From assembly GCA_001887945.1 (NCBI GenBank), contig LDOQ01000212.1, positions 62,001-126,000 of the forward strand: DNA of 64,000 nt, given 5' to 3'. The position numbers were made by a program, and so were the translations under genes. Of the stretch, positions 1 through 64,000 are shown one piece after another (positions within the stretch are counted from its first letter, which is position 1; each line of letters opens with the position of its first letter). Under the pieces are notes generated by a model. That model saw only the letters and a program-made list of their open reading frames with translations, did not search any database and was not told the DNA's origin. The stretch is from Spraguea lophii. Lineage: Eukaryota; Microsporidia; Spragueidae.

Positions 1-727
1 TAAAAAAAAATATTTTTGATTCATATTTTTTTAGTAATACTACTTTATATGGATTATTAGTGGTTCCAAATAAAGTAGTGTTTTATCAAAGCACAGAATA
101 GATTTATAACCGAATAAGATTATTTATTTAGTTAAATAAAAGATATCAAAATATCTGTGATAATATCATGAAATGGTGTATATTTATAAAATTATGTAGT
201 TTTCTAAATTATACTCAAATGTTCTATTTTAAGATTATAATAAAAGATATGAACAAAAATCAATCAGCAAGATTATAATATTATAAAAATTATTTTTGAT
301 GTAAATAATGTTTTAACAAAAACATATTTGTTTTTATATACAAGAAATTGTAACATTGGTAAAACTTGTATGAAAAAAGATTAAATAAAAAATTTTTATT
401 ATTTTAGAAAATATTAATAGACAGTTATAATTGAATATAATATATTTTACATTGTATCATTATACTAAATAAATCATTTTTTGGAAATATTTTTTTTGAT
501 GTTGTAGTTTATGTCTATTACGTTTGTGAACAAATATCCTTAATTACTGTTTAAAAGAAGTGTACAAGCTAATCAATTAATTATATATGATGAACAAATC
601 GTTTTATAACAAAAAAAATGTGTATTTATGTCAATCTCTATTAAACTTTGTCATTTCTAGGTAAAAATGGATTAAATTTGGATACAAGAAATTCTTATAA
701 ATACAACAATATAGATACTGATTCATT
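1..727. other. gene-poor AT-rich sequence
   Basis: No credible coding region, tRNA or C-run start signal is visible on either strand. The sequence is almost only A and T runs, unlike the coding blocks of this window. Confidence 0.6.
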
Positions 728-1000
728 TTTTTAATGAAACTTTTATTTATAGAAGTTTCTAACCTACAATAATTTATAACATTTGGTTACTAACGCGTAT
801 CTAAGCTTATATTAACCAGTTTTATTACAGATATGTATTAATTTCCCCATATCTTATTTTCTAAGCATTTTTTCTCTTTCTTGAGAAAAACAAACAAAGC
901 CTCTAAATCGTATAAAAACGTAATTATTATTTTAAGGGAAACGCAGTTTTAGAATATAAAGTTACACATAGGATGTAATAAAATTATATATCAATTTGTA
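728..1000 (-). repeat. decayed tRNA-like SINE copy (reverse orientation)
   Basis: Read on the minus strand this ends in the same tail as the good SINE copies (TATAAATAAAAGTTTCATT type, seen reversed at about 733-756). It then follows the family consensus backwards: a block matching the AAACCAGTTAATAC region at about 819-845, and a GCCTCT..CGT block near 900-910. Divergence is high and the far, tRNA-like end is not recognisable, so the outer border is approximate. Compare the intact copy at 43661-44164. Confidence 0.55.
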
Positions 1001-1754
1001 TTGTAGTTCAATAATAGTAAAATAGAATGGTTTAGATATTTTGATCTAATGTCTGTCAGAAATCGATGATGTTAATGATGTGAACAATTAACTGTTATAT
1101 CAACAAATGGTTGGGTATTAAATGGTTAAACCGGTATGGAAATATAAATATAAGCGAATTGAAAAGATATTTAAATTTATAATATTATTTTTCAGATGTA
1201 TAAAAATTTTAAAATTAAATAAAATATTATTCTTTATAACGAATATTATTCTCTTATTTTCACCGAAATCTTCCATATTTTAATTCACCTAAGAGTAAAG
1301 TTTCTCAGTTTCGTTAAATTTATCACAAAAACATTTTTAATATGTTAAAAATAATAGAACATGGTAGTATTAATAGTATTATACGTATAATATATATATG
1401 TATTATTTATAATTTTAATTTCGTTCGTAGTGTAATATAAAGTAAAACATGAAGTATTACAATAATTATAGTTGTATAATAGAATTGTATTTATTTGACA
1501 GTGAAACATAATATAATATATAGTTACCCAATTTATCAAATCATTCTCTACCAAGTTTAACCAATTTTATTAAACATTTTAATAAAATATTAAATATCAA
1601 TTACTTCTAATATTTAATATTTATTTTGTTAATTGTTAATTTTATTTCATATGTTTATTATTTGACTTATTCAATAAAAATTTATCAAAAAATTTATCAT
1701 TTGTTTGTTTCATATCACAATAACTATTTAATTGTAACAAAGTTGTTATTCATT
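1001..1754. other. gene-poor AT-rich sequence upstream of septin gene
   Basis: I see no gene here. A 69-codon minus-strand reading frame at 1345-1554 is a run of Ile, Tyr, Asn and Thr codons with no start signal and no family features, so I do not count it. Confidence 0.6.
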
Positions 1755-2777
1755 ATGGAGAGTGATGGAATTGGCATACCAAATTTACCTAATCAAAAAT
1801 ATAGTGCGAGTGTTAATGAAGGTATAAAATATAATATAATGATTGCTGGTGGAAATGGAATAGGTAAAACATCGCTTATGAATTTTCTTCTTAATAATGA
1901 GATAATAGAAAAAGATCAGTTTGATTCTTCGGAAATATCTTATATGGAAATGGAGAAAGATGGTGAAAAAATTGTTGGTGAATTTAAAGGAATAAATAAA
2001 ATTTTTAAAATGGAAGAGAAAGAAGAAATATTGGATAAAAGGGTTTTTGAAGAAAGTGAAGTTATTTTTCAGATTACGGAAATTGAAATCAATGAAAGGC
2101 GATTTAATGTAAATTTGACTGTTACTGAAATAGATAATATAGGAGATGGTGTTAATAATAATGGAGTGTTTAATAGTATAGTTAATTTTATAAATTATAA
2201 ATATAAAAAATATTATGAGAATGAGAAACAAACAGTAAATGAAGATAGTATGGATGAAAGAATACATGTGTGTATGTATTTGTTTGAACCGGTAGGAAAT
2301 AAAATTAAACCTATTGATATAAAAATAATGAAAAAATTATCAAAAATATGTAACATTATTCCTGTTATTCCAAAACAAGATGGATATACAGAATTGGAAA
2401 AGGAAATTTTAAAAACAGAAATGAATATTATATTGAAAGAAACAAAGGTTATAAAGAATAATGACTGGTTATCTGAATATTTTTTCCCGTTTTTTGTTGG
2501 TACTGGAGAATCAGTTGGAATAAAACACAGAAATTATGCTTGGGGAACAGCCAATCCAATAGATGATGATTATTCAGATAGTATTAAACTTAAAAATTTG
2601 ATAATAAAGAAAAATTTAATTGACTTGGTAGAGACGACAGAAAAGTTTTATGAAAATTATAAATGTTATGAACTTGCAAAAATAGTAATTGAGGATTTGA
2701 AAAGTTCAAATAAAGAAAAAGAAAGGTGTGCATCATTTATTAATGATTTCATAGGTGATCAACATACTGAAAATTAA
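1755..2777 (+). CDS. septin
   Basis: A 340-residue septin GTPase, expected in membrane-associated filaments at division or cortical sites. The reading frame is open further upstream, but without an ATG before 1755. From that start the P-loop GGNGIGKT lies near residues 31-38. The septin core follows: the RIHVCMYLFEPVG and KPIDIKIMKKLS stretch, then NIIPVIPKQD in the G4 region, then the late septin-unique element ending YAWGTANP. The G3 motif, usually DTPGFGD, reads EIDNIGD, and the G4 motif, usually AKAD, reads PKQD, so nucleotide hydrolysis may be weak or lost. No C-terminal coiled coil is evident and the protein is short for a septin. Family assignment is firm; which septin subgroup is not resolvable from this sequence. 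Confidence 0.88.
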   Translation: MESDGIGIPNLPNQKYSASVNEGIKYNIMIAGGNGIGKTSLMNFLLNNEIIEKDQFDSSEISYMEMEKDGEKIVGEFKGINKIFKMEEKEEILDKRVFEESEVIFQITEIEINERRFNVNLTVTEIDNIGDGVNNNGVFNSIVNFINYKYKKYYENEKQTVNEDSMDERIHVCMYLFEPVGNKIKPIDIKIMKKLSKICNIIPVIPKQDGYTELEKEILKTEMNIILKETKVIKNNDWLSEYFFPFFVGTGESVGIKHRNYAWGTANPIDDDYSDSIKLKNLIIKKNLIDLVETTEKFYENYKCYELAKIVIEDLKSSNKEKERCASFINDFIGDQHTEN

Positions 2778-2801
2778 AAATTAGTTATTTTCTAAAAAGA
2801 T

Positions 2802-2874
2802 TACCCGACGCGGGACTCGAACCCGCGACCCTCAGATTAAGAGTCTGATGCTCTACCGACTGAGCTAGCCGGGC
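2802..2874 (-). tRNA. tRNA-Lys (CTT)
   Basis: Read on the minus strand this folds as a full 73-nt tRNA. The acceptor stem GCCCGGC pairs with GTCGGGT. The D-arm begins TAGCTCAGTCGG (A box). The anticodon stem-loop is TCAGA-CTCTTAA-TCTGA with anticodon CTT, and the T-arm GCGGG-TTCGAGT-CCCGC is perfect (B box). No intron and no encoded CCA. A short T-run follows the 3' end on the minus strand and would serve as the Pol III terminator. It is convergent with the septin gene, 24 bases away. Confidence 0.97.
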
Positions 2875-3140
2875 TTGAATTTAGTCTAATAGGAGTACAA
2901 ATACGAATATAATATTAACAATATTTATTTTACTTAAATATTAAAACAAATAAGTTAAATAAATAATATATTGTTAATTGTTTAATTGTAATATTTTTAT
3001 AATTTATAACATATTCAGGATATTTTATTAAAAAGTTTATCATCAGAATATATTTTGAAACATTTTTCAAATGGGTAATTGTTTTATGTCAAAATTTTTG
3101 TTTTAATTTCTGCATATAATATTTAAGTTACTTACCCCTT

Positions 3141-4550
3141 ATGATATACGATTTAGGAAAAACAATTGGAGATACTTTAAATGGATTACTTAATGTAACT
3201 ATTACAGATAATATAATAGATGAAACAATAACTTCTGTATGTAGAGAATTACTTCAGTCAAATGTTAGTCCTATACAAGTAAATTATTTACGTACTCAGT
3301 TAAATAAGAAATTAAAAGAAGAAAAGATTTTAAAAGGTGCAAATAAAGCAAAAGTTGTTTATAATGCTGTCTTTGATGAGCTTGTTGAACTTATTGATCC
3401 TAAAATTGAAGCATTTACACCTAAGAAGAATTCAACAAATGTTGTAGTGTTCGTTGGTCTACAGGGTGCTGGTAAAACTACAAATATTTGTAAATATGCC
3501 AATTATTACAAGAAAAAGGGATTTAAAACAGGTTTGGTTTGTGCAGATACTTTTAGAGCAGGAGCATTCGATCAACTGAGACAAAATGCTATGAAAATTA
3601 ATGTTCCATTTTATGGGTGTGAAGAAAAAGATCCTGTAAAAGTTGCATCTACTGGTGTTGAAAAATTCAAAGAACAAAAATGTGAATTAATCTTGGTTGA
3701 TACTTCAGGAAGACACACACAAGAAACAGATCTTTTCAATGAGATGAAAGATATTATAAATGCCGTATCTCCTAATAACATAGTTTTTGTGATGGATGCT
3801 GGAATTGGTCAAGTGGCACAAACACATGCTGAAGGATTTAAAAATGCTGTTAATGTAGGTTCTATAATACTTACAAAACTTGATGGTAGTAATAAAGCTG
3901 GTGGCGCCATAAGTTCTGTTGCATCGACACATTGCCCAATAGAATTTGTGGGTGTAGGTGAAGGAATGGAAGATTTAGAGAAATTTGATGCAAAAAGATT
4001 TATAAATAAAATATTAGGTAAAGGTGATTTAGCAGGTCTTATGGAAAAGGTTAGTGATCTAAATATTGATGAAAAAGAAGTTATTAGAAAAATTGAAAAG
4101 GGAATTTACACAATAAAAGATTTCAATGAACAACTTCACCAAATCATGGCTTTAGGACCCCTTGGTAAAATTATGGAAATGCTTCCTGGTTTTGGAAATC
4201 TCCCAATCCCAGATGAAAATATGTTTAAAAAGATGGTTATTGTTTTTGATTCATTTACCAGGAAAGAATTAGAATCTGATGGAACATGCTTTAAACAACA
4301 ACCTACAAGAATGTTGAGAGTAGCAAAAGGAAGTGGAACAACAGTAAAAGATGTATCAACTGTTTTGATGCAATACCAACAGATGGCATCTATAATGAAA
4401 AAGATAGGCAGTCAACCAGGTCTATTGAATTTCATGAACAAAGATCCATCTAAAATGAGTTTAACTGAAAAATCCAAATTAAAAAGACAAGCAGGTAGTA
4501 TGTTCTCCAAAGATTTTATGAACAGTCTTCAAGGATATTTTGGTGCTTAG
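3141..4550 (+). CDS. SRP54: signal recognition particle 54 kDa subunit (SRP54)
   Basis: GTPase subunit of the signal recognition particle, which binds signal peptides on the ribosome and docks with the SRP receptor at the ER. The 469-residue protein has the usual order. The N domain is at 1-95. The G domain has P-loop GLQGAGKTT (106-114), DTSGRH (from 187) and TKLDG (from 245). The methionine-rich M domain runs from about 295, with MALGPLGKIMEMLPGFG and a C-terminal MFSKDFMNSLQG stretch. Length matches the eukaryotic family once the Gly/Met tail is trimmed. The ATG is preceded by CCCC at 3135-3138, the start-proximal C-run common in this window. Its divergent neighbour is the tRNA-Lys gene. 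Confidence 0.97.
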   Translation: MIYDLGKTIGDTLNGLLNVTITDNIIDETITSVCRELLQSNVSPIQVNYLRTQLNKKLKEEKILKGANKAKVVYNAVFDELVELIDPKIEAFTPKKNSTNVVVFVGLQGAGKTTNICKYANYYKKKGFKTGLVCADTFRAGAFDQLRQNAMKINVPFYGCEEKDPVKVASTGVEKFKEQKCELILVDTSGRHTQETDLFNEMKDIINAVSPNNIVFVMDAGIGQVAQTHAEGFKNAVNVGSIILTKLDGSNKAGGAISSVASTHCPIEFVGVGEGMEDLEKFDAKRFINKILGKGDLAGLMEKVSDLNIDEKEVIRKIEKGIYTIKDFNEQLHQIMALGPLGKIMEMLPGFGNLPIPDENMFKKMVIVFDSFTRKELESDGTCFKQQPTRMLRVAKGSGTTVKDVSTVLMQYQQMASIMKKIGSQPGLLNFMNKDPSKMSLTEKSKLKRQAGSMFSKDFMNSLQGYFGA

Positions 4551-5370
4551 ATAAAATTAAACTCTTATTACATCTATTTTTTTATAGAAAATAATTATTT
4601 ATTTTTTTAAATTTCTAATCTTTCCTCTGGTTTTATAATTAAAATTAATTATCTTTGTTCTTTTTTTTAAAGAGATGGAAAAAAAATATTAAAATTAAAT
4701 TATCTGGCAAATTTTTATTTCTGGAATTTTTAACAATTTATTTATTAAATCCTTTATATATCTTAAAATAAAAAATAAAATAATGTTTTAACATCTATAT
4801 TATATAAAAAAACACGATTATATCGTTAAAACTCATTATTATTAAAATAATGATAAATAAATTATTGGTATTGGATTGTATAATCATGTTTCATATTATA
4901 AAATAATCGAAATTTTTTGTGTAATATGTTTTACATGAAATAACTTTAAAATATTGTATTTTGTTTTTGCACATCTTTAGTTATTTTCTTTATTCAATAA
5001 CTTTAGATATGAAAAAATTATAAATCTAACTTTTATATATGTTTTTTATTGTTTTCTAATACATTAAACGTTTTATATTTTTTTATCTTTTGATTAAACT
5101 TATTATTCAACATTTTTAAGAAACCAATAATCTCTGAACATGATGAGCGTAATCAGTTGGTATGCTTTGGTAATAATTAAACTATTTATCTCTAAAAAAT
5201 ATTTAGTTTATAATTTAAATTTTTATTATTATTGTTAAATAATATATAAATATTTTTCTAATACTCATATATGCTAAATAATATTTGATATTATTAGAAA
5301 ATATTTTTTCTTTCTTCTTTTTAAACCAGAAAATATTTTTTAAAAAAAATAATTTTTTTTCATCCCAACA
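4551..5370. other. intergenic region, SRP54 to eS6
   Basis: About 820 bases of A/T-rich sequence with no supported gene. A stretch near 5120-5165 faintly resembles the distal part of the SINE family, but too weakly to call. The last 30 bases hold a T-rich tract and the CCC at 5364-5366, likely the eS6 start signal. Confidence 0.5.
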
Positions 5371-6087
5371 ATGAAGGTAAGTTTTTAGTTTTAATTTTAG
5401 CTTAACATTTCATATCCTACAAATGGTACTCATAAGACATTTAAACTGGATTTTAAGGCAGAACAAAGATTATACGGTAAGAAAACATTGGATACTTTTG
5501 ATGGTAGTATCATTAAACCAGAATGGGAAGGACTTCAATTTCAGATTACTGGAGGAAGTGATGTTCAAGGATTTCCAATGATCAAGACATTATTAACTGA
5601 TAAAAGAAAGAAATTACTTTTGAAAAAAGGTGATAAGGGATTTAAGCCAGTTAATAGAAAAGGTTTAAGAAAGAGAAAAACCGTTAGAGGAAGTATTATT
5701 GCTTCTGATATTTCTATGGTATGTGTATCTCTTATAGATGCAAAAGAAGTTGCTATTGAAGGATTGACTGATGTAGTAGTTGGTGCAACCCACTGGCCTA
5801 AGAGATTTAATAAGCTAAAAGCAAAGGCTGGATTTTCAGAGGATGCTGATGTTACTGCAGAGCAGGTCTTGAAAGTCATCAAAGATGCGATATTAGAAGT
5901 AAATGGAGGTGATATTAAAAAATTACCAAAATTGAAAGTATCAAGATATCAAACAGAAAAACAAAAAGAAAGAAAGGCTGAAAAGATTAAGTTGATAGAA
6001 GAAAGAAAGAAGAAGTCTGAGAAGGAAAGAGCAGATTTCTTGAAAAAGTATCCAGATTGGCAAAAAAAATTTGCAACTAAAGCTTAA
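5371..6087 (+). CDS. RPS6: 40S ribosomal protein eS6, with one intron
   Basis: Small-subunit ribosomal protein eS6. The coding sequence is join(5371..5376, 5401..6087), giving 230 residues. Exon 1 encodes only Met-Lys. Exon 2 resumes with LNISYPTNGTHKTFKLD, which matches the eS6 amino terminus (MKLNISFPATGCQK in animals). Without splicing, translation would stop at TAG six codons in. Later family blocks are visible: ISGG-like ITGGSDVQGFPM, the KRKTVRG motif, and a basic Lys/Glu-rich C-terminal helix ending near WQKKFATKA. The C-terminal phosphorylated tail of animal S6 is missing. CCC lies 5 bases before the ATG. It converges with the pseudouridine synthase gene 74 bases downstream. Confidence 0.95.
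5377..5400 (+). other. 24-nt spliceosomal intron in RPS6
   Basis: The intron begins GTAAGT and ends TTTTAG, with a TTAAT stretch close to the 3' splice site that could hold the branchpoint. It sits after codon 2 in phase 0, a place where microsporidian ribosomal-protein introns are often found. Removing it restores the conserved eS6 start. The window also encodes the branchpoint-binding protein, consistent with an active spliceosome. Confidence 0.9.
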
Positions 6088-6161
6088 AAATAAAGTTTTT
6101 TATTTTTAAAATTTTTATTTCAATGAAAGTTTTGCACGGTTTTTAATATTTCAAAAAAATT

Positions 6162-7100
6162 TTATTTTAAAAATTCTTCAGCCCAATTAGGCAATGGAGC
6201 TTCATACACTGTTCCATTAATTTCATATCTATATGCATGTAAAAATAAATCATAATGTAAATTTTTAAAAGCTTTTGTATTTGTACCTCTACAATTTTTA
6301 AGAATAAATTCTTCTTCATAATTTTCACCTTTTGTTTTACATTCTTCGTATTCAAAGAAATATTCTTTATTCTCAGAATATATTAAATCATTTACGATAG
6401 GATAACCCAAATATTGTAAATGTACTCTTATTTGATGAGATCTGCCCGTAATTGGTCTACACTCAACCAGAGAATGACCATTTTTATATGTTAATAATTT
6501 AAATTCTGTTATTGCCTCTTTACCATTCTCGGATATAAAATTTTTGTTTGTTAACGTTTTTTCAATGTTTTTATTTACCGTAATTTCATCAATGAATTTT
6601 CCTTTCACCTTCGCTACGTATGTTTTTTTAATTTTCCCATTCTTAATCATTTTATGGTATTTATCGGGATTATTGATACAAAGTATGAGTACTCCAGATG
6701 TTGGTACATCCAATCTATTTATACAAGACAATCGTCCATAATCTTTTAATAATTCGGTTATTGAAAAATAAAAATATCCTGTAGTTGGATGACAAGCAAT
6801 ACCAGAAGGTTTATTTACAATTATAAAATCCTTTTCTTTATAAATAATTGGTATTTCAATAGGAACAGGTTCATGGCAATGTACTTTATGTTGTATTGTA
6901 TCATTAGCCTTCAACACATAATCAATATCTACTATTTTATTATTTATTTTTACAACACCTATTCGTATTGCTTCAATATAATAGTTGGAATCTCTTACAG
7001 AATATCTTTCATTTAGAAAATCTAATAATTTTTTATTCCACCAAGCACCTTTAACAGTTTGAGAAAATGTATTAAAATATATTTGATTGTTATTTTCCAT
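6162..7100 (-). CDS. RluA-family pseudouridine synthase (Rib2/Pus9-like)
   Basis: 312 residues, an enzyme that converts uridine to pseudouridine in RNA. An N-terminal S4-like segment (IRIGVVKINNKIVDIDYVLKAND, about 44-66) precedes the catalytic domain, which contains DFIIVNKPSGIACHPTTG and the signature CINRLDVPTSGVLIL with the catalytic Asp. TGRSHQIRVHLQYLGYPIVND follows. The lead-in with WWNKKLLDFL and the HEPVPIE stretch resemble yeast Pus9/Rib2, the tRNA U32 synthases; that substrate is inferred from family resemblance. No deaminase domain is fused. The chosen ATG is the first in frame and no C-run stands before it. Confidence 0.88.
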   Translation of the reverse strand: MENNNQIYFNTFSQTVKGAWWNKKLLDFLNERYSVRDSNYYIEAIRIGVVKINNKIVDIDYVLKANDTIQHKVHCHEPVPIEIPIIYKEKDFIIVNKPSGIACHPTTGYFYFSITELLKDYGRLSCINRLDVPTSGVLILCINNPDKYHKMIKNGKIKKTYVAKVKGKFIDEITVNKNIEKTLTNKNFISENGKEAITEFKLLTYKNGHSLVECRPITGRSHQIRVHLQYLGYPIVNDLIYSENKEYFFEYEECKTKGENYEEEFILKNCRGTNTKAFKNLHYDLFLHAYRYEINGTVYEAPLPNWAEEFLK

Positions 7101-7698
7101 ATGGATATAAAATATAAATAAAAAATATATTTTAAAAAACTGTTATAAAATATTTGAAAAAAAATTTTGTAAATTTTTCTATAAAAAACAATAAAAAGTA
7201 AGAAAGCATAAATACAACAAATTTATCGGTTTAACAATAAAATAGATTGATGTGATAATTATATTCTAAATTATGAACTTTAGAACACTTACTTAAAAGT
7301 TTTAATAACATCTTTTTTTATTTTGAAATAATTCTTCATTATCGTTATTTCATTATTTGTATTTTCTATTTATTTTTGAATTAATAAAATATATAATATG
7401 ATATTTATTTATACCATGAAATTAGTGTATAATTGTTTAATAAAAATAATTAAAATATGATTTTCACTATAAATTTCCATATAAATGCTAAAAGGAGATT
7501 TAAAATATTTAATCATATGATATATACGACAATAATTGTGTTATTTATGATTTAAAATACTTTCTTAATCATTATTACGATTTATAAAAGATAGAAAACC
7601 ATATAATAACCGTATATAACCGTCTTGTTAGAAAAATTAGTGGAATATCAACATAGAAATTAAGATATTTGAATTTATTTATTATTTTAATAAATAAT
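7101..7698. other. intergenic region
   Basis: About 600 bases of A/T-rich sequence without a credible reading frame, RNA gene or start-proximal C-run. Confidence 0.6.
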
Positions 7699-8430
7699 TC
7701 ATGTTATATTTACTTCTGTTAATTCATTATCATTCTCACCAAATATATTAAGTTTAGATATCATCTTACTATACCAATTTTGATATAAAATCCATATGCC
7801 TATACTTATATATATTGAAAGAACAACATCTACGGTGTAATGAATACGTCCTAATAATAAAAATATAATACTTGTCATAGCCAACAACCAAACAATAACA
7901 TTCATTATAATATTATAATAAAAATTATTAAAATATTTATATGATGTACATGTAAAAGCCAAAAACATACAAATAAGAGTATGTCCACTATATATATTAT
8001 CACCACATCTACTAAAATTAAATTCAGAAAGAATACTACTTTTATCAACCTTAAAACATTCTTTATTGGGATCTGGTAAATTTGTAACAGCTAAAGTTGT
8101 CATTCGTATAAAATATCCAATAGATATACAACATATCAATCTAAAAGATATTTGAAGAGCATCTCTGTTTGTAAAAATTAAAATTATTGTAATTGCTAGA
8201 AGTATATACATTGAACTATCAATAATTACAAAAGAATAATAATATCCAAATGTCTCAAAAAATAGATCAGGTAGAGGTTCATATTTATTATTATCCAATG
8301 ACCAATGAGAAGCTATATTCGAAAAAATATTACACCCAATAAGTATTAATACCATACAAAAAAATATTTGAAGAATTGCGAGTGTTGATTTTTTTGTAAT
8401 TTTATAATAATCTAAAATATTTTGAATCAT
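7699..8430 (-). CDS. sphingomyelin synthase-like PAP2_C membrane enzyme
   Basis: 243 residues with about six hydrophobic segments. The family motifs of sphingomyelin or ceramide-phosphoethanolamine synthases are present: RCGDNIYSGHT (141-151) and GRIHYTVDV (194-202). These supply the expected catalytic triad His150, His197 and Asp201. Such enzymes move a phosphocholine or phosphoethanolamine head group onto ceramide in Golgi or ER membranes; the head group used here cannot be told. It is short because the N-terminal SAM domain of animal enzymes is absent. ACCC lies about 15 bases before the ATG. LCB2 at 31453-32889 supplies the first step of the same lipid pathway. Confidence 0.85.
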   Translation of the reverse strand: MIQNILDYYKITKKSTLAILQIFFCMVLILIGCNIFSNIASHWSLDNNKYEPLPDLFFETFGYYYSFVIIDSSMYILLAITIILIFTNRDALQISFRLICCISIGYFIRMTTLAVTNLPDPNKECFKVDKSSILSEFNFSRCGDNIYSGHTLICMFLAFTCTSYKYFNNFYYNIIMNVIVWLLAMTSIIFLLLGRIHYTVDVVLSIYISIGIWILYQNWYSKMISKLNIFGENDNELTEVNIT

Positions 8431-8911
8431 TTTCCTTTTAAGGGTTATGTTTAATTAATAAAATTTAAAAAAGATCTTGTTTTTTATTCTTTTACGTTTA
8501 TTTTTATTGAAATATGAAAATATATGAAGTAACATATATTGTATAATGGAAAAGAAAAAAATAGGTAATGGGAAATTAGAATTTTAGATATATTTTTAAT
8601 AAATCATATTAGAAAAAATGATATATTTAGAAACAAATTGTATATTTATTTGTTTATAAATTTATGAGTTATTGTTTGTAAGATATTTTTATAATTAAAT
8701 TACTGTAAACGTCGTTTTAAAAAGATTTTATTTCTTTTTTTATTAAAAACCAATTATTTAAAGTAACAAATCTTTATCACAGTCATAATAATAATTTATT
8801 ACTTTAAAATAAATATTTATTGGATATTTTTAAAACAAACAAATATTTTTATGACATCTATCAATTTATTTGTAGATTATTTATATTTATTAAAATACAA
8901 ATAAATTGATA
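8431..8911. other. divergent intergenic region
   Basis: About 480 bases between the minus-strand lipid enzyme and the plus-strand PGI gene. It must hold both promoters. Apart from the ACCC next to the minus-strand start I can name no element. Confidence 0.5.
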
Positions 8912-10456
8912 ATGGAAATAAAGGACTTGTTTAAGAATGATAAAGAAAGGTTGGAAAAGTTAAGCAGAGAAATAAAAATAGGTGATGAGATGATATATTA
9001 TGATTATTCAAAAACCCATATAGATAATGAGAATTTACAAAAATACTATAAAATTTTTGAAGCAAAAAAGGAAGAAATTGCTAAGATGAAAAATAGAGAA
9101 AATATAAATTTTACTGAAAATAGAAAAGTTTTACATATTTCTTTAAGAAGTGGAAATGTTATAAAAAATTTAAAAGGAGAAAATGTGGAGTTGGAAAATG
9201 AAGAGATTGAGGTGTATAATGAATTGTGCAAGATTAAGGAATTTACAGAAGAGTTTAAATATGGAAGTTTGAAAGGTTGTACTGGAAAAAGAATAAATAC
9301 GGTAGTTAATATAGGAATAGGTGGAAGTGATCTCGGGCCTAGAATGGTATGTAATGCGTTACAGCAATATAAACAGAAAGATACAAAGGTACATTTTATT
9401 ACGAATGTAGATCCAACAGATACGTATCTAACATTTGAAAAAATAGATCCGGAAGAAACTTTATTTTTAATAGTATCAAAAACATTTACGACTTTAGAAA
9501 CATTGACAAATGCGAGGTTAGCAAGAAAATTAATATGCGAGAAATTAAATAAAGACGAAAAAGAGGTATCTAAACATCATTTTATTGCTGTGAGTGCAAA
9601 TATAGAAAAAGTAAAAGAATTTGGAATTGAAAAAAGATTTACCATGTGGGATTATGTTGGTGGGAGATATTCATTGTGGAGTGCTGTTGGCTTATCTATT
9701 TCACTGTTCGTAGGGTTTGATAATTTCTTAGCTCTTTTAGAAGGTGCATCAATTGCAGATGATCATTTCTTTAATTCAAAAATTATTGAAAACATCCCAG
9801 TATTACATTCAATCGTTGAGATATTTTATAACAATGAACTTAATTACAATAACAAATGTATTATTACGTATGATCAATATTTAGTAGATTTTACTTCTTA
9901 TCTTCAACAAGCAGAAATGGAGAGTAACGGTAAAACAGCAACAAAATATGGAAATACAGATAAAGACACTGGAATGATAATATGGGGAGGGTTAGGAACA
10001 AATTCGCAACACTCTTTTTTCCAATTAATTCATCAAGGAACAAGGAAGATTCTTTGTGAATTTTTATGCTCACTGAAATCCTTAAATGATTATAAGATTA
10101 ATGATTCACTCCATAAACATCTTTATTCTAATTTTGTGGCTCAAGGAAGAGCTTTGATGGCCGGGAAACATGATAATAATATGTATAAAAATTTTAATGG
10201 AAATAAACCTACAATAAGTATTGTATATTCAAAATTAACCCCATCAGTATTAGGAGCTTTGATAGCGATGTACGAACATAAAATATATTTACAAGGATTG
10301 TATTGGAATATAAATTCATTTGATCAATTTGGTGTAGAACTGGGTAAAGTACTTGCTAAAGAAACATTCAATCAATTAAATGGTGAGAAGAAAGATGAGA
10401 TGATAGATCCCTCAACATCTAAAATGATAGATTTATTTTTAAAACAAAATAAATAA
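8912..10456 (+). CDS. PGI1: glucose-6-phosphate isomerase
   Basis: Glycolytic enzyme interconverting glucose 6-phosphate and fructose 6-phosphate. 514 residues, close to the family norm. Visible blocks: NIGIGGSDLGPRMV in the sugar-phosphate site, SKTFTTLET, the first family signature DYVGGRYSLWSAVGLS, then EMESNGK, WGGLGTNSQHSFFQLIHQG with the active-site Glu/Gln and His, and the second signature FDQFGVELGKVLA. The frame opens two codons earlier at a TTG; ATG at 8912 is the real first Met. No C-run precedes it. The window also holds phosphoglycerate mutase, another glycolytic step. Confidence 0.97.
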   Translation: MEIKDLFKNDKERLEKLSREIKIGDEMIYYDYSKTHIDNENLQKYYKIFEAKKEEIAKMKNRENINFTENRKVLHISLRSGNVIKNLKGENVELENEEIEVYNELCKIKEFTEEFKYGSLKGCTGKRINTVVNIGIGGSDLGPRMVCNALQQYKQKDTKVHFITNVDPTDTYLTFEKIDPEETLFLIVSKTFTTLETLTNARLARKLICEKLNKDEKEVSKHHFIAVSANIEKVKEFGIEKRFTMWDYVGGRYSLWSAVGLSISLFVGFDNFLALLEGASIADDHFFNSKIIENIPVLHSIVEIFYNNELNYNNKCIITYDQYLVDFTSYLQQAEMESNGKTATKYGNTDKDTGMIIWGGLGTNSQHSFFQLIHQGTRKILCEFLCSLKSLNDYKINDSLHKHLYSNFVAQGRALMAGKHDNNMYKNFNGNKPTISIVYSKLTPSVLGALIAMYEHKIYLQGLYWNINSFDQFGVELGKVLAKETFNQLNGEKKDEMIDPSTSKMIDLFLKQNK

Positions 10457-11517
10457 AACTTTAAAATGTAAATAATATTTATAACTTCATTTTTTTTAAA
10501 CCCAACATCAAACTATAATTGTTCGCAATCGGCCACTGTATTTTGAGTATAATTAAAGTGTTATTAAAAAAAATTTTAAATATAACATTATTTTTAGAAG
10601 TTTCTTCTTCAATTATACAAAATATGTAATATTTTTAATTTCTTAAAATTCTTTGACTTGGATTTGTAGATGCTACAGTAGTTAAATTAACCTTATCTCA
10701 TATTTTAAAAGTTTAGTGTTTCGCATATGAAATATTGCATGTATATTCTTTTCAATGATACTCTTTTTATAATTATTCTATAAAAATCACTTGTTTTTGT
10801 GATATTTGAGAATACATAAGATTTTGGGTATGTAAATTATTTATTGGTTTTTATTGCCGATCTACTCCTATTTCTCGGATTTGTCTTCATTTTTCACCCT
10901 TGAAATAATTTAATATGAATTTTTCATACAAAAGACTTTGATAAGTTAAGTTGATGTTGAATTTACATATGTTATGCATCTTGATATGTTATTTCTTACA
11001 AATTATATCTCTGCAACTAACATAAAAAAAAACAAAAAGTATTATTTTTTTATTTGATATCAGATAATTAACCTTTAATCTTTATATTTAAATTTTCATA
11101 AAAGTATTTAGCCATTATCATAATAAACTATAACACGTATTTAAAATAAATTATTATATACTTTTGTATTTTTTTCATTTCCATTAGAGGATAAAAATTT
11201 TTTGATACATCTCTTATTATAATAGTAAATTCTATTAAATATTATTGTCATAATCATTTATTTTTCTAATTAATTTATTGTAATAATCATACACGTGAAA
11301 TAAAATAATATTAATAATGAGTTTGCGTATAGCAATTATTACATTATACATACCGTAATCAACTATCTTTATTTATTACTACTCATATTCAAAATAAGTT
11401 AGACATTCGTACATAATAATAAATACTCGAAGATTTCCAAAAAACTTCATACGTAAAATAACAATAGTTATTCTATTAATAAAATATTATATACAATAAT
11501 TATTTAATAAAATATTA
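10457..11517. other. intergenic region
   Basis: About 1.06 kb of A/T-rich sequence. I see no gene, RNA or repeat that can be supported. Confidence 0.5.
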
Positions 11518-11964
11518 TCATTTAACCTTTTTAACAAACTCATAACAAACAGATGATCCAATCTGAAAAAATATATCAATGTATCTCATTTTATAATTTT
11601 GTTTTATAAGAATAGAAATTAATTTGAATTTATCAATTCCTACCGTTTTAACTATATCTATCACCTCTTTGTTATTCTTTATGATCTTTTCCAAATATGA
11701 TACTATTGCTTTACCTATCCCTTTAGACCGAAGTTGTTTTCTAACACCCACAAATAGAATCTCTGCTGTACCTTTATTTATATGATATGTACCAACACCA
11801 GCAGGCCTTTTTTCGTAATAAAAAACAAAAGATTTAACATCATCATTATAAAACGCAGTTTCTCTATATGCTATTATAGATATTTCTTTCATGACTAGAG
11901 AAAATATTATTGATTTATTATGATGTACTTCGTCTACTTCTATTTTATCATTAATTTTTTTCAT
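11518..11964 (-). CDS. GNAT-family N-acetyltransferase
   Basis: 148 residues resembling a single GNAT domain. The acetyl-CoA-binding motif A is visible as ILFVGVRKQLRSKGIGKAIVSYLEKI (about 69-94), with the R/Q-x-x-G-x-G core reading RSKGIG. The preceding beta strand FYYEKRPAGVGTYHI and the following helix fit the fold. The substrate is unknown. A second ATG lies at codon 25 and could be the true start. No C-run marks either. It is isolated between two long intergenic stretches. Confidence 0.65.
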   Translation of the reverse strand: MKKINDKIEVDEVHHNKSIIFSLVMKEISIIAYRETAFYNDDVKSFVFYYEKRPAGVGTYHINKGTAEILFVGVRKQLRSKGIGKAIVSYLEKIIKNNKEVIDIVKTVGIDKFKLISILIKQNYKMRYIDIFFQIGSSVCYEFVKKVK

Positions 11965-12545
11965 GAAAATGTGTGTAGAAATGACTTATATAGACATGAC
12001 ATCAAATATATAATTTACTATAAAAAGATTTTGGGCAATTATATGAAAAATTTGCATTATTTTGTAGCAATTTCGCTGTTTACATTCTTTTTTAGAAAAA
12101 ATAAAAATCTTGTATTTCTCCGTTATCTATAGGAATTCGAATAAAATTTTAATAGCAATTATTTATAATAATCTTTTTTTTTGTATTTTTATTGATTGAT
12201 AGTTTAAATATGGTAACCTTTATAGTTGACATATAATACACCTATCATAGAAATTGTTTTATAATAAAAATATGAGATTACGCGTTATACATTCATTTAA
12301 AATAATATATTTTATATTTATTTAAATTATTATATTCATTCTTTTTTTAGCCAGTATTTAATTAAAACTTAGAATTTGATTTCTATGAATATGATGATTT
12401 CTTATAATATAAGAATATATTATAAAAATATTTACACATCTATTACCCTTTGTTATAATTTGTTATATATTTTAAATGATTTTATTTTGTTCATTTTAAA
12501 AAATATTTTCTTCTTATAAAAATATTCTCTTTTTTTTAACCACCC
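11965..12545. other. intergenic region
   Basis: About 580 bases with no supported gene. It ends in a T-run and ACCC (from 12542) that directly precedes the UTP12 start. Confidence 0.5.
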
Positions 12546-14642
12546 ATGATAGATTTTATTCCAGATTATTCATTTTCAGATTCTCTTGGTGAATTATATA
12601 ACGATAAAAGTATATTTCATTATGATAAGGATTTATATATTTCTACAAATAATTATTTGTATCTTTGGTCACTAAAAAAAGGAATTATAGAAAAAAGAAT
12701 TGGTGATAATAAAAAATATATAATAACTGCATATACCAAAATCAATAGTAACTTTATCATAGGTTATGATAATGGAGTTGTTAGATTTTTTGATGAAAAT
12801 AATAATATATTGAAATCTTTTAGAATTTCTAAACATAAAATAATCTCATTAGTAACTTATAAAGATTTTCTAATTATTGCGATAAAAAATGGTAAAATAT
12901 TAAAATATAATATTATTAAAGAGGAAATAGAATATGAATACGATAATACAGGATATAATATTTATAAGACAAAAATATATGATGATAAAATGTTTGTATT
13001 ATGTTCTGATAAAACAATTAAAGAATACGATGTAAATTACAAACATGTTTATAAAAACCATGTTTTGGAAAATGAAGCGATAAATTTTATATTTTATAAA
13101 AATAAAATTATTGTGTTTTATAGAAATGGAGAGATTATAGCATTAGAAGATAATTATCATATTATGAAAGTAAAAAAAATAATTTCTATTATTCAGACGC
13201 AAGAAAGCATTTATGTTTTATCACGAGATAGTTTACAGGAAATAACCTTAAATCTTGAAGAAAAGAGTGTTAGCGTACTTGAAAAGATAGAAAATAAAAA
13301 TATTAAAAATTTTGTTGTGACAGAAGATAATAAAATAATTTTTATAAAGAATAATAACAAAATCAGTTATAGAAACGAGGATATTTCTTTATCTTTTCAC
13401 AGGTCGGAAATTCTTGGGTTGAAAGCATTGAAAAATAAAGTTATTACATATTCAAAGGAAAAGATAATTATTTGGGATGTACAAAATACAGAGAAAAGCG
13501 AAAGGAGCAAAGATATTAAAAGTCTACAGGTTTTAAATACAATAAATACAGAATGTAAATCTTTGACTGTTTACAACAAGGAAATATATATATCAAATTC
13601 TACGGGGATATTCTCTTATTCTTTTAACAATCTTTCTATTACTTCAGAATTTTTATTGAGTGATATTAATTGTATTTGTTCTTCTAAGAAGTTTTTAGCA
13701 GCTGGTGTCAATAATGAAATAATAATTTTTAAAAAGAATTTTGAAATATATAAGAAAATACATTTGGATGATAGTGTCTTATTTATAAATTTTAATGATG
13801 ATGAAACTATGATTGGCGCTGCATTATTTAACTGTAATGTTAATATATATGATATTAGATCTACAGAACAAAAGTTTACATTATACGGGCATTCTCTACC
13901 TGTGAGATATTTTGACTTTTCACCGGATAATAAACTTATACTTACCTGTGGATCAGATAAATTAGTTAAGTTATGGGGATTAGATTTTGGAGAATGTAGG
14001 AAAACATTTATTTACAATTCTAAATCTGTTAAATTTTCACGATCAAATATTTCTTTAGTTATCATACCTTCAGATGATATTTTTTATATGAAAAATAACG
14101 ATGTAATAAAGAAGTTTAAATCCTTTGATAATTGCTTTGTTGATATTTCAGATGATTATATGGTTGTTGCTAGTGATTACAATGTGAGTTTATATTATAT
14201 GAGTAGATATGAACTTCTTAAACAGGATGATAGTGAAATAGAAGAAGAAATAATTTTAGAAACAAATATCACAAATATCGCAGTATATGAAAAATTTATG
14301 AGATTGTTAGATAATTTGGAAAATGAAGCTACATTAAAAAATTATGAAGAGTTATATGATTTAATAAGCAAAGAAAATTTTTATGAAATAGAAAAATATT
14401 TCAATTATTTAGATTCTTCATCAGTCTTTCTGATTCTAAAATCTTTAGAATTATTCTGTGATAGAAATATAATGATAAATGTAAGATTATTCTTAGGATT
14501 GATAAAAATACATAAAAACCTAGTGAGAGATAATAAAGAATGTTTTGATGTTTACAGAAAATTGTTTGAAAAGCTTGAAGAATTAAGAAAAAAGGCGATG
14601 GAGAACAAAAGAAGCATAGATAACCAAGATAAATTGTTATAA
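12546..14642 (+). CDS. UTP12: U3 snoRNP / SSU processome WD40 protein UTP12 (DIP2/WDR3)
   Basis: 698 residues. Two degenerate WD40 beta-propellers are followed by a helical C-terminal Utp12 domain (about 570-690). The most telling block is YGHSLPVRYFDFSP followed by SDKLVKLWGLDFGECRKTF, which matches the WGLDFGDC signature of yeast Dip2 and human WDR3. It works in the nucleolus in early 18S rRNA processing as part of the UTP-B complex. Yeast Dip2 is about 940 residues, so this is a reduced version. CCC touches the ATG. Other ribosome-assembly genes in the window are SDA1 and the Fyv7-like gene. Confidence 0.82.
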   Translation: MIDFIPDYSFSDSLGELYNDKSIFHYDKDLYISTNNYLYLWSLKKGIIEKRIGDNKKYIITAYTKINSNFIIGYDNGVVRFFDENNNILKSFRISKHKIISLVTYKDFLIIAIKNGKILKYNIIKEEIEYEYDNTGYNIYKTKIYDDKMFVLCSDKTIKEYDVNYKHVYKNHVLENEAINFIFYKNKIIVFYRNGEIIALEDNYHIMKVKKIISIIQTQESIYVLSRDSLQEITLNLEEKSVSVLEKIENKNIKNFVVTEDNKIIFIKNNNKISYRNEDISLSFHRSEILGLKALKNKVITYSKEKIIIWDVQNTEKSERSKDIKSLQVLNTINTECKSLTVYNKEIYISNSTGIFSYSFNNLSITSEFLLSDINCICSSKKFLAAGVNNEIIIFKKNFEIYKKIHLDDSVLFINFNDDETMIGAALFNCNVNIYDIRSTEQKFTLYGHSLPVRYFDFSPDNKLILTCGSDKLVKLWGLDFGECRKTFIYNSKSVKFSRSNISLVIIPSDDIFYMKNNDVIKKFKSFDNCFVDISDDYMVVASDYNVSLYYMSRYELLKQDDSEIEEEIILETNITNIAVYEKFMRLLDNLENEATLKNYEELYDLISKENFYEIEKYFNYLDSSSVFLILKSLELFCDRNIMINVRLFLGLIKIHKNLVRDNKECFDVYRKLFEKLEELRKKAMENKRSIDNQDKLL

Positions 14643-15626
14643 ATTAAATTTATAATATTTTAATAGATATATTTTTTTAAAATTTTTAATTGCGCTTTCA
14701 CCAATGATATAAAAAAATTCTTGCATTCAAAAATTGTTTTTTAAAACTTTTCATTGGATTATGAATTTTACTAATATTATACTTAGAATTTTCATAATTA
14801 CTTTTCAATACAATCATATTCTACTTCAAATATATAAATTTATATTACACATTTAACTAACAACTATTTATAATTTCGACAAGATCTTTAATATTATTTT
14901 TTATATAGTTTCAATTACATAATGCATCAATTCGGAAAACGCAAATGTATAAAAAAATTTTTTCTAACAATTGAAATATAATGGGTCCATAAGAAATATA
15001 CACTATATTTTGGTTTTGAATAGTTTATATGATATTATCTTTTTGAAAAACACAGATTTATTGTCATCATCAATTATATTCTAGTACATAGAATTGTAAT
15101 TAAATATATTTGGATTTATTCTATTTGTTAATATTTATTTTCAATATATTATAATAAATTAAATTATTGTGTAATCATACATACAATACCATCAATACTT
15201 CATCTGTATAACCGTCATTATTAAATCCTACAATTCAATGATTGTCGAGATGCTTTGGTATGAATTTATATCTTAATTTTTTTATTATAACAGCGATAAT
15301 CGGAATAATTTTTTTTATTTCACTTGAAGAGAATGAACTCTTTTACTCATTCAATTGTTATTTTTGTTAGTTATATTTAAACGATTATATAGCTTTTGCA
15401 CATATTTAAATTAGGATTACAATATAATATGACTAACTTATTTTATAAAACATAATAATTATATGTTTATTATATTTGAACACATTTTGAAAAAATATTT
15501 AATTCTTTTTTTAAATGTAATAACAGATAGCTGTTTTGAAAAAAATATATAATTTACTAAAGATTTTTTTATTTTATATTCATAGATAAATATGTCTTAT
15601 CACATACATTTATCTATGTTCTTATT
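14643..15626. other. intergenic region
   Basis: About 980 bases between UTP12 and the LRR gene (convergent). A/T-rich; no gene or named repeat seen. Confidence 0.5.
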
Positions 15627-18170
15627 TTAATTAGAAATATAAGATAGATAATTGTTTAAATATAAATAAGCTACTATACCATCTTCTTCGATTCCAGAAA
15701 TCAACATATCATCCGCAACCCCTTCACAATCAAAATACATTTTATACGTAGTGTTATTTACTGCATTTCTCGAATATAAGAATTCGGCGACTTTTGTGAT
15801 ATATAATTCTTTTGAATTTGTAAGAATTTGTAATTCACGAATGGCATTATCTACAGAAAATTTTTTAAAGAACTGATATATAACATAATTAGATGATCTT
15901 AATAAAGAATATGGTATTGTAGATTGGAATAAATGTTTTTCATGAAAAAATCCTAATACCTGGGATAATTTCATTTTCCAGCATTGTAAAATTTGAACAT
16001 TTTCTATATATGTATTTGATGTTGTTACGTAAATTAAAGCATCATTCTTTAATCCATCCAAAAATATTTCTACGACCTTTGAAAAATCGTCATAATCGAT
16101 ATTTCTATATTTTCGGAAAATTTGGAAAAAATTTTCCATTTGACCATCGTAACAAACATCAAATGATGGACTGAGTATCTCTAATGCATTTTTTATAGTT
16201 TCTCTATTTTCTTTACTAAGCATAATAATAAATGCTTCTAAATAATCTTTTATAGTATCTCGATAACTTTCTCCCATTGTATTTTGTATTCCTTCTTCTT
16301 CAACTTTTTTGTAAATAACATCAAGATATCTTAGAGATCTATTTTTTAAAATTTCATCATCTAACTGCGATGTTATTTCTATAAAAATATTGCGTAATTC
16401 TTCATATTGTAATTTATGTTTTTCAACAGAAATCGGTTTCATATTTCTAATCTTTTGTATATTCCAACCAAGTCCTAATTTATTAGCCTCCCACATTAAT
16501 CTAGAAGTGCACATTGCATTTAAAAATGCAGTATTCCCAATTTCTGCCACAGATATGCTATCTACCCATGTTGGCGGAATTTCAAGAATTCCTAAATATC
16601 CTCCTCTCCCAAAAATGTCTAGAGGATTATTATCGATGCATATATATTGTTTGGATCGTAAATTTTCATTTAACGGTGGGATATTTTCTAAGCTGTTATT
16701 CGAAAGATATAAATTCTTAATATTTGACAGAGTAAAAAAATTTTTAGAAATTTTCTGAATCTTATTATTTTTAAGGTTAAGAATGTCTAGATTAAAACAT
16801 GAAACATTTTCAGAAATACAACTCAATGTATTATCGGATAAATCCAGTAATTTAAGTGTTGGGATTTTTGTGAAAACTTCTGGTATAAAAAAAAGCTTAC
16901 TGTTAGTTATATGTAACTCTTTTATTTGGGTAAAATCTAAAAAAAAATCGAATCTCTCTTTAATATCAATCATAGAACTAGAACATAATGTAAGAAACGA
17001 TAAATCGCAACTTGTTACATTTTTAAAATATCTCAAATAATCAATTTTATCAAGACCTTGAAAAGTAATACAAAGTTCAAGAATATCCGGAAATAAAAGA
17101 TAATTACCATCTAACGTATGATTGTTTCCTTTAAATATCGTTATTTTCTCTATATTATTTTCATAGATGTGTAATTCAGTTAGATTCCTTAATGCTCCAT
17201 CGTATATAGATACATAGGCAATATTGTTTTTAGAAAGATAGAGACTATTCAAATTCATAAAATTGGTCGGTAAAAATACAACAGCAATAATTTTATTTCC
17301 AGAAAATGATAACATTTCTAAATCTTTTAAATTTAATAGTTCATTTGGTATCATAGTAAAATTATTGCGTGCCAAATTCAGTATTCTTAGAACAGAAAAT
17401 TGTTCAAAAGTCTGGGGAAGAGAAGATAGATTATTTTCTTCTAATGAAAGCACCAACGCATTACATACATTAAAATCTAGGGGAAGATGGTATAAATTGC
17501 ATCCACCTGCCTTCAAACTTTCAGTTGCAGTGGAAATGTTTTTTAATGTTTGATCAATAATATTTCTAGCGGAATCTTCCCTATCTAAAGAACGACCATT
17601 ACATGTAAGAAAAACAACTTTCAGTTGTTTTAAATCATTAAATATATCTGGTATAGATTTTATGTAATTATTATTTAAATCTAAAATATTCAACTCTTTT
17701 AAATTCGCTATACCATCTGGAATGAATATTATACAATTATTACTCATATTTAATTTAAACAGATTAGGGAGATTGAAAATAACATCAGGAATACAATAAA
17801 ATCTATTCTGCGATAAATCTAATATTCTTAAATTTTTAAATTTACTAAATTCTTGGGGAAGTGTTGTAATCCCGCAATTACTTATTATTAATTCTTTTAT
17901 CAGATTTAATTCACAAAATATTTTAGGGAATGTACTAACTTTTCGCAATGGTTCAAACCTAATCTTTAAGGTAGTACAGTCGATGTTTAATCCATAACAA
18001 TAGCTGGTGTTTATATAATTTTGGATCCTAGCTGCTTTTTCCTTTGCATTATTTTCTATAAATTTCATTAAAGCTTCCTCCTGTAAAAAATATATATCTA
18101 TCGGATTTGTAAGAGTCGCATTTCTTAAACAAAAATATAATATAATTTGAAGAAGATAGCAGATTATCAT
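15627..18170 (-). CDS. secreted leucine-rich-repeat protein with possible NEL-like C-terminal domain
   Basis: 847 residues. The open frame starts at a TTG two codons earlier; the first ATG gives a hydrophobic amino terminus (MIICYLLQIILYFCLRNA) that looks like a signal peptide. About 15 leucine-rich repeats with LxxLxLxxNxI and IP/LP endings fill roughly residues 95-510. After the last repeat, around residue 525, comes IPPTWVDSI and then a long helical region to 847. In it a Cys-X-Asp (Cys673-Tyr674-Asp675) is followed by aromatic residues, and further on by VQILQCWKMKLSQVLGF. This resembles bacterial IpaH/SspH NEL ubiquitin ligases, where LRRs precede a CxD catalytic domain. LRR and secretion are visible; ligase activity is inference. 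No C-run before the start. Confidence 0.8.
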   Translation of the reverse strand: MIICYLLQIILYFCLRNATLTNPIDIYFLQEEALMKFIENNAKEKAARIQNYINTSYCYGLNIDCTTLKIRFEPLRKVSTFPKIFCELNLIKELIISNCGITTLPQEFSKFKNLRILDLSQNRFYCIPDVIFNLPNLFKLNMSNNCIIFIPDGIANLKELNILDLNNNYIKSIPDIFNDLKQLKVVFLTCNGRSLDREDSARNIIDQTLKNISTATESLKAGGCNLYHLPLDFNVCNALVLSLEENNLSSLPQTFEQFSVLRILNLARNNFTMIPNELLNLKDLEMLSFSGNKIIAVVFLPTNFMNLNSLYLSKNNIAYVSIYDGALRNLTELHIYENNIEKITIFKGNNHTLDGNYLLFPDILELCITFQGLDKIDYLRYFKNVTSCDLSFLTLCSSSMIDIKERFDFFLDFTQIKELHITNSKLFFIPEVFTKIPTLKLLDLSDNTLSCISENVSCFNLDILNLKNNKIQKISKNFFTLSNIKNLYLSNNSLENIPPLNENLRSKQYICIDNNPLDIFGRGGYLGILEIPPTWVDSISVAEIGNTAFLNAMCTSRLMWEANKLGLGWNIQKIRNMKPISVEKHKLQYEELRNIFIEITSQLDDEILKNRSLRYLDVIYKKVEEEGIQNTMGESYRDTIKDYLEAFIIMLSKENRETIKNALEILSPSFDVCYDGQMENFFQIFRKYRNIDYDDFSKVVEIFLDGLKNDALIYVTTSNTYIENVQILQCWKMKLSQVLGFFHEKHLFQSTIPYSLLRSSNYVIYQFFKKFSVDNAIRELQILTNSKELYITKVAEFLYSRNAVNNTTYKMYFDCEGVADDMLISGIEEDGIVAYLYLNNYLSYISN

Positions 18171-18629
18171 GCTCAAAATTTAATAATTTTTATTAAAACA
18201 TTATCATTTACCTTTTTAAAAAATAGAAATAAATACAGAATAGTAAATTAATTCTCCTAACCAATAAATAATTTTTATATTTTAATTTAGATATTATAAA
18301 TATATGTATATTTACTATTCTCTTAAAATCAATTATATATATATTGCATCTTAAGATATTGGATGATGATATATATTTTATATGTTTAGCCTTCCAATAA
18401 ATTATGATCAAAAAAAAACATATAATAACCATTACACAGAATAGTTGTATATACCATATCCTTTTTAAATTAAAAATAATCAATAATTAAGTAATATTAT
18501 AGTTTTATAAATTTATTTGATATATAAAATATATTTACTTTAAATGTTACAATATTTTAATAATTTTTATATTTATCCTTTAAATATAATAAACGTAACG
18601 ATAATTATGAAATTGTAGATAATTAAACA
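18171..18629. other. intergenic region upstream of LRR gene
   Basis: It holds the probable promoter of the minus-strand LRR gene. A 91-codon frame on the minus strand here (18208-18483) opens at TTG and has no early ATG, so I do not call it. Confidence 0.45.
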
Positions 18630-18900
18630 TTTTTTAATGAAGCTTTTATTTATAGAAGTTTTTTGATCGGATATAGCATACTATGGCCTATACCTTGGAT
18701 TTTTGAAACAATTTAAATTTATACCGATTGGTTTCACTACAAATATGCATTAATCTATTTTATTTGATATTCAATATTGCTATGATTTTACGTATAATAC
18801 GTATTACTTCTCCATTCTCTATGAGATTTCTATTTTCTGTCATAATATAATATTACTTGTCCATTATTCGGCATAATATTTTTTTCGCAGAAACAGAAAT
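18630..18900 (-). repeat. decayed tRNA-like SINE copy (reverse orientation)
   Basis: Read on the minus strand it carries the family tail (TATAAATAAAAGCTTCATT type, near 18636-18658), then a block near 18700-18760 matching the region around GAAACCAGTTAGTACAAG, including the reversed ATTAATGCATAT-type match. The match weakens beyond about 18870 and the tRNA-like head is not visible. The copy lies about 460 bases upstream of the LRR gene. Confidence 0.65.
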
Positions 18901-19389
18901 ATATTGTTATAATCTAACAATACGCTTACATACAAGTATGTAATATTATGTTATTGTCATTATATTAAGTTTTATATTTAGAAAGATTCTAATTATGGGT
19001 TCAAGATATTTTTCAAATCTAAGAATCATTACATAACATGGTCTCTGATAAATTATTTTAATAGCAGATAAGTAAATAAGAAATAGATATGTTTAAAAAA
19101 TAAATATTAATGTAATAGCATATAATTATCAATATATTTATATATGTAGGGTAATTTAGATAGAAATATAACATAATGTATTCATTATAAACAATTATAT
19201 TAAAGCGTACGCCACGAAAGCTAACGTTGAGAATAATAAATATTCAGTTATTGATAATATTAAATTTATTTTAATATCTGTATAATTCTATATTTAAGAT
19301 TTAATATACACCCATTATTATGATATCTTCTATGATAAATATTATATAAAATAAAAAATACTGTGTAATTGACATTATATATTCTGATT
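18901..19389. other. intergenic region
   Basis: About 490 bases of A/T-rich sequence without a supported gene or signal. Confidence 0.5.
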
Positions 19390-19677
19390 TTACTTCCTTT
19401 CCATTTTTTCTAAAAAGACTTTCATTCTATCATTTAAATTTGGTTGCCCGTTCCTTTTCTTGGACCGATATAATTTTTGTGTTTCTCGTCTCTTTTTTAG
19501 TTTTTCTTCATATGTCAGTTTATTTTCATTTTCTGATTCAACTTCTTTTTTAGTTTCAATTTCTAATGGTTTATATTCTTTATTTTCTGCTTTAAAAGCT
19601 TTTAACATACGCCTTTCTAATAAATTCTGTCTGATTTTATGTTTTTTATCTTTAGTTGTAATAAATTTACGTTTCAT
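19390..19677 (-). CDS. small basic protein, Fyv7/TAP26-like rRNA processing candidate
   Basis: 95 residues, highly charged (Lys, Arg, Glu), with predicted long helices. The end KLYRSKKRNGQPNLNDRMKVFLEKMERK resembles the C-terminal block of Fyv7/CCDC59 proteins (K-x-GQP-x-M/L-x-x-RM-x-x-LLEKI), which act in pre-rRNA processing. That match is short, so the role is tentative. CCC touches the ATG, supporting a real gene. It is divergent from the ASNSD1-like gene with only 88 bases between their starts. Confidence 0.62.
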   Translation of the reverse strand: MKRKFITTKDKKHKIRQNLLERRMLKAFKAENKEYKPLEIETKKEVESENENKLTYEEKLKKRRETQKLYRSKKRNGQPNLNDRMKVFLEKMERK

Positions 19678-19765
19678 GGGAGAAAAAAATTTTCACAAAA
19701 AATATTTCATGAAAATATTCAATTATTATAATTTAATATTATATTTTCAATTATATTATATACCC

Positions 19766-21130
19766 ATGTTATATTTTGGGTTAGAACATCCTAATGAAAA
19801 TCATATTTCAACATTTTATTTGGAATTTATTAAAGAAAAAGATATTTACGTCACAAAATCTTCTGATATTAATAAAATGGATGGTAATTTTATTTGCGAC
19901 TGTAAAACTTCGAAACCCGATATTTATGAGCTTTCAAAAAAAGATTTTATTATTTCAGATTTCTTAATCTGTTTTTGTTGTATTAGAAAATCTGATTATA
20001 CTGTTTTATATAACGAAGAAGGTGTATATTTCAAAAAAAGAGGTTTTAAATGCAGCATGGGATATTCTACTGAATATTTTTATATTTCTTCGACATATTT
20101 TGATTATGAAATGAGTCCTCATTTATTGTATTATTATAATTTTACAAGCAAAAAACTTTTTGTTGTTGAAAATATTTCTGCGAAAAATAAAATATTTTTA
20201 AATTCGATTGTTGAAACTTATAAAGCTATAGATTTTTTAGAATACAATGAAATAAAACATTATAAAGATAATTTCTATTTACAAAATATAGGTATTGAAA
20301 ATATAAATGAAGATGAAAGTCATAGTGATATTTTATATGATAATTATTCCATGATATTTTACAATAATTTTAAAAAAATAGTTTCTAAATACAAAATTGA
20401 TGATGCTGCAGTCTTTTTTAGTGGTGGAATAGATTCGCTTTTGATAACAAGCTTTTTAGATAAGGTTTTATCTATTGAAAAATCTATTTATCTTATCAAT
20501 ACAATTTTTATTGATGAAAGAGATAAAAAAGAATGGGATAGAGAAAAAGCAAAACAAAACCTTTCTGAACTACGTAATTTAAATCCAAGAAGAAATTTTA
20601 TTTTTGTAGAAAATAATGTTAAATATAAAGATATAGATTTCTCCCTAATTAGAAAAATCATATATCCTAAATCTTCTTCTATGGATCTTAATATTGGAGC
20701 TTGTTTGTATTATACAGCCCTCAAAGCTAAAGAATATTCTAAAAAAGTTTTTTTAGGTTCTGGAGCAGATGAACTATTTGGTGGTTATTCAGTCCATAGA
20801 AAATATAAAACATTATATAAATTTATAACGACAATGGATTATTTTTCTATTTGGAAAAGGAATATGGGAAGAGATGATAGAATATTAAAATATAATGGGT
20901 TGGATGGCATATATCCTTTTTTAGAAGATGAAATAGTAGAACTGGCTCTTAGATCTTCTCAAGATGAAAATTTTAAAAGAATTGGTGAAAAGGAATACAA
21001 CAAAAATATTTTAAGAAAAATATTAAAAGATTGTGGATTTACAAATGCACAAAATGTTCAAAAGAGAGCAATGCAACACGGGTCTGGTTTGTCGAATTTA
21101 GAGAAGAAATATGGATATACAAATAAATAA
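19766..21130 (+). CDS. ASNSD1-like asparagine synthetase-domain protein
   Basis: 454 residues. The open frame continues upstream on the opposite strand of the Fyv7-like gene, but ACCC directly before ATG 19766 marks the start. The C-terminal half is an ATP-pyrophosphatase domain: FFSGGIDSLLITSF (PP-loop SGGIDS at 219-224), then FLGSGADELFGGYSVHRKYK. This is the asparagine-synthetase B fold. The amino-terminal glutaminase-like half begins MLYFG rather than Met-Cys-Gly, so the catalytic Cys2 is absent. That pattern and the short length fit ASNSD1 / yeast YML096W, whose function is unsettled, better than true asparagine synthetase. Confidence 0.82.
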   Translation: MLYFGLEHPNENHISTFYLEFIKEKDIYVTKSSDINKMDGNFICDCKTSKPDIYELSKKDFIISDFLICFCCIRKSDYTVLYNEEGVYFKKRGFKCSMGYSTEYFYISSTYFDYEMSPHLLYYYNFTSKKLFVVENISAKNKIFLNSIVETYKAIDFLEYNEIKHYKDNFYLQNIGIENINEDESHSDILYDNYSMIFYNNFKKIVSKYKIDDAAVFFSGGIDSLLITSFLDKVLSIEKSIYLINTIFIDERDKKEWDREKAKQNLSELRNLNPRRNFIFVENNVKYKDIDFSLIRKIIYPKSSSMDLNIGACLYYTALKAKEYSKKVFLGSGADELFGGYSVHRKYKTLYKFITTMDYFSIWKRNMGRDDRILKYNGLDGIYPFLEDEIVELALRSSQDENFKRIGEKEYNKNILRKILKDCGFTNAQNVQKRAMQHGSGLSNLEKKYGYTNK

Positions 21131-21250
21131 AAATATAATTATCATTTTATTTAAAAGTTTAAACAACATCCTGAAGTTTCTAAAAATTAATATAAAAACG
21201 GATTCGATTAATGTTATTAAATAAAAAATATAATATTTTTCAATTCAAAA

Positions 21251-21368
21251 AAATACAGCACCAAGTGTTCTCAAGTAGTCGCCCACCTTAATACTAACTT
21301 GGCTCTTACTGGCTTAACTTCGGAGATCGGACGGGATCCGGTGATTTTCAGTAGATATGGCCGTAGTT
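21251..21368 (-). rRNA. 5S ribosomal RNA
   Basis: The minus strand reads ACTACGGCCATATCTACTGA, then the conserved CCGTCCGATCTCCGAAGTTA block with the Pol III internal control region, GAGCCAAGTTAGTATT, and ends GAACACTTGGTGCTGTA. The 5' and 3' ends pair (AACTACGGC with GCTGTATTT, one mismatch), which sets the borders to within a base or two. Length about 118 nt. An A-run at 21247-21253 on the plus strand gives the Pol III T-terminator. It stands alone, not in an rDNA unit, between the ASNSD1-like gene and TAF13. Confidence 0.96.
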
Positions 21369-21527
21369 AGGATAGTTATAAAACATAGTATATAACACTT
21401 TATATGGATATCAATAAATATAAATAAAGAATAATTACAAATATAATATACAATATTATAATACGAACATCAAGAAATATATGTTTAATCTGTAAAATAA
21501 AAATCAAGAAAAACTACATAAAATTTA

Positions 21528-21839
21528 TTAATCTTTTTCATATTCTTCATAATCAAACGCTTTTCTGGCATCTTTTAATTCTTCATTGGTTGCTAATAAT
21601 TCTTTAACTCTTAAATATTTCCTTCTATCACGTTTTATCACATAAAGAAGATCATCTGTTTTTGTCTTCCCTTTTATTTTTGCCATATTTTGTGTTTTGA
21701 TAAGTACATTTTGTAAATATGTTAATAGATAATCTTGTAATACTTCAGCTGTATCTGTACGTGGTGTACTTACATCACCATACCCATACATCATTAATCT
21801 AATCTCTTTTAACAAATTGATTTTTTTCTGTTCTTTCAT
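21528..21839 (-). CDS. TAF13: TFIID subunit TAF13
   Basis: 103 residues, nearly the whole conserved TAF13 histone-fold protein. EIRLMMYGYGDVSTPRTDTAEVLQDYLLTYL matches the family start (LRCMMYGFGDDxxPxxESVDILEDLV). DDLLYVIKRDRRKYLRVKELLATNEELKDARKAFD matches the rest. It pairs with TAF11 in TFIID, acting in the nucleus in RNA polymerase II initiation. CCCC lies three bases before the ATG. Divergent from the adaptin mu gene, 196 bases apart. Confidence 0.95.
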   Translation of the reverse strand: MKEQKKINLLKEIRLMMYGYGDVSTPRTDTAEVLQDYLLTYLQNVLIKTQNMAKIKGKTKTDDLLYVIKRDRRKYLRVKELLATNEELKDARKAFDYEEYEKD

Positions 21840-22035
21840 GATGGGGATAAAAATTATGATATCTACATGTTACAAATTTAAAAATTCTTACAATCCAAAA
21901 TAAAATAAAAGATAATATATAATTTTATTTAACATGTAATCATTTACATTTCTTTTACTTGTTTCAACAATTATCAGATCTAAGTTATAGCTTTTGAAAC
22001 ATAGGTTTTAAAAGAAAATTTTTTTCAAAAACAAT

Positions 22036-23034
22036 ATGATTGAAGAGCTATACATCTTTGACTTGAATAAAAAGATTCTTCTAGGTGATCCCCAAAACAT
22101 ATCTATTGCTAACCATAAATTATTAAAAGTAGAAGCACTTAATGGTTTATATTTTAGTGCAATAGTCCATTCCAATTATTTTCTTGGTGCTACACATTTT
22201 GAAAATGAGCCGATAGTTATAGAAAGTCTTTTAAAGGAAATAGGAGATGATATTAAAATAGAAGACATAGAAAAAGATAAAATTAAAATCCTAAGAAAGA
22301 TAAACCAATTATATCTTGATGGATTTCAGTTTAAAAAGAAAAAAATATACAACAAAAATGAGATATTGTTTAAAATTAAAGAAAAAATGGATATAATAAC
22401 AAATGATAGAGGTGGTATAATAAAAAATGTTGTAAGAGGTGAATTGTCAGTTGAGCCATACGCAAAGAAAAATCTAAGGATAATTTTTCAAAAGAATAAA
22501 GACATGCAAATACTTTCAAATATAAAAATTCATGAGACTGAAACTACAGTAAAAATGAAAATTACAACAGACGAGAAAAGAAAACTATTGGAATATAATC
22601 TAGAAAATCCCATAGCACCACCTCTTAAACTTTTAAAGAAACAGCATAACTGGTATGTTTTAGAGGTAAAGAATACTATAATAGAGAATTTACAAATAAA
22701 AATACCTGTGCCACCAGAATGTTATAATTTACAATTTGAAATAGATAAGGGTGTAGCAAAGCAAATAGGCAATAATTTATTTATAAAAATACAGAAATTA
22801 GAAGCTTTTAGAACCAATATTAAATTAAAATATAACGTTGTGAAAGAACCCGTTGACCCATTACCACCAATCACCATGAATTTTGTCGTAAATTTATTTT
22901 CTTCTTCTGGATTTTTAATAAAAAAAATAATTGAAGATGAAGTTAAAAAGGCAGAAGTTTGGGCAAAATACAGTCTAGAAGTTGAAAGTTACGAAATAAG
23001 AAATGATATTCCTTATGAGGACAAAACACCATAA
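22036..23034 (+). CDS. clathrin adaptor complex mu (medium) chain
   Basis: 332 residues. A shortened amino-terminal longin region (about 1-95, ending QLYLDGFQF like the EMLDNGFP end of mu longin domains) precedes a mu homology domain (about 130-330). In the latter RGELSVEPYAKKNLRI lies near residue 136, and the end reads VWAKYSLEVESYEIRND, as in the xxRYxxxxxSYEIR close of mu chains. Adaptins sort cargo into vesicles at the Golgi or plasma membrane. Full mu chains have about 420-450 residues, so both halves are compacted. Whether it belongs to AP-1, AP-2 or another complex cannot be told here. Confidence 0.8.
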   Translation: MIEELYIFDLNKKILLGDPQNISIANHKLLKVEALNGLYFSAIVHSNYFLGATHFENEPIVIESLLKEIGDDIKIEDIEKDKIKILRKINQLYLDGFQFKKKKIYNKNEILFKIKEKMDIITNDRGGIIKNVVRGELSVEPYAKKNLRIIFQKNKDMQILSNIKIHETETTVKMKITTDEKRKLLEYNLENPIAPPLKLLKKQHNWYVLEVKNTIIENLQIKIPVPPECYNLQFEIDKGVAKQIGNNLFIKIQKLEAFRTNIKLKYNVVKEPVDPLPPITMNFVVNLFSSSGFLIKKIIEDEVKKAEVWAKYSLEVESYEIRNDIPYEDKTP

Positions 23035-23072
23035 AATTAAACTTTATTTTATGTTTAACAAATCAAATAAGT

Positions 23073-23282
23073 TCATTCCACTAGTTCTCTCACAATAATA
23101 TATCTATCTACATTATCTGGAATTTTAGTCTTATTCTCATCTTCTACATAACAAAAACTATTTTTCATAAAAATTTCTTCAGCTAGATATTTTTTATTGT
23201 TTATTATAAAAATATCTTTTGTACTTATATCTTTGAGCTGATCCACTGGTAAATCTTTAGGAAGCTGTAACACAGTTTTCAT
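23073..23282 (-). CDS. small hypothetical protein
   Basis: 69 residues with no family I recognise. CCC touches the ATG, and the gene ends 38 bases from the convergent mu-chain gene, so it looks real in spite of its size. The protein is acidic to neutral, without membrane segment or signal peptide. It has a central IFIINNKKYLAEEIFMKNSFCYVE stretch that could form beta strands, and a short terminal strand YIIVRELVE. Confidence 0.6.
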   Translation of the reverse strand: MKTVLQLPKDLPVDQLKDISTKDIFIINNKKYLAEEIFMKNSFCYVEDENKTKIPDNVDRYIIVRELVE

Positions 23283-23634
23283 GGGTTATAAAAAGTAAAG
23301 AAAAAAATTCCACATAATAATATTAGAGATCTCGATCAAAAATTATATAGTGATTTTATTTCTGTTATTATTTCTTTTTAAATAAAAATTTTCTGAAATT
23401 TTTTTCTTTGCTTTTTTGATATCAATTAATTTAAATGACAGCTAATATTTGAGTAGATATTTGACTGGTTGTTTTATCTTCTGTCTATATTATGGTAATA
23501 TGTTATAAATAATATATATTTTCTTTATGTATTTTTTTATTTACTTTTTTCTTAAAGGCTACATATTTATATCGCTTTCATTGCTATAACGTGTTTATAT
23601 TTCTTTAATTAAATTTGTTAGTAAATTTATCATT
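23283..23634. other. intergenic region
   Basis: About 350 A/T-rich bases between the small gene and the SINE/Merlin locus. No gene seen. Confidence 0.5.
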
Positions 23635-24099
23635 AAAACTAATAATTAAGCCCGTTTGGTCCAATGACTGTGGGATAGTAACCAAACCCTGAGCCTAGCG
23701 GGTTCAAATCCATCGCCCAGATGAATTTTCAAAAACAGTAGAAGAAAAAGGTTGTTGAATCGGTGAGGGTTCAATAATACAGCATTAACGTTATATCTTG
23801 TATGACGGCCCTGCTACTAGATTAAAGTAGTGTTCAGCTGATGTAGTTGCAATCCCTGTATTGATTTGTGACTCGGCCAATACTATGCAACGAAAGAGGC
23901 TGGGAATTCCTTAAGAGCTGGAAGTGGGGGCGGCGACGCGCACCAGACGCAAAATCCTAACACTCTGGAACATAAGGTAAGATGAGATTAATGCATATCT
24001 GTAGCGAAACCAGTTAGTACAAGTTTAATTTTGCTCGAGGAACCGAAGGTCACAGACCATGGTAAGCCGCAACCGGTCAGAAAATTATAATAAATAAAT

Positions 24100-24107
24100 A
24101 AAAAGTC
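24100..24107 (+). repeat. Merlin target-site duplication, left
   Basis: The octamer AAAAAGTC directly precedes the left terminal inverted repeat, and the same octamer follows the right one at 25105-25112. Eight bases is the expected duplication size for Merlin elements. Confidence 0.9.
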
Positions 24108-25104
24108 GGGATTTGTGACTTTGGGTACCCCGAAAAAACAATATTAAAAAAAGAAAATAAATGTACCAAATAAATTAATTTAATGTTGTTTTATAGCTAT
24201 ACCGTGCAAGACTTGTTCAAAGCTAAAATTATTTTTTTTTTAAAAAAAAATATTGATCGATAATCCTTATCAGAGATTTTTTGCTTTTGGGCTTGCGAAT
24301 TTTAATGTATTCTTTTAAATATCTCCATACAGATTCTATTGTTTGTGTATGTATTTATTTATTTGTAGGGTCTACAAAATTTTTCGAATGATTAATTTTA
24401 AAATGCTGTAAGTCGAATGATTCAAGGTTTTTGTATCCTTTCCAACGATCAATGACAACGATTGATTTGGGTTTGATATGTTTTTTAATTGTACTTCTTA
24501 AGAAATCCGAATTTCTTGATTTGGTAACTCTAAAAAACATATTATTAGAACCTCTTTCTATTCCTCCAACAACCCATATCGTTCTAACTAGTCTACAAAC
24601 ATTATATTTTCTTCTAGATACTGTGCTCTCGTCTACTTCAACCCATTTATTATATCCTCCAATTTTGTTGCTATTAATCTTCATAATTTTTGAATTGAAA
24701 CAATTTATTATTGTATTGACTCCTTTATAACTTATGTTTATTTCTTTTTAGCTTTCTTTTAAGCTTTTTTTCTGTACCCATTCGTAGTATATTACTTCTA
24801 AAATTTTTGATAATTCTATTTTAACTTTATAAAAAACAGAACCTTTTCTTATTGAAATGGTTTGCTTTTTGCATTTATTTATCATACACTTCCAAATATA
24901 TCTGTCATTCTTCTTGACGGCCACTAGATTCATTCTTTTTTTGCATTTTTTATAATTGAATGATTTTTTTAATACTCCAAGATTCTGTAGGTATTCAACA
25001 GTTTTGCACGGTGAGTAAATTACTGAGTTCAATTGACGTCTATTCATAGTCATAGGTTCTTTTTTTAATATTGTTTTTTCGGGGTACTCAAAGTTACCAA
25101 TGCC
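24108..25104 (-). mobile_element. Merlin-family DNA transposon (997 bp)
   Basis: Bounded by terminal inverted repeats at 24108-24155 and 25057-25104. These match at 44 of 48 positions: the outer ends are GGGATTTGTG and, on the other strand, GGCATTGGTA, sharing an inner TACCCCGAAAAAACAATATT. The 8-bp duplication AAAAAGTC lies on both sides. The single gene on the minus strand is a Merlin / IS1016-like transposase broken by two stops. It sits inside the tail of SINE copy A, so it inserted later than that SINE. Merlin elements are known from Nosema genomes. Confidence 0.93.
24229..25053 (-). pseudogene. Merlin (IS1016/ISXO2-like) transposase, two in-frame stops
   Basis: One continuous frame of about 275 codons, starting MTMNRR at 25053, with TAA at 24748-24750 and again at 24355-24357. 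An amino-terminal zinc-ribbon-like part (KKRMNLVAVKKNDRYIWKCM then KCKKQTISIRKGSVF) is followed by the catalytic core. WVEVDESTVSRRKYN carries the first Asp and VVGGIERGS follows. IVVIDRWKGY carries the second Asp. After the second stop, HTQTIESVWRYLKEYI holds the third acidic residue, so all three catalytic residues remain encoded. No frameshift is needed. The copy should not make an active enzyme, though its ends are intact and could move with a transposase supplied from elsewhere. Confidence 0.92.
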
Positions 25105-25123
25105 AAAAAGTCTTATTAATAAA

Positions 25124-25565
25124 AAAACCAATGATCATACCGACTTATATTATTTATGATATTTTTCGCTTATAGTCAGATTATTGTAGATAATAATTTT
25201 ATTTCTTTATTATTTCATTTGATTATGTTTAAAGTTATTTAATCGTATGTTATTCATAGTTTATGATTATAAACTTATTAAACATTGTATTATATTTATT
25301 TTAATTGTTTTACGACATATTTATATTAATATAATCTTACCTAATCCTTATTGCATTAAAGGATTATATATTAAAGAGTTAATGGTTTTAGCTATGATCT
25401 GTTTCGACCAACAGAAATGGTTTGATAGTAATTAAAATGTTATTTGAAATAAAAATGATTATATAACATTAATATTTTAAAAATATAGATAACTATTTTA
25501 TAATTTATGTAAATGTTATTTTCATTTATGCAAACATCAATAAAAATATATTTTCTCTTTATTCT
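25124..25565. other. intergenic region
   Basis: Begins with the possible SINE target duplication. A 62-codon frame at 25247-25435 has no start signal and no recognisable features. No other element seen. Confidence 0.5.
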
Positions 25566-26948
25566 ATGAACAGAAGAAAATCAAAACCTTTTAATCTACA
25601 TAATAAATTTGTAGAAAACATAGACAAACACCTAGAAAGTATTAAAGATAATGACAAAAACAAGAAAATGCTATTTAACAAGATAAAAGATAAAGATGTA
25701 GAAAGTATTCTTAGAAAGTTAACAGATGTTGAAATACAACAAAAATTTATATTACTACTCTTTAAAATTATACCATGCAATCATATGATTGTAGATTCAT
25801 TTTCATCATCGTTTAAAACATTCTTTAACAATACATTACCTTCTGAATTTAATATCCAAATAAAAAGGTTTTTAGCTTCGTATAATTCCAACATAATAGG
25901 AAGAAGTGTATTATGGATAGAAGTTAAAAACGAGAAAATAAAAGAAGAAATATATATGTTTCTTAATGAAAATAATATTAAGATTTATTGGAAAGATAGA
26001 ATGATAATCATAAAATATACAGATATAGTAGAATATACAATAGAAAAAAATATTATTATTTTCTTTGTAAAAAAGAGTAAAATAGAAATATGTATGGAGA
26101 TGGATTATTACTTTAAAGAGAAACTGAAAAATAGTATCACGACAGAAAAATCTTCAATGTCTATAAATAATATATTTTTAGATAAAGAATACAAAAATAT
26201 AAACATAGATATAGAAAATGAAAAAAAGAATACAATTTATAATAAAACTACAAATATAACGATTGAACAAGAAATGGATGAAAAAATAAATAGTAATAAA
26301 GAGACAGAAGAAATAAATAATAATGATATAAATATGAATGAACATATAAAAAGGTTTAAAAGATTGATTAATGAAACAGAAAAAAATCCAATAGAAAAGA
26401 ATATAAAAAATAATACAAATATAATAGACAAGTCTAAAGAAGAATCCAAAAATAAAATAAAAGTTATAAAGAATACAACAAAATATAAAAAGAATAAAGA
26501 AGAATGTAAAGAAGAAAACAAAATAAAAAACTACAAAGAAACAGGTGAAGAAGGAAATAAAATAACAGACTCTTTATCTTTAAAAGAAAGTAAAAATGAA
26601 GATGGCGATGAAGATTCAATATTTTTAAAAGAAAGTAAAAGGAAACAGAACATTAAGGAAGCTACATTATTTTTAAAAGAAAGTAAAAGAAAAGAAGATA
26701 AAATAAAACATAAGACTAAAGAATATCCATTATCTTTAGAAGAGAAAAAATATAATAAAAAAGATCATATTTTTTTAAAAAAAGAAGAAGATAAAAGAAT
26801 AGATTCTTTAGAAAAAAATAAAATATTAGAAAAACAGAAATATAAAATAAAATTAAAAATCATAAGAAAATTATTAAAAGAAGAATATAAGAGAAAGATA
26901 TTGACTGTAAAGAATATTTTCTATAAAATAAAACAATTAAATGAGTAA
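25566..26948 (+). CDS. hypothetical Lys/Asn-rich protein with short tandem repeats
   Basis: 460 residues, not recognised. The amino-terminal 200 residues look folded (IQQKFILLLFKIIPCNHMIV, then RSVLWIEVKNEKIKEEIYMFL). From about 210 on it is low complexity, dominated by Lys, Glu, Asn and Ile. Around residues 338-420 a unit like SLFLKESKRK recurs: LSLKESKNED, IFLKESKRKQ, LFLKESKRKE, LSLEEKKYNK, IFLKKEEDKR. A final helix IIRKLLKEEYKRKILTVKN closes the protein. There is no signal peptide or membrane segment. The codon pattern matches neighbouring genes, so it is probably a real, fast-evolving gene. Confidence 0.75.
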   Translation: MNRRKSKPFNLHNKFVENIDKHLESIKDNDKNKKMLFNKIKDKDVESILRKLTDVEIQQKFILLLFKIIPCNHMIVDSFSSSFKTFFNNTLPSEFNIQIKRFLASYNSNIIGRSVLWIEVKNEKIKEEIYMFLNENNIKIYWKDRMIIIKYTDIVEYTIEKNIIIFFVKKSKIEICMEMDYYFKEKLKNSITTEKSSMSINNIFLDKEYKNINIDIENEKKNTIYNKTTNITIEQEMDEKINSNKETEEINNNDINMNEHIKRFKRLINETEKNPIEKNIKNNTNIIDKSKEESKNKIKVIKNTTKYKKNKEECKEENKIKNYKETGEEGNKITDSLSLKESKNEDGDEDSIFLKESKRKQNIKEATLFLKESKRKEDKIKHKTKEYPLSLEEKKYNKKDHIFLKKEEDKRIDSLEKNKILEKQKYKIKLKIIRKLLKEEYKRKILTVKNIFYKIKQLNE

Positions 26949-27209
26949 ATAAAATATTTATATTCTCTTTAAATTATAATTATTTTTACATTTAATAAAT
27001 TAATAAGTATCTAATTTATTTTATATTTTTTTATGTGCATATTACATTTACAAAAATATCATTTTTTTTATAGAAAATTAAATGTTTATTTTTTTATTAT
27101 AATGCTCAGCGAATATTACAAAATTGTATTAACGTATTTTCATATAAAATTATTTTTGTTTTTTCCGCGTTTCAGAAATGACTTTAAAACTTCGTTATAT
27201 TTACCCCCT

Positions 27210-28241
27210 ATGTATTTTTTCATTGGATTACCTGTTGATAAGGAAGACGATAGGGAAAAGGCTATAGAATCAATAAAAATGAAATTAAACACACCACACG
27301 TATTTTTAGATATTCCGGAATTTAAATGGAGTAGTATGGATGATTTGGTTAATAGTTCAGATGAAGTGGAAAGGATGGAGAAGAATACATCAGTATTACT
27401 TAAAAAGGTATTTAATGATTATAGGTCTATTTTAAATATAGATATTTTTGAAAGTATACATTCTCATGAAGCAATTAAAAATTTTAAATGGGGTTTTGAA
27501 AATCATTCAATTTTGAGTTTAGTAGAAGAATTTCAAGTTATGCAAGAATTAATAAAAAAGGCAATTGGTAAGAGAGTAGAAAAATATGATAGTGTAAAGA
27601 AGGAATATAAACGATTATTTTTAAGGAAAAATGGTGGTATAAAAGAAGCTGATGTTTACGAAAATGCAGAAGAGAGTACTTTTATTGAGAAATTTTACGT
27701 GATATTAACCAAGGCTCAAATACCTAAATTTAAAGAATTGGTTGTTAACAATGAATTTTTATCTCAAGAAAGTTTAGAATGTCTTAAAAAAGAAGAAGAG
27801 GAGTATTTATACAAAGTATTGGGTATAAAAAGCAAAGAGGTTGAAATTTTAAATGAAATAAAAAAGAATAATTTTATTATCAAGAAAAATAATCCTATAC
27901 AAAATATTGATGAAAAATTAGAGGCGGTAGAAAAAGATTATAAAGAAATCGAAAATACATATTCCATTTTTTTATATAACACGGCTCTAGATCTTTTGAA
28001 CCTTTTAATGCAACTTAAAATTACTAAGGTTTACATAGAATCTGTACTAAGATATGGAATTTCTACATCTTATCTTTTTGTTTTAACAGGAGATGATAAA
28101 GAAAGTAAAATTATAAAATCATGGATAAAAATAATCAAGGATTGGAAATTTTCTAAAAGCTGTAGTGTAGATGTTAAAGGAAAATTGGATGAAGAAATAG
28201 CTTGCTGTGATATGATGGACTTTTCTAAAGAAACTGAATAA
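27210..28241 (+). CDS. VMA5: V-type proton ATPase subunit C
   Basis: 343 residues. The frame is open upstream, but CCCCC just before ATG 27210 and the family start (MYFFIGLPVDKEDDREKA, like FWLISAPGE in animals) fix the start. Other family blocks are SSMDDLVNSSDEVERME, WGFENHSILSLVEEF, the TKAQIPKFKELVV stretch and the highly conserved TKVYIESVLRYGISTSY. Subunit C bridges the V1 and Vo sectors of the vacuolar proton pump and governs their reversible association. Yeast Vma5 has about 390 residues; this form lacks some loops. Confidence 0.92.
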   Translation: MYFFIGLPVDKEDDREKAIESIKMKLNTPHVFLDIPEFKWSSMDDLVNSSDEVERMEKNTSVLLKKVFNDYRSILNIDIFESIHSHEAIKNFKWGFENHSILSLVEEFQVMQELIKKAIGKRVEKYDSVKKEYKRLFLRKNGGIKEADVYENAEESTFIEKFYVILTKAQIPKFKELVVNNEFLSQESLECLKKEEEEYLYKVLGIKSKEVEILNEIKKNNFIIKKNNPIQNIDEKLEAVEKDYKEIENTYSIFLYNTALDLLNLLMQLKITKVYIESVLRYGISTSYLFVLTGDDKESKIIKSWIKIIKDWKFSKSCSVDVKGKLDEEIACCDMMDFSKETE

Positions 28242-28368
28242 AATTTTATTTGATTTTAAAAATATTTTATTTTCTATCAATTATCGTAGAAATAATAATT
28301 TATCATCTCTGTTACAAGAATATTTATATTTTCTATTTAAAGTTAAATATAATAAAATAACAAACCCT

Positions 28369-29022
28369 ATGTTAGAAAATCAAGAAAAAGAAATAAGACC
28401 AGAGGAAACACATAAAAGAAAGATTGAGATTATAGAAAATCAGAAGAATATAGAAAATGCAGAAGAATCCAAAGAAATTGAAAATAATGATAATATAAAT
28501 GAAAAAGACGAAGATTTATCTGGAGATCATGAAAGACTCATTTATACAGGAAAAAGAATTTATATTCCTACAATAGAACAATATGATATTTCTTTAGAAA
28601 CAGAAACTCAGATATTTAAAAAGTTTAATGAAAAAAATAATAAACTTTGTGATCTAGAGAGTGATGCTTTCTATCATAATGTTCAGTGTGTAGATACTCC
28701 ATCAATAACACAATTATCAAATGATAAATTTTTAGATAGGAATTTGAAATGCATAGCAATGAGAAAATTTTCAGATTACATTTTAAAGGAAGTAAAAGAA
28801 AGAAATTTTATGTTAAATAAAATTATAGGAATAAATTATCACAAAAAAAATAAAAAATTTAAACTTTTAGCCAAAGATTATGTAACAAGAAATGTACAGA
28901 TAGTAAAATCTTTAATAAAACTTAGAGAAAGAATAGTATCTATTTATAGAGATAGTGAAAAAACTTATAATTATTTTTATGTGGCTAAGCAAACAAGTAA
29001 AGTTGTTAAGACATTAAAATAA
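28369..29022 (+). CDS. hypothetical charged protein
   Basis: 217 residues, no family recognised. Residues 1-50 are Glu/Asn/Lys-rich and probably disordered. The remainder has possible structure, with YTGKRIYIPTIEQYDISLETETQIF near 60-84 and two helical stretches after 130. The amphipathic end includes VQIVKSLIKLRERIVSIYRDSEKTYNYFYVAKQTSK. No signal peptide or membrane segment. CCC precedes the ATG by one base, supporting expression. Lies 127 bases after VMA5. Confidence 0.7.
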   Translation: MLENQEKEIRPEETHKRKIEIIENQKNIENAEESKEIENNDNINEKDEDLSGDHERLIYTGKRIYIPTIEQYDISLETETQIFKKFNEKNNKLCDLESDAFYHNVQCVDTPSITQLSNDKFLDRNLKCIAMRKFSDYILKEVKERNFMLNKIIGINYHKKNKKFKLLAKDYVTRNVQIVKSLIKLRERIVSIYRDSEKTYNYFYVAKQTSKVVKTLK

Positions 29023-29277
29023 AAATTGATATTTTGTGTTTAATTTCAATAAATAAAAGTTTTCATAGAAGAATTATTTGTAATTGAAAGGTTTTCTCTT
29101 TCTCTAACAGAAAAATAAAAGTTTTATGATCATAATACATCATCAAATAGATTAGAGGTCACCATGAAAATAGAAGTTATTAAATAAAAAATATCTTTTT
29201 ATTAAAATTCTAATATTCCTTTAGGTGAAAATTTTTTTCTTTTCTGATGAAAAATGATTTTTTTTATTTTAAATTTA

Positions 29278-29741
29278 AAACCCGCTTAACTGAGTAGTTA
29301 TGTTGTGATAACTAAATCCCAAGTCTAACAGATTCGAATCCTTTACCCAGAATAATTTTCAAAAAAATAGAAGGGAGAGGTTGTTGAGTGGACGAGGGTT
29401 CGATAGCATAACATTAGTTATGCTTTGTATGTCAGCTCCATTGTCAGATTAAAATGGTGTTTAATGAGTGTAATTGTAATCCCTGTATTGATTTATGACT
29501 TGATCAATACTATATTAAGAAAGAAGTTGGAAATCTTTAAAAAATTGTGAAGGTGTAGTGTTATGCATCATACGCAGAATCCCAGCATTCCGAAACATGA
29601 ACCAAGATGATATTAATGTACATATTTATAACAAAATTAATTAATACGAGTTTAAATATACTTTAGGAACCAAAGGTCATAACCCACGACGAGTCGCAGC
29701 CGTTCGGAAAACTTCTATAAATAAAAGTTTCATTAAAAAAA
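29278..29741 (+). repeat. tRNA-like SINE copy B
   Basis: Full-length but more diverged copy. The head has a damaged A box (TTAACTGAGTAG) and a B box GATTCGAATCC at about 29331-29341. The body keeps the GTTGTTGAGTGG, TGTATTGATTTATGACT and GAACCAAAGGTCAT landmarks, and the tail is TATAAATAAAAGTTTCATTA. No convincing target duplication. Confidence 0.85.
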
Positions 29742-29813
29742 TATAAAAACTTTTTTAAGGATTATAATTGGTGTTATATAAATTTAATATATGAATAAAT
29801 ATTATATAACAAT

Positions 29814-31390
29814 CTATTTGATGTAATATAAAAGTGATGATTTTTTTATCGTCATCTGTTGTTTACATTTAATTTTATGTTTTTCAAATATATCTTTAGA
29901 TTTACATTCTATATTTTTTAAACAATGCTGACAATATTCTACAATAATTTCTGAATGGTTCTTTATTTTATCTTTACAGTTTTTTATATGATTTTCAAAT
30001 GCAAAATTAGATTCATGTTCAAAAATCTTAGAACAAAATTTACATTTATTGTTTGATATAATGTTATTTTCTGGAATAAAAAAATTAAAATTTGTTTTCC
30101 CGTTATTATGTATAAGATCTATTGCACGTACTCCTAGAAGTCTTATAGGTTTTTTTTAGGATTAAAAATTTTATTGAATAATTCCAAACTTATATTATAC
30201 ATATTCTCAATAGACAATATATTTTTTGTTTTTCTTTGTTTTTGTGTAACGGAAAAATCATCATGTTTTATTTTAATAGAAATTGATGTCGCTTCTACAT
30301 TTGCAAATAACATTCTTTCATTCAATTTTTTTATTGAATCCCATAGAATATGACATAATTCTTTATAATCATTTGTCGGCTTAAATGAGATCTCTCTGCC
30401 AACGGTTAATCTTTCTTTATTTGCATGGGATTTTGTAGAATCATGAGATGTAAATCCGTAGCATAATCTAAATATGTGATAGAATGTTCTTCCGCCAAAT
30501 AATAGATAAATAAAATGTAGCTTGGATTTTAAATCTTTGATAGTTTTTATATCTAAAACTATATTCAGAAGTTGATTCATCCGCTTTCCTATTCCATTTA
30601 TTTTTATTATCGGCATATCTTCTAAAAACTTTTGAATATTTTTATTCAAAGTAAATTGCCCGTCGGGCTTATTTATTCCAGTACAAAGTTTTGCAAGTCC
30701 TCTTGAAACTGATATTCCAGCACTAACTGTAAGTTTTGTTTTTTCTTTAACTTCTTTTCTAATATTCTCTACTAAAAATTCTACACCAGGAAAATTAAAA
30801 TGGGCATTTTCCGTGTTTATGTTTTTTTCTTTCAATAAATCTAATGCTTTAGAAAATTGTTTGGTATCAAAAGATAAAGAGGCTTCATCAATACTGTAAA
30901 TTTCTAAATAATCGTCATATTTTTTAAAAATCGACATTACTATATTTGAATAATAAGTATACTTTTTTCCATTCGGAGGTATAATAATAAGCTCTGGACA
31001 TAATTGTAATGCAATATAACCAGGCATGCCTGATTTTATCCCATATTTTCTGGCCTCGTAATTACATGTTGATAGCATATACATAGATCCAACTCCTACC
31101 GGGTTTTGTCTATATTCGGGTTTATCTAACATTTCTACACTTGCGAAAAAAGAGTCTAAATCTATGTGAACATAAATTTTATCTGGAGGCTCATCAAATA
31201 ATTCTTTATGTTCTGCACAAAATTTTTTTTTATCTTTTTCAATTTTATCGAAAGCGAATTGGATCATATCGCTTTCTAAATTGTTTACTTTTATTTTCAA
31301 AGACTCTGCTTTTTTCTTTATCTCAATCGATTTATTTTCTTGTTTTTCATCAAATTTACTTATATATTGAGATAATTGTGTTTGATCCAT
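29814..31390 (-). CDS. DNA polymerase kappa (DinB family), frameshifted before UBZ zinc fingers
   Basis: Translesion DNA polymerase of the Y family. The intact frame (30143-31390, 415 residues) has the Pol kappa N-clasp, VHIDLDSFFASVE with metal ligands Asp77 and Asp79, VGSMYMLSTCNYEARKYG, CPELIIIPPN, and the SIDEA motif (Asp168, Glu169). The little-finger domain follows. It stops at once after NPKKNL. In the next frame the gene continues with PIRLLGVRAIDLI, the usual end of the little finger. Two C-x2-C...H-x3-C fingers follow (CKFC...HIKNC and CQHC...HKIKC), like the paired UBZ4 fingers of Pol kappa, ending at TAG 29814-29816. The switch lies in an eight-base A-run (T-run 30150-30157 on plus). 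One missing base explains it: a sequencing error, a slippage site or a real mutation. Confidence 0.9.
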
Positions 31391-31452
31391 AAAAAAAGTC
31401 TTTGAATATACTTTAACCCCTTATAAATAAGCAAATTTTAAAATAAATTTTA

Positions 31453-32889
31453 TTAAAATTTTTTTCTTAAAACATCCATTCCTAGTAATCTACCTACTTT
31501 TTTAACGATAGTAAGTGCACGTATAATATCTTTTTTAGTGTTCGATGCAGAAATACAAAATCTAACTCTACTAGATATAACAGGCGTTGCAGGATATCCT
31601 ACAACTACTACTGCTAAACCCTCTTTAAAACATAATCTAGAAAATTCGGCTATTTTCCCGGGATTAAATATCATTAGTGGTACAATTGGTGATATATCAT
31701 CACCAAATACTACAAATCCCATATCTATTAATTTCTTTCTGAAATAAAGTGTATTTCTTCTTAATTTTTGTAACTTTATCCGTCCGGTTTTTGAATACGT
31801 TAAAATTTTTAAAGAATTATAAATATGAGTTGCGGCAATAGGAGAAATTTGTTCGCCGTACAAAGAAAGATCACTATATGTTCTTAGATATTGTACCACA
31901 CTTTTACTGCTTGCAATGTATCCACCCGTTCCACCGAAACTTTTTGTAAAAGTTCCCATCAAAATATCGACGTCTTCAAAATTTACATTTGTATATTCGC
32001 ATATTCCCCTGCCGGTCTCTCCTAATGCTCCTATAGAATGAGCTTCGTCTATAAAAAGATAGAATTTATATTTCTTCTTCAATTCAACCAATCTTTTCAA
32101 ATGCAATACAGTTCCTTCCATGGAAAAAATACCTTCAGTGATTACAAATATTTTTTTCCAAGAACGATGTGTGATTGGTTGTCCTTGAGATATATAATAT
32201 CTTAGAATTCCCTCCAAATCATCCATATTATTGTGTGAATATGTTCTTATCGTGGCTAAAGACATTTTTGACCCGAAAACAATACTCGTATGGTTTAGCT
32301 CATCACTTAAAACCAAGACACCTTCTTCAACAAGTACAGGAATGTTACAGCTATTTGTTGCAAATCCCATTGTAAATACAATACTATCTTCCTTATGTAA
32401 AAATTCCGCGACTTTTTTTTCTAATTTTTTTATTATTAAAGCTCGTCCAATATCAGCGTAAGACGCAGGATAATTAACAGCGTTGTTACTTAAAGATTCA
32501 ATATCTTTATTGATTAATACCTCTGAATTGCTTCCAAAACCTAAATAATTATAAGAACTAAAATTCAAAGCCTCAATGATCTTACCTGTTCTATGCAATG
32601 ATATATTATTATCATATGAAGTTCTTTCACAAATTTTTAGAATTCTACCAGGAATCCCAGATATAGGTCTATTCCAGCAATCTCTTATTCTTGTATACAT
32701 TCTTCTTATAAAAAAACTTTCGAAACCTGTAAATAAAGGATGAATATTATTCTGCCTTGTTAAATGTCGATATTTTTTCGGATTCAACCGTTTTCCTATC
32801 AAATCTCTAAAGTGGCCAAGCACTATAAGGAGAAAAAATGAAACATATGTGGTAATTAAAGTAAAAAGTGGAACATTGTCATTGTTCAT
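31453..32889 (-). CDS. LCB2: serine palmitoyltransferase subunit 2
   Basis: 478 residues, catalytic subunit of the ER enzyme that joins serine and palmitoyl-CoA in the first step of sphingolipid synthesis. The amino terminus has the family membrane segment (LITTYVSFFLLIVLGHFRD) followed by GKRLNPKKY. Then come WNRPISGIPGR, NFSSYNYLGF, LFIDEAHSIGALGETGRG, and the PLP site GTFTKSFGGTGGYI with the Schiff-base lysine at Lys316. That lysine distinguishes LCB2 from the non-catalytic LCB1. Length is a little below yeast Lcb2. It follows Pol kappa's start by 62 bases in the same orientation. Confidence 0.95.
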   Translation of the reverse strand: MNNDNVPLFTLITTYVSFFLLIVLGHFRDLIGKRLNPKKYRHLTRQNNIHPLFTGFESFFIRRMYTRIRDCWNRPISGIPGRILKICERTSYDNNISLHRTGKIIEALNFSSYNYLGFGSNSEVLINKDIESLSNNAVNYPASYADIGRALIIKKLEKKVAEFLHKEDSIVFTMGFATNSCNIPVLVEEGVLVLSDELNHTSIVFGSKMSLATIRTYSHNNMDDLEGILRYYISQGQPITHRSWKKIFVITEGIFSMEGTVLHLKRLVELKKKYKFYLFIDEAHSIGALGETGRGICEYTNVNFEDVDILMGTFTKSFGGTGGYIASSKSVVQYLRTYSDLSLYGEQISPIAATHIYNSLKILTYSKTGRIKLQKLRRNTLYFRKKLIDMGFVVFGDDISPIVPLMIFNPGKIAEFSRLCFKEGLAVVVVGYPATPVISSRVRFCISASNTKKDIIRALTIVKKVGRLLGMDVLRKKF

Positions 32890-32965
32890 TATTTTGATAA
32901 CATAAAAACGATATTTAATTCCTAAAATAAATCAAAACTTATGTGTCGTAATTGAAACTTTTTTA

Positions 32966-34456
32966 TTAAAGACGGGTCTTACCTGTCATTTCTTTAGGCT
33001 TTTTAATCTCCAACAAGTCTAGAATCGTGGGTGCGATATCTGATAATTCTCCGATCACATCTTTATTATAACCCCATTGGTCAGAAATAACTCCTGTTTC
33101 ATTTTTGCAAATAATCAATGGAACTTTATTGGTACTGTGTTTTGTAACAGGATTTCCATTTTCATCTTTCATGATTTCAACATTACCATGATCAGCAGTA
33201 ATTATTAAAATATAATCATTGGTTTTTGCTGCTTCAAAAACAGAGCCAATACATAAATCTGTAATCTTAACAGCTTCTTTGGCAGCTTCGTAATTTCCTG
33301 TATGGCCTACCATATCAGGTGCCGCATAATTAGCTACAATCAAATCAAATTTAGACTTCATTGATTTTATAATCTGGTCTGTTATTTGGAAGGATGACAT
33401 TTGCGGAACTTCAGCAAAACTTTTTACTTCTAAACTACGTTCTAAAATTCTTTCTTCATTTTTAAACGGTTGCTCATTTCCACCATTAAAAAAATATGTA
33501 ACATGTGCATATTTTTCAGATTCTGCTATTCTTACTTGTCTTAACCCTGCTTCAGATACTACGGCACCGAGTGTATTTTTTATATATTTAGTTTTAAATA
33601 TTATTTTAGATTTGAGATTTTTATCATATTCTGTTGCTGTGTATGCTTTACTTCCAAAATCTTCAAATGATTTTACTATTTGCCTCATCCTATCAGCTCT
33701 GAAATTAGGAAATAAAATAATATCATCTTTTCTGATTATACCGTCATCATCAAAAAGCACTGGCTCAAACATTTCATCGGTAATTTTCCTTTTATAATTA
33801 TCATGTACAACCTCTTCTATACTTCTGTTGGTTTTAGGTCCTTTTGTCATCATTTCAAATGCCTTTTGTGTTCTGTCATAATTTTTATTTCTATCCATAG
33901 TGTAATATCTTCCTGCTAATGAAACTACTTTTCCTGCGTTCATTTCTTCAGTAAAATCTTTTATCATCTGGTAATATTTTAAAAAAGACATTGGATCAGT
34001 ATCTCTACCATCGGATATACAATGTATAAATATATCTTTATAATAATCTTTTAAATTTCTTATATAAGATTTTATGTGATCGATGTGAGAGTGAATACCA
34101 CCATCACTCACCATGCCAATTATGTGAATTCTATCCGATTTGTTGTCAAATATACCCGAATCTGCAAGATATTCAGACATTCTTTCTTCACTAATAATTC
34201 TGTTAATAAAGGTTAATTCTTGTTCCACAACCCTACCACATCCTATTGTGATATGACCTACCTTTGAATTACCCATATTACCTGCAGGAAGACCAACAAA
34301 TTCACCATCAGCTCTTAAAAGATAGCTTTGATATTTATTACTCAAAAGCTTCATCCAAGGACATTCTGTTTCATTAATAGCATCACCTTTCGTTATTTTT
34401 TCGTTATATCCCCATCCATCAATTATTACAAGACATACTTTATGTTTTTTATTCAT
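32966..34456 (-). CDS. gpmI: 2,3-bisphosphoglycerate-independent phosphoglycerate mutase
   Basis: 496 residues of the alkaline-phosphatase-superfamily mutase that interconverts 3- and 2-phosphoglycerate. CCC touches ATG 34456; the frame is open 19 codons further but without that signal. VCLVIIDGWGYNE gives the first metal Asp13 and MGNSKVGHITIGCGR the nucleophile Ser64. SDGRDTDP, AGRYYTMDR, NFRADRMRQI, NYAAPDMVGHTGN and TADHGNVE complete the ligands. The enzyme depends on Mn or Mg and differs from the cofactor-dependent mutase of animal hosts. Confidence 0.96.
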   Translation of the reverse strand: MNKKHKVCLVIIDGWGYNEKITKGDAINETECPWMKLLSNKYQSYLLRADGEFVGLPAGNMGNSKVGHITIGCGRVVEQELTFINRIISEERMSEYLADSGIFDNKSDRIHIIGMVSDGGIHSHIDHIKSYIRNLKDYYKDIFIHCISDGRDTDPMSFLKYYQMIKDFTEEMNAGKVVSLAGRYYTMDRNKNYDRTQKAFEMMTKGPKTNRSIEEVVHDNYKRKITDEMFEPVLFDDDGIIRKDDIILFPNFRADRMRQIVKSFEDFGSKAYTATEYDKNLKSKIIFKTKYIKNTLGAVVSEAGLRQVRIAESEKYAHVTYFFNGGNEQPFKNEERILERSLEVKSFAEVPQMSSFQITDQIIKSMKSKFDLIVANYAAPDMVGHTGNYEAAKEAVKITDLCIGSVFEAAKTNDYILIITADHGNVEIMKDENGNPVTKHSTNKVPLIICKNETGVISDQWGYNKDVIGELSDIAPTILDLLEIKKPKEMTGKTRL

Positions 34457-34704
34457 GGGTTTACACATCAATCTCTTCTTTATTTCATAATCAAAAACAT
34501 GTTTCAAAAACAAGAAAATAATTGTAATGATTTAAATTTAAGAATGTGAAAATAAATGTTTATATGTATCTAAACTGTTTTTTGGTGCTTTATTTTACGA
34601 AATACTTATTGCTATATAATTGACTTTTTAATTAATTTTTTATTGGTATATTTATATACATTCGTTTCATATTATATTTATTGTTCCTATTTTTTTATAT
34701 CATA

Positions 34705-37452
34705 ATGTTGGATAGAAGTTATATTGTCCCTTTGACATCTTTGAATAATAACCATAAAAATATACGTGAAACAATTCAAAGAATTTCAAATTTTGAAATT
34801 AGGGCACAAAATGAACATAAAAATAAGCATTTTAACTGTTTTGAAAAAGATGAAATATTAATAACAATAGATAAATATACAAATGACACACCTAGAATAA
34901 CTGATGTTCCTATAATAAATGTTAAAAAAGAATATTTTGAAAGATTCAAAATAAATATAATAGATGATTTAGATATTTTAATAGAAAATATAACAGAAAA
35001 AGAATATTTTGAAAATAAGAATAAACTGAATGAATCATTGTTTTATATAGGAGAGTATATTTTATATTTTGATGAGATAAATAGAAATTGTTTTGATCTT
35101 TTAGAAAGAATATTTGAAATAGGATTAATTGTTAATAATTTCTATAATGAATGGATTAAAATCCTAGAATATAAGAATTTAGTGCATTCTGATGGTCTTG
35201 TTATTATTAATAAGCCATTTAAAAGCTTTAAAAACTGTAATAGTATCGATTTAATTTATCTGTCTAAAAAATTTCTTCATAGAACGCAGAATGAGATAAC
35301 TATGGAAACATTGGAAAATCTAAATATTGAAATTATGAATAATAATATAAATGGAATATTTTGCAAAAGAATTTATATATTGGTTATGTGCTTGGTATCT
35401 TTATTAGAGAGTGACTATCCTTTTAATACTGGTTGTATAATTACTGATTTTATTTCTTCTTTAGTTTCAAACGATAAAGAAAAATATGAAAATTTTGTAG
35501 GAAGATTGTCACTGTTAGATTGTAAATTTCTTCAGACCAAACTATTGTTTGTAGAAAATATATGTATTCAATCTTTTATTGAGTTTAATATAAAAATGGC
35601 ACCATCAAATATTTTACCTAAATGTAAACTAAACCACTCTATTTTAAATAATATTTTATATTCTGTAATATTAAACGATGATTTAATCAAGTATCTGATA
35701 GAATCGTTTAATATAAAATATTTGGACAGTACAATTTTGATATTTCAAAAATTATTTAGCTATGAAAGAGAAAAAGCCGAAGAAATATACAAAGATTTTG
35801 TTTTATCATGTAGTGAGAAACTTAAAAAATATCTTTTTAATAATAATGATAATAATGATAAACATGCAGATTGTTTACATGATATACAGGAACAAATCTG
35901 TAATTTCACAGATTTTTTGTTTATTGACTGCGAAGATATAGATAACAAATATATAGATGTACTATTGCTTTATAAAAAATATGTATATAAAATTGATATT
36001 TTAAGACTTAGAAATATATTAAATAGCAAATATTTTTATTTAGTATCACAAGAGAATATAATATTCAAAACCTTTATTGAAAAAATACGAGAAAATAAAG
36101 ATGGGCGTGATATAAAAAAAGTTATAAAAAATACTGTTGATAGAAAAATTAAAGATAAAAAAGGATTAAATAGAATATTAATCATTTTAGAAAATTTCCC
36201 GAAAAAAAACAATCTCATTTATAAGTATTTTAAGGATAATATAAATATCGGTGCAAATATTGTATCTAATGAAAAGATTAAACATAATAAGATAATATCA
36301 AAAGTATATCTTAGAGATGAGTCTGATAGCAAAATTTCTATATCTTTACCGGATACTGATACTACATGTATTCTTGATATAGATGAGAAAAATACACTTG
36401 AAATATCACCTATCAAAGAAAAAAGTACATATTTTTCTTTATTTTTTACTATTGTAAATATTTTTAGGGATAAACCATCTATTATAAGATATATTCCATA
36501 TTTTATGAATACCAACACAAAAGAATTTATAACTAGAGTGATAAACATTGATAAAATAGACCATTTTTATATTAATGTAATAAATTACATGATCAAAAGC
36601 TGCTTATCTTTAAAAAATAAATATCATAAGAAAAATATGAAAAAATTGGGTTTTTTAGAAGAAAACTATAAAATTATGCTTGATACATTAGCAAAAACAA
36701 AAGAAATAAAAACAAAAACTTTTTTTAAATACATGGCCAAGTATAATATACAAATGAATAAACTTGAGCAAATTTTTTTACACCAAGAACAACATACACA
36801 TGATTTTTACAAAATAATAAAAGATAAAAATATAACAGATACAACAGAAAATCCTATTTACAATAAAATAGATATAGAATATGAGAAAGGTATGGTATTT
36901 TATGATTCTTATATAAAATTTTATGTAAATAACAGTAAATATTGCTTATATACAAAATATATAAATTACTGTCCATCCGAAAAACAAGAGATCCTCAGAA
37001 TATATGGAAACAACCAAATAATAATATCAATGAAAAATAATATCGTAATATTTTATAATAAACACAATAATAAAAAAAGAAAAATAATGATCGATAACGA
37101 AGCTATACTTTCCAATGAAATATTTCTTGGTGTAGCTTATTACCAAGATCGAATAGAAATTTATATGAATCATAAAAAATATACATTGAATATTTCTAAT
37201 ATTAAAAAATTGGTATTTGGAAAAGGTTTAAAAGGAATTGTTAAAAATATATTACTTTATGAAAACTTAGAATATGATAATAAATATTTAGAATATAATG
37301 AAAGTGTAACATATTATATGTCAGTACTTAAAGAATTAGAAAATAGATTAATATTTTATAATTACAAAGGATTATATTTTGAAAATAATAATATTTTTAA
37401 TTTTACAGAAACGCCTATAAAAATTAAAAAAGTTAATATTTTGAATCATTAG
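34705..37452 (+). CDS. hypothetical 915-residue protein
   Basis: Large unrecognised protein. The frame opens at a TTG; the first ATG is 34705 (MLDRSYIVPLTS). It is rich in Asn, Lys, Ile and Tyr, mostly predicted helical up to about residue 730, with no signal peptide and no obvious membrane helix. The last 170 residues look like beta structure: MVFYDSYIKFYVNN, EILRIYGNNQIIISMKNNIVIFYN, then EIFLGVAYYQDRIEIYMN. That order, a helical body then a beta end, gives no confident family. No C-run marks the start. Codon use is like other genes here, and an intact frame of this length is strong evidence of coding. Confidence 0.85.
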   Translation: MLDRSYIVPLTSLNNNHKNIRETIQRISNFEIRAQNEHKNKHFNCFEKDEILITIDKYTNDTPRITDVPIINVKKEYFERFKINIIDDLDILIENITEKEYFENKNKLNESLFYIGEYILYFDEINRNCFDLLERIFEIGLIVNNFYNEWIKILEYKNLVHSDGLVIINKPFKSFKNCNSIDLIYLSKKFLHRTQNEITMETLENLNIEIMNNNINGIFCKRIYILVMCLVSLLESDYPFNTGCIITDFISSLVSNDKEKYENFVGRLSLLDCKFLQTKLLFVENICIQSFIEFNIKMAPSNILPKCKLNHSILNNILYSVILNDDLIKYLIESFNIKYLDSTILIFQKLFSYEREKAEEIYKDFVLSCSEKLKKYLFNNNDNNDKHADCLHDIQEQICNFTDFLFIDCEDIDNKYIDVLLLYKKYVYKIDILRLRNILNSKYFYLVSQENIIFKTFIEKIRENKDGRDIKKVIKNTVDRKIKDKKGLNRILIILENFPKKNNLIYKYFKDNINIGANIVSNEKIKHNKIISKVYLRDESDSKISISLPDTDTTCILDIDEKNTLEISPIKEKSTYFSLFFTIVNIFRDKPSIIRYIPYFMNTNTKEFITRVINIDKIDHFYINVINYMIKSCLSLKNKYHKKNMKKLGFLEENYKIMLDTLAKTKEIKTKTFFKYMAKYNIQMNKLEQIFLHQEQHTHDFYKIIKDKNITDTTENPIYNKIDIEYEKGMVFYDSYIKFYVNNSKYCLYTKYINYCPSEKQEILRIYGNNQIIISMKNNIVIFYNKHNNKKRKIMIDNEAILSNEIFLGVAYYQDRIEIYMNHKKYTLNISNIKKLVFGKGLKGIVKNILLYENLEYDNKYLEYNESVTYYMSVLKELENRLIFYNYKGLYFENNNIFNFTETPIKIKKVNILNH

Positions 37453-38645
37453 AGTTTAAGACATGTGAACATTATTTTTTGTGATATAGAAACATAGATG
37501 TATTGTTAATTAATAATTGTTTAAAAGATATAGAAATTATTAATTATAAATATTTTTTAATCATTATAAGAATATATTATTTTATGAGAAAAATAACAAT
37601 AAATCTTAATTTATAATATTCATAATCATTAATATATTTTTATATTTTTATTTATATGTTTCAAAAAAGAAATAAATACACATATATTTCTTTTGTAATA
37701 ATATCCTATTTTAACGTAGATAACTAATTTAATATAAAGTTTATCTTTTTGTTTTTTCACAAGAAATAATCTTGAAAATCGACGTAATTTCATTTATCAT
37801 TACATATCAAATTTTATGGAGATGTTGATATTTGAGATAAGAAGTTTTTTGTTTGAAAATGAAATAAAACTGTGAAATTATAGATTCTCTTTATATAATA
37901 AAATAATTTTTGAACGATTTTGTAATGCACAGTGGAATTCCATCTAAATAAATATTTTTTTATTCATATAAAATATTATAATTTCTAGGATTAAATATAT
38001 CGTATACTTGTTATTATACTAAATATAAAAAATATTTAATAATTTATATTGTAATATCTATGTTTAACATAAGAGTTATTTAATTAAAATATATCGCATA
38101 CTATGATTTTATTAATATTTACAGAAATAAAATATTTATTTTATAATGGAATGAAAGGATTCTAACTTATTATTCCTGCATACTCCGCCACTGAAACTAT
38201 GTGTTAAAACTCTCTATTATAACTTGGTATAGATTTATCATTTATTTTCTGCCTCGGTTATTAACATATAAATTTTTTGTTGAAAACCATAAATATTTAT
38301 TTATAACTCTCTAAATAATTTTCTAAGATTTAGTTAACAATCATCATTCAAAGTTATCATATCTTATATCATCTTAATTAATATATCTATTGATGTCTTA
38401 TAAATCAAAAATGGATATCGATTTCACATCAATCCAATAAAATTGTATAAAACCAATAAATCTAAAAATATTTCTAAAATTTTATAATTAATCCGTCATA
38501 ACGCAAAATAATTTGAGCAATAAATAATCAAAACGTTTAAAAAAAATCATATTTAGATTTTATCTAATTAACGATTAGAACACCAATTGTTTGTAATCTA
38601 TCAAAAGTAAAACATTATATCTTCGAAGTCTAATAGAATAAAAAT
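37453..38645. other. intergenic region
   Basis: About 1.2 kb of A/T-rich sequence after the 915-residue gene. I find no gene, tRNA or recognisable repeat before the tiny reading frame at 38646. Confidence 0.5.
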
Positions 38646-38810
38646 ATGGGAGCAGAACAATCATCAGGAGTCCAAAATCCAACTAACATTGAATCTAATA
38701 CACCACCACCACAAGGTACGGATTTTAGAACAGACACAGTAAGAGATAAAGATTCGGATACAGAAGATAATTCACTTGGGAGAAGACCTAAAGGATGTGA
38801 AAAACATTAG
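38646..38810 (+). CDS. possible 54-residue N-myristoylated peptide
   Basis: A short frame starting MGAEQSSGVQNP. Met-Gly with Ser at position 6 fits the consensus for N-terminal myristoylation. The rest is hydrophilic (Thr, Asp, Pro, a PPP run, then LGRRPKGCEKH), without predicted fold. The base composition is clearly less A/T-rich and the codons more balanced than in the surrounding 1.2 kb. There is no C-run before the ATG and no known family, so it may be a small gene or a remnant. Confidence 0.4.
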   Translation: MGAEQSSGVQNPTNIESNTPPPQGTDFRTDTVRDKDSDTEDNSLGRRPKGCEKH

Positions 38811-38882
38811 ATAAGATTATGAATGTAGGATTTTACAACGGATAATAACTCATTATTTTACATTAAAAATATTTTTATCATT

Positions 38883-39959
38883 TTATTTATATTTATTTAC
38901 ATTCACTGTAAATATTATTGAATTGTATTTCATAGAATTTATAAATTCTTCTAATTCATTTTTTGAACTATGTTCAGAATATGGTAAATATAGAAATTCT
39001 ATACCTTTTTTTATTTGTCTATTATTTTTAGTAAGATTATAAAATCTATTTCCATCCTTCCAACCGGTTCCACATATAAAAAGAATTCTATCTTCTTTCA
39101 TACGTATATATTTTTTATTAAGTTTTATAGCATTCATATTAGCCATTTGTATTATTTCTACATCCGATTGTTGTATATTCTCTGTAAATAAAGAAAATGG
39201 TATTGTATCATCAAATTTCTTATTGTTATTATTTATATTTTCTTTTTCATAAATATATTTTCTCATTTTATACACAAAATCATTTAATCTTGAAATATCA
39301 TATTCACTATAACATTTCAAAATATTCATTTTTCTTTTATCTACATATATTTTCCATTTGAAATAATCACATACACTCAATACCAGTTTTTCTTTACCTA
39401 TTAAATACGTTCCAAATAATATTTTGTATTTAAATGGTATAAGTATATTTTTATTGTAAATTCTTTTTTTTATTTCATCGATTGTTCTAATTATAACATC
39501 TTCTTGTTTCGGTGTATTTTTATGAAGAAATGTATTATCTAAAAATATATCATTAAAAACAATATCTTTAATATTATGTATCGAATTATTGTATCTAAAA
39601 TCACCTGTATGATAATAATAACTATTTTTTATTTTAAAAATTAGAGATATTGCACCGGGACAATGGTTAGCATCAATAGCTTTTACGTATACATCATCGT
39701 ATAGTTTAATAAATATATTATATTCCATTATAAATGTATTTGTAATATTGTAAAATAACTTTAAAAGATTGGCAGTGGTTTCTGAACAATATATTTTTTG
39801 ATCAAATTTTGTAGAAATTCCATTATAGTGATCAGCATGAAAATGTGTTAAGAAAGAATGTGAACTGTCGATAACATTGAATTTAAAAAAATCAACAATA
39901 ATTTTAGAATTGGGAACTTTTCTATGAGATGGTACATCTTTAAAATATATTTCTTTCAT
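38883..39959 (-). CDS. PSO2: SNM1/PSO2 DNA crosslink repair nuclease
   Basis: 358 residues, metallo-beta-lactamase fold nuclease of the beta-CASP group, expected to act as a 5' exonuclease on crosslinked DNA in the nucleus. Metal site LTHFHADHYNG, then DANHCPGAISLIF and YYHTGDFRYN, followed by DNTFLHKN. The beta-CASP end LPYSEHSSKNELEEFINSMK matches Pso2/SNM1. The amino-terminal zinc finger of yeast Pso2 is absent and the linker between motifs is short. CCC touches the ATG. With Pol kappa this makes two DNA damage genes in the window. Confidence 0.92.
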   Translation of the reverse strand: MKEIYFKDVPSHRKVPNSKIIVDFFKFNVIDSSHSFLTHFHADHYNGISTKFDQKIYCSETTANLLKLFYNITNTFIMEYNIFIKLYDDVYVKAIDANHCPGAISLIFKIKNSYYYHTGDFRYNNSIHNIKDIVFNDIFLDNTFLHKNTPKQEDVIIRTIDEIKKRIYNKNILIPFKYKILFGTYLIGKEKLVLSVCDYFKWKIYVDKRKMNILKCYSEYDISRLNDFVYKMRKYIYEKENINNNNKKFDDTIPFSLFTENIQQSDVEIIQMANMNAIKLNKKYIRMKEDRILFICGTGWKDGNRFYNLTKNNRQIKKGIEFLYLPYSEHSSKNELEEFINSMKYNSIIFTVNVNKYK

Positions 39960-40042
39960 GGGATATATTTATTCAGAAAAAATGAATAAGTTATATCGTA
40001 TATAAAATTTAATTACTAATATCAGTATTTTCTTTAAATAAA

Positions 40043-40170
40043 CAGTATAAGATAAGATGAGATTAATGCATATATGTAGTGAAACCAGTTAATACAAGTT
40101 ACTTGTGTTTCGAAGACTAACGAACCATATCATGATGAATCACAAATAATCCGAGTATTTTACTAGCAAT
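40043..40170 (+). repeat. SINE fragment (3' part)
   Basis: Matches the distal part of the SINE family: AGATGAGATTAATGCATATA, then GTAGTGAAACCAGTTAATAC, then degraded sequence around ACGAACCATATCATGATGAA. The head and body are missing. It lies between two divergently or convergently placed genes, 31 bases from the end of the dephospho-CoA kinase gene. Confidence 0.8.
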
Positions 40171-40200
40171 TAAAATGATATTTTAAATTTTCATAAAATT

Positions 40201-40836
40201 TTAGCGTAAGAATTTTATTGCAATAGAACCAAATAAAATGAACACAATAAGATAATGATATAAACTATTTCCCTTTATCCTAATAGAATTTGCTTGTGCT
40301 TCTAAATTTTCTAAATTCCCTTTATTATAAACAATAAAATCGGGTCTTATATGATGTGTAATATAATTATCCCCTAAATTCATTGCATCATCCAAAAGTT
40401 TACCAGAATATCTTTCCAACAATCTAGCTCGCCTTGTTTCATATTCAGAAACAACCAAAATATAATAAAAATACTTGTATAATTTATATTTATAAAATAA
40501 TGGTGTTTCTATATAAATTACACGATTACCTTGTAATATTTTCATAATAATTTCTTTAATCCCATAAAATATAATTTTATATATCGATAGGTTGCTAATA
40601 TTTTGTAAAACATTTTTATCTGCAAAAGCTAATTCTTTAACTTTCATAAAATTTATATTATTATCATTATCTAAGATTTCATTACCCAATATTTTTATAA
40701 CATCATTTTTCTTTTCTTGCAATACTCTTCTTGATATTTTATCAAAATTTATAACCACTTCTCCTCGTTTACTTAAGAATTTTCCTAATTGTGTTTTTCC
40801 AGCACCCATTTTACCCACAATACAAACAATCTTCAT
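40201..40836 (-). CDS. dephospho-CoA kinase
   Basis: 211 residues, catalyses the last step of coenzyme A synthesis. P-loop VGKMGAGKTQLGKFL (8-22), then VVINFDKISRRVLQE where family members have DAD-x-x-x-R. VIYIETPLFYKYKL corresponds to the DxPLLFE region, and the LID-like RRARLLERYSG follows. The C-terminal 20 residues (LYHYLIVFILFGSIAIKFL) look like a membrane anchor, so the enzyme may be tail-anchored, which is unusual for the family. CCC touches the ATG. It may correspond to yeast Cab5. Confidence 0.88.
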   Translation of the reverse strand: MKIVCIVGKMGAGKTQLGKFLSKRGEVVINFDKISRRVLQEKKNDVIKILGNEILDNDNNINFMKVKELAFADKNVLQNISNLSIYKIIFYGIKEIIMKILQGNRVIYIETPLFYKYKLYKYFYYILVVSEYETRRARLLERYSGKLLDDAMNLGDNYITHHIRPDFIVYNKGNLENLEAQANSIRIKGNSLYHYLIVFILFGSIAIKFLR

Positions 40837-41534
40837 GGGATGAGATAATAATATGAAATAAATTAAATATAATGTTTTAATTAAAATATTTTTAATATTT
40901 TATAATTACGGTTTATTAATTAAATTAAATTAAAATTAAAATAATAGAAGTTATAGAGTTTTCTTATTTTTAGATTTCTTATTTTCCAGATTAATTTTTT
41001 TAATTTCTTTATACGTAATAAAAACTTCAAGTTTTTATTTTGTAATCGTGTATGAAATACGAAGATATAAATTCGATTTCAAAAATATGAATTAGTTAAT
41101 TATTGTTTTAATCCTTATTGGTATAGAGTATAAAATTCTATAAACACTTGTAGAAGTTTGACAAAGAGATTTTCAAGAAAAAGTTGTGAATATGGTATGA
41201 AAATACGAAATAAGTAAAAAAATATATCAAACTCGAACAAAATTAAAACCTTCATAAAAAATCAACTTAAAAAATTATTTACTAATCACTCATATGATAA
41301 AAATATTTGAATTAGAAAAAATAATGACACAAACAATAATAATGGTATTAAGAATTTTAACAGAGAATAATTAAATAAAATATGGTTTAAATCATTAATT
41401 CCTAGAGATCTTCACTTTTTATAAAATATAGTTTTGTAAAAATGAGATTCTATATTGTATAATAATTTCATTTAAGAAAGAAACTCTAAAAAAATAAAAA
41501 GATAGTTAATATCAAAGAATGGAAGAATATAGAT
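40837..41534. other. intergenic region
   Basis: About 700 A/T-rich bases with no supported gene. Confidence 0.5.
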
Positions 41535-41855
41535 AAATCTTTAATAGGGTAACATTGGTTATACCTGCATTATGGCTCCATTGGGAAATAAAATAATGTA
41601 TGACAGAGTAATTGCCATTACCGTATTAATTAAGTGACTCTCTATATCAAGAAGAAGGTTAAATTATCCTCAATTATTATATAATAATAAGTAAGCCATA
41701 ACATTTTGGAGCATAATATAAGATAAGATTAATACATATACGGTGAAACCAATTATCACAAATTATCCGTATTTTTAAGTGTTAACAATTTCAAATAATG
41801 ATGTACATCAACCCGAGACACTACTTTAATTATAATTAAAGCTTTATTAAAAATG
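41535..41855 (+). repeat. decayed SINE copy
   Basis: Follows the family in order: AGGGTAACATTGGTTATACC, then TATGGCTCCATTGG, GTAATTGCCATTACCGTATT, TCAAGAAGAAGG, CATAACATTTTGGAGCATAA, GATTAATACATATACGG with GAAACCAATTATCAC, and a tail like AATTAAAGCTTTATTAAAA. Many substitutions; the tRNA-like head is gone. An old insertion. Confidence 0.78.
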
Positions 41856-42248
41856 TATAACAAGAATGATTAATAACAATGTAAGTTATTATATGAAAAT
41901 AAAAATTACTCTATTAGTAATATAGTGAAAATATAATAATTTAAGAAGAGTATATAATTATTTATTTTAAATAGAATCCTCTTGAGCTAAGAATGAAAAT
42001 AATAAATAAAATATTACTTAAAAAAAATATTTATACTTAACATACAATTATTTGTAAATATATTAATGCTTACAACACACTCTCCTAATAACCCCATATT
42101 CTTTATTTATATCTTTTTTTCAAATAATATTTTAATTATAAATCAAATACAATTTAATAAATCAATAGATGTTTATCAATTACTTAGATTTCCTATTAAA
42201 TACATTTTAATATATAAATTTTATTTTTGAAGAAATATTACAAATAAT
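41856..42248. other. intergenic region
   Basis: About 390 A/T-rich bases downstream of the CLP1 gene; nothing recognised. Confidence 0.5.
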
Positions 42249-43349
42249 TTATTCAGTATATTTTATTCCACTTTGAATAAAATGTTTAAAATTGATTTGT
42301 TTCTGTGGTGCTAATACTTTAATACTATTACCTTCTGTATATACTACACAAAACCCTATTACAGATCCTGTCTTAATTTCTTCTTCATTTTCTGATGGTG
42401 ATATACCTAGAACACTATCTTTAACAACTTGTACTTCTTTTATATTATTAGTAGATAATTTTCTTTTCGCGCCTAATGGTAATGCAGATGAGGGTGCGAC
42501 AAAATCTTCTCCTATCTTAAAAACTTTAAAATTTGAAATATTAACAGTAAATGGTGTATATTCATCTTTTTTACCATGGAAATATTCATATATTTTATTT
42601 TCTATTTTTATTTTATCTTTATAATATCCGCTATTCATTATAAATGTTTTATTTTTAAATTCAATATAATTATACAATCTTTCATCACCTAATACAATTA
42701 TTTCATCTATTTTACATTTTTCTAATACTAGATTTATATTCTCTAAATTATTGTTTCCTAAAAATAATTTCATTTTATTTTCACTTCTTATGTCATTTAT
42801 ATTTTCTATCATTTCTGTATATTTTTCTATATTGTTTATTACACTTTCACCATAAAAATAAAAATTAGGATCATTATATTGTATACCATATTCAAAATCT
42901 ATAGATTTTTTTATATTAACTTTTCCTAATACACCAGGAAATACTAAGAATCCTTTTTCAACATCCAATTCTATAAGATTTATATCTTTATGTATTCTTA
43001 CAAAATAATTGGCTAAAATAGTCATAAAAGTAGATCTACCGTTTCCTAACACTAATACATTTTTGTTTTCATTAATATATTCATTAAATTTAGAAAATAT
43101 TTTAAGAATATTAGAATTTTTAGTTATATAATATAAATTACATTCTCCTTCTAATTGCATCTTACATCCATGATAAGTAAAAATAAAAGAATTTATATTT
43201 TTAATATCATAGGATTTTGTATCTAAAAGTTCTTGTCCTTTGATTTCACATGTACCTGATAATAGTTTAAGAGATAATATTTGTGAAGAAGACACTTCAA
43301 AACGTAATTCATGAAATGGTGGAAGTTCTATTATAGTGGATACTTTCAT
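42249..43349 (-). CDS. CLP1: mRNA cleavage/polyadenylation factor CLP1
   Basis: 366 residues with the Clp1 three-domain order. The amino-terminal beta domain (HELRFEVSSSQILSLKLLSGTCEIKGQEL, about 13-41, matches the LRxE..LxxGxAEIFGxEL start). A central P-loop NTPase-like domain follows, then a C-terminal domain with VLGISPSENEEEIKTGSVIGFCVVYT near 310-340. Clp1 works in the nucleus in pre-mRNA 3'-end formation with Pcf11. The P-loop, normally GxxxxGKST, reads GNGRSTFM (about 102-109), lacking the invariant Lys. ATP handling is therefore probably altered or lost. CCC lies two bases before the ATG. Confidence 0.87.
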   Translation of the reverse strand: MKVSTIIELPPFHELRFEVSSSQILSLKLLSGTCEIKGQELLDTKSYDIKNINSFIFTYHGCKMQLEGECNLYYITKNSNILKIFSKFNEYINENKNVLVLGNGRSTFMTILANYFVRIHKDINLIELDVEKGFLVFPGVLGKVNIKKSIDFEYGIQYNDPNFYFYGESVINNIEKYTEMIENINDIRSENKMKLFLGNNNLENINLVLEKCKIDEIIVLGDERLYNYIEFKNKTFIMNSGYYKDKIKIENKIYEYFHGKKDEYTPFTVNISNFKVFKIGEDFVAPSSALPLGAKRKLSTNNIKEVQVVKDSVLGISPSENEEEIKTGSVIGFCVVYTEGNSIKVLAPQKQINFKHFIQSGIKYTE

Positions 43350-43650
43350 GAGGGTTAAAAATTATTTTATATAAGAAATAATATTATTTTACAAGAGAAG
43401 TAGAAATCTTCAAGTTTAAAAATAAATAGAAATTGTAATTAAACTTTGTGTTAATACAACTAAATTATAAACAATATGTAATGCTGGAAATTAGGTAAGC
43501 AATAATGATATAATATACGATTTTATATGGAGTATTAATGTGTTATTACATATTTTTTTTATTTCTCGGATGATTTCAGTATCAATTCTGTCATTGTTAC
43601 GTTTTGAAAAATATTATAAATTTTAAAGAATATAAAATAATAAAGATAAT
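43350..43650. other. intergenic region
   Basis: 300 bases of A/T-rich sequence between the CLP1 start and the SINE copy; it should hold the CLP1 promoter. Confidence 0.45.
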
Positions 43651-43660
43651 TATAACTGTT
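43651..43660 (+). repeat. SINE copy C target-site duplication, left
   Basis: TATAACTGTT directly precedes the SINE and is repeated exactly at 44165-44174 after its A-rich tail. Confidence 0.85.
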
Positions 43661-44164
43661 AGTCCCGCCTGGCCCAGTGGTCGTGGGGTGGTAACCAAAC
43701 CCCAAGCCTGGCGGGTTCGAATCCCTCATCCAGAAAAAATTTTCAAAACAAAAAAAAAATAATAATAATAAACGCAGAAGAGAAGAAAAAGGTTGTTGAG
43801 TGGGTGAGGTTTCGATAGCGCAGCATAGCTGTGCCTTGTATGACGGCCCCGCTACTAGATCAAAGTAGTGTTTAGCTGATGTAGTTGCAATCCCTGTATT
43901 GATTTGTGACTCGGCCAATACTATGCAACGAAAGAGGCTGGGAATTCCTTAAGAGCTGGAAGTGGGGGCGGCGACGCGCACCATACGCAAAATCCTAACA
44001 CTCTGGAGCATAAGGTAAGATGAGATTAATGCATATATGTAGTGAAACCAGTTAGTACAAGCTTAATTTCGCTCGAGGAACCGAAGGTCACAGACCATGG
44101 TAGGCCGCAACCGGCCAGGAAGCTTTGATAAATAAAAGTTTCATTCGTAAATAAAAAAAAAATA
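43661..44164 (+). repeat. tRNA-like SINE copy C, best preserved
   Basis: A 504-bp retroelement. The head is tRNA-like: A box TGGCCCAGTGG at 43670-43680 and B box GGTTCGAATCC at 43714-43724. Both fit the Pol III consensus, with starts 44 bases apart as in a tRNA. The cloverleaf itself does not close, so it is a tRNA relative and not a tRNA gene. The body is much richer in G and C than the genome (for example GGGGGCGGCGACGCGCACCA). The end is ATAAATAAAAGTTTCATT plus an A-rich tail. The 10-bp duplication TATAACTGTT flanks it. No protein is encoded. A frame on the opposite strand at 43559-43918 is a by-product. Confidence 0.9.
43670..43724 (+). promoter_or_regulatory. internal Pol III promoter (A and B boxes) of SINE C
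   Basis: The A box TGGCCCAGTGG (43670-43680) matches TRGYNNARNNG. The B box GGTTCGAATCC (43714-43724) matches GGTTCGAANCC without mismatch. Spacing is that of a tRNA gene. No early T-run interrupts the next 400 bases, so a full transcript is possible. Confidence 0.85.
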
Positions 44165-44174
44165 TATAACTGTT

Positions 44175-45240
44175 GTAATCTCCAGCAAACATAAACAAAA
44201 AAATTTCAAAAAAAAAATGTCAAAGAGAAACTGGGACGTAATCACATAGAAAATTCGATGAATAAAATTTCATTCAAAAAACATTTTTATCAATTATACC
44301 ATTTTAAAATTAAAAATATTGATAAGAAGAAAAAGAATTGAAGTTTATTAAAACAATAACAGGTATATTTTATATTTATCGTATATATAAAGTAAACAGA
44401 AGTTATTGCATATTATATCAACAATTTAAAAATTTTCTAAACACTATTTATTATAAGAATTACTATAAATTATATTTATTTCGAAGAAGAATATCATGTG
44501 AACTCCACATTTAACATTATTTAATTTTATAATTTTACTGAATAAAAAAATAATTAATAATCTAAAATGCAAATATTTTTTGAAAAAGCATAGTTGCTAA
44601 GATTCTGATTGATAAATAAAAGTAATTAGAAAAAAAGAGTTAATATTTTGTAAAATAATAATAATCTTATTATAATTTATTATAAATTTAAATAAATAAA
44701 AAATTACTTTTTTTTAATTTTCATTTTATTGTTCATTATACCATTCCTCGTATTTCAATATTATACGATATAATACAATATAATATTTTACTCTTGAATT
44801 ATAAGTTTACGATTTTTAATTTAAAGAAGTTAATCATATATAACACTTTAAAAAAACTTTTAATTTCAACATCTTATTAAATATAATATATCTATTTTCT
44901 CTATAACAATTTGTAAAAGATTTCATAATGTCTTTGTTATAACTTGTAAATAGTACATACACATATTAATTATATGCTTTTATTTAATTTGTATCTAATC
45001 AGTGATATCTATAATATTTATTTTTCTTTTATTGTTTTAATTGATAAGCCATAAGTATTCCAACAATATATTTATTTTAGTTAATTGTTATAAACAAGAT
45101 AAATATTGTAGCTTATAAATAAGATTTTCTAAGAATACAAAATCATTATAATTATTTGTAAAATTAAGGTTTCTCTTAATATTGAAATTATCCTTTTATT
45201 ACAAATATGTTAATATAAAATATAAAATATATTTTTTGTT
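44175..45240. other. intergenic region upstream of LRR gene 2
   Basis: About 1.07 kb of very A/T-rich sequence; no gene or further repeat recognised. Confidence 0.5.
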
Positions 45241-46863
45241 ATGTTTAAAATATTATTAACATTATTATTAATTGCTTCTTTTATAAAAAATACAAATTTA
45301 TTATTCAATAAAATATTGGATAATAAAAATAAAATATCTCTCAAAGAAGTTGTATCTGATTTTGTAGGTTCTTTATATTATATTAAAAATATTGTTATTG
45401 TTGTAAATGTAAATGAATATGGTAAACCTAATCCACTTACTCGGTGTATAATACCAAAAAATATTATAGGATTACATATAAATAATTCAAATGATTATGA
45501 AGATGTAGAGTTTATTTTTACAGATAAAACTAATATTAAGTATTTGAAGCTTACATATTTTTATACAAAAATATATTTACCAATTGATAGATTATTAAAA
45601 CATTATCAACAGCTAGAAAATTTGGAATTCTATAATACTGATTTTTGTAATATAAATATAACATCATTATCTTCTTTAAAGGTTTTAAAAGGGCAAAATT
45701 GGTGTATTACTTCATTTCCAAAAAATTTTTCTGATCTGAAAATACGAGATCTGTTTCTGAAAGGATGTCTTTTTAGATATATGGCGCTTGTAGAATATTT
45801 CAGTGGTAAAACAAACAATGTAACCAATGTAAAATCTTTATTTAAAGAGATATTTAATAATAAATATTTAAATAATATTGATTTAACAAATAATAATATT
45901 GGTTCTTACGACATTGATTTCAGCGGGTTTTCGGGTACAATTTTAAATTTATCTAGAAATAGGATAAAATCGTTAAATATTTCCATTTGTTCATTACGGA
46001 ATTTAGAAGTTTTAAATTTATCAGCAAATTTTATCAGTCAAGTGCCAGCTTCTATTTGCAATCTCGTAAATTTAAAGGAATTGAATTTAAGTTACAACGA
46101 TAGTAACAATTGTACAATAATTTTACCTCTAAAAAGTCTGAAATTGTTAAACATTTCATTTACTAAAACAAACTTAACACTTGATTTTAAATATCATATT
46201 GAAAATTTCACTTTGATAAATCGCAATAATCATCATTTAGAAATTAAAAGTTTAAAATCTGATAAAGCTGTTATATCTCTATTTGTAAATGATTTTTTAT
46301 CTGATATAGATGAATCTGCGCATAATAGATATAGTATTACACTTACAAGTCAATTATTTAACCTTTTCAATGTGCAAAAATTAACAGTTAATATAACTAG
46401 TTTTAGATTTTTTAAAACCCGTTTTTATAATTTAGCAACATTGCAATTACTTTGTATAATTTTTGATAATTCTAGATATAATGAATGTGAAGAAAAAAAA
46501 TATTTAAGAGATTTTACTACTAAAACAAATAATCTATTAAATATAACAACGTTAAAATATTTACAAAAAACTAAAAGGGAATTAGGCATAGGTTTATTAG
46601 AAATCATAACAGTGAAATATTTTTATATTTATAATTGTATTATAAATTCGAATCTTCAAAATATTTCTTATATGATTAGATTAGAAGAATTGCATTTCGT
46701 TTCTTGTATGTTTATAACCAATATTGAAAATATAATACTAAACCATGAAACTTTAAAAAATATTCAATTCAGAAATAATACCATTCCATATGATATGGAT
46801 CAAAAGAGAATTAGAATCAATCTATTAAAAAAGAATCTTCATATGCCGATCTTAAATAGTTGA
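45241..46863 (+). CDS. secreted leucine-rich-repeat protein
   Basis: 540 residues. The amino terminus MFKILLTLLLIASFIKN is a likely signal peptide. Imperfect leucine-rich repeats cover about residues 60-320; the clearest are NNIDLTNNNI, ILNLSRNRIKSLNISICSLRNLEVLNLSANFISQVPASICNLVNLKELNLSYND. Several N-x-S/T sites lie in the repeats. The C-terminal 180 residues (after about 340) are not recognised and differ from the C-terminal domain of the other LRR protein at 15627-18170; there is no Cys-X-Asp. No transmembrane anchor. Likely an exported, host-facing protein of a lineage-specific family. No C-run before the ATG, as in the other LRR gene. SINE copies lie on both sides. Confidence 0.82.
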   Translation: MFKILLTLLLIASFIKNTNLLFNKILDNKNKISLKEVVSDFVGSLYYIKNIVIVVNVNEYGKPNPLTRCIIPKNIIGLHINNSNDYEDVEFIFTDKTNIKYLKLTYFYTKIYLPIDRLLKHYQQLENLEFYNTDFCNINITSLSSLKVLKGQNWCITSFPKNFSDLKIRDLFLKGCLFRYMALVEYFSGKTNNVTNVKSLFKEIFNNKYLNNIDLTNNNIGSYDIDFSGFSGTILNLSRNRIKSLNISICSLRNLEVLNLSANFISQVPASICNLVNLKELNLSYNDSNNCTIILPLKSLKLLNISFTKTNLTLDFKYHIENFTLINRNNHHLEIKSLKSDKAVISLFVNDFLSDIDESAHNRYSITLTSQLFNLFNVQKLTVNITSFRFFKTRFYNLATLQLLCIIFDNSRYNECEEKKYLRDFTTKTNNLLNITTLKYLQKTKRELGIGLLEIITVKYFYIYNCIINSNLQNISYMIRLEELHFVSCMFITNIENIILNHETLKNIQFRNNTIPYDMDQKRIRINLLKKNLHMPILNS

Positions 46864-47051
46864 ATGATCAAGCAAGTGTTTGATACAAATATTTTTATTA
46901 TAAATTTTATTTAAAGTATAATTTTGGTTATTTTTGTTCGAATATAATTATGTATTATTCTTTTCACAACATTAGTTCATATTCGTATATCATATTTAAA
47001 TTTATAATAAGTAATATGTTTATACAAAAAATATATATTTACGGCTATAAT

Positions 47052-47512
47052 AGATCTGCTTGCATCAGTGGTCGTGAGGATGATAACTAAACCCCAAACC
47101 TAATGGTTTTGAATCCCTACCTGAAGATTTTTCAAAAAAAAGATAAAAGGTAGAAGAAAAGAACAATGTTATTAAAGGACTGAAGGTTCGATAACGTAAC
47201 ATTAACCGTGCTGTGTACAACGACTCATTACTAGGTTAAAGTAGTGTTTAGCTGGTGTAGTTGCAATCCCTGTATTGATTTGTGATTCACAAATATTATG
47301 CCAAGAAAGAGGTTTGGAATCTCTAAAAACCTGGGAGAACGAAAGATATTATATACAAAATCCCACGTTATGGTGTATAAAATAAAATTCATGTATATAT
47401 ATATAGCAAAACCAATTAATACAAATTTAAATATAATTTAGGAATTAAAGGTCATAGACCGCACAAGACACAGTTATTAAAAAACTGTTATAAATAAAAG
47501 TTTCATTAAAAG
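47052..47512 (+). repeat. tRNA-like SINE copy D
   Basis: Near-complete, moderately diverged copy. The head has TGCATCAGTGG in the A-box place and GGTTTTGAATCC in the B-box place, one base longer and changed. The body keeps TAAAGTAGTGTTTAGCTGGT, GTAGTTGCAATCCCTGTATT and ATAGACCGCACAAG. The tail is TATAAATAAAAGTTTCATTA. No clear target duplication. It starts about 190 bases after the LRR gene ends. Confidence 0.85.
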
Positions 47513-47558
47513 AAAATAATTTCAAAGTTATATTTTTTATTATAAATATTTTATTATA

Positions 47559-47894
47559 TTACATAATATTATTATGATATAATCTTTTCAATTCATATTC
47601 ATCTACATATATTATTTTTGTACAATCAAAATTTACATTTCTTAAAATATATTCATTGGTTAAAACGATTACTATATCTTCATTATTCTTATACTCACAA
47701 TCTTCATATGCAAAGAAATATTGAAAATATGTATTTTGTATATCTTCATAAATATATGGTACAGCACCACATGTATCTATAATTATATATGGAACTTTAT
47801 AAAATCTTAATATTTTCATAATTTGTTTTATATTATTGTACATTCGATAGATTTTATTTATGTGATATTCATATAAATTTATTGGTTGTTCCAT
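47559..47894 (-). CDS. small hypothetical protein
   Basis: 111 residues if translation starts at 47894 (MEQPINLYEY), the ATG with CCC two bases before it; an ATG three codons upstream has none. No family recognised. It is rich in Tyr, Ile and Asn, with alternating strands and helices (ILRFYKVPYIIIDTCG, EDIVIVLTNEYILRN, TKIIYVDEYELKRLY) that suggest a compact alpha/beta fold. No signal peptide or membrane segment. Confidence 0.62.
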   Translation of the reverse strand: MEQPINLYEYHINKIYRMYNNIKQIMKILRFYKVPYIIIDTCGAVPYIYEDIQNTYFQYFFAYEDCEYKNNEDIVIVLTNEYILRNVNFDCTKIIYVDEYELKRLYHNNIM

Positions 47895-48463
47895 AAGGGA
47901 CATTTGTTATAATATATATATTTCATAGATATATTTTATATTTTCATAAATATTTATATTATTTTATTACAAATATACGGCATATTGTTATTCTAATATT
48001 TTAATTATTTTAATTGTATTGATGTACATTATAAATATTTGATCATATGTAAATCATGATATTCAAGATCGTTAGAGTATAAATCTCTTTAATAATATAA
48101 TGAAGATTATTTATACGTAACACTTGTTGTGAGATAATGTATTGATCATTGGTATGTTTCTATAAGAACACGATAATGATGGCTCAAATTATGAGAATAA
48201 CAAATAGTAATCTTAGAACGTCCAATACAAAGAACCAATAAATAAATATTCTTTTTTGAAACTTCTAATAAACTTATAAAAGATGTTATTTTTTTCAAAT
48301 ATCCAATTATTTTCTCTGGTGAGTATAATCGAAATGATTTTATACAGTATTCTTATTATATTTTTTATTGATTTATAAATATTTATAAATGATATTAATT
48401 TTTTTATTTGATAATTATAATGAAATAGAAATAATATTTTTTCATAAAAAATTATTTTATACC
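47895..48463. other. divergent intergenic region
   Basis: About 570 bases between the small gene and SDA1. It must contain both promoters. A minus-strand frame (48213-48572) overlaps the SDA1 start and is low complexity, so I do not count it. Confidence 0.5.
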
Positions 48464-49714
48464 ATGGATTTATTATTATTGAAAGAAAAATTATCAAAAG
48501 ATCCCGAATTATATAAAAATGAATATATCGTTCAATTGGAATTATATAAATCTTTAGTAAAGCTTCCAACACTTACAAAAAAGAACATATCCATTCTTTT
48601 AGATTTTCTCTGTTTCGGATCGAAATATTATAATACCGAATTTAGCAAAGTATTAATAGAACATATTTCATATAACAAAGACGATAAAATAAAAATAGAA
48701 TTATTAAAAAGTATTTTTATTTTGAAAAGAAAAGGACATATTGATGGAAATACATTTTTTGATTGTATATTTAATAATTGTAATAAGTTCAGACCGTATT
48801 TAAATAGATGTATAAAAGAATTGAGTGGTGATACAAATATAATAGATATATTTTACCATTATTATAAAAATGGGACTGAAAAACAAGAACTTTTTGCTGT
48901 GAATTTATTAATTAGAGAATATGAAAATAATGAAAGTGAAAGAGTAAAAAATATATTAATAGAAATATTACTCAGTGATAAAAAATCAAAGGATATGGCT
49001 TTGTTTTATTTTTTAGATCTTATTGAATTGGAAGAAGATAAGGAGGAAATAGAAGAAATACACGAGAAACCTCGAAGAGGAAATAGAAGTAAAAAAGTTC
49101 GTAAGAAAGAAGATACACCAAAAAAAGAACAAGAAATACCTTTAGAAGAAAAAATAAAAACAAAACTTAGTACATTTAAAAATGTGGATTATTCAAAGAT
49201 AGTAAAAAATCTTACAGAAAAAGAAAGTCTTAAAGTTGCTAAGAATTTATTTAAAGTAGCAAAAAATACCAAAGGAAAAAGAGACTTAAAATTAAAAAGA
49301 CTAAAACTGGTTTCTATTCTAAAAAATCTATATTCTTTAAAAATAGAATTATATTCTTATATTATACGATTAATAGATCCAGGAAGAGATGATCTTAATA
49401 TTATTATGACCATATTTGTAGAATCTATGTCAGAACAAGATATAGATGGAGCAACTAGAAAAATCATATCAACATTTTGTTGTGAATATCATGATGATGA
49501 TTTTATTGTTTACGGATTAAATCTGTTAAAAGAAATAGCACTAAAATTTACATTAGGAGAAAAAATATTAGAAGAAATTAAAATATTTAAATTCAGTAAG
49601 GTTAAAGGAATATTTTATGCATACAATTTGTTACAAAGAGTGGTAAAATATGGAGAGTGTGAAGAAAGAGAAGTAGATTATATTAAAAAAAGAAGGAAAA
49701 AAAACAATGAATAA
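48464..49714 (+). CDS. SDA1: SDA1-like 60S ribosome biogenesis protein
   Basis: 416 residues, helical throughout. Opening LLLKEKLSKDPELYKNEYIVQLELYKSLVKL matches the Sda1 start (LQNLIKRDPESYxEEFLxQxxxFE). Family blocks later are LYSYIIRLIDPGRDDLNIIMTIFVESMSEQ and DFIVYGLNLLKEIALKFTL. A basic, Glu/Lys-rich insertion lies near residues 190-235. Yeast Sda1 has about 770 residues, so the C-terminal half is missing, a strong reduction. Sda1 acts in pre-60S assembly and export. The frame continues upstream, but the ATG at 48464 fits the family start. Confidence 0.8.
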   Translation: MDLLLLKEKLSKDPELYKNEYIVQLELYKSLVKLPTLTKKNISILLDFLCFGSKYYNTEFSKVLIEHISYNKDDKIKIELLKSIFILKRKGHIDGNTFFDCIFNNCNKFRPYLNRCIKELSGDTNIIDIFYHYYKNGTEKQELFAVNLLIREYENNESERVKNILIEILLSDKKSKDMALFYFLDLIELEEDKEEIEEIHEKPRRGNRSKKVRKKEDTPKKEQEIPLEEKIKTKLSTFKNVDYSKIVKNLTEKESLKVAKNLFKVAKNTKGKRDLKLKRLKLVSILKNLYSLKIELYSYIIRLIDPGRDDLNIIMTIFVESMSEQDIDGATRKIISTFCCEYHDDDFIVYGLNLLKEIALKFTLGEKILEEIKIFKFSKVKGIFYAYNLLQRVVKYGECEEREVDYIKKRRKKNNE

Positions 49715-50736
49715 AATTATTTTTTTAATTATAAAATTTTATTATAACCAAAATGTTTTTAATATTTGATATAATACGTATCCTTTGTATCTTTTAAAAG
49801 TGTAATGTTTAAACTATCTGATTTAGTTATCTTGATTGATATTACATTACACAATAATCTCAGAGTATTAGAAATAAAATTATTTTTTTTATTTAAAAAT
49901 AATATTTATATATTTACAGGTTTAAATTATTTTTATTATGAAATTTTAATTAATGAAATAATATATTTATACGGTGTATACTGTGGTGAGATTTTTATTC
50001 TTCTTCTTTCTTTAAATAACACATTAACTATTATCCAAACATTCCAGATGTTGTGATCCATCATTGACTAAGATTGTTAATCTCTTAAAGTAAGAATAAT
50101 ATATACTGTTTAATTCTGTTATACATACATTAATCTTATCTTAGCTTATATTAAATTTTATGTTTAAGGTAAATTGAACGCGTAATTTCTTTAAAAAATA
50201 ATTTGTATATTTACAAAAAAATATTTTTTATTTGATCTCATTGTATCTCTTACATACAATTGTTTTGCTTAAAACTTAAATAAATTGTCATGGTTAATAA
50301 GGAATATATTTTATATTTCTATATTATTTTTACATTCTTAATCATATAATGGATTTAAATATTGTTTGTATCAGCAGGAGGTTTATAATAAGATTATAAT
50401 ACTACGTATGATATATTTATTAAATAATATTTTTACTACCTTTTTAATAAATATACCATATAAAATGTTATAATCTTATTATTTCTTTCTGTTACTTCTT
50501 CTACATCACTGTGTATCAAGAATTATTATTTTTTTCTTTATTTATTTTTTTTCTTTCATCTGCCATTTAAATGCCACATTTCTTAAAAAAGTGTAATTAT
50601 AGGATAAAATATGTTTTAGAAGGTAAATGCTATTGTTTTAATAGCTAATATGTTTTTTCTTTTCTTTATCAAAATTTTTTTATTTGGAATTTTAGAATTT
50701 TTTCACTATAAATTTTTTTTTCTTTTTTTACCCCAA
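49715..50736. other. intergenic region, SDA1 to eEF1A
   Basis: About 1 kb, A/T-rich. An 83-codon frame at 49805-50056 is hydrophobic and not convincing. The last bases hold a T-rich stretch and CCCC (50731-50734) three bases before the eEF1A start, likely its start signal. Confidence 0.5.
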
Positions 50737-52152
50737 ATGTCTGAAACAACAAAACCAGTTCTTAACGCATGTTTTTTGGGTCACGTAGACTCTGGTAAGA
50801 GTACAACATTGGGTCACTTCGCTTATAAGAAGGGAGCAGTAGATGAGAGAAAGATGGATAAACTAAGAAAAGAAGCTAGCTTGAAAGGAAGAGATTCTTT
50901 TGAGTATGCTTTCGTCGGAGATCAGTCAGAGGCTGAGAGAGCAAGAGGTATTTCTATCACTGTTACTTTAATAAAGGTTGAGACCAAAAAGCTCCAAATC
51001 AACTGTTTGGATTGTCCAGGTCACAGAGATTTCTTGAAAAACATGATCAAGGGTGCAGCACAAGCTGATGTTGGTGTTGTATTAGTACCCTCTTCATCAA
51101 ACGAATTCGAGGCAGCAATCTCAGGAGGAACCCTTAGAGATCATATAATGACAGCCGGTGTTTTGGGAGTAAAGAGAATGATCATTTGTGTCAACAAGTT
51201 AGATACAATCCCAGAAGCAGATAGAGAAAGGAGATTCAATGAAGTAAAGGATGAGATGAAAAGAATTGCAACAAGAGTACATCCAGATAAAGACCCTATA
51301 GTTCTTCCTATCTCAGGTCTTATGGGAACAAACATCGTAGATGATGCACCAAAATTTGAATGGTTTAAAGGATGGAAATCAGCAAAGGGAGAAACTGGAC
51401 CAGTTTTCACTCTTGAAGAAGCTTTCAATACAATGACACCACCAGCAAGACCAAACGACCAACCATTGAGATTACAAATCAGTGGAGTCTTAAAGGTCCA
51501 AGGTATTGGTGTTGTTGCAACAGGAAGAATAGATTCCGGTACACTCAAACCAAATATGAACTTAATCATTCAACCATCAGGTGTAGTCGTTGATACCAAG
51601 ACAGTAGAAACCCACAAAACTCAGAGAACAGAAATTTTCTCCGGAGAAAACTGTGGTATTTCTTTCAAACAACCAACAAAAGGAAAAATAGAAGCAATCA
51701 AACCAGGTGATGTTATCTCAGATACAAAATGCAACCCAGCAATAGCATGTCACGGAGCCAAAGCCAAAGTTATTATCGTAGAACATCCAAAAGGTATTAG
51801 AGAAGGATACGCACCAGTTATGGATATTGGTGTACACCACGTTCCAGTCAAGATTGAAAAAATATTGTCTAAGAGAGTACCAGGTGTCAAAGAAGAAGTA
51901 CCATCACCAGATCTCGTTTCTAAGGGAGAATCAGGAGTATTCATCATCAGGTCTACAAAACCAGTCGTTTTTGAAGACGTCAAGACATTCCCAACCCTTG
52001 CAAGATTTGCTTTAAGAGACTCTGCAAGAATCGTTGGTATTGGTGCAGTCGAAGTTAAGTACACCAAGGAAGAATTTGAGAAAGAATTCCCAGCAAAGGA
52101 GAACAAGAAAGACAAAGGAGGAGACGCCAAGAACAAAAAAGCAAGAGGTTAA
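50737..52152 (+). CDS. TEF1: translation elongation factor 1-alpha (eEF1A)
   Basis: 471 residues, GTPase that delivers aminoacyl-tRNA to the ribosome. G1 GHVDSGKS (15-22), DCPGH (92-96, where most eukaryotes have DAPGH), NKLD (153-156). The barrel domains follow, ending RFALRDSARIVGIGAVEVKY and a Lys-rich tail. The frame is open upstream, but CCCC three bases before ATG 50737 marks the start. Third-position bases are far less A/T-biased than in other genes here and C-ending codons are common (AAC, TTC, ATC), as expected for a very highly expressed gene. BBP starts 38 bases downstream. Confidence 0.98.
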   Translation: MSETTKPVLNACFLGHVDSGKSTTLGHFAYKKGAVDERKMDKLRKEASLKGRDSFEYAFVGDQSEAERARGISITVTLIKVETKKLQINCLDCPGHRDFLKNMIKGAAQADVGVVLVPSSSNEFEAAISGGTLRDHIMTAGVLGVKRMIICVNKLDTIPEADRERRFNEVKDEMKRIATRVHPDKDPIVLPISGLMGTNIVDDAPKFEWFKGWKSAKGETGPVFTLEEAFNTMTPPARPNDQPLRLQISGVLKVQGIGVVATGRIDSGTLKPNMNLIIQPSGVVVDTKTVETHKTQRTEIFSGENCGISFKQPTKGKIEAIKPGDVISDTKCNPAIACHGAKAKVIIVEHPKGIREGYAPVMDIGVHHVPVKIEKILSKRVPGVKEEVPSPDLVSKGESGVFIIRSTKPVVFEDVKTFPTLARFALRDSARIVGIGAVEVKYTKEEFEKEFPAKENKKDKGGDAKNKKARG

Positions 52153-52190
52153 GCTGATTAAACGTTAAGTTTAAAAATTTTTTTTTACCC

Positions 52191-52820
52191 ATGGTAGATT
52201 CTACCAAATATCCTTTTCTTAAAAATTTAAGCATTGAAAATTATCTTTTACTTTCTAGAATAGAAAATATTCGTTTAAAACTTAACAACCTTAAAGATGA
52301 ATGCATTTATGAAAATATAGATGATTATAGATCCAGATTGTTATCATTATACCATAGATTGATATACGAAGCTAAAGAAAGAATTCCACACTATAAATTA
52401 CCTTCTGAAAATACTTTTGGTGGAAGATACCAACACAAACTTCATATCCCCGTAGATAAATATCCATCTATAAATTTCATAGGATTGATTATAGGACCGT
52501 CTGGTAACTCTTTAAAAGAAATGGAATACAAAAATAATATTAAAATATCAATTAAAGGTAAAGGCGCATATAAAGAAGAAAGTAATGAAGATCTTCATTG
52601 TCTCATTACTGCAGATAAAAAAGATAATTTAGACAAAGGTGTAGAAGAAATAGAAAAAATAATAGAAGATGCAATAAAAATTCCTGAAAATGAAAATGTA
52701 CTTAAAAATAAACAATTAAAAGAAATGGGAGTAAAAATCGAAGAGAAGAATAAAATGGTTTATACAGATTGGGAGAAATATTATTATTGGTGGTATTATT
52801 TTAATAGAGAAGAAAATTAA
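52191..52820 (+). CDS. MSL5: branchpoint-binding protein BBP/SF1
   Basis: 209 residues. The KH-QUA2 core is clear: KLHIPVDKYPSINFIGLIIGPSGNSLKEMEYKNNIKISIKGKGAYKEE, then DLHCLITADKK. This matches SF1/BBP, which recognises the intron branchpoint in the first splicing complex. The zinc knuckle of yeast BBP (Msl5) is absent; the protein ends with an aromatic YYYWWYYF cluster. CCC touches the ATG. Its presence fits the intron in RPS6. Confidence 0.93.
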   Translation: MVDSTKYPFLKNLSIENYLLLSRIENIRLKLNNLKDECIYENIDDYRSRLLSLYHRLIYEAKERIPHYKLPSENTFGGRYQHKLHIPVDKYPSINFIGLIIGPSGNSLKEMEYKNNIKISIKGKGAYKEESNEDLHCLITADKKDNLDKGVEEIEKIIEDAIKIPENENVLKNKQLKEMGVKIEEKNKMVYTDWEKYYYWWYYFNREEN

Positions 52821-53398
52821 TATTAATTAACATATTAATCCTTGCTAAAGTTTTATAAGTGGTTAACGATCATAATACTTAATTTGGTTCTTTAATTAAT
52901 AATTTATATTAAAAAATATTTTTTTATTTGACTATTTAATTTTCTGTTTTCCATTTAATAAAAAATATTTTTTATTAATGCATATACTCTTTATTATATT
53001 TTTCTATTTAAAATGATTTATATCTAATATATAATACCATTATTTATATAACTAATAATAGCACAATCATTATAATTGAATATAAAGGATTTTTAATGAA
53101 AAAACGCGGTTTAAGATGTTATTTTACAATAATACGTCTAACATGAATTTTATATTATCAATCGTTGAAATATAAAAGATTTTAATAAAATGAAATATAA
53201 AAAGTACTAGATTTTTAAAATAATAGAAAATTTACATTCACAATCAATTGAAGATTTTCAAAATAACAGGGATATTTTTTTATTTTACATTGGAGGATAG
53301 AAAAATCATCATTTACCGATTAACGATTATACACCAAAGATAAATGACTCTTAAAAACATCCTCAATTATAAATTTTTTATTAAATGAAAAAATACCC
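52821..53398. other. intergenic region
   Basis: About 580 bases between BBP and SAC3. A/T-rich, no gene seen; ACCC directly precedes the SAC3 ATG. Confidence 0.5.
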
Positions 53399-55255
53399 AT
53401 GGATTTAGAACAAGAATATAAAAAACATCTACAACGTAGACAAAATATAACAGAAACTGATTCTTTAGGTACCTGTGAAACATTCTGTCCTATTTTTGAA
53501 GAAATTACAAGAAGACTTAACAAAGATGTTTCTATTTTTGAAAAAGATATTTTCATAAAAAAATACCAGCGTTCTTATGCAGGTAAAGCTAAAGCATTGC
53601 CTGAAGATTTAAGACCTATTGGTGTTTTAAGAAAAACATTAGATTATTTATTTTCACTTTTAACAACCACAGAAGATATAGTAGCTCTATATTTTTTCAT
53701 TGCTGATAGAACTAGAGCAATAAGAGTAGATATTTCAACACAAGGATTAGAATGTGATGAAACAATAAGAATATATGAAGAAATATCAAGATTTCATATT
53801 TTATTTAATTTTATTTTATACGATAATCCAAACTTTGAATTATTTCTAAACACTGATCAACTTAAAAAAACAATTATTTCTCTGTTAGATTTATACGATA
53901 AAAGAAGAAAGAAAAATTTCAATTGTAATAAATTAACAAAAGAAGAACAAGAATTTTATTCTTACCATATTTTATTGAATTTAGAAGATAATAGTGTTTA
54001 TTTTACATTAGAAAATTTTAAAGAATATGAAATTATCCAAGAAGTTTTAAAAATGTATATTGCAGTACAACAAAATAATATTTATAAGGTATTTAGATGT
54101 TTTAGAAATTTTAGCTTTTTCCATTCTTGTGTATTTTTATCTTCGTTGAAGAAAATTCAAAATAGATCTTATTCAACATTATTTCATTCTTTTGCTGAAA
54201 AAATAGATATAAAATATATTCAGAATATGCTTATGATAGGAAATAATGAAATAAAAAATTTTTTAATAAGAGACGGTACTATAATAGAAGATAATAAAAT
54301 TGATTTTAAAATAAAAGAAAGAAAAGGTAAAGAAATAAAACATGAATACGAGAAATATAATTTCATAGAAGAAAAAATGCCTTATAATCTTATGAAAAGC
54401 TTAAAAGAAGGACCTATAGATTTTTTTGTTCAAAAAGAAGTTATACATAGTTTAATACAAAAGATTATAGTAATAGTAAAACAACAGAATAAAAAAATAG
54501 AAAATAAAATAATAATAAAAGATAAGAAAAAGAAAGATCATAGAATTATTAAAGTACAAAATAAATTATATAATGAAATATCATTAAGAATATTAAATAC
54601 ATCAATATACAATAGAAGAATAAAAGATGAAAAAGTGGAAAAGAAATATCAAAAAACATACTCATATTTATTTTTAGAAGTTCTTAAAAAAATCACTGTT
54701 AAAACACTCATTGAAAAAAACATAGAAGAGAAAATATTAAAATATCTAAAATTATGGCAAGAAAAATCCATACAGACAAAAAAATTAAAAAATAACGAAG
54801 TAGCCATAATAACAGATAAGAGTATGTTCAGTAGAATATTCAGAAATGAATTTACAAAAACATTTTTCTTCAAAACAGAATCTTTCAATTATTCAGAAGA
54901 CTTAGATCCAGATACTTTTCTTTCTTTTAAATTTTTAATATTTTCTGTTAAAATAAACGATATAGAAAAAATAAAAGAAAAATTTTATATGTACGATAAG
55001 ATGGTAAACACACCCAATAATTTAAAAGCCATAATAAAAGATAAAAAATCTATAATTAAAAAAATAAAGAAATCTAAATATATAAAAAAATTCACATTAA
55101 AAGAAAAAATCGAAGGAATGAATACAACAGAAACTAAAAGAATATTATGGGATATAGTAAGAATTAAAAGGAATAAAAAAAATGTAGAAGATAAATTAAT
55201 TACAATGGCAGAAACAGGTAAAATAAAAGACATAGAATTTTATTATGATAAATAA
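53399..55255 (+). CDS. SAC3: SAC3/GANP mRNA export factor
   Basis: 618 residues. The Sac3 opening is present: TCETFCPIFEEITRR (the MCPDFER region) and YQRSYAGKAKALPEDLRPIGVLRKTLDYLF, near residues 25-85. The SAC3/PCI helical domain extends to about 290. Sac3 is the scaffold of TREX-2 at nuclear pores. The C-terminal half is Lys-rich and helical, without a recognisable CID or GANP acetyltransferase part; yeast Sac3 has about 1300 residues. CCC touches the ATG. The last 15 codons occur again in decayed form 150 bases downstream. Confidence 0.9.
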   Translation: MDLEQEYKKHLQRRQNITETDSLGTCETFCPIFEEITRRLNKDVSIFEKDIFIKKYQRSYAGKAKALPEDLRPIGVLRKTLDYLFSLLTTTEDIVALYFFIADRTRAIRVDISTQGLECDETIRIYEEISRFHILFNFILYDNPNFELFLNTDQLKKTIISLLDLYDKRRKKNFNCNKLTKEEQEFYSYHILLNLEDNSVYFTLENFKEYEIIQEVLKMYIAVQQNNIYKVFRCFRNFSFFHSCVFLSSLKKIQNRSYSTLFHSFAEKIDIKYIQNMLMIGNNEIKNFLIRDGTIIEDNKIDFKIKERKGKEIKHEYEKYNFIEEKMPYNLMKSLKEGPIDFFVQKEVIHSLIQKIIVIVKQQNKKIENKIIIKDKKKKDHRIIKVQNKLYNEISLRILNTSIYNRRIKDEKVEKKYQKTYSYLFLEVLKKITVKTLIEKNIEEKILKYLKLWQEKSIQTKKLKNNEVAIITDKSMFSRIFRNEFTKTFFFKTESFNYSEDLDPDTFLSFKFLIFSVKINDIEKIKEKFYMYDKMVNTPNNLKAIIKDKKSIIKKIKKSKYIKKFTLKEKIEGMNTTETKRILWDIVRIKRNKKNVEDKLITMAETGKIKDIEFYYDK

Positions 55256-55370
55256 ATTATTTTATATTTTTTTATACCACGAATATTAATAATTTTAAGA
55301 ATATTATTGTTTCTATATGAAATATAATAATAAGAGTATAATAATTTTTAACATAAAGTCTTATATATAG

Positions 55371-55412
55371 AATAAAAGACATAAGATTTTACTATGATAA
55401 ATAAATTGTTTT
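55371..55412 (+). repeat. duplicated 3' end of SAC3
   Basis: About 45 bases match the coding end of SAC3 (55221-55265) at about 40 positions. Read in the same frame the copy still encodes IKDIRFYYDK and a TAA, against IKDIEFYYDK and TAA in the gene. It lies exactly 150 bases further on, outside the gene. Confidence 0.75.
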
Positions 55413-55472
55413 AAGAATACATTATTAACCAATTACAATATAAAAATTCTTTTATTTTAAATATTATTTTAT

Positions 55473-56444
55473 TTATAATACTTCTTTATATTTATCTCCA
55501 TATATAATCTTTGTCCATGTAATTACAATATTAGGATCAACATTTTTATATTCCAACTTTGTTATATCACTTGTCCATTTTATTCCTTTAAAATATTCTT
55601 TTATTCCCTTATCTTGTTTCCTGGTATAGAATCTCCAAAATCCTTTAACAAAATTATGATATTTTTTAGAAAGTTCTATTTTTCCAAATAAACTACTTGT
55701 ATCTTTAAATGTAATATAAAAAAATAATACACTTGCCATAAGATTTAATCTTATAATAGGGTTTTCTGCTGTATTATTTTCTCTTAAAATATTTTTTAGT
55801 TTTAATATAAATATATTTGTATATGGATCATTTAAATCTTCATGAGAGATTACATAATTAAGAATAATATTGTAAAGTGGTAATCTTCCATTTATTACTA
55901 TTACTTCTTTATTTTCTAATAGAATACTAGTACAATTATTATATAAAAATATATTAAAATAATCTAAATGTCCTTCATACATTAAATGAAGTAGGGTAAA
56001 TATAGATTCTTTATCATATGTATCATCTCTATTATTTAAAGCTTCTTTAAGCATTTTTATACTATCTGTATGTTCTATTTTATTTTTTAAAGGAATTACT
56101 TTTGTTGGAATTTCTGTAGCATAACTTTCATAGAAAAATAATGTATTAAATCCTTTAAGATATTTTAATAGAAATTTATCTTGGAATGGATATTCATTAA
56201 AATTAGAATCTATTTTTATATTTTCTTTTTTGTTATAAGGATTTGTTATTGTTAAAATATTTTCTTTTTTTACATATTTTTTGTAGAAAAGACTATGATC
56301 AGCATTTCTTTTAAAATTAAAATTTTCTTTAAGAGCTTCTTTATAATTGTTTATTGAGAAACATGAGAAGAGTGTATATAAGAGTAATGGGAATGATATA
56401 AATATAATATTTACAAGAAGTCTTGATACTTTTTTATACGTCAT
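55473..56444 (-). CDS. hypothetical membrane-anchored or secreted protein
   Basis: 323 residues, not recognised. A hydrophobic amino-terminal segment (LLVNIIFISFPLLLYTLFSCFS, residues 9-30) is a signal peptide or anchor. The rest is soluble, mostly helical and rich in Asn, Lys, Tyr and Ile. There are several possible N-glycosylation sites but few cysteines. CCC lies one base before the ATG. It is convergent with SAC3. Such lone signal-anchor proteins are common among fast-evolving microsporidian surface or secreted proteins, but that role here is a guess. Confidence 0.7.
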   Translation of the reverse strand: MTYKKVSRLLVNIIFISFPLLLYTLFSCFSINNYKEALKENFNFKRNADHSLFYKKYVKKENILTITNPYNKKENIKIDSNFNEYPFQDKFLLKYLKGFNTLFFYESYATEIPTKVIPLKNKIEHTDSIKMLKEALNNRDDTYDKESIFTLLHLMYEGHLDYFNIFLYNNCTSILLENKEVIVINGRLPLYNIILNYVISHEDLNDPYTNIFILKLKNILRENNTAENPIIRLNLMASVLFFYITFKDTSSLFGKIELSKKYHNFVKGFWRFYTRKQDKGIKEYFKGIKWTSDITKLEYKNVDPNIVITWTKIIYGDKYKEVL

Positions 56445-57239
56445 AGGGATAAAATAGTAAAAAATGATTTAAAGAAAAAGGAGATTAGTATTTGATAAGA
56501 GTTAAAATATTTAATATTCTTATTTTATATATAAAATAGTGAATAATTGGAATAGTTTAGAAATAAAGTGGATGGAAGATTTTCTTCTCGTTTGGTATAG
56601 AATAAAAAAATTGTTATTATAAAGTTTTTTATGAAATAATTTCTTTATTTCTTGTTTGTAATACTCAAAAGAAAAGGTTTTATTTTAAAGATTGCAGTAA
56701 AAGTTACAGTTATTTATAACCTTTAAAATATATATATAAAGAATAATAATATCTTTTAAAATATATTTGAGATCTTTAAAAAAAGAGATCTTTTTGTTAT
56801 GAAAGAAATAAGAAGAATAAATAATATGTTAGGATTGAAAATAATAAAAAAGTAAAGAAAAACAATTAAATAAAAGACAATACAGAATTCGTTCATTTTC
56901 AATAGTAGCATAAAGTTATTATACTTTAATTATATTATTTTAAAATATTTTCATAATTGAATCTATGTAATAAACCATTTGAAGAAATTAAATTTATTTG
57001 ACAGAACATTTTAAGAAATTATTAAATCTTAATTTATTTATTTTAGAAATAAATATTTCCCTCCAAAATATTTTTTTTGTTTACAAATATTTTTTATCAT
57101 TTTATTTCTTGGTTCAATAATATATCTTTGTTTAAAATTATACTGTTTTTAATCATAATAATTTAATAATAATAACATATCTTATCTTCTTATATTAAAA
57201 AATATATTTTATAAAATAAATCAACTAAAAAAATAACTT
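56445..57239. other. intergenic region
   Basis: About 800 bases upstream of the minus-strand hypothetical gene; A/T-rich, no gene or repeat seen. Confidence 0.5.
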
Positions 57240-57896
57240 TTAATCCAACTTATATTTTATTTTCTCCTGCACTAATGATTTCAACATAAAAAATCTATTT
57301 TTTAATGATGGCACATAATATAAAAGTTTTTCTAAAGTATAAAAAATATTTCTTACTGCTTTTTTCATATAAGAATTTTTCATTTCATATTTTAACAATG
57401 CTATCACAAGAGAGAATGCCATCCATTCCAATCCTAAGAAACAAAGACCTTTAAGAATTAATAATACTGGTAAAATAATTTCTAATGTATATGCTAATAA
57501 AAGCATCTGTTTTTTATTATCAAGAATAATAGATGATATTATAAAATAATTACTATTTTCATATTCTTTTCTATTACTGCATATATAAGAAGATAGGTTT
57601 ACAATAGAAAATAAATAAAATGGAAGCATAAATATTCTGTAACTGGTAGAAAGAGAATAAATGAGTAATGCAGCATAAAAATTACCATCTTTTGTTATTC
57701 CAGATATATTGGATGGATAATAATCTACGAGAGTGGCTAGATATGAGAGTACCAATGGAAAATTGCATATAAAGAGTGGGATATTTTTTATGTATGGTAA
57801 TCTAATAAATATAGTTGTTATAAATATACTGTAGAGACCTATAAAAGCTATATTTCCATGATACCATATTTTTCTACATTGATCTTTTGTTAGCAT
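57240..57896 (-). CDS. polytopic membrane protein, possibly TMEM33/Pom33 family
   Basis: 218 residues with four or five hydrophobic segments: about 14-30, 38-55, 72-105, 126-148 and 155-168. A soluble basic tail follows. The arrangement, size and the YSLSTSYRIFMLPFYLFSIVNLSSYI block suggest the TMEM33/Pom33 family of ER and nuclear-pore-associated proteins, but I cannot confirm it by sequence alone. CCC touches the ATG, so it is a real gene. No signal peptide. Confidence 0.62.
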   Translation of the reverse strand: MLTKDQCRKIWYHGNIAFIGLYSIFITTIFIRLPYIKNIPLFICNFPLVLSYLATLVDYYPSNISGITKDGNFYAALLIYSLSTSYRIFMLPFYLFSIVNLSSYICSNRKEYENSNYFIISSIILDNKKQMLLLAYTLEIILPVLLILKGLCFLGLEWMAFSLVIALLKYEMKNSYMKKAVRNIFYTLEKLLYYVPSLKNRFFMLKSLVQEKIKYKLD

Positions 57897-58782
57897 GGGT
57901 GTATTTATAAATTATTTTTTATATGTCATTTATGCATTAATTTTATTTATTAAGAATATTTACGTCTAAGAGATATGTAAATAATAAATATTTCTTAAAA
58001 ACGATATTTCTATTTCTATTTTATTAATTTATGTAATTAAAATTTAATTATTTTAATTGTAAGTGTTTTATAAGAATGTTTATTAGATAAATATAATATT
58101 TTATTTATATTCTTTATTATTTTCATTCTTAATTCAAAAATATTTCCTTTCATTTTAAAGTTACCGAGTTTCGCTGTTTTCTTAATTACAGCAAATTGAA
58201 TGGATACAACTACTTCCTCTCTTAATCTCGATCATAATTTTAATATTAAATTTAGTTACCACAGCAGCCTAGGTTAGTTCAAATGATATTATTTGTACAT
58301 TTGTTTTGTAAACAAACTTCAATATATATATAATAACAGGTCATAGTTTCTGTATTTTTTAATTTCTACTCATTTAAAATCGTTTAAACATATAATTTTA
58401 ATCAAAACAATCTTTATACTATTCTCCTCCATATCATATATGAAAATATCTAGCCCATTATGTTTAATAAGTAAAATGGTTTTGATGAGAATACCAACTT
58501 TTATTTAGATTTTATTACTTGTCAATACCGGTTCTGTACAATGGTCTCTTAATCTTTTACTCTTTTTACTTTGTATTTATTACGTGGATGTAAATGAATA
58601 GCTTTCAAAACCTTATTATATCGTAATATATATAAAGTTATTACCATACATCCACAGTATATTATCATATGATCTATTATTCTTAAAATTTAATTAAATA
58701 AATATTTTTTGCATAAATAAATTATTTTAATTAAATTTTAAATATTATTTATTTTTATTATAAATAAATTATTTATTTACTA
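57897..58782. other. intergenic region
   Basis: About 890 bases. A 25-codon frame (58200-58277, MDTTTSSLNLDHNF...) stands out by base composition but has no start signal or family. Nothing else recognised. Confidence 0.45.
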
Positions 58783-59877
58783 TTATCTAAAGCCAAACGT
58801 TGTACACGCTACAGATTCTGGTTTATCATATAATTTCCAGAATTTTAAATTTTCATCAGGTGCTACAGTAGCTAATTCTCTTCCATCTGGACTAATAGCA
58901 GTTGAAATTACACGTGCATCATGATTTCCAAATGAAGATATCATTTGCATCGAAGAAGCCTTCCAAAGACAAATATTATTATTAGCATATCCATGAGTAG
59001 AGATTAATTCCTTGTATTTACAAGAAAATTTAAGACCAGTAACCTGTGAATCTACATCAATACTTTTTTCAAGTTTTCTATCCAAGATATCCCAAAATCT
59101 TATTGTTTTATCTTTGGATCCTCCTCCAGAAACTAAAATATTATTTCTCCATGGACACCATGCCAAAGCTTTTACTGCAGATCTATGTTCATTGAGTGTA
59201 CAACGCGGTATATTATGTGTTAATTGATGTATATTTATTAAATTATCATTTCCACCACTGGCTAAAAATCTTTTATCCTTACTCCATTCCAACCCACAAA
59301 CTTCTTGTGTATGCGAAGTATAAATATTTGTCGGTTTAAAAGATCGTATATCTATATTTGTTATTGTACCATCTTTTGCACCACAACTTAAAATATTATC
59401 ATTCCATGCCAATGCAGCCACTCTCACTTCATGTGTTTTTACTTCTCCCATATATTTAAAAGTATTCATATCATAAAAATATATTTTACCATTACTTACA
59501 CCCAAAGCTAAAATATTATTATGTGATTTTACAGAAGAAACATACTGATCATTTTCCGATGTATAAATTTCTTCTACTTTTTTATTTTCTACATTATACG
59601 CATATACTGTATCTGATAATGCTATGGATATATGATTATTTTCACTCCAATCTAAAATATTTAAATAATAATCATCTATTATTCCTGGTGCATCCAATAT
59701 TTTATACGGTGCAGTTTCTATTCTTCTTTTTAACATCCTCTCATATCTACTTTCAGTAGAATATTTTGTTACTGCTAATACAGTATTTGTTGTATTTCTA
59801 ACAAATCTATCTTGTTTGTTTGCTCTTTTATATCGTGGCTCTCTATTAAATATATTGTTGAAAGATAGATTGTGCAT
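58783..59877 (-). CDS. CDC20: APC/C activator CDC20/CDH1
   Basis: 364 residues. A short amino-terminal part with a C-box-like DRFVRNTTNT (the family has DRFIP or DRYIP) and the KILDAPGIIDDYYLNILDWS entry. A seven-bladed WD40 propeller follows, with blocks such as LAWNDNILSCGAKDGTI, EVCGLEWSKDKRFLASGGNDNLINIH and SKDKTIRFWDI. The protein ends GFR, close to the IR tail that docks on the APC/C. It recruits substrates to the anaphase-promoting complex. Family certain; CDC20 versus CDH1 is less so. CCC touches the ATG. Confidence 0.9.
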   Translation of the reverse strand: MHNLSFNNIFNREPRYKRANKQDRFVRNTTNTVLAVTKYSTESRYERMLKRRIETAPYKILDAPGIIDDYYLNILDWSENNHISIALSDTVYAYNVENKKVEEIYTSENDQYVSSVKSHNNILALGVSNGKIYFYDMNTFKYMGEVKTHEVRVAALAWNDNILSCGAKDGTITNIDIRSFKPTNIYTSHTQEVCGLEWSKDKRFLASGGNDNLINIHQLTHNIPRCTLNEHRSAVKALAWCPWRNNILVSGGGSKDKTIRFWDILDRKLEKSIDVDSQVTGLKFSCKYKELISTHGYANNNICLWKASSMQMISSFGNHDARVISTAISPDGRELATVAPDENLKFWKLYDKPESVACTTFGFR

Positions 59878-60393
59878 GGGCGATAAACAAATAGAAAATG
59901 ATGAAGTGATAAAAAAAATAAAATGTAGAAAAATAAATTAAAAATAAGAAAACGAAAGTAAAAGAGAAAGATAAACCACAATGGATTTTAGCTGACTAGA
60001 AATTTCCTAAATAAAAGTTTTATAAAAAAATAAAAAAAGAAAGTGGACATATATTAATGATTGTAATATAAAAAATAATTAAAATATAAAAAGAATAGAA
60101 TATGGCTGTGATGTAGAAATATTTTTAAAATTAAAAAAATAAATTATAGGATATTTCATCATGAAATAAAATTTTTATCAAATAAAATAAATTGTAATAA
60201 AATGTTAATATTTTTATTTTCATAAACATCTTATAATTTATATTGTTTGATAAATATATTAGCATATGTAAATAACAATCATTATCCGGTATAAAATAAA
60301 TAAGTTTTAATAATATCTCTTTACATAATCGTTTTAAAATATATTTTATTATTTTATCTTTTAATTTTATTCTGTACATTAAAAAACATTTAT
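59878..60393. other. intergenic region with possible SINE tail remnant
   Basis: About 516 bases. Near 59970-60030 the sequence ACCACAATGG...CCTAAATAAAAGTTTTAT resembles the last 60 bases of the SINE family, weakly. An 82-codon minus-strand frame at 60131-60379 is low complexity and is not called. Confidence 0.35.
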
Positions 60394-62817
60394 TTATATT
60401 TTTTTACTTTTATAAAAATTTTCTATTTCTTCTTTTAATTCCTTATCATCTTCTATTTTTGTTTCATCCAAGGGTGATCTATTAAATGGATCTACTCCAT
60501 CTCCTAACATTATAACTTCAAATGTAGATCTATCTATAGTAACATTACTGGTTAATAATTTTATAGGATCTTTCATCGGTACGCAGGTAAGTGGGTCTAA
60601 GAAATTATCTGGTACCGTTTCTTGTGGTGTTGATGTTATTTCTGTAAGTGTTTGTTCTAAATTAGCTATAAATTCTTTAAGATCATCTAATTTATTTTCA
60701 TTGAGAATATGTTTTTCTGTGCATATTTTAAATGCTCTTTTAAAAAGATTTATATTAAAATATAATTGTTCTTGTACTGTAGCTTCTATAAATTTATTAC
60801 ATTTCATATCTAAATAAATATACATTATCGATCTTAATAGGGATTTGGGTTCAAATTGGTATTCTTGCATATTTTTAAGACTTAGAGAATGGCATCTAGG
60901 TCCTACTATTGTTTTTAAATTATAATTTAAAATATTTATAAATTTATTGAGTATTTCAGGTGTTAGGAATATTTTCTTACTTTTTTGCACCAAAATACAA
61001 ACAAGGTTTAGAACCTTTTTTATTACACCCATACTTCCAGATGCTATTCTTTTCTGCGATGATAATTCTTTTTTAAGTTTTTCTATATTTTCTTTATCTT
61101 TCTCTTCTTCTATCTCTTTCATAATTCTTTTTATATTCATAATAGCATTTAATCCACTAGATAATAAATATTCTAAGTCTCCAATAACAAAATTTATAAA
61201 TTTTATATTCTGTTTTGATAATTCCATATTCTTTATATTTTCATTTTTATCTTTTTGAAATATATCAACTACAAATTGTCTGATAGCATATCTTTCATAA
61301 AAATCTGTTTCTGATTTATTTATAGAATTATAATATTTTATTAGTGATGAGAATAATGATGAATTAAGAAAATATCTATCTGTTGAAATAACCATTAATG
61401 CTTTCTTTTTAATATGAACGTTATGATCTTCAGAGTTTAATAATTTTTCTACAAATTTTAAATAATTTTCTTGTACTTTCTTATTCATATATTCTACAGT
61501 AATATATTTTAACTCTAAAATTATATCAAAATGTTCATCCTTATATTTTTTAAGATATTTTAAGTAAACTCTGTTAATTGCAAAATCTAAAAAATTGGAT
61601 TCTTGTACTAATGGAGATCTTGGAGATAGAAAAAAAGAAATAGTAGCTCGTCGTGATTCTAATATTTTAAGCATTTCTTTATATCTTTCATCTCTTCTAA
61701 TATCATACATTGTTTGTATCTCATCGTATTCATGTTCATAAATACGTGCATTCTCAATGATTGATCCATAAAAAAATCTAAGAAATTCTACTTTCATAAA
61801 AAACATAGTTGTTACAAAACTTTTCGAAATCCCAGGATCTTTGTAAAGCTCATTCATATCTATAAATCGTATAAACTCTGAATCTATTAAATTATCAAGT
61901 TCTTTGTTAACAATCTTTTTACAGAACTCACCTAAAACACTACAAAGATTATATGCGTATCCATCCGATATAACCTTCGTATAATCAAAACTTATCTTTT
62001 TTCTATCTCTATTTTCATCATATACCTTTGTTACAAATCTTACAAAATTTTCTTTATTTTTTTCATTCTTAACTATCAAAGATAAAATTATACCATATAA
62101 GAATTTCTTAAGTGTATTTAAATTATTATAAGAATCAAGCATAGCTGCCCCAATTTCTACAGACTCTTTGTTATAAAATATTTGTACCTTATCATTCATA
62201 TTACTCTTAGGATAAATAAATACTTCTAAAAAGCCATCCAAAAAACATGGAGATTGATCATGCGTATAACCATAATGACATACGTATTTTAGAGAATGTT
62301 TTTCAAGTCCCCACAAATATTTCTTCGCAAACAATTTTTTTATCCCATCCAAATTTATCAATGTCTCCATAGCATACAAATATTTCATAAAATCCTTGGT
62401 AATATTTTTATCAGAAGCTAAATATGAAATAAAATAAATTATTGGAACAAATACATCCTCACATACACTATCATCCATAGATATTTCTTCGACCACTTTT
62501 AATATATTATCATAATCCACATGCAAAGTATCTAAAATCATATCCACAAGAACAATAGGACCCATATCTACTATAGCTCTTTTTTGTACAACCAAAGAAG
62601 AATCCAATAGCAATGTTTTTATGTATGTTATCAATACCTGCCTAATAAGCATATCATCCTCACTCTTTCCCTTAAACATACCATGTACTTCTATCATATA
62701 CTTTACAATAGACCCCTTACGCTCATTCCAACTTTCAAATAGATGCATAAATATTTCATCTATGCTTATATTCTCAGCAGACAAACTTAAATTAAATATT
62801 TTTAGTAATTTATCCAT
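60394..62817 (-). CDS. UFD2: ubiquitin chain elongation factor UFD2 (E4, U-box)
   Basis: 807 residues. The C-terminal U-box (about 735-807) reads VPDNFLDPLTCVPMKDPIKLLTSNVTIDRSTFEVIMLGDGVDPFNRSPL. The Ufd2 core before it is helical, with FLSPRSPLVQESNFLDFAINRVYL and GPRCHSLSLKNMQEYQFEPKSLL, the latter equal to the GPKC..LKVKNPEKYGFDPK block of Ufd2. It extends ubiquitin chains on substrates destined for Cdc48 and the proteasome. Yeast Ufd2 has 961 residues; this one is shorter at the amino end. CCCC touches the ATG. Confidence 0.93.
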   Translation of the reverse strand: MDKLLKIFNLSLSAENISIDEIFMHLFESWNERKGSIVKYMIEVHGMFKGKSEDDMLIRQVLITYIKTLLLDSSLVVQKRAIVDMGPIVLVDMILDTLHVDYDNILKVVEEISMDDSVCEDVFVPIIYFISYLASDKNITKDFMKYLYAMETLINLDGIKKLFAKKYLWGLEKHSLKYVCHYGYTHDQSPCFLDGFLEVFIYPKSNMNDKVQIFYNKESVEIGAAMLDSYNNLNTLKKFLYGIILSLIVKNEKNKENFVRFVTKVYDENRDRKKISFDYTKVISDGYAYNLCSVLGEFCKKIVNKELDNLIDSEFIRFIDMNELYKDPGISKSFVTTMFFMKVEFLRFFYGSIIENARIYEHEYDEIQTMYDIRRDERYKEMLKILESRRATISFFLSPRSPLVQESNFLDFAINRVYLKYLKKYKDEHFDIILELKYITVEYMNKKVQENYLKFVEKLLNSEDHNVHIKKKALMVISTDRYFLNSSLFSSLIKYYNSINKSETDFYERYAIRQFVVDIFQKDKNENIKNMELSKQNIKFINFVIGDLEYLLSSGLNAIMNIKRIMKEIEEEKDKENIEKLKKELSSQKRIASGSMGVIKKVLNLVCILVQKSKKIFLTPEILNKFINILNYNLKTIVGPRCHSLSLKNMQEYQFEPKSLLRSIMYIYLDMKCNKFIEATVQEQLYFNINLFKRAFKICTEKHILNENKLDDLKEFIANLEQTLTEITSTPQETVPDNFLDPLTCVPMKDPIKLLTSNVTIDRSTFEVIMLGDGVDPFNRSPLDETKIEDDKELKEEIENFYKSKKI

Positions 62818-63143
62818 GGGGTAATGTAGATGTTTTATTTTAATAAACAGGAATAATATTTAAATATCTTCTAATAAAGAATAAGAAATATAATTATAAT
62901 AATTAAATATGTTTTTTATTACTTTTTTATTTAATTTTTATAAAACAAATAAATATTATTAAAAGACTCCTCTGTTTATAAGTAAAATAAAATAAGATAA
63001 ACAATAAGATAATAAAAATAATAATAAAATAAATATTGTATTATATTTATATTTTATAAATAAATGTTATGTACTCTCATACAACGAAGAATAAAATAAT
63101 ATATTATAATATTTAATAAAATATATTTATTTATAGAAAATAT
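62818..63143. other. intergenic region
   Basis: About 326 bases upstream of UFD2 and downstream of the phosphatase gene; A/T-rich, no element recognised apart from the start-proximal CCCC of UFD2. Confidence 0.5.
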
Positions 63144-64000
63144 CTATTCAAATGTAATAATTTTATAATCATCCTTATTTTTATATTTTATATATGCAGC
63201 TTTATTTTGCATTCTACAATAATGTGGTGCAGAAAATATTGTTATTACTTTTTTATTATGATTTTCTCTGAAACCGGTAGGTGAATATTCATGGCTTCTT
63301 ATAATAATTTTAAGGTTGTTTTTCTTTAAAAATCTATCTGTTACATCTTCTCCAAATACATGTGTTATTCCTCTGGGTGATGGTCTTTTCCCTTGTATTT
63401 CACCAGGATCTGACCATAAGAAAAAATCTAATATATTATTTTTATTGGCTCGAGGAGCATCATAGAAATCTTTTATAATAAGTGTGTCACATATACCACC
63501 ATGGACGATAAATGCTTCATTGTTAAGAATATGTGCTATGGGGAGGGCTTCAAATATCTTTTCAAATAATAGGAATAAAGGATTATGGTATTCATTATAT
63601 TTCATATTAATTTCAGAATAGAATCCCATATAAACGTTTAAATCGGGATATTCGTGATTTCCTCTGTTTAAGAATATACATTGTGGATACATGATTTTAA
63701 GTGTAAGTAAAAAAAGAAATGTTTCTATTCCATTAGCACCTCTATCGACGAAATCACCGTTGAATAAAATATTTTTTCCATTTATTTTTTTAAAATTGGA
63801 TGTAATTTCACTCATTATTTTATACGTAGAGAAAAATTCACCGTGTGTATCTCCAAATATATAATTTTCTCTTATGATTTTTTTGGGTTTCTTCTTTGAA
63901 AAATCATCTAATAAATTTATTTCAGAATTTATATGAACCATCGTATCTAGATTTACCAACATTTTATACCCTTCTTCTAATATCGATACCACTACTTCTA
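63144..64000 (-). CDS. serine/threonine protein phosphatase, PP5-like, 5' end outside window
   Basis: The 3' end is complete, but the frame stays open to the last base, so the amino end lies beyond the window. Catalytic motifs of PPP phosphatases in order: FGDTHGEFFSTY, NGDFVDRGANGIE, LNRGNHEYPDLN, IVHGGI, WSDPGEIQGKRPSPRG, IIRSHEYSPTGFR and FSAPHYC. All metal ligands are present. The run-up VVSILEEGYKMLVNLDTMVHI resembles the linker before the PP5 catalytic domain (ILKETEQMF..LPNMVEI), and GDTHG, not GDIHG, is also PP5-like. Whether a TPR domain precedes it cannot be seen. An in-frame ATG exists at 63962, but no C-run marks it. Confidence 0.9.
   Translation of the reverse strand, partial: EVVVSILEEGYKMLVNLDTMVHINSEINLLDDFSKKKPKKIIRENYIFGDTHGEFFSTYKIMSEITSNFKKINGKNILFNGDFVDRGANGIETFLFLLTLKIMYPQCIFLNRGNHEYPDLNVYMGFYSEINMKYNEYHNPLFLLFEKIFEALPIAHILNNEAFIVHGGICDTLIIKDFYDAPRANKNNILDFFLWSDPGEIQGKRPSPRGITHVFGEDVTDRFLKKNNLKIIIRSHEYSPTGFRENHNKKVITIFSAPHYCRMQNKAAYIKYKNKDDYKIITFE

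Follow-up and report, generated by a model that had tools for sequence, protein, structure and literature searches.

A young SINE family with a LINE-like 3′ end and a candidate LINE partner in a microsporidian genome assembly

Introduction

The question raised by positions 43661–44164 of the 64,000-nucleotide stretch of DNA analyzed here (the window) is whether a microsporidian genome, a model of genome reduction, carries a SINE family and, if so, which element moves it. An initial annotation had proposed a tRNA-like SINE family at this locus, knew of no described SINE in microsporidia, and pointed out that a LINE partner with the same 3′ end would be required. No described microsporidian SINE was found among the papers listed by the literature searches, as represented by titles and the opening parts of abstracts. 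The main texts of PMC12558613, PMC4202319, PMC12449221, and PMC13174016 contain the word “SINE” zero times, with repeat tables placed in supplements that may list SINEs; of the surveys PMC12558613 and PMC4202319, one pools “retroelements,” and PMC10790688, on Microsporidia MB, has “sines” once in its text. Within this literature, the SINE family described here, with its LINE-like 3′ end, is apparently the first to be noticed in Microsporidia.

Results

Structure of the element

The element is 504 bp long and has a G+C content of 44.9%, compared to 23.5% for the window. Its parts and flanks are as follows:

43651–43660: left target-site duplication, TATAACTGTT
43661–44164, + strand: full-length young SINE copy, with the G of GTCCCG at 43662
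43662–43735, + strand: Pol III promoter head, 63.5% G+C, with tRNA-like box spacing and no recognizable cloverleaf
43670–43680, + strand: A box, TGGCCCAGTGG
43714–43724, + strand: B box, GGTTCGAATCC
43736–43790, + strand: A-rich linker (approximate limits), including TTTT at 43740–43743, a possible weak Pol III stop
43791–44071, + strand: G+C-rich body (approximate start)
44072–44120, + strand: LINE-like 3′ block, predicted to form two stem-loops; its identity is 86% to LINE-A on contig C21 and 77–93% to ten LINE copies
44129–44151, + strand: 3′ terminus resembling the end of some LINE-A copies, with AATAAA at 44131
44152–44164, + strand: A-rich tail
44165–44174: right target-site duplication, TATAACTGTT

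The promoter boxes, G+C-rich body, A-rich tail, and exact 10-bp target duplication of the initial annotation are thus all present. The boxes lie 33 bp apart in the sequence. A joint A–B box pattern, drawn up with knowledge of the 43661 copy, occurs a single time in the window and in none of 100 dinucleotide shuffles. A described repeat of another kind was not encountered: Pfam gave no family match in the one frame scanned (stops as X), and Rfam gave four sub-threshold matches to the 43661 copy, the best with an E value of 0.085. Taken with the genome-wide copies described below, this anatomy marks 43661–44164 as what appears to be a genuine SINE.

A 3′ end in common with LINE-A

The LINE partner anticipated by the initial annotation has a credible candidate in LINE-A, a non-LTR family of the same assembly in which a 40–62-bp block matches the SINE and the terminus is similar in some copies. 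SINE positions 412–460 are 86% identical to the LINE-A 3′ UTR on C21, and the block is found in ten LINE copies at 77–93% over 40–62 bp (E values of 1e-6 to 3e-13); the LINE copy on C27 lacks most of it. Between block and terminus, LINE-A has about 110 bp that are absent from the SINE, after which both elements finish in a TAAATAAAA-TTTC-like sequence followed by A's. The LINE termini were compared with 964 control poly(A) sites, taken from positions that precede A runs in the window (those in SINE copies among them): the C6 terminus scored best and was equaled by 6 controls, C63b by 11, C21 by 14, and three others by 16, while the remaining 7 of 13 were equaled by 32 to 593. The block resemblance is therefore strong and the terminus resemblance moderate and variable between LINE copies, which is supportive rather than decisive.

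The same two stem-loops are predicted in the SINE and in LINE-A, and the SINE 3′ region has a third hairpin. Against 200 shuffles, the SINE 3′ region is clearly stabilized (z of −3.9, and −3.1 for a shorter piece), and the LINE-A 3′ region less clearly so (z of −1.3 and −1.4). Across 11 sequences, 14 of 500 shuffles reached the covariation score and 112 of 500 reached the count of pairs with both sides changed, so that paired changes weakly back the predicted stem-loops. A search for the 3′ module in viral and prokaryotic contigs returned no match.

The main competing explanation is that the SINE is moved by another LINE, either LINE-B (a second family) or one outside the assembly, and that the block in LINE-A reflects common ancestry only. 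This would account for the absence from the SINE tail of about 110 bp of the LINE-A tail, and it draws some support from a diverged LINE copy on C5 (L089, 71%) with SINE-like letters in the block (CAC, GTAGG) and from the assembly's lack of the LINE core. However, LINE-A is the only element found to have both the block and the terminus in common with the SINE, and several LINE-A copies are 85–95% identical to each other's reference; a different LINE as the mover is accordingly judged rather unlikely.

The LINE-A and LINE-B families

A reverse transcriptase (RT) search of the genome gave nine matches, six of them above the cut-off. One sub-cut-off match, at the very start of contig C72, is part of a 479-aa frame (L065:3–1439) that is cut by the contig end and comprises a putative endonuclease domain and the putative start of the RT (Exo_endo_phos_2, E of 0.0019; RVT_1, E of 0.0018; both below curated cut-offs). 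Twenty homologues of this frame were found, carrying endonuclease and RT domains, and its relatives include proteins of Smittium culicis (36%) and Acanthocheilonema viteae (28%). The C-terminal part and 3′ UTR of LINE-A (at L078 and L072, among others) lie on C61, C21, C63, C11, and other contigs, several of them at contig ends. Both parts occur on C1 (L073/L092), suggesting that the N- and C-terminal pieces belong to one family. The RT core of LINE-A was not found in the assembly, being missing where contigs break, so that no intact LINE can be demonstrated; the assembly seems to break inside the LINE-A repeat.

LINE-A copies show 5′ truncation, A tails, and, at C8 and C6, target duplications. 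Eight copies were listed, three of them lacking a 5′ boundary. Of the five with both ends, two carry a duplication (12 bp at C8, 10 bp at C6); among the remaining three, one lacked any match of 7 bp and two had matches of 7 bp and 8 bp, so that none shows a clear duplication. For C8, two paralogues of the empty site were recovered, one with a single exact 12-bp target (L146) and one with two changes (L147), and in each the target runs on into the far flank.

The end of LINE-B is also found on C21. This contig opens (L072, 1–3570) with a nested LINE-B end, a LINE-A end, and then matches to the 5′ part of the C72 LINE; TTAGG-like repeats (ggttaggttaggttaggg) follow the nested LINEs at about position 3550 of L072. 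LTR-type elements with RT and integrase-like parts, by frame reading, were seen on C73, C44, and C48 (L058, L061, and L059), the C48 element being broken by stops. These elements were set aside: blastn with the SINE in L058, L059, L060, and L061 found only SINE copies. A further 1239-aa Asn-rich frame with RVT_1 matches (L062:3722–7441) looks like a telomerase reverse transcriptase.

A common start of the 3′ module

In LINE-A, the copies on C8 and C6 begin at CTCC and TCC, respectively, of CTCCAAGAACC. In LINE-B, the starts of the C20, C47, and C42 copies are at TCC (TCT in C42) of the corresponding CTCCTGGAACC. These five copies, two of LINE-A and three of LINE-B, are about 180–200 bp long, have (C)TCC before GAACC, and lie in unrelated flanks (L083, L084, L088/L090, L086, and L087); a LINE-B copy on C16 has flanks in common with C42 and is not independent. 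The LINE-like part of the SINE starts at the corresponding nucleotide (L072:1825, equivalent to window position 44072). On the strength of this common start of short LINE-A copies, short LINE-B copies, and the LINE-like part of the SINE, we tentatively suggest that the 3′ module might be a discrete mobile unit: its start could be a real RNA end or an RT stop, perhaps the edge of a stretch held by the LINE protein, and the SINE could have been born by fusion of a Pol III unit to this module.

Several observations make this suggestion doubtful. Other starts occur in three of the six LINE-B copies longer than 100 bp (a count that excludes C21 itself and the C16 duplicate) and in all nine shorter pieces, most of the truncated LINE-A copies listed begin elsewhere, the LINE-B stretch does not form the same hairpins, and the three LINE-B copies have no exact target duplication by eye. 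A ribozyme in the LINE 3′ UTRs was rejected as the cause of the fixed start: Rfam gave four weak, chance-level matches and no ribozyme.

Genome-wide copies, target sites, and age

Searching the genome (5.27 Mb, 73 contigs) with the young copy yielded 443 first-look candidates, and 40 of them were scored. These 40 copies lie on 25 contigs and are 96–100% identical over 482–504 of the 504 bases; three more partial matches from the same search are at 73–79%. When the old copy at 29305 served as the query instead, there were 420 candidates; the 40 that were scored are at 69–75%, excluding the self-match. The two scored lists have no place in common by eye; the candidate lists may overlap. A profile search of eight other 10-kb loci, chosen for RT matches, found four SINE copies in three of them and none in the other five.

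The target duplication noted at 43661 recurs at other insertion sites. An exact duplication of at least 9 bp was found in 33 of the 40 copies when a gap of up to 6 bases was permitted between the left duplication and the element, and in 16 of those 33 it is exactly 14 bp long. Under a stricter setting (3 bases allowed), 32 of 40 copies have at least 10 bp, versus 0.8% of 1560 mismatched left/right flank pairs, a null computed for this 3-base setting. Seven copies have no duplication of at least 9 bp; one of these (L017) stops before the tail, and another (L035) adjoins other old copies. In most of the 40 copies, an A tail precedes the right duplication. An apparent target-site motif, depletion of A just before the duplication, was discarded as a probable artefact of matching through the A tail. 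When the 33 target sites were rejoined in silico, none lay in an open frame of at least 100 aa, versus 65.5% of 400 random window positions, as expected if insertions are tolerated only between genes.

Among 80 SINE flanks of up to 300 bp, seven pairs match, all of them in part, which argues that the copies on 25 contigs do not derive from one tandem or segmental duplication, one of the outcomes by which the initial annotation would have been overturned. A host non-coding RNA gene family spread by segmental duplication would explain these partial flank matches and the likeness of the A and B boxes to those of Pol III genes, but the remaining flanks are unrelated, and the individual target duplications, A tails, and avoidance of open frames described above leave that explanation with very little probability. 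From the dispersal, target duplications, A tails, near-identity, and LINE-shared 3′ block of the copies, we infer that the SINE has spread by retrotransposition.

The 40 copies, the youngest by construction of the sample, diverge from their consensus by 1.3% on average and from each other by a mean of 2.0% (range, 0–4.7%). This low divergence indicates that the family is recently active, while old copies at about 70% imply that it has long been resident in the genome. Diagnostic sites common to subsets of the 40 copies point to several source copies. A raw C-to-T excess at CpG in the young copies (38/1760) was rejected as a CpG signal, since by eye it falls mostly on shared diagnostic sites.

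The promoter head

The initial description of the family as tRNA-like is apt for the promoter boxes and does not extend to a cloverleaf or a parent tRNA, neither of which was recovered. The Rfam tRNA model gave no match at an E value of 10 for the 43661 copy, where a weak match was possibly masked by a tmRNA fragment that belongs to the same clan and overlaps it (E of 0.085), and none at an E value of 1 in five loci, four of which were picked for older or head-only copies. Folding of the head is no better than that of shuffles (z of −0.4). Beyond the boxes, Rfam scans and alignment to 52 of 57 tRNA genes identified no parent tRNA; the best of the 52 alignments, to tRNA-Leu(UAG), is box-driven.

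The SINE would be transcribed by Pol III from its internal boxes, and the TTTT at 43740 could act as an early stop. An internal TTTT is present in 35 of the 40 young copies, TTTTT in one, and no T run in four. Among the 52 tRNA genes, 46 have a run of 4–8 T in the few downstream bases covered, 15 of these with four as far as visible, and hence four T's may or may not suffice as a stop.

Old copies in the window

A profile built from the 40 young copies identified eight pieces in the window, amounting to 2,300 bases (3.6%), and none in the reversed window. Where at least seven copies besides that at 43661 had been estimated, exactly seven were thus found:

728–857, − strand: 3′ fragment of an old SINE copy
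18636–18801, − strand: 3′ fragment of an old SINE copy
23651–24098, + strand: old SINE copy at 83% identity overall; its inner tract (approximately 23797–24063) is young
29281–29741, + strand: old SINE copy, near full length
40044–40116, + strand: short fragment of SINE body
41695–41762, + strand: short fragment of SINE body
47056–47510, + strand: old SINE copy, near full length

The copies at 23649 and 43661 had been described as nearly identical over 300 bases, which holds for an inner tract and not for the remainder: overall the pair is 83% identical over 476 columns. The 23651 copy is a mosaic, with 4 mismatches in 267 positions at consensus 172–438 (about 1.5%) and 40 in 183 outside it (22%), a contrast seen in 0 of 100 permutations. 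This pair is therefore a poor basis for the claim of recent activity, for which the 40 genome-wide copies are a better one. An old copy carrying a young inner tract is best read as the likely product of gene conversion between dispersed SINE copies. When five further old copies were examined, three lacked such a contrast (21, 28, and 30 of 100 permutations reached theirs), and the results for 47056 (1/100) and L007 (2/100) were borderline. No target duplication is evident by eye in the flanks of the 23651 copy. SINE-bearing spacers in the window are flanked by what appear from their sequence to be leucine-rich-repeat-like frames at 15627–18170 and 45241–46863.

Origin of the host DNA

Next to itself, the window glucose-6-phosphate isomerase matches proteins from Astathelohania contejeani, Binucleata daphniae, and Hamiltosporidium tvaerminnensis at 56–58% and that of Gurleya vavrai at 61% over 79%. 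All named organisms above rank 33 among its matches are microsporidian; the first non-microsporidian label is a scorpion (38%), followed by a louse entry marked as unverified contamination. A microsporidian SSU model found no rRNA match in the assembly (45 candidates, 5 scored), and the microsporidian assignment consequently rests on one protein and the look of the window genes.

The G+C content of both the SINE and the LINE far exceeds that of the window (44.9 and 43 vs 23.5%): LINE frames have 43–44% G+C, with 43 and 39% at third positions, compared to 16–29% at third positions of ten window genes. This foreign-looking composition may reflect a horizontal origin, and old AT-decayed copies speak against a very recent arrival. 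That the assembly contains DNA of the infected animal, to which the SINE would belong, might be suggested by this composition and by two named animal relatives of the LINE (a filarial nematode and a centipede), but it is exceedingly improbable given that the SINE is intergenic in a window where the gene tested is microsporidian, that its copies lie on 25 contigs in AT-rich flanks, and that old decayed copies occur in the same window.

Discussion

The element is very probably a SINE in the sense of a non-autonomous retroposon, one that a LINE of the same genome would mobilize. In the proposed mechanism, RNA polymerase III would transcribe the SINE from its internal A and B boxes, yielding an RNA with a LINE-related 3′ module composed of two predicted stem-loops, a AAATAAAA-TTTC terminus, and an A tail. 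This module would be recognized by the LINE endonuclease/reverse transcriptase; the enzyme would nick intergenic DNA rich in A/T, with the cuts about 14 bp apart, and the SINE RNA would be copied in by target-primed reverse transcription.

The presence of a young SINE family and its candidate LINE partner in an assembly of 5.3 Mb would mean that retroposition driven by Pol III operates in this phylum. The family would supply markers, scored by presence or absence, for strains and relatives, and would open both the birth of SINEs and LINE recognition to testing in a very small eukaryotic genome.

The eel UnaL2 and UnaSINE are a SINE/LINE pair with a common 3′ tail. As in other such pairs, the SINE 3′ end described here matches a LINE of the same genome and has predicted stem-loops; unlike in those pairs, the SINE tail looks like a LINE tail from which about 110 bp are missing internally. 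The existence of pairs with a common 3′ tail is given as a general statement in PMC7245038.

Among tRNA-type SINEs, the account of the AfuSINE2 families of A. fumigatus gives target duplications of 4–14 bp (PMC5063351). AfuSINE2 resembles the present family, which is likewise short and dispersed, with a Pol III-type head and target duplications; the present family differs in its microsporidian host, its lack of a recognizable parent tRNA, and its LINE-like 3′ end.

LINEs have been recorded in Microsporidia, including four non-LTR families in the Anncaliia algerae survey (PMC4202319) and a Dong-R4 type LINE in the Microsporidia MB report (PMC13174016). LINE-A is, like these, a non-LTR retrotransposon of this phylum and, compared to them, has a putative Exo_endo_phos-type endonuclease domain ahead of the RT.
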